From Coriolopsis trogii (Eukaryota > Basidiomycota > Agaricomycetes > Polyporales > Polyporaceae), in contig JAHYIO010000003.1 in assembly GCA_020543525.1 (NCBI GenBank), positions 3,038,001 to 3,102,000 of the forward strand: a stretch of 64,000 nt of DNA, in the 5' to 3' direction. The position numbers and the translations under genes are program-made. A model generated the notes under the pieces. It saw nothing but the letters and a program-made list of their open reading frames with translations, was not told the DNA's origin and did not search any database. Below, one piece after another: positions 1-64,000 of this stretch; position 1 is the stretch's first letter; each line of letters begins with the position of its first letter.

Positions 1-463
1 GCCACACGGTATGCTGCGCGCGAAGCCGGAGACAGTACTCACGATCCATATTCGCTCAGGAAGTACACCTTCGCGTCGCTTCTGGCGAGAGCTTGGATGA
101 TGGTTCGCTTCAGCTCGAGGGGCGCGGCGGAAAGGACGTTGACGATGACGTCGGCGCCTGCGAACGCCTTGTCGAGTGCCTGGCTCAACGCGCTGGCGTC
201 ACCGTCCGGGAGCGTGTACAGCTCGGCCCCTTTCTGCTGCAGATCCTGCGCCTTCTCGGACGCCGTGTTGCGGGTCAGAACGCGGACGTGGGCGAAAGAG
301 GAGCGGAAGTCCGTGAGGAAAGCCTGGCTGATATGTTGACCTGGAGGCGGTGTGGGTGAGGCTCGAGTTGTAGGTGCGCAGTCATGGGAAGCCATGGGTC
401 GTCAGACTTACCGAGGCCTCCCGTGCCGCCGATAATGGTAACAGTGTATCCAGTCGTGGCCAT
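1..463 (-). CDS. NmrA-like NAD(P)-binding oxidoreductase (5' part only)
   Basis: The gene runs off the left edge, so only the N-terminal third is present. Exon 1 (412-463) starts at the ATG at 463 and encodes a beta strand followed by the dinucleotide-binding loop GGTGGLGQ, typical of the Rossmann fold of NmrA/isoflavone-reductase-like proteins. A GT-AG intron (341-411) precedes exon 2 (43-340), which carries a second strand with the VRVLTRN motif that normally contacts the NADP phosphate, then GADVIVNVLS and an FLSEYG motif. The FLSEYG segment corresponds to the FxPSE(Y/F)G signature of NmrA relatives. A donor follows at 42. Family assignment rests on these motifs. The substrate cannot be read from the sequence. 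Confidence 0.8.
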
Positions 464-2290
464 GGTTAATGCCGCGTGAGTGCAGTGATAGTGAGTAGTC
501 CGGGTTGCTACCTCGGGTGCTTGATGAGGTTGGTACTTATATCTTGTGGGATCACAGCGCAGTCGAGCACAATTGCCAATCTGGTATGATTGGGAGGGTT
601 CGAAGGTTCATGTTACCGCGCGAGAACGAGCAAAGCCAGTACGTGAATAAGCGACACGATGGCGTATAGGGCTACGGCGCGCACTTGGACTTCTGCGCAA
701 GTAATCATCAGACCAGATAACAGCTAGTCAGCGGACTCACTCAAGCTTGCGATGACAACTGACGATGCAACAACTCACAAGCGTTCGTGTCCACTGGCAG
801 CAGCATGCACCGAGCAAGTCCCACGCAAGTTGGCTACGAGACCTCGACTACGCCTCTCGATTCCTGACATGTGCCGATATCGGGATATACCTGGTGAGTT
901 TGAAGTATGCGTCTTCAAGACTGCAGTGCTCGGAGACCATGGCGTACATAGGTAATGCTGAGCGTGAGGTTCAGGATAATGCTGCGCGCCTCTGCCTTGA
1001 CAAGCCCGCTACGCTATCTCGCTGAGTCATTCGTGAACCTGAGTAATTCAATCATCACGCAATGCCTCTTACTCACATTCATCAGCTCGATTGGTGACGT
1101 GCGTCTGTGGCCGATGCTATGATCCTGCTGCCCGTTCACCGTCACTGACTGCATGCATTTGACACGACCACGCGCAATATGGCGTAAACCCTGCCCGGGA
1201 GCTGTCGTTGGTCCCTCAGGCAGTGTAAACTAATTGTACTCACAGTCTGTTGGTGACAGGCTCTGCAACCGGACTGCAAGCCACCCCGAGGCTCTATGCC
1301 TCATGTAGGCGTATAGAAGCAAACCTAATTGCACAAATGACGGACGATTCCTGCAAGGATTACCCTCGGGGTCATCGGAGACTGTTATCAACTCGACATT
1401 GGGCACGGACAATAGCATGGTGTGCCAGGAGGACCATGCGCCCTCGGGATTTCAGTGTAGTCTTCTCGCTCTGAGGTACAGGCACACGCTGAGCCGAGTC
1501 TCTCGGAGTGTCTTTCGGGAATCCGCGTCCCGTTTGAAGGGTAGCACAGAGATCTCGGGCGGCAGGAAGACTTCTGTCCATGCATCGGTGAGCGGTTTTC
1601 TATAAAGGACGCTGTCATCTGATGAATGCATGCACTGTCCAGTGATACCGGTTCTTGTTCAGGAGTCCGAAGGATGATCGGGGAAGACGACGTTGGAATC
1701 CAGGAATGGAAGGTGCTCGCGTGCTTCGAACCTCGTCCACCCTGCAGCCTACAGCGATTGTCTGTACCAGAACCGCATCTTCCTCCAGAATAGTTGTCAA
1801 CATCTCGCTCACTGGATGGCCGACGACGACGGCTGCTCAGCACACCCGGAGCGTCCTGTCGTGCAGGTGCGCTGTACTCATTCGACTTCGCAGCAAGACG
1901 ATGAGCCGTGTTGCATCCGCGGCTTCCTTTGGAGCTCAGCAGACGCTATGCAGTTCGTAGATCCAGGGCGCGACTACGCCCAAGAGCTACCGAATTACCT
2001 GTCTCTGAGGAAATTCCTTGCCCGACGCGAGATGCACTGCGCCGCACCGTCTTCGTCTTCAGGCAAATTCACGTCACAGATGTCTGCAACTGCCGCTATG
2101 ATTCTCACCCGATCCTCGCCAGCGAGCCCGCGATTTGCCTCTACTCGCATCCCCTGCAGGTCACAAGCTCGCCGTGCCGTCACCGACGATGAAGTCATCG
2201 AATCATCATCAGCGATTCAAGTACAAGGGCGAAACTGGAGACTATGGTTCAGAACGTTCCTCAACGTTGTCAACATCCTCCTCTGCCAAA
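464..2290. other. intergenic, no supportable gene
   Basis: All six frames are broken by stops. The longer open frames around 1388-1843 and 1693-2290 show no recognisable motif or coherent exon structure. This stretch includes the upstream regions of the NmrA-like gene (leftward) and the HsbA-like gene (rightward). Confidence 0.5.
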
Positions 2291-3172
2291 ATGACGCTCC
2301 TTGTTCACGTCGTCGCAATTGTCGCCGTCGCCATCTTCAGCATCGTGGGGACCGTCGCGCAAAGCGAGAATACGGTTCTGGAAGCGATCCAGACGATTGC
2401 GTTCCAGGCGCAGGACTATCAAATCGCCATATCCGAGGTCAATGCCTCCACCATCAGCACCCAGGGTGGCGTACGTTTACATTCTCCCTTTCGTCGCCTG
2501 ATCATCCTCACCAAGCCCTCAGAAAATCCCCACCGATCTTGATGACGTCGCCATTGCTCTCAACCACTACTACAACGAGTATTACAGTGCAAGTGGCCCT
2601 ATGCGCCATTCGTGATGCTCGCAGCGCTCACTGTTGTCTGTTCAGCCGAACGTCGTTCAATTCTCTGACGACGCAGCCAGCGAGATTGTAGGGGTCTGGA
2701 CGGGTCTCATCGAAGTTCTGAAGTGAGTTGACCGGTACTGTCTCTCTTGCATACCCATTCAACCTATCCGCAGATTCCTTCTGGAGACCATTGATGACAA
2801 GCATGTACGTGCATCAGGCTAGGGTGAACTGCCCAAGCTCCGTTGCGGAACGCTGAGCACACTCCCTGTGTAGTCGCTCGCGGCTGCGTCCTCCCTCATC
2901 GAACCCATCGCTGCCGCTGTGCGTACATTGGAGGTCGCATCGGGTGTATGTATTCTCCTCAGACACCCCGATGCGATCCGATAGGTGAACGCCTCCAACA
3001 GGATTTCAATTTCATGATCTTGAGCATGGTGCCCACCCAACGCGACCGCGCCGAAGCACTCACAGTACGTTCCCTGTGTCGTGTGATGGGCGTTCCATTA
3101 CTCATGGGTTGCCCGGGATAGAACGAGTTGGCTGCCACATTCGCAACTACTAAGCAGACCTATCCGTACTAG
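2291..3172 (+). CDS. secreted HsbA-like hydrophobic surface-binding protein
   Basis: A seven-exon model (2291-2470, 2523-2588, 2646-2722, 2774-2804, 2874-2943, 2985-3064, 3122-3172) sums to 555 nt, giving 184 residues. The first 23 or so residues are a signal peptide (TLLVHVVAIVAVAIFSIVG core). The mature part is a helical, cysteine-poor domain with the pattern of HsbA relatives: an N-terminal helix VLEAIQTIAFQAQDY, a middle segment IPTDLDDVAIALNHYY, and an Ala-rich C-terminal helix ending in NELAATFATTKQTYPY. HsbA proteins are secreted, adsorb to hydrophobic surfaces and can recruit esterases. I start at 2291 because only this ATG opens with a signal peptide. Intron 2 is read as a GC-AG intron (donor GCAAGT at 2589), which is what keeps the frame. 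The family call is from pattern and architecture, so moderate. Confidence 0.65.
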
Positions 3173-4330
3173 GCGACGGAAGCTGACTATCCCCCTGGCT
3201 TGTCGACTTCGAAACAGGTACCCATCAATCTCGTGGTGGGAGCACTGGCATGGGTGTGGACGGTCCTTTGGCGCTCTTAGAATACCCGATCACCGGTATT
3301 GGCAGAATCGTCTTGGGGTGAAACAGAATACCGAGTCCTCAGCTCCTGTATTATCAGCCAACTCGTCGAACTTGTGCGTTCGTTCTTGACCGTGCTTGTC
3401 GTCATAATTGTCGTGTTTATCTCAGTTTGCTCAACTGTTTGCGGCAAGTCTCTCACGCCACCATTCCACCGGTTAGCACGGAGACGCGGAGAGTCGACTA
3501 CGTCGACATCGCTCCCAGGCGTTGTCTCGCGGAGAGATTCATGCGCCGCGGAGATCTTGACGCGTCCCTGCGTCTGTAAAAAAACTGTTGTGCCGCACGG
3601 CGGTACTCTAGTGTCAGCTCGCCCTTCCACATTCGTAGGACGACGCTGTTCCGTCATTTATCGGTGAACGCTCTGGAAACGACGTTGGACAGCCCCCTGG
3701 AATGTAGAGAGATCGGTTATGTTCGGTTAGGGTCACCTGGGCGAAACATGATCGCTCGTGCGGGGTTCGCGCATCGCGGAACCGCAGAAATCTCAATCAA
3801 GCGGAAGTGGACGCATTAGGCGAACATATATGTTCTAGTCAACATGAGAGATCAGCGCGGGCGCAGTGCGTGATTCCCTGTGTGACGTCCCGATCCAGCC
3901 ACCGCGATGTCTACATGCCTGGCCTGACATCTCGCCAAAGCTACGTGAAGGCCAACACAGAGATGGCTGTCCCTGGACGTCATCTGTCTATGCAGCGGCT
4001 AAGCGAGTCTTGAATGAATGGTTCGAATCGTGCGCTAGTGTCCGGACGGAAACCACCGAATGCGTCCGGAGGTACTCGAGGTTCCTCCTTTGGAAAAATG
4101 GAACAAACAGGCGCTTGAAATATTCCATCCATGCAGAGAACAACGAGAGAATCAGGGCGAGCACCACACTGAACCGTCACCGGAGACTGGGCGACAGTGC
4201 CCCTTGCCATTATTGTGGGTGGATTCCGAGAGCGTCACTCCGCTCGACCGTTGTCCTCGCTGTGAAGGGCAATAATTGATGATCCGATGTGTATGTGCGC
4301 ACTCGGAGTGGTCCACTCACTCCTGCATGG
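3173..4330. other. intergenic, no supportable gene
   Basis: No frame shows a recognisable domain. Open frames at 3299-3667 and 3866-4279 look like chance. The right end contains the promoter of the terpene synthase gene. Confidence 0.45.
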
Positions 4331-4337
4331 TATAAGA
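4331..4337 (+). promoter_or_regulatory. TATA-like box of the terpene synthase gene
   Basis: TATAAGA lies 80 bases upstream of the chosen ATG at 4417, a usual spacing for filamentous fungi. Position and sequence are the only evidence. Confidence 0.4.
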
Positions 4338-4416
4338 GCACCAACTGCTCGGGAGTAGGAGACATACAGAACTGGACTTGTGTACCATTCTGAGTGCAGC
4401 TGCCTTTCACTTCGCC

Positions 4417-5923
4417 ATGTCGTCGTCTCCCTCTTCCTCTTTTGCGAGTGTGTCGTCTTCCTCGAGCACCGACGCTTTCGAGCTGCCCGACACTCTGGCG
4501 CGGTGGCCGTGGCAGCGTGCTATTAACCCGCATTACGCGGAGGTCAAGCCCGCCTCGGCCGCGTGGCTGGAGTCGTTCCGTGCTTTCAGCACGAAAGCAC
4601 AGAAGGCATTCAACAAGTGCGACTTCAGTGCGTCGACCTTTCATCTTTCCCCACGTCGATCGATGCTCACATCCATGCTTGCCTTCGTCCACAGACCTAC
4701 TCGCGTCCCTTGCGTACCCGAAGGCCACCAAAGGTACGCACAAACACGGCCCCGACGGATGATTCGAGGGTGCTAACCTCTCTCTCGTATCTCCGTAGAG
4801 CAACTGCGGACGGGCTGCGACCTCATGAACGTCTTCTTCGTCTTCGACGAGTACTCGGATGTCGAGGACGAGAAGACGGTCCAGGAGCTCGCCGACATCA
4901 TCATGGACGCGCTCCGGAACCCGCACAAGCCACGCCCGGCGGGAGAGAACATCGTGGGCGAGATCACAAGGCAGTACGTCTTCCCCACCGTTACGAGCAG
5001 ACTAGCGGACGGATACTCACCTACGCTCGACTCCCGACAGGTTCTGGGCATTGGCCATCAACACCGCAAGCCCATCTTCCCAGCGGCGGTTCATTCGTAC
5101 GTTCGACGACTACTGCCAGTCGGTTGTCCAGCAGGCCGCCGACCGGACGCACGACCGACTCCGGGACGTGGAGAGCTACATGCAAAATCGGAGGGAGAAC
5201 ATCGGCGCAAAGCCGTCCTATGCGCTGCTCGAGCTGGACATGAACCTGCCCGATGAGGTGCTTGAGCACCCAACGATCGAGGCTCTATCAACGTGGTCAA
5301 TCGACATGCTCATTCTCGGCAACGTGCGTCCATTCCCCCGTGGCAGTCGAGTATTGACGTTGACGTTGACGCTGACGCTTTCTCGCCATGTGCAGGACAT
5401 CTGCTCGTACAACGTCGAGCAGGCAAAGGGCGACGACCGGCACAACATCGTCACCATCGTCATGCGCCAGTTCGACATGGACATCCAAGGGGCCATGAAC
5501 TGGATCGCGGCCTACCACGATCGGCTCGTGGACCAGTTCCTCGCGAGCTACGACCGGCTGCCGTCTTGGGGTCCGGAGGTCGACGCACAGGTCGCGCGCT
5601 ACGTCGACGGGCTCGGGAACTGGGTCCGCGCGAACGACAGCTGGAGCTTCGAGAGCGAGCGGTACTTCATGCTGGACGGGCCCGAGATTCAGAAGAGCCG
5701 CCGGGTGAGGCTGCTTCCCAAGATTCCTGCTGCCATGCCCACACCAGTGTCCGTGTCCGTGTCAGCGCCCGTGTCCGTCGGTCTTGACGAACGCGCACTT
5801 CATGTGGCCCAGGATGTAAGGTCGACCTCAGTTCGCCGGAGAGAGTCGAAGATCGACGATGGTCGTGTGCGCGCTCTTGTGTTCGTGTTGATAGTGGCTC
5901 TGGTGGCGGCTTACCACATGTAG
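4417..5923 (+). CDS. sesquiterpene synthase (class I terpene cyclase)
   Basis: Five exons (4417-4627, 4695-4733, 4799-4973, 5041-5323, 5396-5923) sum to 411 residues. The Asp-rich Mg2+-binding motif DEYSD is at about residues 100-104, and the second metal-binding NSE motif reads NDICSYNVE (N236, S240, E244). A basic pair and Tyr near the end (SFESERYF) match the conserved RY region of basidiomycete sesquiterpene synthases. These enzymes ionise farnesyl diphosphate and cyclise the cation. The product cannot be predicted. The catalytic domain ends near [10 protein letters not shown], but the same exon continues for about 75 residues: a Pro/Val/Ser-rich linker, a basic stretch, and a C-terminal segment [17 protein letters not shown] that looks like a membrane tail anchor. 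Intron 4 (5324-5395) contains a TTGACG-type short tandem repeat. A P450 gene lies 7 kb downstream. Confidence 0.93.
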
Positions 5924-7262
5924 ATTGTACTATATCTTATTGTTATCTGTGTCCAAGCAAAGTATTTAGTATTCCGTTATTGAATATCACATCCTATACG
6001 TACTTGTACTGGTGGTGTAAGGAACGAACACTGTCATCCAAGGCAACTCAACACGCCTGCTAGCGCCGAGGAGTCTGTAAGAAACCGTCCATGACAAATT
6101 CGTTAGTAGCCGCCTGTTGTAGCTCCGTCATATTCGACGCACGGAACAGGGAAAGGCGTCTCGGATCGGAGTTGGACAGGACAAGAGTGTATCCCCATAT
6201 AGTATCTCTAGCGCAAGTGTCGGATCCTGTCACCAGGTACGGTGTGGCACGGTCAGTACTTGAGTCATGGAATGAGCGAGGACTGCATCTCACATGCGAT
6301 ACTCCAGGTCTGCTACGCCCCACGGGCCGCAGTCGTAAAGTCACCGGGGTGGTGAGAAGTCAAGACCTCTGAAGGTACAGCACTGCGGCTTCGCACGCGA
6401 AGTTTTCCTTGCGGGATGACTGCCAACTGATGAATGCCGTTTACATCGGACTCACCACTGTCAAGAATGATTGAAGCCAATAACTCGTAAATGGAAATGA
6501 GAATGCACAGCAAACCGGGAGATGAACGAGCGGTCCCGGATATGTTGTGGTTCGTGGCCAAAGTCGAACGCCAGACTCGGAGGAACTGCCTATCAGCGCT
6601 TCATGCTTCGGTAATCTCCGACGGCTCGGCCGTAACCGGTACCGGGTTACTACTAGTCTCCGTTGCACGGTCATGCTCGCTACGCCCGTACTTATGTTGG
6701 TCAATGTGATTCAAGCTTCAAACAGTACATTTAGCTTCGAAAGACAAAGGTTCTTGAGTTCGTTGTTGGAAGATGACTTGTCCGGCGAGGTGATCCTGAT
6801 CACGCGACGCGCGTCGGACGGCGCTTATGATATCAGCTTAGCGCCCGAACCATGGTGGTCGGGTCAGCAATGAACTTCGTATAACTCGACAAAGCTACGT
6901 TCAATTCAGCTCAAAACTTCCATAGGCGTAGGTTCAGGCATAAGTAACATATTTTGGACGTTATGTGATAGGAAACGGATGTTTGAATGTGTCGCAGACT
7001 GCTCAAGTTTTGGGCGCTATAATCTAGTGTATCGTGAAATTTGTACATGTTTGTTCCCCGCGAAGTGCGTCCGAGAGCCTCCTAGTGGGTATGCTCGCTT
7101 CGCTCGCAACTATATGATGACTCAGTTGCCCTATGCAGCTCTGTTGAATGCATGATTGTGTATCTGGCAACCTGAAGAGACAATGGACACAGCCTCTACC
7201 AAGCTCTCATATCTCGAGGTACAGGACGGCGTCACAAACATTACAGGGACTCTGCATAGATC
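5924..7262. other. intergenic, no supportable gene
   Basis: Relatively AT-rich with frequent stops. Short hydrophobic frames on the minus strand near 6313-6561 and plus-strand frames near 6547-6873 have no recognisable motif and no convincing splice structure. They could be decayed coding sequence. Confidence 0.45.
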
Positions 7263-8007
7263 TCATAGCTCTTCGCTGGCATGAGATGCTCCATGATACC
7301 CCGGCGCACTCAATATACTAGTACTATCCAGATCCTCACATTCTCCATCCGCAACAGTATGACTGGGTATAACCCCGTCCTCGAACGGGAATTGTAAAAT
7401 GCGCGACCCAGCTCGGACGGTGGTAATATGTCCAAGCTCGGAAGTCTCCTTGTTATCTGTCGCAATGTACAGTCGGTTAGGCTTGACGTAGAGCACCTCG
7501 TCTGACGTCGGGAAAGTAATAGTTGCGTTTCCCTCTAAGATGACAAAATATCTGTGGCGCAAAGTTCAGTATTTGTTCACTTAACTTTACCGGAGTGCAG
7601 GAGTGCTCACTGCAGATTGGGGGCATTATACGGGCTGTTCAACGGCACTTTCAGTATCGTAGCATGTGGTGAGAGTGAGCGGACTGACCCCTGTGTATGG
7701 TCTCTATCGCTCGGCATCATAGTGTAGGTTGCCTGTGCTAGATCCCCAAGAGGTTGTATCTCCATCTGGCAGTCAAGTTGGCCTCAACTGAATCGGGCAG
7801 CCTGAGTTGATGGCTCACCCCATGCGAGCGAATCCACTCTCGCTCCATAGTCCAGCACTCAAACGTGGATTTACCGTTTTTGCCTACGATCGCGGTCACC
7901 TGGAGTGAATGGGTGGGCGTAGAAGCTGTGCATGGTAGTGTTACACAAGCTGCTACCATGAGGATAGTCGAGATCGTGCCAGGGTTTATGATATTGTTGA
8001 GCTTCAT
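7263..8007 (-). CDS. small secreted cupin-like protein
   Basis: Three exons on the minus strand (7789-8007, 7611-7732, 7263-7551) join in frame to 209 residues. The N-terminus is a signal peptide (MKLNN..., hydrophobic core TISTILMVAACVTL). After the start of the mature chain comes KSTFECWTM. Further on, a beta-rich part NLQYFVILEGNATITFP, then GHITTV, ILQFPFEDGVIPSHTV and an acidic tail resemble the small secreted cupin-fold family found in wood-decay basidiomycetes. The fold is inferred from the spacing of strand-like segments and glycines. The metal-binding histidines of enzymatic cupins are not evident, so a catalytic role is doubtful. It could equally be described as a secreted protein of unknown function. 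The start is set by the signal peptide. The frame runs open further upstream, but without features. Confidence 0.6.
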
Positions 8008-8510
8008 GAGTTGATGGTGAATGTCGAAGATGTTTCGTCGAAAGGAAGTATCGCGTTGGGATACTAGCTGGCTCTGCATCTTATAACCTATAACCAGGAC
8101 CAACGTACCGCTGTGAGCCGCTGTAATAGCGATTCCTTGGAAGCAAGATTGTGATACCATTCCTACCTGTATAATTCGAGTTATATGAGTGGTCGACGGC
8201 TCCGACTCCGCCTTGTTGGGCATCTGTCAACCACAGTTAGTTCATGATTTTGAACGACCACAGTGCTGCAAAACGTGCCGTATATCAATATGACTGTCTC
8301 AAGGTGGAAGGGACTGTACAGCTGCATGGGCACGATAATATCTGACGCACATCCAGACGCGCTCAACGCTATCATGCGATGTGGTATACACCCAGAAATC
8401 TAAGATTTCGGGCGGTCTGAGGTCTGAATTCCATGCATTAGTAGACACGATGTGGAACCATGTCGCTGCGCGTTACACCGAACACCGGCCCTTGTTGGAC
8501 GCGCGCACTG
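8008..8510. other. spacer upstream of the secreted cupin-like gene
   Basis: It holds the promoter region of the minus-strand gene ending at 8007. Open frames here (8181-8375 minus, 8381-8563 plus) show no recognisable features. Confidence 0.4.
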
Positions 8511-9932
8511 TCAAACTGACATCTCCAACGCTTTGCACTCAGCACCAGAGAACGTCTGCATAGGGTGTTCCTCCACAGCGTCCTCATCCTGCCTTGTTTC
8601 GACGATACTGATACGCATGGGAGCCGCGAACAACAAAGATCCTCCCGTGAGGTTCGGGGCGTCATCATAGTTAAAGCCCCGCTTGGATGAGGAGCCATGC
8701 GTTAGTCCGAAGGCCACGCGGACGACTATGAGCAGAGGAGTGATGGTCTTGGGAGGTGGCGTCCGGGCGGCGTGTCTGTGGTCAACACATGCTCAATTCA
8801 TGTAAAATAGATGCGCTCACCGCAAGCTGTACGATGCTATCTATAGCGACCACCGTAGCGGGATTGTTGCTCAGATACAGGACTACCGTCACCAATGTCG
8901 CAACGGCAAACAGCGACCCAGACTCGATGATGATGAGGACGATATTCGTGTGCATTCTGGCGTGATCCTTGAGAGACGTCCGCGCTATTTCACGGGCGTG
9001 AAGCCATATGCGAAGAGCAATGAACGCGGTAACTCCAATGTTGAGGGCTAAGTCGCTTGTCCAGTCGAGGATGCCCATGTCGTGAACCGTCTTGTCGAAA
9101 ATAGAGACACCAGGCCTACCGCCGAAAATCATGGCTACAATTGAAGCGCCTGTATGACCACCACCGTTTTCAGTTTCATGATCCCCCTAAACCTTATAGA
9201 CTCAAGGACGCTCACCTAGACGAGTAGCCTCCAAGCACAGCTAGATCGAAGGCGAGGATGGTCATCAGCCCCTATACACAGATTCACCGCCCAATGTCAT
9301 ATGCTCACAGGAACTACGACGACTTGCCAGCGTTTGCCGTAGAGTATCCACAATCGCCAGATCAGGACGACATCCTGCAAGCAAACCTGGATCCAGATCA
9401 TGAGGGACGCACAGTATTAGACAGAGTGCGGACACTGACGTTCACCGTGTATAGCCCTATCTTGGACTGCGGCAGTGGGCTAGCCTCGTTCGCAAAGTAG
9501 AGGGTGGCCGCTCCGGTCGGACCATCGACGAACGCTTCGAGTAACTGCCGCAGCGATACCGCGACATAGGCGGTGGACACGAGGAACGCCAAGGAGGATA
9601 CGTAGACAAGGATCCTATCGAGGTATTGTGACATGAGTGAGAGGAGAGCGGTTGGTACTCAGTACGCTCTCACCGGGAACTCGGCTGTGCCCATTTCTGG
9701 CTCAAGACGTAGAGCGCGGTGCCATAGATCAGTACACTGCAAGCACTATCAGCGGCTGGACAACATTTGCTCAAGGAAAGCGATCACTTCATCCCTGCGC
9801 GTAGGCTGTGCATCAGTCATGGGGGCGGGGCGGCTCGGTACCGGGCTCACCGTAGAGAACGGTCTCAATCCATATACCGATTAAAAACATCTTGTCGAGG
9901 CGCAGAAGATCTGGACGAGACGCTGCCTCCAT
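8511..9932 (-). pseudogene. basidiomycete seven-transmembrane protein, possibly frame-broken
   Basis: Minus-strand exons recover a membrane protein of the Agaricomycete DUF6533/DUF6534-like seven-helix type. Exon 1 (9851-9932) gives MFLIGIWIETVLYG. Exon 2 (9674-9736) gives VLIYGTALYVL. Exon 3 (from 9614) gives VAVSLRQLLEAFVDG and LYFANEASPL. Exon 4 gives QDVVLIWRLWILYGKRW. Later exons give further helices and end PLLIVVRVAFG plus a polar tail closing at 8511. The exons appear in the order expected for this family. However, the exon 1/2 junction and the GGYSS-to-IVAMIFGG junction near 9130-9220 are each out of frame by one base with canonical splice sites. Either small indels have broken the gene or I have mis-set two splice sites. 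These proteins have no established function; some are speculated to be receptor-like. Confidence 0.55.
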
Positions 9933-12900
9933 GAGACTGGACAGTGGTGGTCGGCCTGGTAGAGGGTTAGAGGTCGGAATGTACTTCCCTGTCTTGCAAT
10001 TCCAGCTTCTCTCATATACTCAGCCTGGCGCATGTAGAAGCACTCCCGCTCTGCATGAATATGCACGTTATCTGGACGGTCAGGATCATAGACATCCTGC
10101 GATGAACTTCGATATCCACACGGCAGTCCACTGACTACCATCGTTGTCATCGAGGGTCTGCTTCCCAGCCGTCGAGGTCGCCATTCCAGCTGCATAGACA
10201 CGAAGCTCCGAGATGTCGGAGGTGAAGCGCACATATACTCAAGACGCCTGTCCGTTGCGGTTGGGCATGTCCATATTGCCGCGTACCATGGCACGGTATC
10301 TGGAGAGTCGGCAAATGAGAGACAAGGAGGCCATCAGCCGATGGACCTGACGGGTAGAGACATAAATCGATCGCGCTGTACTAACCGCTCAACAACTCCG
10401 GTGGCGGGGAATGAATCAAGGCGGTGGGCCGCGGAGTGTAATTTGAGCGGAGATTGTACCGGAGCCGCCCAGTCCGCCGGTACTTCGCGCCTACGTACTA
10501 CTAGTCTATCCCACTGTCCATCGACTCGTTCACTGTCAGGAGCATGCCATTGACACTAATAGATGCCCGTCGCCAAACTAACTTCATGAACAGGTATCCA
10601 ATTGACAGCAAGGGCTCTGCGGCTAGCGTGGACTGTACATACCTATCCGCCTAGTAAAGTGCACATTGACGACTCTACTGAAGCTCCTGGATGTAGAGCC
10701 TGCTATTGTGGTAGCAGTTCGACTAAACGTTGGATAAATCATGTCCCAAGCTCTCGCGGTACTGTCCTTGGTCATACCTATCACCAACCGGTACGTGATT
10801 CTGATATCGCTGAATGTCATATAGTAACTATAGCTCAATGCAGCGCTCAAATTCGTGTTGCTACACAGGCACAGGATGGCCATGTAGCTTGAAAGACGGC
10901 AAGTCGGCAAGTCCGAGGAGTGTACCAGAGACCGTCATCCTTCCTGCGCCAGAAAGGTACGCTGCACTACAATGAGTGCTTGATTTACCTTGAAGCTCCG
11001 GAATGGATGGTGTCGAGCTATCGAATGCAATTGCGTCCCCAAACGCAACACCCGAGCAGCGTACTTCACTCCTGTTGTTTCAAGTTGACTCGTCATATCG
11101 ATGCCCGGGTCCTGTGAAAGGTACGCTGTTGTTCTTCCTCGTCCACAAGTGTCAGAACATTATCTAGCTGTTCTCGTGGCCAGGCGCCATCTGCGCCGAA
11201 AACGCCTTAGTGGTCGCTCGAGACACCCCTTGCGAAGTGGAACGTCCGGTGAGTGGCACCCCGGATGCTCACGACAATCTTCCATCCATGAGTGTAGGAG
11301 CGCGAGGAATGAAGGAGCCGCAGATACCGATAACAATCTATGCGTACGGCTGCGGCGGATACTGGCATTGTTCCTCGACATGCCGTGCTTCCGGCTCGTG
11401 GCGTTCCCCCTAGCAGACAATGTGGAGTGTCGTCAACGATATTCTTTGCTCTGCTCACTGGCAACAGCCCCGACTTCAATGGTCTACCATGACATCGTGA
11501 TATATCACGCTCTCCCGGCCGTTCCTGCGACCGACAAGTTGTGATTCGGGCACTTGTCAGCTACCACGATCAGGCGCGACAATGATTCAACAGCAGGGGT
11601 GCTACCTTCTTCTACAATGTATCGACGACAACCAATCAAGGGTACTATGTAGATCGGGTCCACTGCGATGTGAAAACGCCCAAGTGAATTAGATACTGAG
11701 GTCTGCCGCTACGGCGGATCAGTATTGTGCTACGTTGCATACCACACCCGCTTCTGCAACGAAAGTCTCTTGCATCTCGATTAGGAAACCTGGTCGATTG
11801 ACCCCGGGCCCGCGACCGCGTCGGTCATAACACTGCGAATGGTATGGCATGACGCTCCTCTCGTGTGCTTGCACGCATGACACTCATTGCTGTCTAGACT
11901 GGGGAGAAAAAGGTTCCCTATGTTCCCTCCTATGCTCTAGTACTCGGGATTGAAGCAGGCCCGGTGGCTCCACACAAATTGCGAGTGAGTGATTATGTCT
12001 GCAATGCATTTTTCTCGGCCTAGTATGTCTTGGAAGAGACAGCTCGGTAAGCAGTTTGGCAATTCCACCAGCTTCCGCCCTGTAATACTCCGGAAGACCG
12101 TCTCGGACGCAGGAGCAGTCCGACTGTCGCTGTGGCAGTAAACATAGCCATTGCGGGCGTCTGTGATGCTAAAAAGGGCATAATGCATACTACGACTCAC
12201 AGGCGTCTCCAGAATGTCCGATGTTGACCGTCGACGACGTCAGCCGACGTGAGCTAACTACTTGAGCCTTGGGCTTTACCAGTGCCACTACGGCAAGCTT
12301 CCGTATTTCAGATGGCTTTAGACGGTATGTATCATAGCACGCGCACTGCATTTTGTTTCGTCCGATGCAGTACAATGATGTTGCCAACTTGAAAATTTGC
12401 TGACATTCATTCAGGCCGCAGACATTGACGGGCCCCACCGCTCCCGATGTTGTCGCACAAATTTTGGGCAGAGAAAAGCTTGACAAGCATCCGAGCGAGG
12501 AATCCTGTGCGGGGGCTAGGCGTATGGTGTTCTATCCTGTTCTTCGTTCAGGACATAGCAAGTTGTGTTGCCCGGAATGCACAGGAGCAGAATACCCATA
12601 CCAGCATGGGTCATCAGTGAGTATAGGGCTGTCGGACCGCTATAGTATATGATGCAGGGGATTCGCCGGGCGTTCATCTACGTAATTGGCGTGTTCCATA
12701 CACTTTGCAGAACACCAGTGCTGTCCGAAGGAGAGGAAGGTTCACAGCCCCTGTATGACGTACGATCTCAGCAAAACGAGGCACGAATGCACCTTGATTT
12801 TGAGCGGTATGAGCAGCCGTCGCCCGCCCCCTCAGCTTCCGCATGAGCGCTGACGCTTTTGGTCGCAGGGCATTGCCAGTGCGCTGTACCAGTACATTCC

Positions 12901-13278
12901 GAGGGATGGATCTGCTTGTGGCTACATTCCGAGACAGCACTCATTTTCGATCTCGTGTGAAACGTCTCGCACACGAGGCGCTGCCGCCTTATCCCGTGGC
13001 TCGGTATGGACTGTTGTCTTCCGCTTGAAGCACAGGAAGTCCATTGATCGCCTCCGGCAATACATGATTGGTGCTATCTACGATGCGATCTCGTCATCCC
13101 ACCGTCCTTGAGTTGAGAGCCTCGGAACTTCGGACGTCCCATTCGATTGGCCTTCTCAGGCCATCCTCCAATTCGGTGGTCGGCTTCATCCGGTGCCATC
13201 CCGGTTGGGAGAACTTCGGTACGCCTACAAATACTCACCCATCGAAGCTGTTGACCCCGTCAGCTTCACATCCCAGAC
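9933..13278. other. 3.3-kb gene-poor region
   Basis: No coherent gene was found on either strand. Frames of up to about 150 codons occur (for example 9881-10294 minus and 11101-11544 plus), but they have no motif, no hydrophobic or repeat pattern, and no neighbouring exons in frame. Stop density is close to random. The last 200 bases are the P450 promoter. Confidence 0.5.
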
Positions 13279-15591
13279 ATGGATTCCCAAGTCCCCACCA
13301 GCACCTCTATTGTCCCCGCAGCCTCTACTCCAATTGCCTATAATATGTTTAGCAGGATACTTGCCTCCGCCAACACCTCGAATTCCTTCTCAACCTCGAC
13401 TCTAATCGCCTATGCTGTCCTGATCTTGACCTTTGCCGCTGTGATGCGTCATGTTTCTTTCCTGCGATGGCGGAAGAAGTTGCCTCCGGGACCTACTGGA
13501 TTGCCAATTGTCGGGAACCTGTTCCAGCTCTCCGAGGACGCCTGGTTCAAGTTCACTGAATGGAAGGGACACTATGGTAGGTGTCAGGCTCGCAACGATA
13601 GACCATGCAAGTTGAAGGGGATTCGTCAGGGGATATCATCTATCTCAACCTCGCCGGTCAGAACGTCGTCGTTCTGAACTCGTTGCAAGCTGCAGGTGAC
13701 CTTCTCGACCGAAAGGCTGCCATATTCTCTTCTCGGCCCCGGTTTGAAGTCGCGGGGAACATGCTCACGGAAGGTCTCTTCTTCGTCTTCCAGAGTTACG
13801 GGGACCTGTGAGTTATGAGCTTTCCCATTCCGATTGTGAACATAGTGCCTGATCATCCCTCAGCTGGCGTCGCATGAGGCGGGCCGCTCATGATGGCTTA
13901 CATAGCGGTGTCGTAAAGGAGTTCCTTCCCGTTCAAACTCTCGAGACCTCCATCCTCTTAAACGATCTGTTGGCGTCTCCGAAGCGCTGGGAAGAGCACC
14001 TGCTCAGGTGAGCGTGAGAGATAGTGACTTTATGAAACGCCGTCTGACGTTGGCTGTCGGCCTTAGAACGGCGGGCTCGACCATCCTTTCCGTGTGCTAC
14101 GACATGCCGCCGCTGAAGGACGCGAGGGACCCATCTATGGTCATGCTACACGAGTTCACCGGGAAGATCGTCCGCGCGGGCTACGTCGACGGCTACCTCG
14201 TCGAGTTCTTCCCGCTGCTCAAGTACCTTCCCCCAGCGCTCGCCCCGTGGAAGAGGGAAGCTCTCCGGTCTGCACCGAAGTTCACGAAGCTCTTTGTCGA
14301 CTTTTACAGCGCGGTTAAAGGCAGAGTTGTGAGTGTCTCGCTTCTGGACCACACACTCTCCCGCGCGGAACGAATCGTACTCATGCATGTGAATCAGGCC
14401 AAGGGGGACACTCGGCCCAGTTTGGCGGCTTCGATGGTTGAGAAGCAGATCAAATATAATCTGGGCGACAAGGAGATGGCCTGGCTGATTGCCACGATGT
14501 GAGTTCCCCGCTTCCCTACTTATTGTTGAGTTTCTTACTCACGTTATTGTCTCGGCTTGCAGTGCTGCCGCGTTCGAAACTGTGCGTATTCATTGCATTG
14601 GATCGTCATAACGAGCGTAGTTGAACGTCTTATAGGTGGCAGGTACTATGGGCTGGTTCATGCTCGCGATGGTCCTGTATCCCGAATGCCAGAAGAAGGC
14701 TCAAGAGGAATTGGACGCCGTGGTCGGCCGAGAGCGCCTCCCTTCATTCGCAGATTATGACCGTCTCGTGTATATCCGCGCTATTGTGAAGGAAACTCTG
14801 CGATGGCACCCTGTCGGCCCGCTTGGTAAGTATCATCGTTGTTGACAAGTAATGTTGTCAAACGCTGATTTCCTCATGCTTCTCATCGGTGATGCGTATG
14901 TATAGGCATGCAGCACCGTTCGACTGATGTACGTTCGACTCGCTGACAAGCTAGCTTTATGTGAGGATGCTAAACGGACTTTTTTTTCAACGATCAGGAT
15001 TACATGTATGGGGACTACTTCATACCGAAGGGGACTGTGTGCATCCCGAACATCTGGGCTATCAACCGCGACCCGGAGATCTGGGGACCTGACGCGGATG
15101 AATTCAACCCCGCGCGACACATCGGCCCTGACGGGCAGCTCGCACCTTCTCCCGCGGACACCAAGGAGGAGGGTCACGTCACGTTCGGATTCGGCCGCAG
15201 GTGAGCTCACATAGCGCTAGGAAGTCTGGCAAACATGAGTCGCTGACGGGCGCCGCAGGATATGTGTGGGCCGCCACCTCGCCCGCAACTCGCTCTTCCT
15301 CAACATGGCTTGCATTCTGTGGATGTTCAACGTTCAGCCTCCTGTCGATGCGGACGGGAAGGAGGTGATGTGTGACGAGAAGAGCATCGACCTGGGTCTC
15401 GTGGTGTGAGTACTATGGTGCTTCTGAGATATCCGACTGGTGGAGCTGATGAGGCGTGTCATGTCTCGGATAGACGACCTCAAGAGTACGACCATCGCTT
15501 CAAGCTGCGTTTCCCCGAGGCTGCGACCGTCTTTGAGGACCACAAAGACCGCTTCACGGAGGCAACGACCTTCTTTGAAGGCCGCAAGTAA
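13279..15591 (+). CDS. cytochrome P450 monooxygenase
   Basis: Eleven exons from 13279 to 15591 sum to 1683 nt, giving 560 residues. An N-terminal membrane anchor (TLIAYAVLILTFAAVM) precedes the Pro-rich hinge KKLPPGPTGLPIVGN. The C-helix WRRMRR is at the start of exon 3. The I-helix oxygen-binding motif appears as AAFETV, the K-helix ExxR as KETLRWHP, the PERF-like region as DEFNPARHI, and the haem loop as FGFGRRICVGRHLA with the Cys ligand. The segment MQHRSTDDYMYGDYFIPKG is typical of large basidiomycete P450 families of the CYP64-like clan. I give no family number. Exons of 19 and 23 nt occur. Intron 4 (14329-14397, 69 nt) is open in frame and could be retained. An ATG at 13345 is an alternative start closer to the anchor. 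The C-terminal tail carries an imperfect duplication. It may oxidise the terpene made by the synthase 7 kb away, but that is inference. Confidence 0.93.
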
Positions 15592-16646
15592 CTATGAGGT
15601 CGACGCATAACGCATGACGCGCGCAGCTTCAAGGACCAGTGAGGACTACCGCCGTGATCAACCACTTGTAGCATAGATTTGCGTATTGTATCGTAGCAAA
15701 TGATTCACCAGCACTATTTATTCATAACGCTGGGTTGATGTACAGCTGTAGTCTCCAGTATAACAATACTGCGTGGGTACCCTCGCCAAATTGTAGACAC
15801 CTTGCTTATTGGCATCTCCGATTTCCGTTCAGACGGGGTCAACTTCACATTCAAGTGGTCGAGATACTTTGTGTCGATCTAGGCATGCCAACGGCCACGC
15901 ACGTCCAGTGAAGTAGCATAGCACCCCCACCTTGAGCAGACAAAATTGAGCAGCCCTACTACGTCATTTGTCAAGAATTCTACCACACGGTGAGAGAGGA
16001 CCTTCAGCTCCCGTGGTCCGGGGATGCACCGTCGGCATATACTTCCTCGCCGTCCCGACATGTGGCGGAATCAAGGCCGCATGGTAAGCATGGTGTATAA
16101 CCGCTGCATACCGTACATGCACATCGCGAAGGTGTGGATAGACGGTTCTATGTGCCCGCACAACTACCGATGACAACGAGAAGTCATCTCGCTGAGTTGC
16201 ATATGGTCGGCCGCATCCCAGAGGCGACCATCGGAGCTGTCTTCCCATACATGTGTTAGCTTCGTGATGTTCTGCCGGCGGCGTAAACCCTGCGTATGAC
16301 AGTTATCTCACCGAGGCCTTGTGCAGCTGGAGTAAGCACTCACAACACGCCGCGTCGAATGTTCCCGAAGTGGTTTCTTGGTAGCGTTCTGCAGCGACCC
16401 GGGGGCGCGTGCACAGACGGCGCGCATAGTCCGTGATGCGAACGTACGGGATTGGTTCGCACGACCCGACGTCTCGGACTTTGAACAGGTTTTGCCGTTA
16501 TGCGGACTCTGGGCAGACCTGTTGTGCGTCCGGTGACCACAGCATTTTGTCCTCGAGAGCCTCAAGCGACATCACCGGAATGGCTTCACCGAGCGACGGA
16601 CGTGAAGACAGTTCTCGAGCACCGTCCGAACATGGCCAGGGAGTAG
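15592..16646. other. intergenic, no supportable gene
   Basis: No exon-like frames with recognisable motifs. It contains the P450 terminator region and the cerato-platanin promoter. Confidence 0.45.
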
Positions 16647-16653
16647 TATAAAA
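16647..16653 (+). promoter_or_regulatory. TATA box of the cerato-platanin gene
   Basis: TATAAAA lies 96 bases upstream of the ATG at 16749 and is followed by a pyrimidine-rich stretch, as in highly expressed fungal genes. Confidence 0.55.
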
Positions 16654-16748
16654 GATGAGGCATCGCAGGTCCTGTTTCTGCAGTAGCGCATCTCACCAGC
16701 CTCGCTATCCACTCACACTCACCTTACTTTACGACCTCTACGACCATC

Positions 16749-17168
16749 ATGCAGTTCAAGGCCATAGCTCTCGCCGCCATGGCGCTCCTCGCCTCCCCCG
16801 CGCTTGGCGTGACACTCTCGTACGACGAGACGTACGACCAGTCGGGCACGAGCCTCGCCAACGTCGCATGCTCTGACGGCTCGCACGGCCTGCTCACCAA
16901 AGGCTTCACGACGTTCGGCTCCCTCCCACACTTCCCTAACATCGGCGGTGCTGCGGCCATTGGTAGCTGGAACTCAGCGTCCTGCGGGACATGCTGGCAG
17001 CTGACGTACAAGGGGAAGAGCATCAACGTGCTCGCCGTCGACCACGCTGATAGCGGCTTCAACATCGCGTTGAAGGCGATGGACACTCTCACGAACGGGC
17101 AGGCCAAGCAGCTCGGTCGGATCGACGTCACTGCGAAGCAGGTCGCGGCGTCAAACTGTGGTCTGTGA
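16749..17168 (+). CDS. cerato-platanin family secreted protein
   Basis: A single-exon frame of 139 residues with a signal peptide (KAIALAAMALLASPALG). The mature start VTLSYDETYDQ, the segment SLANVACSDGSHGLL, then CGTCWQLTYKGKSINVLAVDHA and the terminal ASNCGL are hallmarks of cerato-platanins. The four cysteines that form two disulfides are present. Members are small cell-wall or secreted double-psi beta-barrel proteins related to expansins. They bind chitin oligomers, lack known enzymatic activity and can act as elicitors. The length is normal. Just past the stop, sequence at 17172-17222 looks like an intron (GTGAGC to TTTCAG). An intron in the 3' UTR, or a rare isoform using the overlapping GTGAGG donor at 17166, is possible. 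Confidence 0.96.
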   Translation: MQFKAIALAAMALLASPALGVTLSYDETYDQSGTSLANVACSDGSHGLLTKGFTTFGSLPHFPNIGGAAAIGSWNSASCGTCWQLTYKGKSINVLAVDHADSGFNIALKAMDTLTNGQAKQLGRIDVTAKQVAASNCGL

Positions 17169-17962
17169 GGTGAGCACGCCGTCTGTCGGAAGATCCTGTT
17201 GTGATACTGATGGAGGCTTTCAGCGGATGGCAAGCTTGCGAACCACAACGACGTGCATTTTGTGAACTTCGGGACGGATCGATGATTACGGACAGTATCA
17301 CGGACTTACGGACACCCTTCATGGACTATTCATTGTAGTTTTTGAGCACATTGATATCATTGCAACTGTTCGAGCATCTTTCGATTGCGTTGTGGTGCCT
17401 CCATATGTGGTCAATGCGAACGAAGTCTGCGAATTTCTTCCTCGCGCGCACGACACGTACTCGTGATAACGGAAGGTGGACAAGGTCGGGTGTCTATCCC
17501 AGTCTTTTACATACGCTCCCGGCCTGTAGAAATCGATGAGACTGACCTTAGTGACCTGTGTTCCCATCCCGCCCACAAGAGGATGGAGGTTCCATCTTCG
17601 TCTCCAACTCCGACTGGTAATCACTGCCTACACGTGGCTCACGTTTGTCCGGTTCAGTGCTGCATACTGAAAGAGTTATGTTCTGAGAAAGCCTAGGGGC
17701 CAGATGGAGCACGACGGAGGAGACAAGCGAGGTACCGCAACACGCGTCTACTATTAGAGAGTACACGTTAGTCACGTGACGCTATCTACGTGTCGAAATG
17801 CGCAGTGGGCGCGACTTGGCTTGGCGCGTCACTACCACCTCCCCTCCTTCCCATTTCCGCACCTATCTAAAGCGGTTTCTGGCCTTGGACGTTGCAGTAA
17901 GTTGAAGTTGTTATTTGACATGGATATTGATAGAACTGATATATGACTAGAACTAGCACGCC
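17169..17962. other. intergenic, promoter of the OST48 gene
   Basis: No supported gene. The right part is the upstream region of the Wbp1-type gene. Confidence 0.4.
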
Positions 17963-19576
17963 ATGCGCTTTCTCAGGAACCTGTTCTTGCCAGTCCTAGC
18001 ACTGGGCAGCCTTGCGTTGGCAAGGTCAAGCACTGGTGATTCCGTTCTCGTGCTCCTCGACCCTTCGCTGAAGAAGGAGAACTTTACCATATTCTTCGGG
18101 GATCTTGAAAGTGCGTGAGGTAGCTCCACGCAATCCATACCTTGTTCACCATACCGCTACAGAGAAGGGCTACCAACTAACCTTCAGGTCACCAAAGGAT
18201 GCTGGCCCGGAGGTCATCAAGGATGGCGTTGCTCAGTTCGCGCATGTCATTCTGTTTTCCCCTCAGACCAAAAGTACGTGTTAAGCATATTCACTTCCCA
18301 CCGTTCAAGCATCGACGTTGTCTTTCTCCCCAGATTACCCGGCGGACATCACCCCACAGTCTCTCGTATCCCTCTTGTCCAAGAAGACGAACCTCATCCT
18401 TGCACTCTCCGAGAAGCAGACCCCTCTTACGTCCCTCGCATCCGAGTTCTCGCTCATCCTTCCGCCTCCCGGGACACCGCTCATCTCCCATTTCCCCAAG
18501 CGTGACACCCCCGTTCATGTCGTCCCCGTTGAGCCACCACAGGCGCACCATATCATCACACCGCACCTACCTCCAGTGTGGTTCGCTGGCGTTCCGCAAG
18601 CGCTTGGGAACAATCCCATGCTTGTTCCGCTCTTGAACGCACCTCCGCAGGCATTCGCGTCGGACGGCGAGGCTGACTCCAGTGCGGATGCGCTCGTCGA
18701 GGCCGCCGAGAAGACTGGGGAGGGTCTGTGGGCCGGCAGCTCCTTGAGCCTGGTAACCGGCTTCCAGACCACGGACAATGCACGCGCGACTTGGGTGGGC
18801 GGCGTGGATATGTTCACAGACGAGTTTATCAACAAGGAGATCTCCAAGTGCGCCCTCTCTATTCTTTCCGATGACTCTTTCTAACATGGTGATACAGGGG
18901 CAAGAATTCGGGTAACAGGCAGTTCGCACGCGACGTCGCTGCATGGACGTTCCAGGAGAATCTGGTCCTGCGTATCGATACTGTTGAGCACCATCGGGTC
19001 AACGAGACCCTTCCGCGCGAGACGTACACAACGAACGATCGCGTGGTGCGCCCTTTTACGTTCATCTTGCCGCACAGTCTATATCTGACGGTCCATTTTT
19101 AGACATACTCGGCATACATTTCCAAGTATGACCCTGAGCTTGACTTATGGGAGCCATACTCGGGTATTCAGGACATGCAACTTGAGTTCACTATGCTCGA
19201 CCCGCACATCCGTACCGCTCTCCCTCCGGTCGCCGGCGAGCCTGGCAAGTACTCCGTCACGTTCCGTGTTCCCGACAGGCACGGTGTCTTCAAGTTCGTA
19301 ATCAACTACAAGCGCAAGGGGTGCGTCTTCCACCTTTCCGCATATGTATTATCCGGCTTGACCCTCATCCATTGACGTAGTTGGACGTACCTCTCGAGCT
19401 CAACAGTCGTCCCTGTTGTGCCACCACGTCATGACGAATACCCGCGCTTCCTCAGTGCGGCATGGCCGTACTATGTCGGTGCGTTCAGCACAAGTGGCGC
19501 GTTCGTGCTGTTCGTTGCGCTTTGGCTTGGCGGAGACGACCGCGAGCCCAAGAAGAACAAGGCGAAGGCCGAGTAG
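17963..19576 (+). CDS. WBP1: oligosaccharyltransferase 48-kDa subunit (OST48/Wbp1)
   Basis: A spliced frame starting at 17963 with a signal peptide (RNLFLPVLALGSLALA), then GDSVLVLLDPSLKKENFTIFF and KGYQLTFRSPKD. These are followed by a GIFT-like domain and the conserved YPADITPQSL. The C-terminal part has the Ig-like region ending in PYYVGAFSTSGAFVLFVALWL, a single transmembrane helix, and a short basic cytosolic tail with a terminal KNKAKAE. Members are ER membrane subunits of the complex that transfers the lipid-linked glycan to Asn-X-Ser/Thr sequons. Exons include 17963-18110, 18163-18273 and a long third exon from 18334. Length and order match the family, and the gene is complete. Confidence 0.95.
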
Positions 19577-21971
19577 GGCGATGTACACACATTTGGCTAT
19601 ATATTATTTGCTCGGAACGCCTGTGTGTCTGCGTTTGTCAACCAAGTCGGAAGACATCAGTTCCAAGGGATGCATTGTACTCTGCCCGCAAAACCATGGA
19701 CACGCTGTCAAACCCACTAGCTGAAGTTCTGGACATGCTACCTGAGTAGCATCAGCCTGCACCGCGGACAGCACAGCCAGCAAGAGTCAAGTTAAGGGAA
19801 ACCAAGGACATTCATTCCTCTGTATCTAACACGAACCGGTGATCACTATGCCGCTTCGTGTAGTTGAGTACAAAGTTGATGGTCTGTATCCTGTACTGAC
19901 AGTACAGACTGCCTCGCTACAGCTTTTCATCAGCGTCGTCTCCAGGGTGAGGGTTTCGAACCTCCCCCCATCATCTAGACTATGCATGCGACACGAATGA
20001 GTCACAATCCTGTGACACAAGGGGGTATCACACAATACGCTCGCCTGGTCTCTCACTCGCAATGCCGCCGCCTGGTGGACCCTTGCTCTTCGCATTTACC
20101 TCCGAGACCATCGCGCACGTCGTTTGAAACGCGCGCTGGGCGGCTCGCCATGGGTCCAGGGCGCGAAGGCCGAGCTGCGCGACGGCGCGCGCGATGTCTG
20201 CAGCTGTCGCGGTCAAGAAGTCTTCTGTCCGGGCGGTCCGATGCGAATGCGTATGTCGTTGGCTATGTCGTACCCTACCTAGCTAAATGCTGATGGGTTT
20301 CGAGCTATGTTCGACGCCCGTCAGATGTGGCAAGGTCCCACGACACGTTGCGGCGGGTCGAGGACGCCGTACGTACCTCATGGTTTCGGGCCGTGGTTAT
20401 TGGATAGGGAGACGGCATAGGAGCGTCAAGGGTTGCGTTTCGTGTATGCAGATCCAGAGTAGTGGAGCGATGGCTGTTGTTGTTTTAGTAACAAGTATGG
20501 CTCACATACTGGGATGTCTGGTCGGGACGGTCCCGCTTACCCTGAGTGCGCTACCCAAGAGGAGTCCGGTGTAAAGAGCGGCGATCTTCGTCTGTCCAAC
20601 TGTGAGTGCGTGTATGTCGGCCGCAGCCTGCGCTTCATTTCCTATCCGTGATGATCGAACTTGGTTTCTGCGGTGGCCTCCAAAGCGTGTGCAATGTCAA
20701 CAACATGGCGCTGAAGAAGGCATGTATCGAAATTCGAGGGTCTCGAAACCCATTCAAAACATACCGAGGCAGTCACATTCCAAATTTGTTGAGGAAGTAC
20801 AGTTTCAGGCATTCACGACCGCAACTGCTTGGACGCGCTTCGGAGTCATTGCGCCAGGCAGGACATTGACGATCACTGCGACAGCTCGAAAGACATCTGT
20901 CAGAGGTTGCTCGATATGCTCTTCATCCAAGTTGTTGAGCTCACCGCCCGCGTTCTTCAGTTCTTGAGCTTGCAATGTGTTTGCGATGGTGGATCACGAG
21001 TGTCAGGTACACTGCCGCACAATGGAAACAGCGGGTGAGTTTTGTGGGGAATATCTGACTGATTCATTAACATATGCAAGATATGTGGAGAGTGCATATA
21101 GGCCGTACTGATCCTACCGAGACGAGCAGGGCCCTCGACACAATGGGTCGTAGACATTTGAATGGTGACAATGATTGATTGAAATGCGAACGCTTCTGTT
21201 GGCTTCATATTTGATACGTGATCCTTCGTACTGTATTCTGCATGAGATGAATGTGTCGAGCAGTTCGGGCTCTATACTTCGGCATCGCTGGAGATGTCTA
21301 GATAGTCAGATCGTGCCGAAAGTGGGCGGCAACAGACAACGACTGTCTCTCGCGAAAACCGAGGAGGAAGCTCCATTTGTATCGCACGCATCGCACTATG
21401 GTGAGCAGAAGCCTTTCTATTTAGCCATATCATTGAGATGCTTGACTAACCTCGAATGATACTATCCTTGAACAGTTGAACTGACAGATGCACTGTGTAT
21501 GCTCGTCTCACATGTTAAGCGTGTCGTGAATAATCTACTCGTCTGTTTCCTAGGCCTATTCTGTGCAAACGACAGTCAGCGGTCCTTGCCGTCGACAACC
21601 GGCGTGGTCGGTCGGAACGAATATATGTCTAGGAACAAGCCCGGATGATATCGCATAGAGTGAATTCGTAGAAGCCCTCTCCTAGCCATTCGCAGCTGGT
21701 ACGTTTGCGATATGCTGTGCTTGCGTGTGGAAGAAGAGAGATCGAAGAACAAATCCTCCACCGTCCACAGGTTCAACGTTGAACAATCACAAGTGTCCAT
21801 GAGCGCCCATTAGCAACCGGGTCACGTGTGCTCGCCAAGCTCCGCCCAAATCCCGCGGGTAATGCCGGGACAGCGACGGGTGTCCCGCGCGCGGGGAGGC
21901 ACAGACTGTCCGTCATCGACCTCAACTCCTCTGTCGGTCCCCTCTCTGTCTTCTCTGCAAGTTTTTTCGCC
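19577..21971. other. 2.4-kb intergenic region
   Basis: No gene that I can support. A minus-strand frame at 20028-20216 has coding-like composition (Ala/Arg-rich helix) but no identifiable domain or partner exons. The last 150 bases are the adenylate kinase leader. Confidence 0.45.
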
Positions 21972-23058
<1,087 letters not shown>

Positions 23059-26000
23059 TATAGAGGCACTAGCATGAACATTAGTCAGTCTGACGGACGG
23101 TCGTGTATACTGTTCTTACCGTATCGTCATGTAGTGCTCTTAAATTGTCCAAAGGTGCTTTCTGTTTATGGCCACGTTGTTCATTACCAATTGTTACTTC
23201 AACTGCGCCAGCGCTAAGTGTTGCTGGGACGTTGATACTATAGGTAAGAACGATCAGGTTGCGCTTGCTCATATGTCTAGATGTACGTCGGTGCTCAAAT
23301 TGTTAGTCTACTTACCATGTCGTGCTGTGCGACTCGGAACCTGGCGGCGGCTGCCCTCGATACTGACAGGCGAATGACAGTGTGAAGATGGAGAAGTTCG
23401 TGGCGGATTCAAGCTGCGTACGATAGAACCTCTCCACAGGTTCCCGCCGGCAGGGCGTCCCTAGTGAGTCGTACAGTCGCCGCCACTGAATTACAAACTC
23501 TGACCGCACTCCTGTAGATCCCGCAGCGAAGTGTTTCTTGGTGGCCGCCCACCGTTGCGCAGCCTAGGTTTTCTCTTGAGTCATGTCCATCTCCCCCATT
23601 GCGGAAGTGTGGGGCAGTTTCCGAGAGAGGGTTTGAATTTAAACCTTATATATTTAGATGTCGGGTAGTCAACGTCCGCTGAGCAGATTGATGTTGCATC
23701 ATAGTTCAACCTTATGGATCTAAGTGGATGAGGCTGGGTCCATGAATCTGAAGACGTGAACCCGCTCTTCGCTTTTCCGCCATCTCGATAGCTCGCATCT
23801 ATCTGTCGCTGATACCGTCAGCAGTCAGTAAAGGTTCATCAGGCTGTTAGGTAGATAGTATCTCCCCGTATACATGTGTCGGCACGATCTCATTTAAGAG
23901 ACAGAACTTACGATGTTTTGGCATTGCTTTCGATGACAGCTTCCATTCAGGCTTCAACTGGCTATTATGTGGGTACGGGTCACGTTCATGTTCTTCCTCG
24001 GAAACATCAGGCCGAGCACTGTAGTCAGCCACTAGCATGAGAGCAGATTTGAATGATCGCCTGTTGCCTGCGTCAATTGCATGCTTCTTCGGGCTGCACT
24101 CAGACGCTGACAGAGTGTCGTAGGAGTCGCCCAGCCCTCTCGGAGGGTGCATGGGATTTGAGAACGAATCGAACGCACCCGGTCGCATTCGTACGGCAGG
24201 CAGAATACCCGTTGGAAGTGGAGATCTGGTTGGTATGTAGTCGCGGACAGGTCAGACAGAACGTGGAGTGGCATCTACCGAAGCATTACCGTATCCCCCG
24301 ACTTTGATCGGAGGTTAGCTCTGCCGGGGAGGGAAGAGCGACATAACGGGGACTCAAGTCGCATGCTGGGTTGGAGACTTGCACATAAGAGAGATGGAAC
24401 TGGGAGAAAGGGACGAATCGACAGGACGGTCGGAATATTGTCCTTACCGTGACGAGTGGCCCATGTGGTTATGATTCTGCCAGATCGCCGAACTTCCTAA
24501 TAAGCTACTTGGGCGTCTATTGGGCGTGATGAAGATGTGAAGAGTGGGATAGAAGGATTGCGTGCGCTGTGAGGGTTTGTACATTGTCTCCGATGCTGCT
24601 TACGAGGCTGCGTTTCACCGGCAGAAAACGAGCGGACCGCCTGACAGGATGAACAGGGCGACCTCGGCCCCCACATGGCATACGTTCCCTCTTTCAAATT
24701 CGTCTCGGCGCACGCGCACATGTCATGCCTTGTATTATGGCAACCCGGACGAGATCACTTACCGAGACGTAAGATAGGCCTCCATTGTACGAGGATGTGT
24801 TCAATTGGCCTCGAGTCGATAACGCTATCTATAACGCTGGCGAAGCTGACGTCTTGAGCGGATGCGAATAAGAACATTGACTTGTACGAGATTTCTACTC
24901 ACGGTAAAGGAAGACAGTCGATCGACGGCTCCAACAATCCCCGATTGCGAGCTTTGCACAGCGCTCATCCGGGCAAAGGATGGCGCAGCCATTGAGTCGA
25001 TGGCTAAATAAAACCGTCGAATTCATTCTTAGTCTGGAGGCGTTCTGTACGGAACGACGCAAGGAGCGTTCTTCCGTGAAGTAGACATCCAAACACTGAT
25101 AGTGAGTTGCAGCTGACTGAGCTTTTACGTTGAGCAGAGACGCTAATGGTCGAAGCACAGGAAGACCTCGGGGGATTGACCGGGGGTGCAAATCCGCAGA
25201 CTGCGGGACTGAACTACGACACCTGCCGAATCCGGCGATGTCCGCTTCCGACGTTGTCGCAGTGCTTGTCCGCACACCCTGCAGTGAGGTACGCATTATG
25301 ACTCGGCGTGTGACTGTTACTGTACCGGCATTCTAGTCAACGACAAGCTCCTCTTATTGACCCAACAGATCTCAACGAAACAAAAGCTCGAAGCTGAACT
25401 TCCGGGCGATAGAGAGAGGCGCTCAGAGCTCACGAGATTATCACTGTGGGGAGAAAGCGTATATCAGGCGCGCTCGCTTGCGCGAGTCGGCGGACTGCGG
25501 CCAATATACACCTGCCCTCAACAGGAGGATGCAAAGGACGTCGGGTGTGGAGAGAGCAAGGACGCATGTCGGGGTTCCGAGCCTCCACGTTTCACCGTTG
25601 TCGTGAAGATCCAAGAGGCCGAGTGTTTGGAGAGCACGGAGCACGCTGCAGAAGGATGTGGGCGCGGATCCGCTCGCGCCCTGCACCGGATCTTGACAAA
25701 TCGCTCTGGATTTTGATGCGTACGACTATGGACCCGAAAGAGAACAAGGACAGGCGGTGCAAGCGGTGCAGGAGAGGGAAATTGACGACGGGACGACATT
25801 GCCGGGCGTAGCAGGGCCAGGGCGTGGAGAAGCTGGGATGTTCGCTCTTCCGGAGGGCTGGCAACAGGAAGACGGTGCAGACGCCGACGAGGCGCGATTG
25901 TATCTGGGATGATGATCTGTGAGAGGTCTGCCCCTGCACTCGATGAGCGCGTTACGGCACGCCATAGCGCCTGTGCTTCTCCTAGATTAACGCTCGGTCT

Positions 26001-26065
26001 TACTTGAACACACTCAGCGCACCTCTGACCCCCCCCGATCCCCCCTCTAGCTCTCTGACGACAAC
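23059..26065. other. 3-kb gene-poor region
   Basis: No gene supported. Minus-strand frames at 23847-24188 and 25518-26252 are open, but they show low-complexity or unrecognised sequence and no splice-consistent partners. The right end is the promoter of the Zn-cluster gene. Confidence 0.45.
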
Positions 26066-28379
26066 ATGAAGGCTCCCAGTGCTCTCCAGCGCGGCATGGC
26101 CTGCCTATGCTGCCGCAAACGCAAAATGGTCTGTCTGTCGCCCACATACCCTCACCGCCACCTCGGCTGACAGTGTCCCCGTCCATGTCTGTTCGCACCT
26201 GTCCAGAAATGTGACGGCGCTCGCCCCGTCTGTACGCAATGTTCCAAGGCAAACCGCGGCGAGGAGTGCCAGTACTACGAGAAGAAGCGGACGAGCCGGA
26301 CCCAACTCCTCCAGGCCAAGATCACCAAGCTCGAAGCGAGGCTGCGCGAACTCGAAGCGGAGCAGTCCTCGCCAGAGTCCTCGTCCAGCTCGGGTTCACT
26401 CTCGCCTGAGATCGCCGGTACTTCTCTGACTTTTCAACGTATGTTCTATGCCGCCACTCCTTGCCCTTAATACCGCATTGACACGATCCACGCACGGGCC
26501 GCGTGTTTGCAGAGCATGCTGACATCAGCCTCGGTCTCGATGGCAGCTCCGTCTACAGCACTCCCGAGCTCCTCGACTCTGATTTTCTGGCCGGGTTCCA
26601 GCTCGACAACGAGGCTCTGTTCTCCAACTTCCAACAAGGGTCGAGTCATGGCAGCGTGGTGGGGTGGACGGCCGACGATGATTTGGATTTTCCATCAAAT
26701 GTAGACCCATTCCTGCCATCCACTTCCGGCTCGAGTTCGAGTAGTCTACACAGCAATGGTTCTGCCACCAACTGGTGGGAAAATGACGTGTTTTGCGAGA
26801 ACAAGCAGGCCTTGTACGCTCGGCTTTCATTACGGTCTCACAAGGAGTGCACGCTGACTCGATGCCGAATAGGCTTGACATTTTTTTCGCACATCGACAC
26901 CAATGCGGCTTTGACGTCCACATCGGCCGCTTCAAAGCTGCCCTCCTCCTGCCATCTCCGCAAAAACCACATCATTCTCTGGTGGACGCCATTTACCTCC
27001 TTGCCTGCTATTTCTCACGGTCACCGTCCCTCACCGAGCTTGAGCCACACTTTCTCAAGCGTTCTCTGCGCGGAATCTCCGACGCCCTCCAGCATTCCGA
27101 CCGCATCGTCCATGTTCTTCAGGCCTCTTGTCTCCTCGCTGTCTACTTCTTCTGGCATGGCCGTACGCTCGAGGGATACTACCACTCATCGATTGCCGCT
27201 CGACTTGCAGTTGGCCTCGGACTCCACCAGATAGACGCAAGAGAATGGGCCCATTTACAGACCGGACGCGCTGGCTATCAAGCACCCGCCCCGCTCAAGG
27301 CCTCTGTTCCCCTCGGCCCGCCGGTGGACGAAGTCGAGTATGCGGAGAGGGTCGCCGCCTTTTGGCAGATATTTGCGGTCGATCGTGCGTGGGCAGTCGC
27401 CACTGGCCTTCCCTCAGCGCTTCCGGATGACGATCACCCACGCTCGCGGATAACAACGAACTGGCCGATCGCGATTCCCAATGACCCCGAGGTGTGTACT
27501 CAACCAGTCCTCGTCTCTTCCGGGTCCTTAGATCTGCTGCGATTCCAGCCTACGGTCGGCGACAGCCTCCTCCAACCATTCTCCGATAGTCATCTATCGC
27601 ATTCGTCTCCTTCCATCGCCTTCCGTGTCAAGGCCATCGCCCTCTTCGAGCGGACTGCCCGCTTCTCGGCCGGTGAGTACTGCTATCCTGATTCTGTCTG
27701 CTGTCGAAATTGTCGAGCTGAGATGGTCCATGCAGCACCCTCCCGCGAGGACAGCCTCCAGTCGCTCGAGATGTCGCTAACGCAATTTCTGGGCAACCTC
27801 AACAACCTTGGCAACCAACACTACATGCTTCCGTACATGCTCTCCGACGCGGACGTTGTAGCCATGAAGACGCTCATTTACGCTGCCATGATTCACCTTC
27901 ACCGCGACACGCTCGAGGTGCAGGCCAACTCGTATCAGAAGTGCGGCTGGGCGGCGAACTCTATAAGCGCACTCATCCGACAGCTAGCGGACAACGACTT
28001 CGATCAGCTCTGCCCTATCATCAGCGTGAGTGTCTGCTGCTGTAACGTCGTTCATGAGCCACCGCGTGTGTCCGCCCGAGTGCTAACGTGTTTCATCGTT
28101 CTAGTCGTGTTGGCGCTCTGCTGCTGACGTGTATATGCGAATACTGGCTATGCCTGCTGGCCAGTCGCTACCAGCCAACCACGATCTTGTCGAGCAGCAA
28201 CTCGACACAATCGTGGCTGCCATGCAGCGGCTGAGCTGTCTGTTTCCCATAGCTGGTATGTTGCTTTGCATCTTTCTCTCGTCCTCTACCTGACGCGTTT
28301 CATAGCCATCCATGCTTCGAGGATACAGGAAGACCGAACAACCCCTCGTCAACCTTCCTATACCCCAAGTGTGATGTGA
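26066..28379 (+). CDS. Zn(II)2Cys6 fungal transcription factor
   Basis: The start at 26066 gives MKAPSALQRGMACLCCRKRKM. An intron after this Met joins to KCDGARPVCTQC. Together they form the binuclear zinc cluster with spacing CX2CX6CX6CX2CX8C, followed by a basic linker and a dimerising coiled coil (LLQAKITKLEARLRELEAE). The long C-terminal part contains the fungal-specific transcription factor middle homology region (LVDAIYLLACYFSR, ARLAVGLGLHQID, ERVAAFWQIFAVDRAWAVATGLPSALPD). The last exon ends at the TGA at 28377-28379. These are DNA-binding regulators of metabolism or secondary metabolism. The target genes cannot be told. It is not adjacent to a pathway cluster. The number and exact edges of internal exons are less certain than the domain call. 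Confidence 0.9.
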
Positions 28380-31300
28380 TACGTCCCTCTTGTTTGTCTC
28401 CTCTGGTTTTCAATCAGCGACAGCCCCATGCTGTCGATGTCCTGGACTTGTATGATACCCTTCGTTTACATAATTATCCACGCCTCTGGGCGATCTGTAT
28501 ATGTAGTTATCGTCGTTCGTCGTTATATCTCATCGCATCCTTATAGGTTTCATGTGCTCACAACCTCTCCCGTTCATCACAATCCTGTCTTCCTTTCTCT
28601 TGGTTCCTTCGTGTCGTAGTGTTAGGCATCTCTAAGGAGCGCGTACGAGGTCATATACGTGACCTGTCCGGTACCATTAAATAACTTTGTTCATATCTGC
28701 TTCGCTGTTTTCGTTCGCCGAAACCTTACTGTATCCACTAGCATCACATAGAATACCATACACTGTAACCACACCCAATTGCCACGGTCATTCTCTATCT
28801 CGCCTGCCGGGGCTGAACCACTTTTAGGTCCGGGTGACCCGGGGCCTGCCGCAGCAACAACTACGTATTTTGTGTGTGTTCGTTCCGACCGGATTTCGGT
28901 GTCCCGGTGGGGACATCCAGGTCCCACAGGCTTAGCCACGAGCCGAAGCGTGGTATTCACATTCCGCGGCCGCAGCAGCCCATCACCCACAACCCGCAGC
29001 CGGGGTAGTCGGACGAAGGCCTAGTAAAACGTCGATTGTACCTATGTTCTGTTACGTAGTGACTACGCGACGACGGTCGCAGCTGCCCGCCTCTATCGTG
29101 GTATTTGACGAGTTCAATGTCGAGAGCGCACGTGGGTGCTTTGGCTATGCCGGCGGCACAGGGTCTCATGTCTAGTATCGGAGGCGGAGGCACCTTGTAC
29201 CCCGCGTCGCGCCGGTCTCAGATTTGATCGTCAGACCGAGCGAGATATGCAGCGGTCGTTGGATCGAGGTTAGCGTACTACGTAGTGACAGCAGGGTCGT
29301 CGAGCCTGTTTTATGGTTCCATTCTCCAAACAGTGCGCACTTTCGATGTGCGCAGGAGGACTCAGGAGTGCAATGTTATGACGCTGCGTCGAGCTTGGGG
29401 ATGAAGAATCCGACGCGGGCGGACACGGGTGCGGCGAGTTGCCACCTCCTAACGGTAAGCCCAGTACCCGAATGGCCGGCGAACGTACAAGTGCGGGGGT
29501 CCGATCATGGATGGGCATTGTAATGCTGAGGTACCGCTCTCGTGGGCCCTGGCCAAAACACCAAGTCGGTGCAATTGTGTTGTCATATCTTGAAGCGCGG
29601 ACGAGTCTGGACGAGTGAGGAGTGGCATGTGGCATTACGAACAATGAGTTCAGGGGAGGAATACATATGTCGCTCTAGCCAAAATGAGACCCGCCTTGCC
29701 CACTGCGGTGGGACTGGCACTGGGTGGCCCCTGTTCGGGTCGGATGACCATGTTTTTCGAAATACTTACTCGGACGCAGCGCCTTCGGTGAGCGTTGCGT
29801 TCGGTACGCCCGCCAGTGCATCTTCTCGACCCTTCACGATCTACTTGATAGCGTTGCAAGGGTGGCATTGCACGGTACAACTATTCTTCCCCGTCGAAAA
29901 GGGGTAAGCCGTAACGGTTTGGTGTTCTGTGCCAAAGGGGGATTCTCAGTACCACGGAACTCATCAATAACAATTCATACGGTGAGGCGCCGACCTTCCG
30001 TCCGCGCTAACTTGCCGTTGATGCGCAGAGCGAGAGGAGAGATGACGGCTCGAGCGATTGGGAGAACGCGCGACAGTGACGTGAAACCTGGAGATCGGCG
30101 CTCCAGATGCGAGGCGACTTTCAAAGTTTACCGCCTGGGAAGCCTATAAGTGATGCTAGAGCAACGCCTTTACGTTCCTGCCAGACGCCGCAGACGAGCA
30201 GGCTAGTCCATATGCCAAGTGGGTGTGTTATCCGGACTGATTTGGAATAAGTGCATAATTTCTACGGACTGCTGGAGCCCAATGGGAGCAAAAATGGAGA
30301 TACTGTAGCACTGTCCGTGACTGTGGGCCAATCGTTTATCGATTAGTACTCACACTGGGGGAGTGGTCACCGTGAGTCGCTCGCTGCTGCGAGGCGGGCG
30401 CGCTGTGCTTGTAAGAGAAGCATATCAGGATATGGCTGGGAATCGACAAGGCTGGGTTGCCACAGGTGCTAGTTGTGATTGCTTGAGATACAGGGTTGTC
30501 TGTTAAAGTCGTGTAATGTGCTCGTGTGCCGGTGGGGATGGCAACGCGCTCGCCGGAGAGTTTGCATCTCCAAGCGAGATCGGAGAGCGCGAGGGATGCA
30601 CATTGCAGTGACACAGTATCCACCGATTGATATTGTCTGATCAGAAGAAGTCAATCCGTATAAAGCAGGCTGAGGAAACCTGCGAATGTGACTTCAAGCC
30701 CATCGATGGTCCGCGTAGCATGGCCAGTTCGTGCCGAGGATTGGTGATGCCTGTGGTGAATGTGACTGTACTGAGACCCTGCACGTAGGTTCATGAAGTC
30801 CGTCCGTATAAGTGCAGGTCAGTTCTTGAAAGAGAACATGAAACGCACCCTGCGAACTGGGCGCTGGGTGAACAAATGCCGTCGGCAGAGATCACAACTC
30901 AGATAAGATTCCCTTGGGCTCAAGCGGCTTCGTGCGGGGGCTTCGACGGTTTCGCGCGCAGGTATAGAGGTAAGTATGCACTTCAGGTAACCATGCGTTC
31001 AACTGCTGCCTGTATGATGACAGTCCCGAATGTGGAAAGACAGCATGGCTCCTGCTACAACTTCGGAGTCGAACGTATGGGCAGAGCCCAGGATATCCTG
31101 GAGTCCAGGGGAGCAGCCGTACATTCGGAGTACGCACCTCGTCAGCGACCTGTGAGCGGTGCAAGCTGGTACTGAGATGAGTCCTGAGTTACTCAAAGTT
31201 AAGGCAACACGGTTGAACTTGACTCGAAGCGGGTCCCGGAGTCGGTGGTTGGTAGAATCAGTACCAGATTTGGCTGAAGTTACTACGGCGCGTTGCCGAG

Positions 31301-31431
31301 CGCTTGTGTTTTGTTTGGTTGCCAAACAATGACACCCAGAGCCGCCCGTCTGAGTCGTCGCCCGCGACGTCCAGCGCAGTGCGAGCCTCACCCTTTCTTC
31401 ATTCTACGACGTCCTCCTCTCCTTACACGAC
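28380..31431. other. 3-kb gene-poor region
   Basis: No gene supported on either strand. Open frames here are short and have no recognisable motif or splice partners. The right 150 bases lead into the V-ATPase gene. Confidence 0.45.
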
Positions 31432-34400
31432 ATGGGGGACGAATACCCTACTTTATTCCGTGTGTGACTTCTGTGTTCCACTCGTGTTACTTCCCTGACC
31501 AACAGTCCACAGGCTCCGAGCAGATGAGCTTGGTACAGCTCATTGTGCCCACTGAAGTTGCCCACGATACTATTGCTGAGCTGGGGGAGTTGGGGAACGT
31601 GCAGTTCAAAGACGTGCGTCTGCCTCAGTGTTCCTTCTATGCATGCCATAACAATCTCTGGGTATACTTGCTCACATAGCTGAACCCTGATGTCAACCCT
31701 TTCCAACGCTCCTTCGTTGGGGAGATTCGTCGCATTGACGAAATGGCGCGCCGCGTGCGGTTCTTTGCAAGCCAGATCGAGAAGGAGAAGGATCCCATTC
31801 CTATCCGGCCGTTGTACGACTCGGCTCCTCTGGTCACTGTCGGGCCGCGTGCTGCCCAGACGATTGACGAGTTGGACGTGAAGCTCGCGGAGCACGAGGC
31901 ACGCTTGACGCAGATGAACGAGAGCTACCAGCTCCTCAGCGAGCGGCTCAGGGAGCTAGTTGAAGCTCGTCACGTTCTCCGAGAGACCGCCGTATTCTTC
32001 GACAGAGTGAGTTCCGGCCAATACCTCGGCTTCCTTGCCTTTGCTCATGTGCTACAGGCTGCTGTGCGCGAGACGGAAACTCGGCACTCCTTGGATGACA
32101 GTTCAGCGCCCCTTTTGCAACACGATGACCGCGAGCAGCAGTATTCTGCCGCCGGTGACGTTCAACTTGACCTCGAGTGAGTTGGAAGCCGCTACTGCGC
32201 GCGCTTCAAACAGGAGCTGAATGCATGTACAGGTTCGTTGCTGGTACAATCGATCGGACACGTCTGTCGACGTTCGAGCGCGTCCTCTGGCGCGTGCTCC
32301 GCGGCAACCTCTACATGAACTACATCGACATTCAGGAGCCCTTCGTCGACCCGGCGACTGGTGCCGAGACGCGCAAGAACGTCTTCATTATCTTCGCGCA
32401 CGGCGATATATTGCTCGCCAAGATTCGCAAGGTCGCCGAGTCCATGGGCGCGACGATATACCCTATCGATGTGAACGCCGACAAGCGGGCGGACTCTATG
32501 CGTGAAGTTACAGGCCGTCTCGAGGACTTGCAAATCGTGCTATACAATACTGGCGCCAATCGCAGGACCGAGCTTATGAACATTGGCGACAACCTGGCCA
32601 GCTGGCAAGACGTGGTGGCCAAAGAGAAGTTGATCTACGAGACGCTGAACCTGCTCAACTACGACGTCCGCCGGAAGACCCTCATTGCCGAGGGTTGGTG
32701 CCCTACTCGTGACATCGCCCAAATCCAGCTGGCTCTGCGTCATGCTACGGTACGTGTGTTCTTTTGGTGACGGTGTGGTCCCCGTGAACGTGCCAGACCA
32801 TCTGCTATTCGAAGCAGAAGATATGAACGGCGTCCGTGTCGTGACTGCGTATTCCTTGTCATAGCCTCCGTCGCACCATTATCGGCAGTCGAGGTGGTCT
32901 TCAGAGCTTCATTCGTGCATGTGTTGTGTATATTCGGCGTTGGTTTCTCTCGGTGTCAGTTTGAGCTATTGTCATGTGCTCGCCCACCCTTGCTGGATAG
33001 CTTCTTCTGATATCACCTGGCAAAAACTGACAACGTCCTCAGGAGGAATCTGGTACGAACGTGCCTCCCATCCTTCACGAGCTGCGTACGAATCGCACCC
33101 CGCCGACCTTCATCCGTACGAACAAGTTCACAGAAGGCTTCCAGACGATCATGGACGCATACGGTATCGCGACTTACCAAGAAGTCAACCCTGGTCTCTT
33201 CGCGGTTATCACTTTCCCGTTCTTGTTCGCCGTCATGTTCGGGGATATTGGTCACGGCTTCATCGTCTTCATCGCGGCGGCGCTCATGATCATGTTCGAA
33301 AGGAAGTTGGCGAAGAGCGACCTGGGCGAGGTACGTGTTCGACCTCAAGGCGATAGCGATCGATATTAACCCTCTTCACCAGATCATCGGCACCTTCTTC
33401 TTGTGTGTAGAGTTTAGGTGTGCATCGTATACGGAGACTGACTTTCTGACAGCGGTCGTTACATTATCCTGTTCATGGGTATCTTCTCGATCTACACCGG
33501 CTTCCTCTACAACGACATTTTCTCCAAGTCGCTCCACTTATTCCATTCTGGTTGGTCGTGGCCTGAACGGGACGGGGATGATCCCATTACGGCTGTTTCT
33601 AACGGGCATACCTATCCCTTCGGACTCGACCCTGCTTGGCATGGTGCAGACAACCAGTTGCTGTTCACGAACTCGTACAAGATGAAGATGTCCATTGTGC
33701 TCGGTGTCATTCATGTTCGTTCTTACTATCGTCTTCTCTGCGATGCCGCTTACTGATGGCGTATCGTGATGTTAGATGACGTTCGCGGTCTGTCTTCAGG
33801 TCCCCAACCACATTCGTTTCAAGCGTTACTCCGACATCTGGACCAATTTCATTCCGCAAATGATCTTCTTGCAGTCCATCTTCGGCTATCTTGTCGTTTG
33901 CATCCTGTACAAGTGGACTGTGGACTGGACCAAGTCCTCCACTCAACCGCCGTCTCTCCTGAACATGCTCATTGGAATGGTGCTCACCCCTGGTGTAGTT
34001 GACGCGGACACGCAGCTTTATCCTGGACAGAGCACCGTGCAGGTCATCCTCCTGTTGATGGCCGGGGTGTGTGTGCCATGGCTGCTCATCACGAAGCCTT
34101 ACCTGCAATACAAAGAGATGCAGAAGATCCAGGGTCAAGGCTATATCGGGCTCGGCGCGGATGAAGCGCCTCGGGGTGCGGAAGACACGATTCTAGAAGG
34201 CGAAGAAGAAGGCAATGGCCGAGCCATCGTGGAGGCCAACGACGAGGAGCATGTAGGTGTCCGTACGTCTTATCGTCTAGGAAGTGCCCTCATCTGTCCA
34301 TCGCAGGAACAACACGACTTCAGCGAGGTTGTCGTGCATCAGATCATCCATACGATTGAGTTCTGCTTGGGATGCGTCTCACACACTGCCTCGTACCTTC

Positions 34401-34817
34401 GTCTCTGGGCGCTCTCGTTGGCGCACGCGCAACTGTCGGAAGTGTTGTGGGACATGACCCTCGCTGGCGTGCTCGAGATGACGGGTCTGATTGGTCTTGT
34501 TGCCAAGTTGCTCGTGGGAGCGATGTGGCTTGTCATGACGATTGGTATTTTGTGTATCATGGAGGTGAGTGCTTGTTCTTAGCGGAGGTCATGGGTCGTG
34601 GACGGGTGCCGTATCTGATCAACACGGTTTAGGGTCTTTCTGCATTCCTGCACGCGCTTCGCCTGCACTGGGTCGAGGCGAACAGCAAGCACTACGAAGC
34701 GGGCGGTTATGTAAGTGGTGTTTCATCTCCGTGCCTGCGGGGGGACGTGTTGCTGATGCGATTGCCCCACAGCAATTCACTCCGCTGAGCTTCGCGCGGC
34801 TGAACGAGAAGCAGTAA
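31432..34817 (+). CDS. VPH1: V-type H+-ATPase subunit a (Vo sector)
   Basis: The first exon (from 31432) encodes [10 protein letters not shown] and is spliced to [19 protein letters not shown], the conserved start of V-ATPase a subunits. The cytosolic N-terminal half follows ([17 protein letters not shown], a coiled coil, [17 protein letters not shown]). The C-terminal half has multiple membrane helices, including [33 protein letters not shown] and [30 protein letters not shown]. It ends with [21 protein letters not shown], which contains the essential Arg in LRLHWVE. Subunit a provides the proton half-channels next to the c-ring and anchors the stator, acidifying the vacuole or endosomes. 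Most introns are 50-70 nt; the one at about 32751-33041 is nearly 300 nt. The gene is complete. Confidence 0.97.
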
Positions 34818-35107
34818 AGGGGAGGGCTGCGTGGAGAAGCATCGGGCGAGGCTCGGACTGTAGATAGCCTGAGGTCGTGAATGCACTAGTTCCGACGCCG
34901 GCATCGGCGCATGTGCTTCGGGTGTGCCATCTGCGAGGCGGGGAGACTGGACTGTCACTGGACAGCTTCGAGGTTCGCCGGGACATGCGGGGGGGCGTTA
35001 CCCCGCACTAGCCACTGCAAGCGATGAGTAAGCGCCGGTCTTGACATGCCACCGGCGTCCACGTGAGATCGCTCTTTTTTTCGGACTCCGCTAAATCGCA
35101 GTCTTCC
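34818..35107. other. intergenic, terminator and promoter region
   Basis: It holds the 3' end of the V-ATPase gene and the upstream region of eEF3, with no coding frame. Confidence 0.4.
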
Positions 35108-35115
35108 TATATAAG
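35108..35115 (+). promoter_or_regulatory. TATA box of the eEF3 gene
   Basis: TATATAAG is followed by CT-rich sequence and a probable 5' UTR intron at 35185-35240 (GTATGT to CTCAG) before the ATG at 35383. Leader introns and a CT-rich start region are common in highly expressed fungal translation genes. Confidence 0.5.
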
Positions 35116-35382
35116 CCTGATGAGCGTCGCGCTAAACCCTATCCCCACTCCTTCTTTCCTCTTCCTTTCTTTGTCTCATAGACGGTATGTCCCTCCATCC
35201 TCTCGTTCGCCTTGTCCGCACTGCTGATCTCCTGTCTCAGGCTCCTGGCCATAGAAATAGAGTGACTCTCTCCGTCCTTGACGACCTTTTCTTGCGTTTC
35301 GCCGCTCTACTAGACTCTGATCACGGTATCATCTCTTAAGGTGAATACACCGCCCCCCTCTGTCATCCCCACACAAGTAACG

Positions 35383-38300
35383 ATGCCCCAACCCGGTGCT
35401 CAGATCTCCAAAATGCCCGCTACCACCGCTGCTGCTACCCCCGCTACCCCTTCCCCCGCCTCCCTCAAGGCCGCCGTCGTTCCCGCGGAGGGCCAGTTCG
35501 ACATCTCTGGTCTCTTCGTTGCCGACAAGTCGGCCCGCGAGGCAGCTGCTGCTCAGTTCGCCGCGCTCGCTCAAAAGGATGGCCCCTCGGCTGTCCAGTC
35601 TGTCGGCTTCACCGATGCCGCCGTGAAGGCCCTCAACGATAAGAAGTCCCCCGCTGCGCGTGAGGGTGCCGCTAACGCGGTCGCTGCTGTTGCTGCGACG
35701 CCCGCGGTAAAGGCGCTCGAGCCCTACTTCATTGACTCTGGCCTCTACGCGGCGCTCCTCGAGACGTTCGCCGACAAGATGCCCGCCGTACGCAATGCTG
35801 CCGTCGAGGCGGTGCGGTCGTACGTTGCAGCTATGAACCCCTGGGCTGCGGGTCTTGTACTCCCCGCCCTTCTTCATGAAATCAAGACTGCCGGCAAGTG
35901 GCAGATCAAGACGGGCTCGATTGTCATTCTCAACCAGCTCGTCAAGTCCGCTCCCGCGCAGACCGCCAAGCTCACGCCCGAGATCGTTCCTGTCCTCGCT
36001 GAGGCCATCTGGGACACGAAGGCTGACGTGAAGAAGGCGGCGCGCGATTCGCTCGAAAAGGTCACGGCTCTCGTATCCAACAAGGACATAGAACGCTTTA
36101 TTCCTGCCCTCATCAAGGCTCTAATCAACCCGGTTGAGGAGGTGCCGAACACCATCGCGCTCCTCTCAGCCACTACATTCGTTTCCGAAGTAGACTCCCC
36201 CACCCTCTCCCTCATGGTTCCTCTCTTGTCCCGTGGTCTCAACGAGAAACTCACCGCGACCAAGCGCAAGGTTGCCGTCATCATCGACAACATGGCGAAG
36301 CTCGTCGACTCCGCTGTCACCGTCCGTCCCTTCATCCCGAAGCTTCTGCCCGGCCTGCTCAAGGTCGAGTCTTCGATGGGTGACCCCGAGGCCCGCAGCG
36401 TTGTCTCGCGCGCGATTGCGACCCTCCGCCAGGTCGGTGAGGTCCCTCATGGCGATGGCTCCGATCTTCCTCCTCTCAAGAAGGCCGATGAGAAGTCCCT
36501 TGCGCACACGCTTATCGGTATCTACAAGAAGGCCGGTGCAAACCCTGTCCCCTCGGTTGCGGACGTGTCGGCGATCTACAGTTCCTCCCTCGCAGCGAAC
36601 ATGGTCAACAACAAGAACTTCGACGTTTCAGAGTGGCAGTCGCTTGCTCCGTACCTTGCTTTCCTCACTTCGTCGCCCGAGCCCATCTCCATTGTCAATG
36701 AGTGGGTTGTCAAGTCTGCTTCCGCGGACGAGGAGGAGGAAGAAGCCGCCGAGGATGAGGAGGAGGGTGAGGATCTGTGCAACTGCCAGTTCTCGCTCGC
36801 CTACGGTGCGAAGATTCTGCTCAACACTGCGACCCTCCGTCTCAAGCGTGGCCACCGCTACGGTCTTTGCGGTCGGAACGGTACCGGAAAGTCGACGCTC
36901 ATGCGTGCGATTACCAACGGGTGAGTAATGAACGCACAGTTTTCACTTGCGTGCCGCCGCTGACGTCAGTTTGTTCACAGCCAAGTCGAGGGCTTCCCAT
37001 CCCCTGACGAGGTCCGCACCTTCTACGTCGAGCACGATATCGATGGCTCTGAGGCAGATACCGCTGTCCTCGACTTCATCCTCGCTGACAAGCGTATCGA
37101 GGCGTCGAAGGAGGAGGTCATCGAGACCCTCGCCTCCGTCGGCTTCTCCGACGAGAGGCAGAAGCACGCTATCGGCAGCCTTTCTGGTGGTTGGAAGATG
37201 AAGCTCGCGCTTGCCCGCGCGATGCTCTTCAAGGCCGACATTCTGCTCCTCGATGAGCCGACCAACCACTTGGATGTTGTCAACGTCGCGTGGCTCGAGA
37301 ACTACCTCACCGGCCTCAAGACTTGCACTTCGATCATTGTCTCGCACGACTCCGGTTTCCTCAACAACGTCATCACCGACGTTCTCCACCTGAACCGCTT
37401 CAAGCTCAAGCGCTACCGTGGCAACCTTGAGAACTTCATGAAGGCCGTGCCTGAGGCTCGTTCATACTACACCCTTGAGGCCGCCGAGGACTACCAGTTC
37501 AAGCTCCCGGATCCCCCTCTCCTCGAGGGTGTCAAGACGAAGGAGAAGTCGCTTCTCAAGATGCGCAAGGTCGGTTTCCAGTACCCTACGCAGCCCGTCC
37601 AGCAGCTCTACGACATCACTCTCCAAATCTCGCTCTCCTCCCGTGTTGCCGTCCTCGGTCCCAACGGTTCCGGCAAGTCCACGCTTGTCAAGCTCCTTAT
37701 TGGCGACATGGAGCCCAACAAGGGCGGTGAAATCTGGAAGCACCCCAACTTGGTCATCGGTTACGTTGCGCAGCACGCGTTCCACCACATCGACCAGCAC
37801 CTCGACAAGACCCCTCTGGACTACATGTTGTGGCGCTACCAGACCGGTGAGGATCTCGAGGAGATGATGAAGGCGAACCGCCAGATCACCGAGGAAGAGG
37901 CCAAGAAGATGAAGGATGGTTCCGTCGTAGTCGTCGAGGGCCAGAAGCGTATCATCGACGAGATCGTCGCTCGTAAGAAGCTCAAGCAGTCGTACGAGTA
38001 CGAAGTCTCCTTCAAGAACATGTCTTCGTCGGAGAACATCTGGCTTCCCCGTGATGACCTTATCAAGCGTGGTTTCGAGAAGGTCAGTCTCACAATCGTA
38101 TCATGCCGCTTCGTTTTGTGCTGACCGACGACGTCCCTGTTTACAGAAAGTCCTCGAGGTTGATACTCGTGAGGCTCAGCGCCTTGGTCTTCTCCGTCCC
38201 CTCGTTCGTCGGGAGATCGAGAAGCACTTTGCGGACTTTGGTCTCGAGGCCGAGTTCGTCTCGCACAACACCATGCGCGGTCTCTCGGGTGGTCAGAAGG

Positions 38301-38719
38301 TCAAGGTCGTCCTCGGTGCTGCGACATGGCGTCGCCCCCACGTTATCTGCTTGGACGAGCCGACGAACTACCTCGACCGTGAGTCGCTCGCTGCGCTCAT
38401 CAAGGCTCTCAAGGAGTTCGAGGGTGGTGTGCTCGTTATCACGCACAACCGCGACTTCTCGGAGTCCCTGTGCACTGAAGTCTGGGCCATGCGCGATGGC
38501 CGTCTCGAGGCGTCTGGCCACAACTGGGTTGAGGGCCAGGGCTCCGGTCCCCGCATTGACAAGAAGGACGGAGAGGATGAGGACCAGTACGATGCGATGG
38601 GTAACAAGATCGAGAACAAGAAGACGAAGAAGTTGACGTCGGCGGAGGCACGTAAGCTTAAGAAGGAGCGCATGGCGCGGAAGAAGCGCGGTGAGGAGAT
38701 CACCGACGACGAGCTCTGA
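35383..38719 (+). CDS. YEF3: translation elongation factor 3 (eEF3)
   Basis: Three exons (35383-36920, 36981-38082, 38147-38719) sum to 1070 residues, the normal eEF3 length. HEAT repeats fill roughly residues 40-360. The first ABC domain has Walker [10 protein letters not shown], signature [15 protein letters not shown] and Walker [13 protein letters not shown]. The second has [26 protein letters not shown] and [12 protein letters not shown], with the chromodomain-like insert between ([20 protein letters not shown]). The tail is Lys-rich, as needed for ribosome binding. eEF3 is an essential, fungal-type ATPase that helps release E-site tRNA during elongation. Codon use is strongly biased to C-ending codons (for example AAG, GTC, CTC), fitting high expression. 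An alternative ATG lies at 35413. Confidence 0.98.
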
Positions 38720-39143
38720 GCGTTGTTTGTCGTCCCCGCTGGTCTCTTATGCTGTTGTTTCCATATGTGTACTTTCGTCGCTGTGTTGTCCGGATGTGTC
38801 TCGCCTATACCACTACTGCTCGTCTCGCATCTTGTATCCTAGCATCATGTCTACATTACGATTTATGATTATGTTTCTCTCTGAACACTGCCGAGTGAGT
38901 GTCAGCATCCGGGCGAGAGAGGTGGGGAAGTGCGGAGGTTGTACGGAGACGACGACGGAAGGGGCATTTGTGCCAAGCGGGGAAGGCGAACTGCCTTGGA
39001 CTTCGGAGTCGGCATGGTTGAATCCAAAAGTTGGGCGAGTACGGCCAGTTGTCCGCAGCTGCCTTGGCTCTCCCAGAACTGCCCCGTCCCTTCTTGTATA
39101 TCTACTGCTTTCTGCTGCTGCTCGCGCTATCTGACGACCCGTC
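38720..39143. other. spacer between eEF3 and the M50B-like gene
   Basis: Terminator of eEF3 and promoter of the next gene; no coding sequence seen. Confidence 0.4.
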
Positions 39144-40965
39144 ATGCCCTACGTCCACGAACTACCAGTGCCGGACCACAACTTCGCGGTATTTGCGCGA
39201 GACGCGCGCGATTCGCTCACACCCAACGAGACACAGCGGACAACGCTTATCGTGGCGGGATGCTACATCGTCGCAATCTTCATATTATGGTGCGTGCTCC
39301 ATGAGGATCATTGCTACGACGGAGATGGGAGTGCTCATGTCCGTGCAATTCAATCATCGACTCCTCCCGCGAACTCGAACTCTCCTGGAACATCTTTGCT
39401 CCAATGCCCCGGCCATGCTGGATGCGCGCGCGTTCGTGTGATATATGTATGCAGGCATATGCCGTACATATCCGCTATTAGTGAGTTGCTCCACTCGTGC
39501 ATTGTCAAAGGAGAGTCGCGGGATCTGATAGGAGACACGTTCCGCGCGAAGTCTATCCGTTCAAGTGAGTTTGGATGTTCCCCGGAGGTGTTTGTTCGAT
39601 GGAAGGGGTCGAGCTTTTGGGCGAATGCGGGGCATACAGGCTGACTGTGTTTGCTTGGGGCGTGAAGACTATTGACTGTGGGCTTTCATGAGGTGCGTGG
39701 TCGTTGGCCGAAACTCGCTGTGTGACCGAAGAGCTGAGGTTGCGGTACCGGTTGATTTATGTTGTGCAGATGAGCCATGCCCTCGCTGGTGGTGAGTGTC
39801 TCCTAGATAGATTCAAAGTCTGCGTGGTGGAACAGGCAGACTGACGAGCCGGGACAGTGCTCACTTGCGCACATATACACTCTATCGAACTAGACCGTGA
39901 GTGACCCATCTTTGTGTTTGCGTCCTACGCCCTTCCCTCCCCAGGCTCAATCCTTGACTCACGATGTTCGATGAACTTGGTTGGTGGATTGTAGCGGACG
40001 AAGGAGGCGCAACGCGCATGTCAGGAGGCATACCCTGGGTCACCCTCCCCGCCGGCTACTTGGGCTCGTCGCTCATCGGGGCGGCGCTCATCGCGTGCGG
40101 GTTTGACACGAATGCGAGCAAGGTCGCGTCGCTCGCATTGGCCGTCTTCTTCCTCTTCACGCTCTGGTGGGCGCGAAGGAGCTGGATGTGAGTCCTCGAT
40201 GCGCCCTTTCCTGGACCCTCGACAGATTGTAGAGCCTGATCTTGACGCAGAACGTGGCTGCTTATACTGGGCATGTCTGGCCTGATCGTGCTCTTCTGGT
40301 TCGTCGCCGGGGGAGTCGCGCTACGGTACTTTGTGAGTATTGCCTGTCCACAACCTCTTCGTCCAATTCGTCTCACCCCCGAGTAGGTGCTGTTCATCGG
40401 TGTCATGTCGGACATGTACGTCCTCTGGGACGTCGTCGGTAAGTGCTCACTCCTTTGCTTGCTGTACAACTTCCGCATGACCAAGCTCCTTGTCCCAGAC
40501 GACACGATAGCGCGAAAGGTCAACGGCTCGGACGCATCCTCCTTTGCCCAAATTTGCGGGTGCTGTCCGTCGCAAGGTACGCCACTTTAATCTCCATCTC
40601 CCTTGCGGTCCCGGAGACGCCTCTCTGACCACGACGACCGCTGTACCAGTGTGGGGCGTCCTATGGCTCATCATCGCATTCGGCTTCTTCGCCGCAGGTG
40701 TCATCGTCGGGCTCGTCGCCTTCAAGGTTCGTCCATCGTTCTCGCTCCCTTTTGTAACTTTGTTCTGATTTCTGACGCTCACCACGCCGACCGACGTGAC
40801 ATGTTGCTACGCACACAGGATTCAGCGGAGCAGCAAGCGGAAGACTCGAAGCACTTCTTGCCTGTACCGGGATCGAGCGGGGCGTTGAATCTGCAGCCGT
40901 GGGCCCTGTCGACGATGTTGGCGGCCGTCGCAACGAGCTGTCTGGTGTCGTCGCGGCGGTGGTAG
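39144..40965 (+). CDS. peptidase M50B-like membrane protein
   Basis: A 12-exon model sums to exactly 900 nt, giving 299 residues. The exons are 39144-39289, 39455-39480, 39552-39564, 39668-39692, 39770-39791, 39858-39896, 39995-40187, 40251-40332, 40387-40438, 40499-40576, 40650-40726 and 40819-40965. The first helix LIVAGCYIVAIFIL continues into WHMPYISAIIYPFKLLTVGF. The zinc-metalloprotease motif HEMSH (residues 69-73) is split by the intron 39693-39769. Then come LDPDEGGATRMSGG, PWVTLPAGYLGSSLIGAAL, FVAGGVALRYFVLFIGVM, DDTIARKVNGSD and a last helix. This is the layout of the widespread eukaryotic M50B-like family, a relative of site-2 proteases with unproven activity. Many tiny exons make the gene easy to miss; a simple frame reading stops at 39644. 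Confidence 0.88.
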
Positions 40966-41174
40966 GTACGTACACTGGTACACCTGGTACAGTGGTGCGC
41001 GAGGCGGGTGGTCCTGGGGTTTGCGAATATGTTACAATGTGAGACCGTATATGACGGACGATCTATCATGAGTTCAAAGCACATAAAGGAAGATCTGTGG
41101 AGTACGACAAGGCACATAGGACTAGTACGGAGGAGTGTACCCTTGGGTTAAAAACTAACATGGTTAAAAATGAG
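40966..41174. other. short spacer with A/T-rich tRNA flank
   Basis: It contains the 3' flank of the M50B-like gene and, close to the tRNA 3' end, A-runs on the plus strand (T-runs in the minus-strand transcript) that may terminate Pol III. Confidence 0.35.
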
Positions 41175-41256
41175 AGGCGCTACCAGGGCTCGAACCTGGG
41201 TTTTGGGAAGATGTAAAGTCAGAATCCCAAGTGATAACCACTACACTATAGCGCCC
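41175..41256 (-). tRNA. tRNA-Gln (anticodon CUG) with a 9-nt intron
   Basis: On the minus strand the acceptor GGGCGCT (5' end at 41256) pairs with AGCGCCT (3' end at 41175). The D arm has AGTGTAGTGGTTATCACT, the anticodon stem is TGGGA/TCCCA, and the T arm is CCAGG-TTCGAGC-CCTGG. The anticodon loop starts TTCTGA (anticodon CUG). It is followed by nine extra bases, CTTTACATC, before the final loop T, exactly at the canonical intron site after position 37. The remaining bases match fungal tRNA-Gln(CUG). Confidence 0.92.
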
Positions 41257-41795
41257 TTGTGAGCCTTCGCTTGATGCGCGCTATTATTGGCCTACCCTTC
41301 CTGAGTGCCAGGCACCAATTCTCTAACGTCTATACTGTAAGATAGCAAATCTATGTAGTCCATGATAGGATCGGAATGGGTACTATATACACGAGGATGC
41401 AACAGACCGACAGACGTGGGCCACCTCGGGTCAGAAACCGGTCGGCCATACCGGTCACCTCCCCGGTGATTCCTGTGGAACACCTTCGCCCCTCGGTGCG
41501 GGTCGCAAACTCTACGCAACACTGCAGGACAACGCACAACGTCAAAGGGTCATGTCCGAACACATCATCAGCATCTCTCATCTCTCTGGTTCACCAAGAG
41601 TCGTCGTCAACGTCAACGGAACGCGGGACCGGGACTGTCACAACAACACAACACGGGAAACGCATAGGCCAAGAATGGGATCTATGGGAGGGGGAGATGA
41701 GCGAGCGTTAGGCTGACGGGTGGTTGAGTACATACCTAGATATGGTGCCTCGTTGTATGGACGATGCACCGTGCGAATGTGCATTGTGCACCCGC
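41257..41795. other. intergenic, 3' side of the repeat-peptide gene
   Basis: No coding sequence was recognised. It is the downstream region of the minus-strand repeat-peptide gene and the upstream flank of the tRNA. Confidence 0.4.
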
Positions 41796-42296
41796 TTAGG
41801 CGGCGGTGGGCTCGGGGGCGCGGTACTTCCTACAAAGCGGACGAGGAAAGATGTCATGAGGTTGGTGGACGTGATAGTCGGAATTTGTGGATGATGGGGC
41901 CCGGTAACTTACAGGGAAGGATGAGCGGCCTCACGCTTGTAGACGTTGGTGGGCTCGGGAGCACGGTACTTCCTGCATGGGCAGACGGGGAGAAAGTCGA
42001 GACTTGTGATGAGAAAAGGCAACTTGGACGATTAGGTTCGGGTGCTTACAGGGAGGGATAAGCAGCATCGCGCTTCCACACGTTGGTGGGCTCGGGAGCG
42101 CGGTACTTTCTGCAGATAAGACGGGGAAAACGTCAAGAGAAGGCAGTATAGACGTTTAAATGAGGGAGCTCACAGGGAGGGATAAGCAGCATCGCGCTTC
42201 CACACGTTGGAGGCCTCCGGAGCGCGATACTTGCTATACGACGGACCAGGAGAGATGTGAGGTAGTGTAGTGGTGGCAGACAATTGTGAGCTTACA
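41796..42296 (-). repeat. tandem exon-intron repeat (about 120-145 bp unit)
   Basis: Four copies of an exon segment encoding LKYRAPEPTNVWKRDAAYPS, or a truncated form, begin at 42233, 42109, 41972 and 41829. Internal exons are exactly 60 nt. The intervening introns are 62, 64, 77 and 83 nt and have diverged, while the exon segments remain nearly identical. Confidence 0.9.
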
Positions 42297-42465
42297 GGGA
42301 GGGGTAAGCCGCCTCGCGCTTCTTGGCCTCAACTCCGCGGCGCGCATCGTACTGCTTGAGCGCCTTCTTGACGGGAGTCGCACCGTTGGCAGGGACGGGG
42401 GTAGCGGTCACGGTGAGCATGAGCGCGAAGAGGGCGACAAGGAAGAGGATGACGCGGGACTGCAT
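41796..42465 (-). CDS. secreted Kex2-type repeat peptide precursor
   Basis: Five minus-strand exons (42296-42465, 42174-42233, 42050-42109, 41913-41972, 41796-41829) sum to 384 nt, giving 127 residues. Residues 1-22 or so are a clear signal peptide (MQSRVILFLVALFALMLTVT). A pro-region follows, with dibasic sites KK, RR and KKR. Then come repeats of about 20 residues: EAAYPSLKYRAPEASNVWKR, DAAYPSLKYRAPEPTNVWKR, DAAYPSLKYRAPEPTNVYKR, and a last short copy EAAHPSLKYRAPEPTAA. Each copy starts with Glu-Ala or Asp-Ala, a typical dipeptidyl-aminopeptidase substrate, and all but the last end in Lys-Arg, the Kex2 site. This is the same plan as the yeast alpha-factor precursor. Predicted products are three 16-residue peptides such as AYPSLKYRAPEPTNVW plus a terminal variant. 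All introns are phase 2 with proper GT-AG ends. I recognise no described family. The peptide could be a signal, a toxin-like or antimicrobial peptide, or a RiPP core; no modifying enzyme is adjacent. Confidence 0.85.
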
Positions 42466-42627
42466 TGTGGATTATGTGATTGAGGGAACGACGGACGAAT
42501 AGACAACAAAGACGAAGAGGAAAGCGAAGAAGATGGAAAATGAAGTCGGGTGGCGAGGGGCAGGCAAGTTATAGGCGTGCACCGGTTGAGGTTCCCGATG
42601 AAGCGGATAAAACGAAAGGCGCAATCT

Positions 42628-42635
42628 TTATATAA
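42628..42635 (-). promoter_or_regulatory. TATA box of the repeat-peptide gene
   Basis: On the minus strand this reads TATATAAA, 163 bases upstream of the ATG at 42465. Confidence 0.45.
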
Positions 42636-43700
42636 GCGAGCGAGCTCTCCCTCGCATGGTTCTCATCTCGGGTTTGAGGTTTAGGGAAGCGCACTATGAC
42701 GCGATGCTGGACGCAACAAACAGGGGTGAGCGGCCTGAGCTGCGCGGCCGGCGATTCAACGGGAGGAAGTGATTTTGCGCGGTTTGGGGGGTATCGGGGC
42801 ACCGGAATGGGGGTCGCGCTGTGACGCGCGCGCGATGAGGCCCATTTGTCAGAGAATTTTCTCGCTCAGGCCATCAAAGTGCGATAAGTAGCTGATCATG
42901 CCCTACGCAAACGCTGATGATGGCGCGACCGGAAAGGTGGCCCCCTCAAGCCGTGAAGTTCGCTGAGAACTTGGCAACGAAAGGGGCAACGTCGTGGCTT
43001 TACGCGCGCTGAAGGGAACTTGCGGGATCGGGCGGGGAGAGTCGACCGCCCTCAGACTCCTATAGCTAGGCTCCTTGCTGCGAGTTCAACGGGCGAGACG
43101 TCCAGTACTTACTGCGGGCCGCCAAGTGGAGAGAGTGGACATACATCGGAGGCGCATAAACCACACAGTTCAGGGTGGCTTCCCGCCTATCTGTGGACTG
43201 CTGAGATGCATCGCCGAGAGATGTTGTGGCCAGGAAGGATGTTCTGCGCCATCCTATCGCCTCTGACATGCAGTGATTAGTGAGCGGTGAGTCTGGACTG
43301 TGCCAGAGACGGACGTACAGCACTCTCTCCACACCATCCACCTTCTCTCCTGCGACTTGAGGCGGGCCTCGTGTAGGCGGAACGCGCCAGTGAGTTCTTC
43401 TAGTCGCTACGTGCAATCCATGGAAGTCCTGAGCAATATCCATATGTATGATACCTCTATATGCTACGTTCGCTCGCGAACACGACGAGTGACGATGCCT
43501 CGAGGCCGAAGACAAGCCTGCGAGAGCGAGGGTGGGACAACTTGATGCATCAATGTGAGCGTTGAGTACATGCTCACTTGTTCTGGACGGATTTGATTCC
43601 AGAAGCGCCGGTAAGGTGCACGCAGGGAAGCGCCACAAAGTGACAAAGCGTCACAAACATCTCTCCGCCGCCTTCCCCGACGTCCTCACCGACCACCACC
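42636..43700. other. intergenic, divergent upstream regions
   Basis: No gene supported. It separates the repeat-peptide gene (leftward) from the SF3B4 gene (rightward). The minus-strand open frame at 43066-43638 has no recognisable features. Confidence 0.4.
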
Positions 43701-45079
43701 ATGTCTCGACCACAAGATGACCGGAATCAAGAGGCTACGGTCTACCTGGTTAGTACCCCCCTCTTTGAGTCGCTATATGCACCCTCTTTCGCTTGCTGGC
43801 GGTCAGGGACTTACTCCTTTGCAGGGAAACCTCGACGAGCGGTGTACGGACGCGCTCATATGGGAGCTCATGCTGCAGGCTGGGCCAGTCGGTGCGTACT
43901 ACACTCTTCACTTACGAGCCAGGCGACTGATGTACCACGCGTAGTTAACGTGCACTTGCCAAAAGACCGTATCTCTATGGCACATCAAGGCTATGGATTC
44001 TGTGAGTTTTTGACCGAGGAGGATGCAGAGTATGCCTGCAAGATTATGAACCAGATCAAACTTTGGGGAAAACCCATTAGGGTGAACAAGGTCTGTCCTG
44101 ACCCTCCTGCTCTGCGAATACTCATTGACATTCTCGTCCTCCTCGTGCCCGTACGTGTTCTCCAAAACTCTCATGACTTCCCACTGGGCCTATGCAGGCG
44201 TCTTCCGACAAGAAGCAACTCGACGTGGGTGCGAACCTCTTCATTGGGAACCTTGACGAAAACGTCGATGAACGGCTGCTGTACGATACGTTCAGCGCGT
44301 TCGGCATGATGGCGACTACTGCCAAGGTGCGTGCTATGTCCGACTTCCACCTGCTACCGCCGCATCCCTTCTTGTTATCTATTCCCAGAATGCTTACATT
44401 CTTGTCTCACTTTCACCCCGTATGTCATCAGATCGCGCGCGACCCTCAAACGGGGAAATCAAAGGGCTACGGTTTCGTATCCTACACCGACTTCGAGGCT
44501 TCGGACGCGGCAATCGAGGCCATGAACGGCCAATTCCTCATGAACAAGGCTATCACCGTCCAATACGCCTTTAAAAAGGATGGCAAAGGCGAACGTCATG
44601 GTACCCCTGCCGAGCGTCTCCTCGCCGCACAAGCCAGGAAAAACAACGCGCTCCCTGTCGCCGCTCGACCTCCGCCCGCACCGATGGGTGCGATGGGTGC
44701 CTTCGGTGCGCGCCCACCGATGCCAGGGTTCCAAGGACCGTATCAAGGCCAATTCGCTGGCGCGCTCGCTGCTGCGCCTCCGCCGCCAGCAGGATTCACA
44801 CCACAACAGACGATCGTTCCCCAGGGGATGCCAGCGGGTATGCCGATGCCGCCACCACCAATGGCGGGCATGCCACCGCCACAAGGTATGCCCATGGGTA
44901 TGCCTCCACCTCCTCCACCAGGCGTCCCAGTGTACAACCCCCAAGCTGGCTTCGTCCCCCCTCCCCCACCTCCCGGTTACATCCCACAGGGAATGCCAGG
45001 CATGATGCCCCCACCTATGATGTCGCAAGGCGGTATGCCTCCGCCGCCGCCTCCGCAGTATATGCCTCAGCAGATGTGA
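43701..45079 (+). CDS. splicing factor 3B subunit 4 (SF3B4/Hsh49)
   Basis: It starts at [16 protein letters not shown] (exon 1, 43701-43748), spliced to [23 protein letters not shown], the first RRM. The linker leads to the second RRM with RNP2 LFIGNL and RNP1 KGYGFVSY. The C-terminal third is rich in Pro, Met and Gly (repeated PPPPP and GMP segments), typical of SF3B4/SAP49. The protein is part of the SF3b complex of the U2 snRNP. It contacts pre-mRNA upstream of the branch point and binds SF3B2. Five coding exons are seen and the stop is at 45077-45079. Both RRMs and the usual domain order are intact. Confidence 0.95.
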
Positions 45080-47595
45080 AAGAGTCTCGGCCCGGCTCGC
45101 GGTCCGCTCGTATATCTGCGCCCCGCGCCCTGAGGCGTCCCGGGTGACAGGTCATCCATGTGTACCCTATAACGCTGTGGTGCAAAGTGAAGATAGTGCG
45201 TGGATTGGTGACGTCGTCGTGTCAGCTCTAGCGTGCCCGTCCTATCTGTGTTTGTTACATTGTAATAATTATCGCTCTTTAGGCAGACTTGGTCCATGCA
45301 GCGGACAGCCGCCTGCGCTTGCTGGGCGCCCGGCTTGCGAGAAGAAGCTGAGGGCGTTCAATAATACACGGTTTCGACAGGCTCAAGCTCGCTGCTTGCG
45401 CACGATTAGGTTGGCGGGCTCCACAGCTTCTGCGGCCCTGGGAAGTGCTGTGCGATGGGACCTGGCACCCGGGGAGCTTGGATAGGACAGTGCGAGCCTT
45501 ATGCCGGCAGTGTACACCAGGTGGGTCGCGCAATCGCAGCACCGACGAGCGAATGTTGAAGCTTGACGATCGGGAGCTGAGCGTTTTGAGTTTTTGCGGA
45601 GAGAAAACGGTGCCTCTCTACTCCCGCTCGGACCCTGGTGGGAGGTGCGGTAGGCTGCCTTCGCGACCGTGTTCAGCGCTGGATGCTCTTCGGTGTGGAC
45701 GACGTGCGTCGATTGGGGGGGGACGAGGATGTGGCGGGGAGAGATGGATTGGCTGGAGATAATTGAGAGTTTCGCACGTTGGACGTTGTCGTAAGCGTCC
45801 TTGAGCGATGCATGGTCGACCGGGTGGACGAGGGGTCGCCGGGCCGTGTGCTGTGGTGTGCGTGTACATGCGCGTTGGGCATACGTCGACGTCGACGTAT
45901 GCGCAATGTGCATCCAGGCGTTTAAGTGACTCACACTAGTGCTCTTTCAGAGAGCGTGGGCTCGCCAGATGGCTGTTCGGAGACGTCCGCGGGGTGGAAC
46001 AAACTCACATTGCATCCATCGCCCTGTGAGACGTCCCGCTGGAGTCGTCTGTGATTGAACTAGCCCTGGAGTGTATGGCTAGGCAGATTGTGCTGCGTGT
46101 GGTTGCAATGACACTGTAGAAGCGCATGTGACGCCCCTCGTCAACGTCATCCACCGCCTCCGTACCCATTTTTCTATCTTCGTCGACCATACGCACCACG
46201 TATGGCAAATTTTGTCGTTGTTTTGTGCGACGTGAGCGTGGCATTGCGCCGCTGGCGTCCTCGCCTTCAATCTCTCCTAAAGATTCTACCCCTCTTCGCT
46301 AGACTTAATCCCATACAACCCACAGGTGTCAGCGAGCCTCCCCTTCTCTCCTGGCTCCCCCCTTGGCCCACGAGGTCGGGTACAAGTGTCCTCCGCACGC
46401 TTCATGCAGGCAGTATGCACACTGAAATCCGCGTACTAGCACTCGCACACAGCCAAGCTTGCCAACTTAGCAGATGACAAAGCCCGTCGACAGGTCAGCC
46501 CAAGCCCATGGCATTCAATTGCCGGACAACGGGCTCTCGTTCTCTCCGGACTGAGGAACCCTTGGTGCTTGTAAGTGGTAGTAGGTAATGTGGATACCTG
46601 ATATGTACACATAGATACACCTCCACTCGCGGTTGTTGCATCAGGCGGACGTTGACACGCGGTAGTTTTCCTACTCACGATCGTATGAGTGACTGCAGTC
46701 ACTGAGCCCCGAGCGTGAAGGGCAACTCGGGTCAATGACTGTGACTCTATTCTGACTATAGATAAGTAATGCGAAGGCAGATTGCAATGTATAACGACTA
46801 AATGGCAACGAGCTATAGTAGGGGTGGTATTTCGGATGGCAGCCAGGCTGCCGAGTGCGTGTTGAGTGACTTGCTGGCGAGGATGCCTATCATCAGAGTA
46901 AGACAAGTAAGCTGAAGGTTTACGTATTACCTCGAGGCATATGTGCGTTTGACTATTGTTCATCAGTACTGTGCTCATCTTGTGTCGACAGCGGTCGAAA
47001 GCTCGCAAGTGTCCCAAACGTAGCGCCCGGTTCGGACAAACCCGAACGACTGACATGTCTTGTTCGCCAGCTGGCTATTAGAAATATCTAATCACGATGG
47101 ATTCATGCGACACGATGATAAGTAAACCGGACAATCCAGCTCTCATATCTTATTGTCTACTATGTCTGCAATACAAGTCACATTTTGCCTTCGCTGCCTC
47201 AGCTTCCCTCCTGCTCCGAGGCGCCAACGCGTCATGACTCGCCGGCCCCCGGATAGCACCATTCATCTACGGTAAGTAGTCGGAGAACACTCCACGCAAT
47301 ATGTAGACATTCTGCATAACATCCGCACAGTGACACAGCCAAGATCGCTCAGCACCCTTTGTCTGCGCAGTGCGTACGTACTCACATGGCCAAGTCACGA
47401 AGCATGTCGGCGTCCGAGTCACGGATCAGTCGAAGCCCGCAAGCGAATAGACAACTGGCATTGGGATACCCTATATGCCAGATTATTTATCCCAGCCGCT
47501 AAGCCACGCACACGGCGTTGCCGTCGCACTCGGAGACCTCCGGATCGTGTCCTGGTGGTCTTCACTTAAGATGCATTCAAGTTGGGGCTGGGAGC
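45080..47595. other. 2.5-kb gene-poor region
   Basis: No gene supported. A 206-codon minus-strand frame (46436-47056) has no recognisable motif. A segment at 46531-46569 resembles the 3' flank of the downstream glycosyltransferase gene. Confidence 0.45.
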
Positions 47596-47602
47596 TATAA
47601 GA
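47596..47602 (+). promoter_or_regulatory. TATA-like box of the UDP-glycosyltransferase gene
   Basis: TATAAGA lies only 27 bases before the ATG at 47623 and 45 before the ATG at 47641, so the second ATG is the likelier start. Confidence 0.4.
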
Positions 47603-47640
47603 GGTTCTGTCTAGACCAGACTATGCACAACACCTCCGAC

Positions 47641-49791
47641 ATGTCCGCCCCCGCACAGAAACACATTGTCGCCTTTACCGTCGAAGCTTGGGGTAAGTAC
47701 CAACCCTCTCTCAAGTCTACTTAGTATCGATTGTCGTTGACATCATGCCTTTTCGCAGGACATGCTCGTCCCCTAATCAACTTAGTCGCGCGAATTGTCA
47801 AAATGCGCCCGGCGGTCATCATCACTTATCTAACTACGGATGGCTTCTACGAACGCGTGAAGACAGAGCTATCGCGCAGCTTCGATGATGGCGACCAAGA
47901 AGCAGCGAGTCGTGTCAGGTAGTATATCGTAGATATTCAAGCAACCCACAGCAGCTAACAGCGAACTTCGCTCTATGGCAGGGTCGTATCATTAGGGGAA
48001 GGGCCCAACATCACAAACCTCGCCTCGGAGGAGTTCAACGCTAGATTTGCGGCTGCCTGGACGACCATTGTTGAGGGACGTGAGCTAGTCTGTGCTAGCA
48101 GCGGCACTCGCTTACCTTCCCTTGCAAAGCCTCAAGCTCTGGTCCTCGACGTGCGCAACAACATGTGTTTGCCCGGATACGTGTGATGAGCTGACCAGTC
48201 GAGCGTTCCAGTGTTTCGCAACCGAACCTTTCAAACGCGTGAAAGCAATCAGCGGAGAGACGGTAAAGGTCTTCGCATGGTACGCGGGCTTGGTCTATGC
48301 GCTCTTCCACTTCTTTGGGCCAGAGAGCCTGGGCGGGGAGGGCAACCTCCACATCAGGGCTGAGGCGGTGGCGCAACAGACTGGTAAGACGTTCAGGGAG
48401 GCGTTGCTCCACGTATGTCCTCTATCGTCTATGATTCTCAATGCTCAACCTGCAATTCCTCCAGCTCCTCGAGCCAACCGGGAAGGTTGTTCGCATCCCC
48501 GGCATGCTGCCTATGTACGACTGGGAGTACAGCCCACAAGACGTGAGTCGCTCGACAAGCTCCCAAATGCTGTATGCAGTGTGTATTGAACCGAACATCT
48601 GCAGTTTCCAATGCATAACGAGGTCGCCGTCGCCGTGTTCCCCCGGATTTTCGAGTGAGGTTTGTTGCACGTCTGCTACCATTCCCCACGCTGACCGTAT
48701 GTTCAGGACACTGGAGTCGGTCGATGGGATCCTGCTTTTCACGCCCGAGTCATACGAGCCGGAAGCGACCAAAGCTGCCAGTGGCTGGTTCGCCGAGAAG
48801 GGAAGGCCAGCGTACGCCGTTGGTCCTCTGCTCCCTTCTGCATCCAAGGCCACCGCGATCGCGAACGAGAAGAAGCTCTCCAATGAATCAGCGCAAATCC
48901 AGGCGTTCCTCGACGACACGCTGAAGACTTCGGGAGAGAAGTCGCTCCTGTATGTACGTACTGAGTCCTACGTAGACTGGCCCCTGATGTCTCGCGTCTC
49001 ATCTCGCTGTGCGCTCTAGATCTCTTTTGGCTCGATGTTCTGGCCGCAGAAGACTCCTGAGAAGATGTGGGCGTTCTTGGAGGTGGTCATGGAGATGAAC
49101 ATCCCCTTCGTAAGTTGCAAGGCGTCCCATCATTCACTTGTTGCATTGAGCTGATGGGGCCTGGTAGATTCTTAGCCACGCCTCCCCGTTCGCAGTGGTC
49201 CCCGACGAAATAAAGGAGAAGGTCAAAACGTACGGGAAGGGTATCCTTTCGCCTTGGACGCCCCAACAGCTCATCTTGGAGCACCCGGTACGCTTTCCCC
49301 CTACCATTCTCAGTATCCATATGGCCCTGACCTGTGCACATCACTCCTTCAGGCGACTGGCTGGTTCGTGGCACATGGCGGACACAACGGTGTCACAGAG
49401 GCCATTTCCGCCGGAGTACCTCAGTAGGTCCTCTCCTTCTCCCTCGCATCGGCACATCCCTCACGAGACCCCTCTCAGGATCCTCTGGCCATTCGGCGGA
49501 GATCAGCCACTGAACGCAGTGCACATCGCAGATCAGCTCAAGATCGGCTACGAGCTGCTCGAGGTCCGGACCGGGAAGGGTCTGAAGCCAATCTACCGCA
49601 CCGGGTACACTCCAAAGGGCACGATCGAGGCCGTCAAAGCGGAGGCGCTCGACGTCCTCACGAAGGCGTTCGGGGAGGACGGGGCGGAGAAACGGGCGAG
49701 GCTGGAGGTTGTCCGGGCGAAGGTGACGAAGGAGTGGGATGAGGGAGGCAAGTCGAGGGAGGATGTGCTGACGTTCGTAGATAGCCTTTGA
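47641..49791 (+). CDS. UDP-glycosyltransferase (GT1 family)
   Basis: The start MSAPAQKHIVAFTVEAWGHARPLINL contains the acceptor-side catalytic His in AWGHARP. Many short exons follow: HVILF-like and VLDFF-like segments, FKRVKAISGE, VKVFAWYAGLV, PGMLPMYDWEYSPQDF. The C-terminal donor domain has LLYISFGSMFWP, then the PSPG-like region SPWTPQQLILEHPATGWFVAHGGHNGVTEAI (read as pieces across exons) and GVPQILWPFGGDQPLNA, with the HGGxNxxxE and D/Q residues that bind UDP-sugar. The enzyme should transfer a sugar from a UDP-sugar to a small lipophilic acceptor. The acceptor is unknown. The stop is at 49789-49791. Internal exon limits were placed by frame and are less certain in the middle. Confidence 0.9.
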
Positions 49792-49811
49792 CTGGCTCAA
49801 TTCTTGAATCA

Positions 49812-49843
49812 GGGCTCTCGTGCTTTGAGGAACCCTTGGTGCT
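49812..49843 (+). repeat. short dispersed repeat, copy 2 (copy 1 at 46531-46569)
   Basis: Both sites share GGGCTCTCGT followed within a few bases by TGAGGAACCCTTGGTGCT, and both have TATGTGGAT or ATGTGGAT about 20-30 bases later. They flank the glycosyltransferase gene in the same orientation. Confidence 0.5.
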
Positions 49844-50465
49844 CGCGTGCGCTCACAAGTATGTGGATTACGATGAAATATAAGTCGCTGAAGTCACTAA
49901 GCCCGTCTCTGGCCTAGATGCAAAAGGCGACCCGGACATACCGAAAGTCATGCTCGAAACCCTCCGAGACATGAACATTCGTGCAGAGCGACGAGGCTGT
50001 CATTGAGGTCTGAGATACTACCTCTTTGTGGGGAACATACGTGCGTATCATCGGTCGGGGCAAGGGGCCTAGACGTCGGATAGTACGAGGACCCAGCCGA
50101 TACTTGGGAATGGCTGAGGATTTATGTTGATGAATATTCTCCAAGCGTTATCTCTTCGAGGCATTATCTGGACTCACCCGTCGGTGTACCTCTTCTCCTT
50201 CTCGACTACGAATGCACGCAGGATGATGACCGAGACCTAGACGCCGTCCGCCACCGACGCGTTGTGGGCGCCTGACGCGTGATGTCATCTGGATGTGGCG
50301 GTTGTCATCTCGAGTTGTCATGGGGTCTCCGTCCCAGCTGCCCTACCGCTTACGGCCCACAGCGAGAACCCTCGTTCAGTCTCCCGATATTTAATTCAAT
50401 CCCCCCACCTTTAGTCGCACGTCCCCCTCTTCACTCACCTCCCACCACCGTCCCCTGTCCATACC
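49844..50465. other. intergenic, no supportable gene
   Basis: No coding features. The last 100 bases are CT-rich and serve as the leader of the next gene. Confidence 0.4.
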
Positions 50466-51250
50466 ATGCGTCAGTCTCAGTCCATATCCTCATTTCCTCG
50501 CGTACTGGCTGACTTGCGATGCAGCGCCCAGAAAACGCGCCTCTGAAGACGATGGGGCCGGCCCAACGACCCGTAGCGCCAAGGCGCCCAAGACAGAACA
50601 GAGCCCCTCAAAAGGAGGCCGAGGTGGACGCACCAAGAAGGGCCCAAAGGTGTGCATATGCGCCAATCCACGCTCTTCGCATACCCTGACGCCGCCGTTG
50701 TAATGCATAGGCGAATCTGGCCGCGTCTGCTTTCAAGGCACGCGCGCTGCCCATCCATGTCAACCTGACCCACACTCCGCCTGTACTCGCGGACGACGGC
50801 ACAGTGAGCGTAGCGTCGACGGACCCAGGCTTCATCGGCACCACCTCGCTCGTCCCGAGCACGTTCACGACGGGATCCTATGGCTGGAAGGGCAACAAGC
50901 GCTTCACGGTCGAGTTGGACAACCCCGAGGGTGGGGAGAAGGAGAAGGTTCATGTCATCCTCACGTGCGTACCGAGCTATATTCGTCTCTGAGACTGCGG
51001 TCCCCGAGCCTGCTGACGGCTTGTGACTCACGTTGGCATTTTGCGCAGGCTGAACGCGACTGTCATCGGGAGCAAGGACGCAAAGGATGGAGAAGTTGAG
51101 GACGAGGCGAAGGAGGGCGAAGCCGCGGCCGATGGAGAGGAGCCTGCTGAGGGCGAGGGCGAGGCCAAGGAGGCCGCTGCGGAGCAAGCCCCGAAAGAGA
51201 CCGAAGGCGAGAGCAAAGACGCCATGGAGGAAGTCAAGGAAGGCGAATGA
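50466..51250 (+). CDS. conserved acidic protein of unknown function
   Basis: Four exons (50466-50469, 50525-50649, 50711-50964, 51049-51250) sum to 194 residues. Exon 1 contributes only ATGC; the intron starts right after it. The N-terminus MPPRKRASEDDGAG plus a Lys/Arg/Ser-rich stretch looks like a nuclear localisation signal. The middle (ALPIHVNLTHTPPVLADD, DPGFIGTTSLVPSTFTTGSY, GWKGNKRFTVELDN) reads as a compact beta-rich domain that I recall as conserved in basidiomycetes without a known role. The C-terminus is almost wholly Glu, Ala, Lys and Gly. No catalytic motif is visible. A chromatin or histone-chaperone-like role would be a guess from the acidic tail only. Confidence 0.75.
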
Positions 51251-51599
51251 AGGACTTGCTCCCGAGACGCCCGTCATCTACCCATCCCATACTTGTGTAT
51301 AGGACTCTTGGACTACCCTCGTCATGGACCTCTGCGAACACAATCTGCATTCACGAAAAGGGCGAGCATCAGTCGAAGATGAGCGCATACACGACGGGCG
51401 CGCGGGCTCATGAGATCCGCATTCACACGTCTTGTCCAACTCTATCTTACTCAATATCGTCCCATATTGCAGCTCAATGGGATCCGCCCTGTGGTGAAGG
51501 CAGGCGATGCGGATAGCTTGAAGCCTGTGGCGGGAAAACGAAGCTTGCAAACGACGCTGAAGCCCACACAGGACTCGATCGTTTTTCTACGCTCTGAAG

Positions 51600-52290
51600 C
51601 GTCGTCACATGATAACAGGTAACGCGAAGAGTCCAAGGTTGGGACAAGCCTTGACGTTTCGTCTATGCTGTAAGCAAATAAAGACATGACAGAGGCGACA
51701 AGGCCGCCGCCGAGCCATGCCTCAAAACCCTCAAGTATCGTCCGCCGGGCGCGGATGGCATCGACAAGCTCGCGCTCGCGTTTCAAGTTCGCGCAGATGT
51801 CGCTGTTCCCGCTCGAACGTGTCCTCTTCGAAAAAGGAGATGGCGGAGGCATGGATGGCGTCCGCGGGCATGCGTAAGCACATGTCTGCTGTGTATGCGA
51901 GGGAGCCGACATCCCTCTACCTGACCCTTGTCATCCGGCTCGATGCATTTGACGGAGTATACGTCTGGCGCACGCCCTTCAGAATGATGCTCGGGCACGC
52001 GAAGCTCGAGCTAGGTGTTCGGAACGCTGAATCTCGAGAGTGCCCAACTTTTGCTTCCAGCCCATTTTGTCCGAGCTCGGCATCATCCTGTGTGAATTGG
52101 GTTGCGGGAAGAGGTAGGGGAACTGGTTCGGAGAGAGAGTGGCCTATGGTGGGGGAAGTGCATAGCCCGGTAGACGCAAGCTCGAGAGCAAGTTGGACGA
52201 GGAGGCGCAGCGGCGCGAACATCATGCGAGTGCAACGCTTGTCCGTGGAGCTTCGTCACCGCCGCCTCATTGCACATGAGAGTACTTAGC
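51600..52290 (-). other. possible unrecognised coding region, frames unresolved
   Basis: Two minus-strand frames look coding: MPADAIHASAISFFEEDTFE near 51820-51880, and RERELVDAIRARRTILEGFE then AWLGGGLVASVMSLFAYS near 51680-51790. They overlap around a GCGAGCGCGAGC stretch and differ by one register, so either a one-base indel or an unseen splice event joins them. Together they would give a helical segment followed by one hydrophobic helix. An upstream frame (51917-52225) may belong to it. I do not recognise a family. Confidence 0.3.
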
Positions 52291-52385
52291 TTGTCCTTCA
52301 TGATCCGTTGATGAGTACCTTCCGCCATGGCGTTTTACACAATCGGTCGAACATTCACCTTTACATGATCACCCACACTCCGACA

Positions 52386-53918
52386 TCAATGTCCCTCCGC
52401 CTTCAGATCCCCAACAATCTTGAGCAGCGCGTCCCTCCTCATCGGGATCCACATCGCCTCAGCACCCTGCGACGTGGTAGTCACGACGAGCCCATGATCC
52501 CTAAACTCGCCCAGCAGCGCCCGCAACGACGTATCGTTCGTCGCCACGAAGTTGTCCCTCGCCGCCGCAAACAGTCGGTCATAGTCATATGCTGCCTCAG
52601 CTCCCGCTTCCGACGTATCGGCCTGAGTTTGCGACCGGGACTCCCCCGCAGGGTCAACGTTCTCCATGACTTCGAGCTGTTTCGAGCCGAGGAGGACGAA
52701 CAGTTTCTTCGCCTTCTCTGTGACGCTGGCCAGGACGTGACGCGCTGCTGTCTCGGGGACGAGCGCACCAACCCCGGGTCCAGCTCCAGCACCGGCAGCG
52801 GCCAAAGCGGCGGCAGCGGACGCAGCAGGGGTACGCGTGCCTCGAAGCGCCGCGGCACCAGAGGGGGAGGTCGGGTCCGCGAAGGCGAGCTCGAAGTCAT
52901 ACGGGGCAAGCGTCGTGAGGTCGTGCCATAACCACGCAAACCCGCGCTTCGGAAACGGCTTGGCGGTGGCAGCAGCTACGTGAGACGAGGAGGCAGAGGT
53001 GCTGGAGGACGGCGAGGGGTCCGGTTTGCGCGCGAAGAGATCGGAGAGCGACCAGCGCTGCGCGGTCGCGATGTGGTCCGCGGAGGCCACGATGTGTATG
53101 TGCGGGGCGAGGGCGAGGAGGGCGAGCGCGGCGCGGTTCTTCTGTGCGCGGAAGGCCTGGCCTTCGATATTGTGGCAGACGATGTAGAGATGGGGCGCGT
53201 CTACGGTGGAGAAGAATGCGTGTATGCGCTGCGTCTGTGCCTCTGCTCCGCCCGTCAATGTAGAAGCAGAGGGCCCATCAAGTACCCCAGGGATCTGCTC
53301 AATCGCGCCGAGGAGGTCCTTGAAAGCGAAGCTGGGCTGAAAGCCGTTCGCCACAACGACGTGGTTGCCAGTGCAGGAAAGGTATTTTGCGAAGGCGTTG
53401 AGAAACTCACGTTTCGAGCCGCAGCCGTACATCATCAAATTGAAACCCTCGTCTAGCTCCATCTTGAATCTGCGGAAGCACACCTTACGCGTCCGCTCGT
53501 CCGTCCATAGAATACGCTCTTGTTCGCGAGGGTCGCTGCGAAGCTTGGCGAGGACAGCAGAGTATTCCTCGGGAGTCAGAGGAGGCACAAGCGCAGAGAA
53601 GATGTTCGAGGATGTGCGCGAAGGCTTGGACGTTTGAAGAAAGTATGAATCGAACGAAGTATGGGTTGCAAAGCCTCGAGACGGCTCGTCTGGATCTGGT
53701 GCTACCAAGTCTTCGTCTTCATCGTCGTACTCCGAGTGGCGTTGGCTCGGTGTTGCTGGCTCGCTTAGAGGCCAATCTTCAAGCTCTTCGTCTTCTGTGT
53801 GCGCAGACAGAAATCTGGAGGCAGGCATATAGAGACAAATACAGCAGGCGAAGGCGCGTTTTCGTACGAGACTTGGAAGGGAGAGAAGGTAGGGGATTCG
53901 GGAGACGCGCGCGGGCAT
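52386..53918 (-). CDS. ORC2: origin recognition complex subunit 2 (ORC2)
   Basis: An uninterrupted minus-strand frame. The first ATG is at 53918 (MPARVSRIP); the longer open frame upstream lacks an ATG. The signature ORC2 stretch FNLMMYGCGSKREFLNAFA is followed by VVVANGFQPSFAFKDLLG, HNIEGQAFRAQKNR and HIHIVASADHI. FAWLWHDLTTLAPYDFEL follows, then a C-terminal winged-helix-like part ending EAMWIPMRRDALLKIVGDL. ORC2 is a subunit of the ATPase-like complex that marks replication origins; it keeps the AAA+ fold but not ATP hydrolysis. A Ser/Ala/Gly-rich insert at about 52780-53000 is longer than usual. An acidic linker near the N-terminus (EYDDEDEDLV) is typical. A second ATG at about 53827 is an alternative start. 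Confidence 0.93.
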   Translation of the reverse strand: MPARVSRIPYLLSLPSLVRKRAFACCICLYMPASRFLSAHTEDEELEDWPLSEPATPSQRHSEYDDEDEDLVAPDPDEPSRGFATHTSFDSYFLQTSKPSRTSSNIFSALVPPLTPEEYSAVLAKLRSDPREQERILWTDERTRKVCFRRFKMELDEGFNLMMYGCGSKREFLNAFAKYLSCTGNHVVVANGFQPSFAFKDLLGAIEQIPGVLDGPSASTLTGGAEAQTQRIHAFFSTVDAPHLYIVCHNIEGQAFRAQKNRAALALLALAPHIHIVASADHIATAQRWSLSDLFARKPDPSPSSSTSASSSHVAAATAKPFPKRGFAWLWHDLTTLAPYDFELAFADPTSPSGAAALRGTRTPAASAAAALAAAGAGAGPGVGALVPETAARHVLASVTEKAKKLFVLLGSKQLEVMENVDPAGESRSQTQADTSEAGAEAAYDYDRLFAAARDNFVATNDTSLRALLGEFRDHGLVVTTTSQGAEAMWIPMRRDALLKIVGDLKAEGH

Positions 53919-54041
53919 GGTATCGACCTGACACGTGACCGCGCTCAAGTGGTAAGTTAAACTTAAAGGACGTGACCACTGACCCTCTCGGACTCGCAGT
54001 CCTTCCTTCTCAATGTCATATCTCAGCTACAATCCTTCGTA

Positions 54042-54507
54042 ATGGCTTCGTCCCCAGTGTCTACCACGTCTCCCCCTGCACCCGTCTCATTGAGCCAGTA
54101 GCCACAGGCAGGTCCAACACGCACCCGCCGAAGGCGTCGAAGGTCCCAACCCCAAGTACGCGTTTGAAGTCATCTTTGACAACGACTCCCTCGCGAAATG
54201 GTCTGAGATCTTTCTCAAGCGGGAAATAGGGGACATATTTGACAAGATGTCGGAAGCGAAGAGGCGCAAGGCATTGCGCGAAATGCGAGACCCTACTATC
54301 GCTGCTCTTCCCACCGTCGTCTACGCAGCTTTCCCTCATATTCCCTATCCACGCCGCCACCTCATCACTCTTGATCAGGACGGAGGAAGAATGCTCTTCG
54401 TGCTGAAGGACGACAGCTCCCCGTCGTCTTTTCGCGCACCGCTCACCCAGGAGGACGTCATGGCTATCAAGGAATTAATGGGTGTCAAAAACCAGAGAGC
54501 GAAATAG
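54042..54507 (+). CDS. small conserved protein of unknown function
   Basis: Exon 1 (54042-54056) encodes MASSP. A 55-nt intron follows, and exon 2 (54112-54507) runs to the stop, giving 136 residues. The protein is mixed helical (KYAFEVIFDNDSLAKWSEIF, FDKMSEAKRRKALREM) with a compact C-terminal part (RRHLITLDQDGGRMLFVLKD, LTQEDVMAIKELMG). No motif I can name. The gene is divergent from ORC2 with only 123 bases between the two ATGs, so they probably share a promoter. The start is chosen because splicing from this ATG keeps the frame; the ATG at 54013 reaches a stop after nine codons. Confidence 0.65.
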
Positions 54508-54890
54508 CATCGCGTTTTCGATAAATGGAGATACGTTTGACTAGGTCTCACCTTTCACCAACTCGGCTCATTTTTTGCAGGTGTTGACACGGTCTTCTTC
54601 CGTCAATCCATATTTGTGAAGTTGTCGGTCTCTGATCTTGGTTCCAGACATGTACGTTCTTTTTCCAATCACTGGCGAACTGACATCCTCTACGGTATTG
54701 CGCATCATGATCTCTCATTGTATAGTGGTTCATGGAATTCCTATACGTCTTTGTGCCAATCAGCACACACCCCAGTGACTACCGACCCACATACCGTCTC
54801 TTCAACTATAACCACCTCGACCTTTCGCCGGCATACTGCGCCGGAGTACGCTCCAATCGCGTCTCACGGATACGGATCATTGACTGACGG
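54508..54890. other. spacer, no gene seen
   Basis: Between the small conserved gene and the OPT relic; stops in all frames. Confidence 0.35.
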
Positions 54891-55200
54891 GTGTCGATAG
54901 CTAACTCATGGATCGGGTACGTTGTCTGCTACATCGCCATCATGGGTATTTATTACAGCAATGCAAGGAACGTACGTCTCGCCCTCTTAATTTGTTCGCC
55001 CGGCGCTTGGTTGATCCAAGACCTCCTTGGGCATACTAGTCGAAGAACTTCCCAATGCTATCCACGTCCCTATTCTCGCAGAACGGTACCCGGTATAACC
55101 AGCACGCCGTGTTCGGTGACCAATGGCAGCTCAATCAGACCGCACTGGAGGAAGTCGGGCTTCCTGCACTCACCAGTTGTAGATCACGATACAAATGTAT
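54891..55200 (+). pseudogene. oligopeptide transporter (OPT) fragment
   Basis: Two adjacent exon pieces encode NSWIGYVVCYIAIMGIYYSN and, after a GT-AG intron, KNFPMLSTSLFSQNGTRYNQ, then HAVFGDQWQLNQTALEEVGL and PALT. This is a characteristic internal segment of OPT-family transporters (IYYSN...FPMLST...G..YNQ). Nothing before or after it encodes the other transmembrane helices of an OPT protein, which normally spans about 800 residues. So this is an isolated relic, truncated at both ends. Confidence 0.75.
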
Positions 55201-55241
55201 GGGTATGATGCTCAGGTACAAAGGGGTATAGATGAGGAAGA

Positions 55242-57971
55242 TCAATGAGTCTCAGCTCGACTACGATGGGGTAGGCCGCCCCTCATGGAGCCGCCGCGGC
55301 CACCACTACGCGCACCCGAACCTGAAGCCGACCCTTTATGCGCGAGGGGAGACATAGGCGCGTCCACTGCCCCACCATGCGAGCTGTCATCGTCTGAGTC
55401 GTCCGAACCGGGGCCACACAAGAACATTCCAAGGTGCTTGTACGTTTCCATCTCCGGTATGTCAGCTTTGTTGCGTTTATTGGGTGGCAGATCCTGGTCA
55501 TCATCTTCGGGGTCCTCGTTCTCCTTGTTGTCGTCGGTTTCCTTGGCAGCAGTCGGTGCAGTCCTGTCACCGACATAGTCCGCGACCGGCCATGCGTCGT
55601 CAAGCATCCGCCTGAGGACAGCCTTGAAGTACGCATGCGAATCAAGCTGTGCGGCAGCTTCCTTGACAGGGGCTGGAGGTGGGCGAGGAGGGTTCTCCGG
55701 TTTACGGGTCTTGGTGTGATACCATACACCCACTTTCCGGCCGTGCTCGATGACAGTGTAGCGAGCTTTGAAGACAGGCAGCATCTGCACGAGCAACGTA
55801 TTCAGAGGGTGTCCATCGGAAGTCTCGTCTGCGTCGCAATAGAACTCGAGAGACGTGGTACCGACGTTGATGTTTCCGGCCACCATGGAATCGAGTTTCT
55901 TGTGACCGCACCGGTAGTTGTTCTTCTGAAGGGAGTACGAATCGAAGAAGTAAAGGAGGAAGGAGGAGACGTCTGACACTGTACTGCGGAGATAGCGGAC
56001 GCCACTGTAGATGATGACGTAGAAAAGCGACTCCACTTCGTCCGGAATACCGATGGGAAGTCTCGGGTACCATAGGAGGGCGGCAGACATGAACTGCCAG
56101 GTTCCCTATAGATAACTCAGTATAAGCCGAGCAAGAAGATAATAAGAAACGTACTGTTCTCTCTGGCTGACGGGCTTTAGGGGATTCGCCGTCCTTGGGA
56201 ATTGCTTTGGCTAGCTCCCAGTCCGCGAGAACGCCTCTCCATTCGATGACGAGGATGCCATTCTTCTCGACTACGGTCGGAAGAATGAGCACGTTGCCGA
56301 GACTGATGTCGCCGTGGATGAGACGAGTCTTTTTCACAGCCTCCTCATGAGCTGTATAGCGACTACAATCAGCATGAGATTATAACAACCAAGGCACAGC
56401 ACTACACACCTTCCCAACAGTCTGAGGCAACCTGAACGAGCTGACGTGATGTCGTGACCTCGGAAAGAGGGAGGCACACCTCTTCGACAACGAGGCGGTA
56501 GTGAGACATATGCCGGACACGAGAGATTTTCTTCTTCTCTCCGATGGTTGCCTTCGAGGTACCAGAGCGGCTGCGCTTTGAACCGCGGCTAGTGCCACTG
56601 CCCTCCGCGGAGACGTCTTCGGGGTTGGTATTCTGCGCCTTGTCCCGGTAGAAATGCGTCTGTGTCTCTTGGCCAAGATCACCAGCCAATGCAAGAGTCG
56701 GGATCCGGGTTACACCCGCTTCCTGGAGGCTTCGGAGGATGTCCCCCTCCGGATCGATACCCAAGTAGTACGCACGCCACGTGTCTTTCAGCCATACGAA
56801 CTTCCTCGCCTTGACGTCCCAGGCGATGTAGCCACGCGTCGCGCGGCCCACCATTCCCGAAGCTAGGAACGTAGGCTTCCCGATGAGGTACTTCCTGCTC
56901 TTCTGGCTCTCACAGGGGACGGTTACGCAGTATCGAGGCCAATCCTCCACCAACGACTCCGCAAACCTCTTGCGGATGTAGCTGAATGTGCCCAACGGTG
57001 TGTTTTCTTCAGGCTTCGGTACCACGGCACCCTCGTCGCCGCAGATATCGGGTGGTTGACCTTTCAGCGGACCCTTGGCAATTGTGTCCATGAGCTTGTA
57101 GTACTCGTGGTTCTTGGTTAGAACCTCCGTCGTGTAGTCGACGCCTTGCGCCTCGTCCGAAAGCATCGAGAACCGCCGGAGGAAGTCACGAAGGAGGGTG
57201 GGATTATCGACGTAGTCGAAGGCCTCGGTGAATATTGTCCCGGCGCGATCCCAACGGGTCACGCGCATCCTGGTGCCGTTAACCAGGGCAATGAAGATGG
57301 CAGTCCGCTGTTGATGAGCAAAAACATGTGCTGCATAGTGAGTGAGCTGTGCGCGGACGACGGTGCGCTTCTGTGCCTCAGCATCGCCGGTGGCGTCGTC
57401 GAAGGGATCGTGCTTAATGCCGCCCGGTTTGAACTCGATGAGGAGGCGCTGGGAGGCCCAGTGTAGTCGGGGGTCTCGTGGTTACGGAAGAGTGCAGCGT
57501 CGACCTTCAGTTTGGCTTCGTCGTGAGGATCCCAACGGTCCTGCGACAAGGCAATGTTGTAACCAGGGCATAAGGCCGCCTGTCGAGGGGTTGTCGAGGG
57601 ATTGAAGAGGTTTCTCTGTATTGAATCAGAATGCTGATTTGTAACCAAGCGTGCCAAGAGCGGAGTAGTAGAGTTAACTCACCCATTCGTTGGCTATATC
57701 CCTCTCAGCCTTGAGGTCACGTATTGCGCTCAAGTCTGGAACATCTGGGCAGGTCTTCCGCTGATGGGTTGGCGGGAGTGGGAGGAATGCGTCGAGGAAG
57801 TCGGAAGAGGGGAGGTAGAGGGACATGTCGGCGGAACGGTCTTCAACGAGGGCTTGACCAACGTTGCTACATCACTGTGAGAGTGAGGCAGCAAACACCA
57901 TACATATCGTTGCCATCGCACATGGAGGCAAAGGAATGGACAGTCTCAGCCACGGTGGTTCTGGTTAGCAT
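55242..57971 (-). CDS. FunK1 fungal-type protein kinase, with one apparent frame break
   Basis: Exon 1 (57904-57971), exon 2 (57683-57866) and a long exon 3 (from 57615) cover the N-terminal part. Later exons carry the kinase core: AHEEAVKKTRLIHGDISLGN (catalytic loop with HGD...N), VLADWELAKAIP (DWE in place of DFG) and GTWQFMSAALL. Then come the FunK1 C-terminal part DEVESLFYVIIYSGVRYL and a long acidic, Gly/Ser-rich tail ending at 55242. FunK1 kinases are an Agaricomycete-expanded family linked to multicellular development. Near 57463 the frame of KVDAALFRNHETPDYT and that of WASQRLLIEFKPGGIKHDPF are offset by one base, and no GT-AG intron bridges them. The copy may be newly inactivated, or the base may be an assembly error. 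Confidence 0.85.
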
Positions 57972-58189
57972 CCGGTCACAGTTCACGTGCTTGTGACAGC
58001 TCGTAGCTGTGGCTCGCCGAACTCAGTACTCCGAGTCGTCATCAGTACCAACTCGAAGCCTTTCATCCGTCTGCAATTTGCAGCGGAGCCCAATATCTTG
58101 CATGCTGGTAGCTGGGTGTTGCTGCAGAAGACAGACCGAATATGCCGAACGATTGCATGCCCATGGACGTCCTCCGGGACATTTTCCCC

Positions 58190-58960
58190 TACTTGACCAA
58201 GCCAGCCGGCGGAATGGAAGCGAGCCGAGATGCTCCCTCGGGACGGCGAGAAGCCTCAAGACAAACATATGTAGCACGCTGAGAGCTCTCACTGCCGCAC
58301 ATCTATATAGTCTACCACCTTCACCATCGGCTGAAGTATCGCGCAAGGGTAAGTACATAGCAGTTCACCTCTGCCGCACTCCTGCAAACCCCCGACCTAC
58401 CAGCCGCAGTCGCGGACGAGATCGAGTCGTTCTTCCACATCCTCATCTATATTGGCGTTCGCTACCTGGTGCGCTCCGTCGCCTCCGTCCCCACATTCAT
58501 CCACGAGTTCTTCGATATCTGCGCGTTCAGGAACGGGAGCGCGTGCCCTAGCCGAAAACTGAACGCGCTGGTGACGGGCATGATCGTCGACGGCGGCGGT
58601 CCCGTATGCTTCTTCGAGGACAAGACCGCCGTATTCGACGACCATCCACTCAACGACATCATGGCTGACACGTTTCCGTGGTTCAAAGCTCGATATTCGA
58701 TCATTGCGCTCAGGAAATGAGCCGCTCACGCCTTACGCCTCGCGCATTACGCGCAACGTATGTGTCGCGCTCGACACCACCGACTTCCAGCCCAGGGTTG
58801 CCCCTGCAGAGACGATGACGTTCGAAGCCACGCTCGACACACACGCGGCTTTCAAGGAATGCCTTGGGAGACAGCTCGCGCGTGCGGAATGGCCCAAGGA
58901 TGATTATGCCGGCGACCAGCTCCAACCCTCCAGAATGAATCTCGTATGGGACATGTCAAT
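58190..58960 (+). pseudogene. FunK1 kinase C-terminal fragment, inverted
   Basis: On the plus strand, pieces TKPAGGMEASRDAPSGRR, QFTSAALLQTPDLPAAVADE, SFFHILIYIGVRYLVRSVAS and FPWFKARYSIIAL align in order with the corresponding parts of the FunK1 gene on the other strand. After a stop at 58718 another frame gives TLDTHAAFKECLGRQLARAE and WPKDDYAGDQLQPS. There is no N-terminal half, catalytic loop or continuous frame. The fragment ends abruptly at about 58940, where the reverse strand of a MYND-type gene begins. Confidence 0.8.
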
Positions 58961-59660
58961 ACAATCCAAGAGCATGCCCAGGACAATGTCGACAAACCCA
59001 GGGTCCTTGGCGTACGTCGCGCGCAACTGCTCGCGCGTAGCGGTCGACGCCTTGTAGCCCTCGGCCAGCGGCAGATGGCTGTGAGGACGCGGTCGAGCGG
59101 GAGCAGCGCCATGCGCGAGTGATGAGAGAACGATCGTGCGGGATGGACTGGGGCGCAGTACTTGAGCGGGATGAGAGACACACTTTAGGGCCGCTCGCGA
59201 GGACGGCCCGGGGTCCGCCGAGCATGTCCATCTTTGCCTGAACTGGAACGACGGTCGGTGTGCCTCTGAGTAGTCGCGGATGAGGGACTTGAGTTTGATC
59301 GGGTCCGGCCCTCCTGGTATGAGAGGCGGCATCTCGGAGGTTAGTTTTGCGAGCCTTTCGGCGTTCTCGCGCGAGAAGTTGCACAGCTCCCTGCGGTTCG
59401 ACGTCAAAACGTTGTACTTCACGAGAAAGGCAATAGAATGAGAGCAGGGCGAACTTGTGTCTCGGTCATTGTGCCTTTTGACACGTTTGGTTGCAGTAAA
59501 CGGCGACGTTGCACCCCTTGCATAAGCGAAAATGTTCGCCTGGCACGGGTGCCCTGTCGCAGTTCCTGCACATCGCATCCTTGTCACGCAACTCTGCAGT
59601 GTCCCAGACTCTGAATGACTCCTGCAGCGGTTGAGTTTCGTAGAGCATGGTGATGGTCAA
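58960..59660 (-). pseudogene. MYND zinc-finger gene copy, inactivated
   Basis: The start at 59660 and the finger (CRNCDRAPVPGEHFRLCKGC, NVAVYCNQTCQKAQ) closely match the intact copy at 60050-61068. Directly after QKAQ, the codon corresponding to the conserved Trp is TGA. Further on, the conserved NFSRENAERLAK and RDYSEAHRPSFQ segments lie in one frame, ARMALLPLDRVL in another, and YAKDPGFVDIVLGM in a third. So at least two indels have accumulated. The last third of the protein is missing, replaced by the inverted FunK1 fragment. Confidence 0.8.
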
Positions 59661-60049
59661 TGAAAGAGTTACGAATTAGTACTAGCACGAGTTTCCGTGA
59701 GTTCAGCCGATTCGGTTCGATTGGGCGCCCATACACTGAGTAGCAAATCTCGATCTGAATCCACTTCGTCTCGACTCTACAGGGCAACAGTTACGATACA
59801 GGATGCAAGCAATATCGGTGACAATCATCATGGTAATTGGTATAGAAGCAGCTACTCATCGTGAACGAGAGCAGAGGAAGCAAGGTCGTGATATCTGGGT
59901 ACATGGCCGCCGCCGTACCGTGACTATAGTACAACTACTGAGGCAGAGATACAAGAAGTAATGCAGAGGAAGCGAGACGATGGAGGACTACAGATGTCTT
60001 CAGAGTGAATGCGAATGGCTGGTTGCGGGTATGTGAAAGCAGCATAATC
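59661..60049. other. spacer between the two MYND copies
   Basis: No coding frame recognised; upstream region of the dead copy and downstream region of the intact one. Confidence 0.4.
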
Positions 60050-61068
60050 CTAGGCAAACCGGTGCGCCTCGGCCAGCTTGCGCTTCAGCAAGCTCACACG
60101 GTCCTTGGTGGTTGTCGCCCTCGTCCACTCGGGATCCGAGTACCAGTCGCCCTTGAACAACGGCCGCCAGTCCCACTTCTTGCCTATATGCCTTAGATAG
60201 CCAGGTACCGGCGACTTGTCTGGACGGGGCTGACGCAGGAGGATGCCCAGCTCTATGAACTTTGCGTTCATCTCTATGGAGGTCTTCGCGCTCTCCGGCG
60301 ACGTTCCACTGAAGGGACGCCAGACCGGAAAGTACGCCATCTGTGCCAGCCCGCCGATGGAAGCGAACATGACCGGGACGATGTCGACAAAATCGGGATC
60401 CTGCGCGTGCGTGGAGCGCACTTGGTCGCGCACCTTCGCTGACGCCGCCCAGCCCTCCGCGAAGGTGGTCTGGTTCGTGTCGGCGAGAACGCGCTCAAGC
60501 GGGAGAAGAGCCATGTTGGTGTACGTGAAAGTAAGGGCCGGGTTCACGAGCCCGTCCGGTCCAGGAGATCGATATTTGAGCGGGACGACGCACACCTGGG
60601 GCTGGGCGAGGACCATCTGCGCGCCGCCCAGGGTAAGTGTTTTCGCTTGCAAAATGCCTTGGAAGGATGGTCGATGGGCCTCTGTGAAGTCACGGAGGAG
60701 TGCTTTCAGCTCAAGGAGGTTGGGGATGCCCGGGACTGGAGGTGGGGCTTCGGCGGCTTTAGCAAGTTGCTCAGCGTTCTCCCGCGAGAACTTGCACATG
60801 TCCCTATGTTTCGAGTGCCATTGACATGCGTATGTGAGTCGGCAGGCGCTGCATAGAGTGAGGAGGGGACGCACTTGTGTTGAGGCCATTGCGCCTTCTG
60901 GCAAGCCTCGCTGCAGTAGACTGCAACATTGCAGCCTTTGCAAAAGCGAAAATGCTCGCCGTTCCTGCGCGCTCTGTCACAGTTCCTGCACCTAGCCTCC
61001 TTGTTGCGAAGCTCTGACGTGTCCCCGGGTCTGAAGGTTGTCTGAAGAGGATGGGTGTCAACTGGCAT
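60050..61068 (-). CDS. MYND-type zinc finger protein
   Basis: Two exons (60875-61068 and 60050-60848) sum to 330 residues. The MYND finger CRNCDRARRNGEHFRFCKGC, NVAVYCSEACQKAQWPQHNA, then the C and H ligands of QWHSKHRDMC has the regular C4-C2HC spacing. MYND domains bind proline-rich peptide motifs in partner proteins. The rest (KFSRENAEQLAK, DFTEAHRPSFQG, TYTNMALLPLERVL, DPDFVDIVPVMFASIG, KWDWRPLFKGDWY) is a basidiomycete-type extension without catalytic motifs; no SET domain is visible. A divergent, dead duplicate lies 400 bases downstream in the same orientation. Confidence 0.88.
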
Positions 61069-61446
61069 GATGACGGTCTGTGGGAGAGCGAGAGCGAAAG
61101 GGAAGTGCCCTTAATAAGCGCCCATATAAGTTCCCCACATTGCGACATATTGCTAGATCTGTATCTGAAGGGGGAAACACAACGAGGCAGTATCATCGAG
61201 CACGTAGTGATGTGTGGTCGAAAGTCTGTGAGAGTGCTACCCAATTGCCCTACTAGGCCTACCTCTAGACTGGCTTGCTATACTTTGCACGGGGACCTTG
61301 TACTTCGACAACGGACTCGGGTCGCAAACAGATCTCCAGCAATTAATCCATTGCGCCAACAATGATCAGCTGCGCATCCAAGATTCTAGCAATCCACTCT
61401 TGATCTACACCATACGAGTCATGACACACTGCAAGCTCTCATCGCT
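61069..61446. other. spacer, no gene seen
   Basis: Upstream flank of the MYND gene and downstream flank of the membrane protein gene. Confidence 0.4.
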
Positions 61447-62469
61447 CTACTGCACCTTCGTCTTAGGCTTCTGAGCAGCCGGTCCAAAATTCTTCACCGC
61501 TCTCGTAGTAAACAGACCAGCGAGGACCATCGCGCATACCGCCCGTGCAGTCTCCGGGTCGACGGCAGCGATCTTCTCGGATCCGCTCGACGTCCCCAGC
61601 CAACCGAGGGCGACGCTGTACGCGTCGGCCCAGAACGGTTGGGCATGCGTGAGGAAGGCGTACAGGCCGGTGATGAGGGGCGCACACCAGAGGTCGGTCG
61701 TCGTCCAGCCGTACGGCTGGAATTCGGTAGGGGTGGTCAGAGTGAGCGCGTAGGGTTGGAAGAATGAGAAGAGGTTCGTGAAGAAGAACCCGCCGTTCGC
61801 GGTAAACTATGAGCGACCGCGTGAGTCTCGCTAGGCGTCTGCTCATGTGGTAGGGAAACGTACGAGGGAGGTGAGCAACAGCGTCCATGGGTTGTTGTTG
61901 ATGTTCGGGGAGGTATGGTTGAGCACCATCGGCGGGATGAGGTTGCACAAGAGATATGCACGGCTGAAGCCGTCAAAGACAGCTAGCGGGCCCTCGAGCT
62001 CTAGGGAGGGTATGGGGACTGAAGGGAGCTTCTCTACTGCAGCTTGCATGGCGGTGTAAAAGATGGGCACAACACCGGAGTACATGAACGACGGTGGAAT
62101 CGCCAAAGCCGGTGCTATGAGACCAGCGTGCGGATTAGGTCAGGAACACAATGTCATTGAGAGTCGATACGGACCCACTACAGCTTCGCCTCCATACACC
62201 ACGACCAACGCGGCTGCCGCATCCCGGACAAAGGACCGCTCCTCAACAGGCAGCATGAGTTTCTCCCCCTTCTCGCTCACATTTGCGGTCTTCGTCTTCA
62301 GAATATGATCCCTCCAGAGCTTCTCGCGGATCTGCCTGAGCGCGAGGCACAGTCGAAACGCGGCGACGACATCCAGCGTGCTGAGTTGCAGACCGAACCA
62401 GGTGAAAGGTGCGACTGGCTGCAAGATGAGCCTATACGCTTCGACGACGGGGAGGAGTAGGAGAGACAT
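61447..62469 (-). CDS. multi-pass membrane protein of unknown function
   Basis: Three exons (62175-62469, 61864-62114, 61447-61806) sum to 301 residues. The N-terminal segment SLLLLPVVEAYRLILQPVAP is followed by FGLQLSTLDVVAAFRLCLAL, a charged loop, a helix ending VVVYGGEAVV, then SFMYSGVVPIFYTAMQ, AYLLCNLIPPMVL, FFFTNLFSFFQPY, a helix around ITGLYAFLTHAQPFWA and a final AVCAMVLAGLF. It ends in a basic tail KPKTKVQ. About six or seven membrane spans are likely. I do not recognise a named family. The spacing and NINNNPW loop suggest a conserved fungal protein rather than a chance frame. Confidence 0.75.
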
Positions 62470-63191
62470 GAGAGCTTCGTGAGGGTCGTGACAACGGCGC
62501 TGCTCTCTCTTTATCTGCAGCGGTCAAAGGCGTGGTGGAGGGTGTGGACGAACGTGGCTCGATATTAAGTCGACTCGGACATCGCGTCATGTCCGCTGTT
62601 GGCCACCGCGCCAGAGCGTGCTTATATGGGCCATCACCAGCAAAACGGGTCTATAGACTTGCTCACAAAGAAGTCAGGCAAGGTACAATGGTGCAGTGGC
62701 TGTAGTGGCCCTAAACCGGGAATGTGACGTGGTCTAAAGTTCCAACGGATTCAGTCGTCCGTGCGCTGGTTCAAGACCGTCCCCTCCAGAAAACTTGGTT
62801 ACTTCGAGTCGCCCGCCGCGTAAGCAGTGGATCGGCCTAGTATAATATGTCCTTGACTGGCCAGGGAAGCAATTCCGCAACCTGCAGGACGTGCCGAGTT
62901 AGTCTTAGGAGATCAGGACGCGTCGTCAGTCGCGCGGGTGGCCCGTGCCCTTCACAAACCTTTCCTTTTGCTTCTTGGCCCTGTGTTGTTGTTTTCAGCG
63001 AGACCAATTTTTGGGTCAACTCGGGTGTTGTCGTCCGTGTTTCGTCGCCTGGCAGACACGCAGCAGAGAGGAGAACAAACGATGACATTCAAAGTTGGAT
63101 CCATTCATGCGTACAAAACGATGAATCCATAATACAGACTGATAAAGATATAGAGTGGGTAAATGCGATGAGAGAAAGCACTGTTGCCAGA
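62470..63191. other. intergenic, no supportable gene
   Basis: No coding sequence. A weak Pol III-like A box and B box pair at about 62688-62775 does not fold into a tRNA. Confidence 0.4.
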
Positions 63192-64000
63192 TTACGCCTG
63201 CACAGGACGACGGGAACACATCCTCTGCTGGATTTGCATGTAGTCCTTGACCGACTCCGGATGCCTGGCGAAGATTCTATCACGAGCGAGCTTGTTGAGC
63301 GGATTCCCAGGCGGCTTCGCAGGCCTGAAGGACAGAGCGGCCGCCTCGTTGAGCTTGTCGAAGAACGTGTAGCCCGGAAGACCGCAGAACTGGAAGATAA
63401 CGAGCTCAGCACCGACTTCGCCGCGCTCGAATTGGGCATACACCTCTTCGATGCTCGTGATGTGTCCCGAGGCCGATAGGTGGGCGAAACGGATGCTCGC
63501 CGCTGTGTCGCGCATCTGAACAAAGGGGAGACGAACACGAACGTGAGGTTACATTCTCTGCGCATGCTTGAACGAGCAACTCACCGATTGGGAGAGACTC
63601 CGCCAGCCGTCGACGCTCATGGTGTAGCCCGTCCGGTGCGCATAGTACTTGCCGCAGTATCGCCACGTCCGCTGCTTCCACTGATCTTCGGGTCCGGGCG
63701 AGTTGAGGAGGTGGAACAACCCAGCGCGATGCAGCCGAGCGCACTCGACGCTGAACATCCACGCGAACCCGTGCGTGCCCGTCCGGAGATGGTCGATCCC
63801 AGGCGCGTTCTGGTTGTGCATCCAGACGACGGGCAGCGTCTCGTCGCAGTGCGTGCGGAATCCCTTGGGCTGCTCCGCCATATCCAGGTCAGAGGTGCTC
63901 CTACGGTACGAGCGGGAAGAATTGATCACTCACGTGGGCGTATCGGTCGACGTCGTTCGGCGAGTCCGAAGGGAAGCGCGTCAGGCCGAGACCGGCGCAA
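63192..64000 (-). CDS. DUF6697-like protein (partial, 5' end beyond window)
   Basis: The gene enters from the right edge. The first visible exon ends with SDSPNDVDRYAH at about 63934. The next exon (PKGFRTHCDETLPVVWMHNQ to SVDGWRSLSQ) contains GLFHLLNSPGPEDQWKQRTW and RYCGKYYAHRTG. After an intron the last exon (MRDTAASIRFAHLSASGHIT to RMCSRRPVQA) ends at 63192. The W-Y-C-G-K-Y element followed by an (E/G)W..L...(V/M)RDT stretch fits the DUF6697-type domain common in Agaricomycetes, whose function is unknown. Confidence in the gene is high, in the family moderate. Confidence 0.6.

Follow-up and report, generated by a model that had tools for sequence, protein, structure and literature searches.

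Proteins of basidiomycetes that are built of tandem repeats and processed by KEX2 (KEX2-processed repeat proteins, or KEPs), including ones that bear STE13 signatures, are described in passages of three reports (Le Marquer 2019, PMC6339444; Umemura 2020, PMC7329392; Vogt 2022, PMC9769878). By the definition found in an excerpt of PMC7329392, a KEP carries at least three tandem repeats of at least eight residues lying between KR, KK, RK or RR sites. Portions of five papers (PMC6339444, PMC7329392, PMC9769878, PMC10182648 and PMC5837088) indicate that alpha-factor-like KEPs are known in this group of fungi and that some of them have been processed and detected. According to sections of PMC9769878, KEP 490115 of Coprinopsis cinerea gives rise to the peptides QYKAPSW and QMRPPSW, a C. 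cinerea KEP is cut at RR and trimmed by STE13 in Pichia, and Pleurotus peptides from STE13-motif precursors were detected by mass spectrometry. The role of alpha-factor-like peptides in mushrooms, which use other pheromones for mating, is treated as an open question in the parts of the three KEP papers drawn on here.

The window considered here is a 64,000-nucleotide stretch of contig JAHYIO010000003.1 (contig C3 below) of Coriolopsis trogii. A peptide gene runs on its minus strand from an ATG at 42465 to a stop codon ending at 41796 (42465 -> 41796; all coordinates of this gene refer to the minus strand). Splice-site reading resolves it into five exons of 170, 60, 60, 60 and 34 nt, the stop being counted in the last, and four GT-AG introns of 62, 64, 77 and 83 nt, for a product of 127 aa. 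Each intron conforms to GT(A/G)AG...AG and all four are in phase 2, the break falling after the second base of the codon that follows YPS or HPS; the junctions were placed on the basis of the sequence, the frame and an inferred conserved intron position. Exon 1 (42296..42465) encodes a hydrophobic, signal-peptide-like N-terminus, MQSRVILFLVALFALMLTVTA (residues 1-21, 42403..42465, cleavage point set by inspection), a pro-region, TPVPANGATPVKKALKQYDARRGVEAKKR (residues 22-50, 42316..42402), with the first Kex2-type site, KKR, at its end, and the N-terminal half of core 1 (EAAYPS plus 2 nt). Beyond intron 1 (42234..42295), exon 2 (42174..42233) supplies the C-terminal half of core 1, KR, DA and the N-terminal half of core 2. 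Intron 2 (42110..42173) leads to exon 3 (42050..42109), with the C-terminal half of core 2, KR, DA and the N-terminal half of core 3, and intron 3 (41973..42049) to exon 4 (41913..41972), with the C-terminal half of core 3 (an NVY variant), KR, EA and the N-terminal half of core 4. Intron 4 (41830..41912) precedes exon 5 (41796..41829), made up of the C-terminal half of core 4 (KYRAPEPTAA) and the stop. A TATA-like element, TATATAAA, lies about 160 nt upstream of the ATG (42627..42634, minus strand), as a consensus match only.

Read from its N-terminus, the product comprises MQSRVILFLVALFALMLTVTA and TPVPANGATPVKKALKQYDARRGVEAKKR, then EAAYPSLKYRAPEASNVW-KR-DAAYPSLKYRAPEPTNVW-KR-DAAYPSLKYRAPEPTNVY-KR-EAAHPSLKYRAPEPTAA; that is, four units on the pattern KR(E/D)AA(Y/H)PSLKYRAPE..., each of 19-20 residues including KR. 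The original prediction had thus been right about position, strand, length, signal-like N-terminus and pro-region, as well as about an alpha-factor-like processing plan in a basidiomycete, the four KR(E/D)A units falling within 127 aa. Its four repeat copies are also there as units, the fourth being a variant that ends in ...PEPTAA and is devoid of the NVW end. Judged by its sequence, the locus is a real gene. With four repeats of 19-20 residues (KR counted), each of them (4/4) opening with an X-A or X-P dipeptide directly behind the Kex2 site, it fits, as far as sequence can tell, the published class of KEPs with STE13 signatures.

By analogy with these systems, and from the anatomy of the precursor, we slightly favour the view that the five-exon gene specifies a secreted precursor that is cut into four near-identical linear peptides, likely a non-mating extracellular signal. 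The product would enter the secretory route by way of its signal-like N-terminus; Kex2 would cleave at the KR sites, a Ste13-type dipeptidyl peptidase would remove the N-terminal EA or DA and Kex1 would trim the C-terminal KR. The output would be four linear peptides, each 15-16 residues long and with the sequence AYPSLKYRAPEPTNVW or a variant of it, acting outside the cell through a presumed receptor. Kex2-type P-domain matches were found at C3:622583 and, more weakly, at C1:1029904 (E 6.4e-4), and a DPPIV-type gene at one locus, on C30. For mass spectrometry, the exact predicted peptides can be given: the computed [M+H]+ is 1891.970 for AYPSLKYRAPEPTNVW, 1608.849 for AHPSLKYRAPEPTAA, 1868.954 for the NVY form and 1851.939 for the EASNVW form. 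The function of the peptides would come down to a choice between self-signalling and biotic interaction. Counting against a signal, the knockouts of six C. cinerea KEPs had no visible phenotype, according to a section of PMC9769878.

Relatives were sought with single sequences and with profiles. A single-sequence search returned two Trametes proteins, a profile built on three sequences 18 proteins, and a profile built on 15 sequences, for which scoring was confined to the 7997 candidates with the most words in common, at least 30 relatives. Sixteen of the 30 have a species name and fall into nine genera, all of them Polyporaceae according to NCBI (one species per genus checked): Trametes (sanguinea, punicea, maxima, cingulata, polyzona, gibbosa, elegans and versicolor), Pilatotrama, Cubamyces, Lenzites, Lentinus, Cerioporus, Polyporus, Daedaleopsis and Ganoderma. 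The window gene itself could be placed in no family by sequence searches of Pfam, Rfam and PDB. The earlier statement that the peptide matches no known family is not supported: the gene fits the KEP class, as set out in passages of PMC6339444 and PMC9769878, and has 30 relatives, the named ones Polyporaceae.

The window gene shares with these proteins an LKQ[YF][DN] leader, a PS[KL]x[WY] core and, probably, an intron in the codon after PS. The leader segment L[KR]Q[YF][DN] is present in 29/30 relatives, the exception being P0030 of Trametes versicolor, which keeps the first 23 residues of the family and is different throughout thereafter; P0030 is probably a wrong, out-of-frame gene model. For the core, 15 of the 31 sequences were dropped from the count (12 exon-1-only ORFs, together with P0018, P0029 and P0030, whose ends are unreadable as core). 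PS[KL]x[WY] occurs in all 27 core units of the 16 precursors whose core could be read, the window gene among them. Nine of the 16 have a single core (P0001, P0002, P0004, P0005, P0008, P0009, P0010, P0011 and P0019), namely the six Trametes with a readable core, Pilatotrama, Cubamyces and Lenzites. Two cores were found in Lentinus and Cerioporus, three in Polyporus and Daedaleopsis and four in the window gene, and the Ganoderma-type proteins P0027 and P0028 have a second PSKHW at the protein end. The 12 ORFs set aside stop exactly at PSK or PSL, that is, at the boundary of exon 1 of the window gene. Since a phase-2 GT(A/G)AG intron, when read through, makes just such a stop, we infer that they are exon-1-only calls with the same intron position as the window gene; the position of the family intron in the relatives is taken from these 12 ORF ends.

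The sites of processing vary more widely within the family. All four window units begin with the acidic-Ala spacer EA or DA (the STE13 signature), whereas an X-A or X-P dipeptide follows the site in just 1/36 units of the relatives, P0018 and P0030 being left out of the 30; in 25/36 the site is followed by DD, DE or EE. Trimming by Ste13 at the spacer is therefore likely, on these sequences, to be a local trait rather than a family trait, and the count speaks against the Ste13 step of the signal explanation as a family feature. The fixed bioactive core of the original prediction survives in part: PS[KL]x[WY] is fixed and is usually followed by R (23/27), while neither the NVW end nor the acidic-Ala dipeptide (1/36 in relatives) is.

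What stands behind the aromatic suggests a second cut, after R: of the 27 units, 23 have R in this place (RR in four, in four precursors), two end the protein there, one has H and one Y. A tentative alternative, which we consider unlikely overall, is worded around a shorter peptide that would end at the conserved aromatic (in this species (A)YPSLKY, in relatives ...KPSKHW or ...KPSKVY), with the chain cut also after R. The tail behind R would then be an X-A/X-P ladder, digested by a Ste13-type enzyme, with T/SNVW left in this species. Cleavage at the basic residue within the core (LKYR|A) may occur as well, which counts against the favoured reading. Such a scheme agrees with the invariance of the aromatic and with the tails, 16/25 of which can be read as two or more X-A/X-P dipeptides in register; the change from EA in unit 1 to EP in units 2-4 keeps the dipeptide type, and single-Arg cleavage products of agaricomycete KEPs were seen in Pichia (a portion of PMC9769878). 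It agrees less well with the 9/25 tails that have no ladder (all seven from Polyporus, Lentinus and Cerioporus, that of P0027, and that of P0002 unless its H marks a cut), and P0019, one of the 16 that pass, has Y instead of R. In a shuffle test, just 1/25 tails fell below 0.05, the tails being related to each other; P0028 was the only one with a ladder rare in shuffles. The tail of this Ganoderma-type protein after RR reads EA-RP-TP-SKHW, with three X-A/X-P dipeptides before the end.

The conservation of the leader also bears on the signal reading. Over the 91 pairs of 14 species (Daedaleopsis, whose model is without the N-terminus, was left out), mean identity was 0.73 in the signal segment and 0.71 in the pro-region, as against 0.58 in the first core; the signal segment exceeded the core in 77/91 pairs and the pro-region did so in 75/91. 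Between the window gene and the other 13, the means were 0.52 for signal, 0.72 for pro-region and 0.40 for core, and the pro-region exceeded the core in 13/13. A leader better conserved than the core is the reverse of the simplest expectation for a conserved hormone and counts against the signal reading. A conserved leader over a looser core is seen in several ribosomal peptide families, which leaves room for a role in defence or interaction. That the products are secreted linear peptides of defence or interaction is in our estimate rather improbable; the cores would then target competitors or hosts, which would account for their variability beneath a conserved leader. Against this stand the net charge of the first core, which lies between -1 and +1 (15 species, one core cut short) whereas common antimicrobial peptides are cationic, and the excess of silent over coding change between the repeat units. 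In sections of PMC9769878, the authors favour a biotic-interaction role for the KEPs they knocked out, and the tested C. cinerea peptides are described as being without antibacterial effect.

Within the pro-region, the LKQYDAR segment (42340..42360) is strongly conserved among relatives and is preceded by KK, KR or RK in 29/29 of those that hold it. Docking or folding might be its role, or it may itself be released as a second peptide; for the leader stretch between KK and RR as such a peptide, the RR behind is missing in several relatives. An AlphaFold model of the Polyporus relative P0003, computed with 25 relatives and without the window protein, had a mean pLDDT of 56.5, with two helices across the leader and nothing across the core.

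The repeats themselves are visible at the DNA level as three overlapping families of 3-4 copies each, 69-94% identical to their own reference copy. Synonymous differences per site (0.20-0.58) were higher than non-synonymous ones (0.04-0.12) in 6/6 unit pairs, each with 13.8-14.8 synonymous sites, the six pairs being mutually dependent. Because of these repeat families, of the excess of silent over coding change and of the recurrence of the leader and core motifs in other species, the repeats were judged not to be due to chance. The introns have diverged more than the units. Alignment of the six intron pairs gave z-scores of 0.8, 1.0, 3.4, 4.3, 3.4 and 2.4 relative to shuffled introns, so that some likeness is left in 4/6 pairs; this fits a duplication of intron and exon together, the introns having drifted thereafter. 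Exon 1 joined to exon 5 yields KREAAYPSLKYRAPEPTAA, which is laid out like the single-core proteins of Trametes. Most simply, copy number would have grown from a Trametes-like single-core ancestor as a symmetric unit of intron plus exon was duplicated in tandem. The exact core pattern has four matches in the 38.8-Mb genome, all within the window gene and none elsewhere. A protein search of the genome for paralogues gave 10 matches, four of them exons of the window gene and the other six with E values of 0.06-0.8; four of these six weak matches became loci, which on reading had no visible leader or repeat.

The same symmetry opens the way to a more elaborate version of the short-peptide scheme, which we hold to be distinctly improbable. 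The gene would then encode a polypore-wide signal, the active part of which, a short peptide ending in the invariant aromatic, would be released by the Kex2 cut, the cut after R and the X-A/X-P ladder. Splicing would set its dose and the mix of variants: every extra unit, being a symmetric exon, could be left out without loss of frame, and intron retention would end the chain after the half-core PSL. Exons 2-4, at 60 nt each, can indeed be added or skipped in frame, the frame being kept in 6/6 exon combinations tried, and read-through of any of the window introns (4/4) leads to a stop right after the PSL half-core.

Very little weight attaches to a structural peptide of the cell surface resembling Ustilago Rep1. 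Rep1 is KEX2-processed without a STE13 signature, as stated in a passage of PMC6339444, and the relatives found here are mostly without it too; single-core precursors, 9/16 of those with a readable core, are however a poor fit with bulk material, and the cores are short and polar.

A dikaritin-type RiPP precursor, the cores of which would have their Tyr and Trp cyclised by UstYa-type oxidases, appears no more credible. It would suit the secretory leader and the KR-bounded Tyr repeats, and UstYa genes do exist in this genome. Their 10 exon matches lie on C33, C5 and C28, and a six-frame exon search for UstYa/DUF3328 gave none on C3, which speaks against a dikaritin, for which such a gene would be expected within about 15 genes; the RiPP suggestion of the original prediction is not supported. 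Around the gene, 20 long ORFs were picked by hand and searched with Pfam. Ten had a family and 10 had none, the families including V-ATPase subunit a, EF3 and its ABC domains, an RRM protein, ORC2, a fungal transcription factor and a FunK1-type kinase; among the 10 family-assigned ORFs there was no peptide-tailoring enzyme. Exons of the V-ATPase 116-kDa subunit and of elongation factor 3 lie next to the gene (window 32171-38716, plus strand) and can be used as synteny anchors. The FunK1-type fungal protein kinase domain lies at window 56405-57481 (minus strand), and a tRNA-Arg (anticodon TCT, 82 nt), on which ARAGORN and Rfam agree, at window 41174-41255 (minus strand), about 0.5 kb downstream of the gene.

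Least probable of all is a mating pheromone of the alpha type with STE2 as its receptor; this reading has the KR-(E/D)A-core processing plan in its favour and is at odds with the absence of a Pfam family for the window gene and with the location of the STE3 and CaaX-pheromone matches on another contig. All 18 STE3 exon matches fall on C4, at 842-889 kb, and the one CaaX-pheromone match in the genome is at C4:871434; their place together on C4, with the window gene on C3, speaks against a mating pheromone and upholds the non-mating character claimed at the outset. A STE2 search of the genome gave no match, and 14 control genomes were equally without one. The window product has no CaaX box, its C-terminus being PEPTAA and the whole product being free of Cys, and no match to MF_alpha, MF_alpha_N or another Pfam family was obtained at E up to 10.

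With these data, what was an orphan repeat becomes a family that can be traced, its members having between one and four cores, and the parts kept in evolution can be named: PS[KL]x[WY] in the core and LKQYDAR in the leader. Shared among Polyporaceae and present once in this genome, the gene lends itself to testing the role of such peptides, and the layout with an intron inside the core offers a clear view of copy gain in such precursors. The strings LKQYDAR, KPSKHWRA, YPSLKYRAP, KPSKIWRA and KPSKVYRA were absent from the literature text searched, the supplementary tables of the KEP papers, where the family may be listed, lying outside that search. Among PSKHW, KPSKVY, KPSKIW and PSLKYRA, only PSKHW was found in literature text, in a Theileria paper, and nothing pertinent came from a literature search that asked about introns, or about splicing, in precursors of repeat pheromones. 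What is new here is a sequence family inside a known class, together with an exon layout in which the intron lies inside the core.

Compared with known systems, the precursor has a secretory leader and KR-bounded Tyr repeats in common with those of the dikaritin RiPPs (ustiloxin, phomopsin and asperipin), from which it differs by having no UstYa match on its contig. Ascomycete alpha-pheromone precursors present the same order of parts and the same likely enzymes; the window gene differs from them in that it has no Pfam match and that the STE3 and CaaX-pheromone matches of its host are on another contig. KEP 490115 of C. cinerea is like the window gene in its dibasic site, its STE13 motif and a peptide with a C-terminal Trp; its cores are of seven residues, and the likeness is one of plan only. 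The nearest counterparts are KEPs with a STE13 signature, which have the same signal-like leader, KR-bounded repeats and EA or DA after the site. Most of the relatives would not count as KEPs under the definition given above, since they have at most two cores and lack the STE13 spacer. A passage of PMC7329392 puts at 78% the share of its KEPs without a nearby DUF3328 gene, and none was found near this gene either. The window gene is set apart from other KEPs by its core sequence, and its cores are split by introns and carried on symmetric exons of 60 nt (the exon layout of other KEPs lying outside this comparison).
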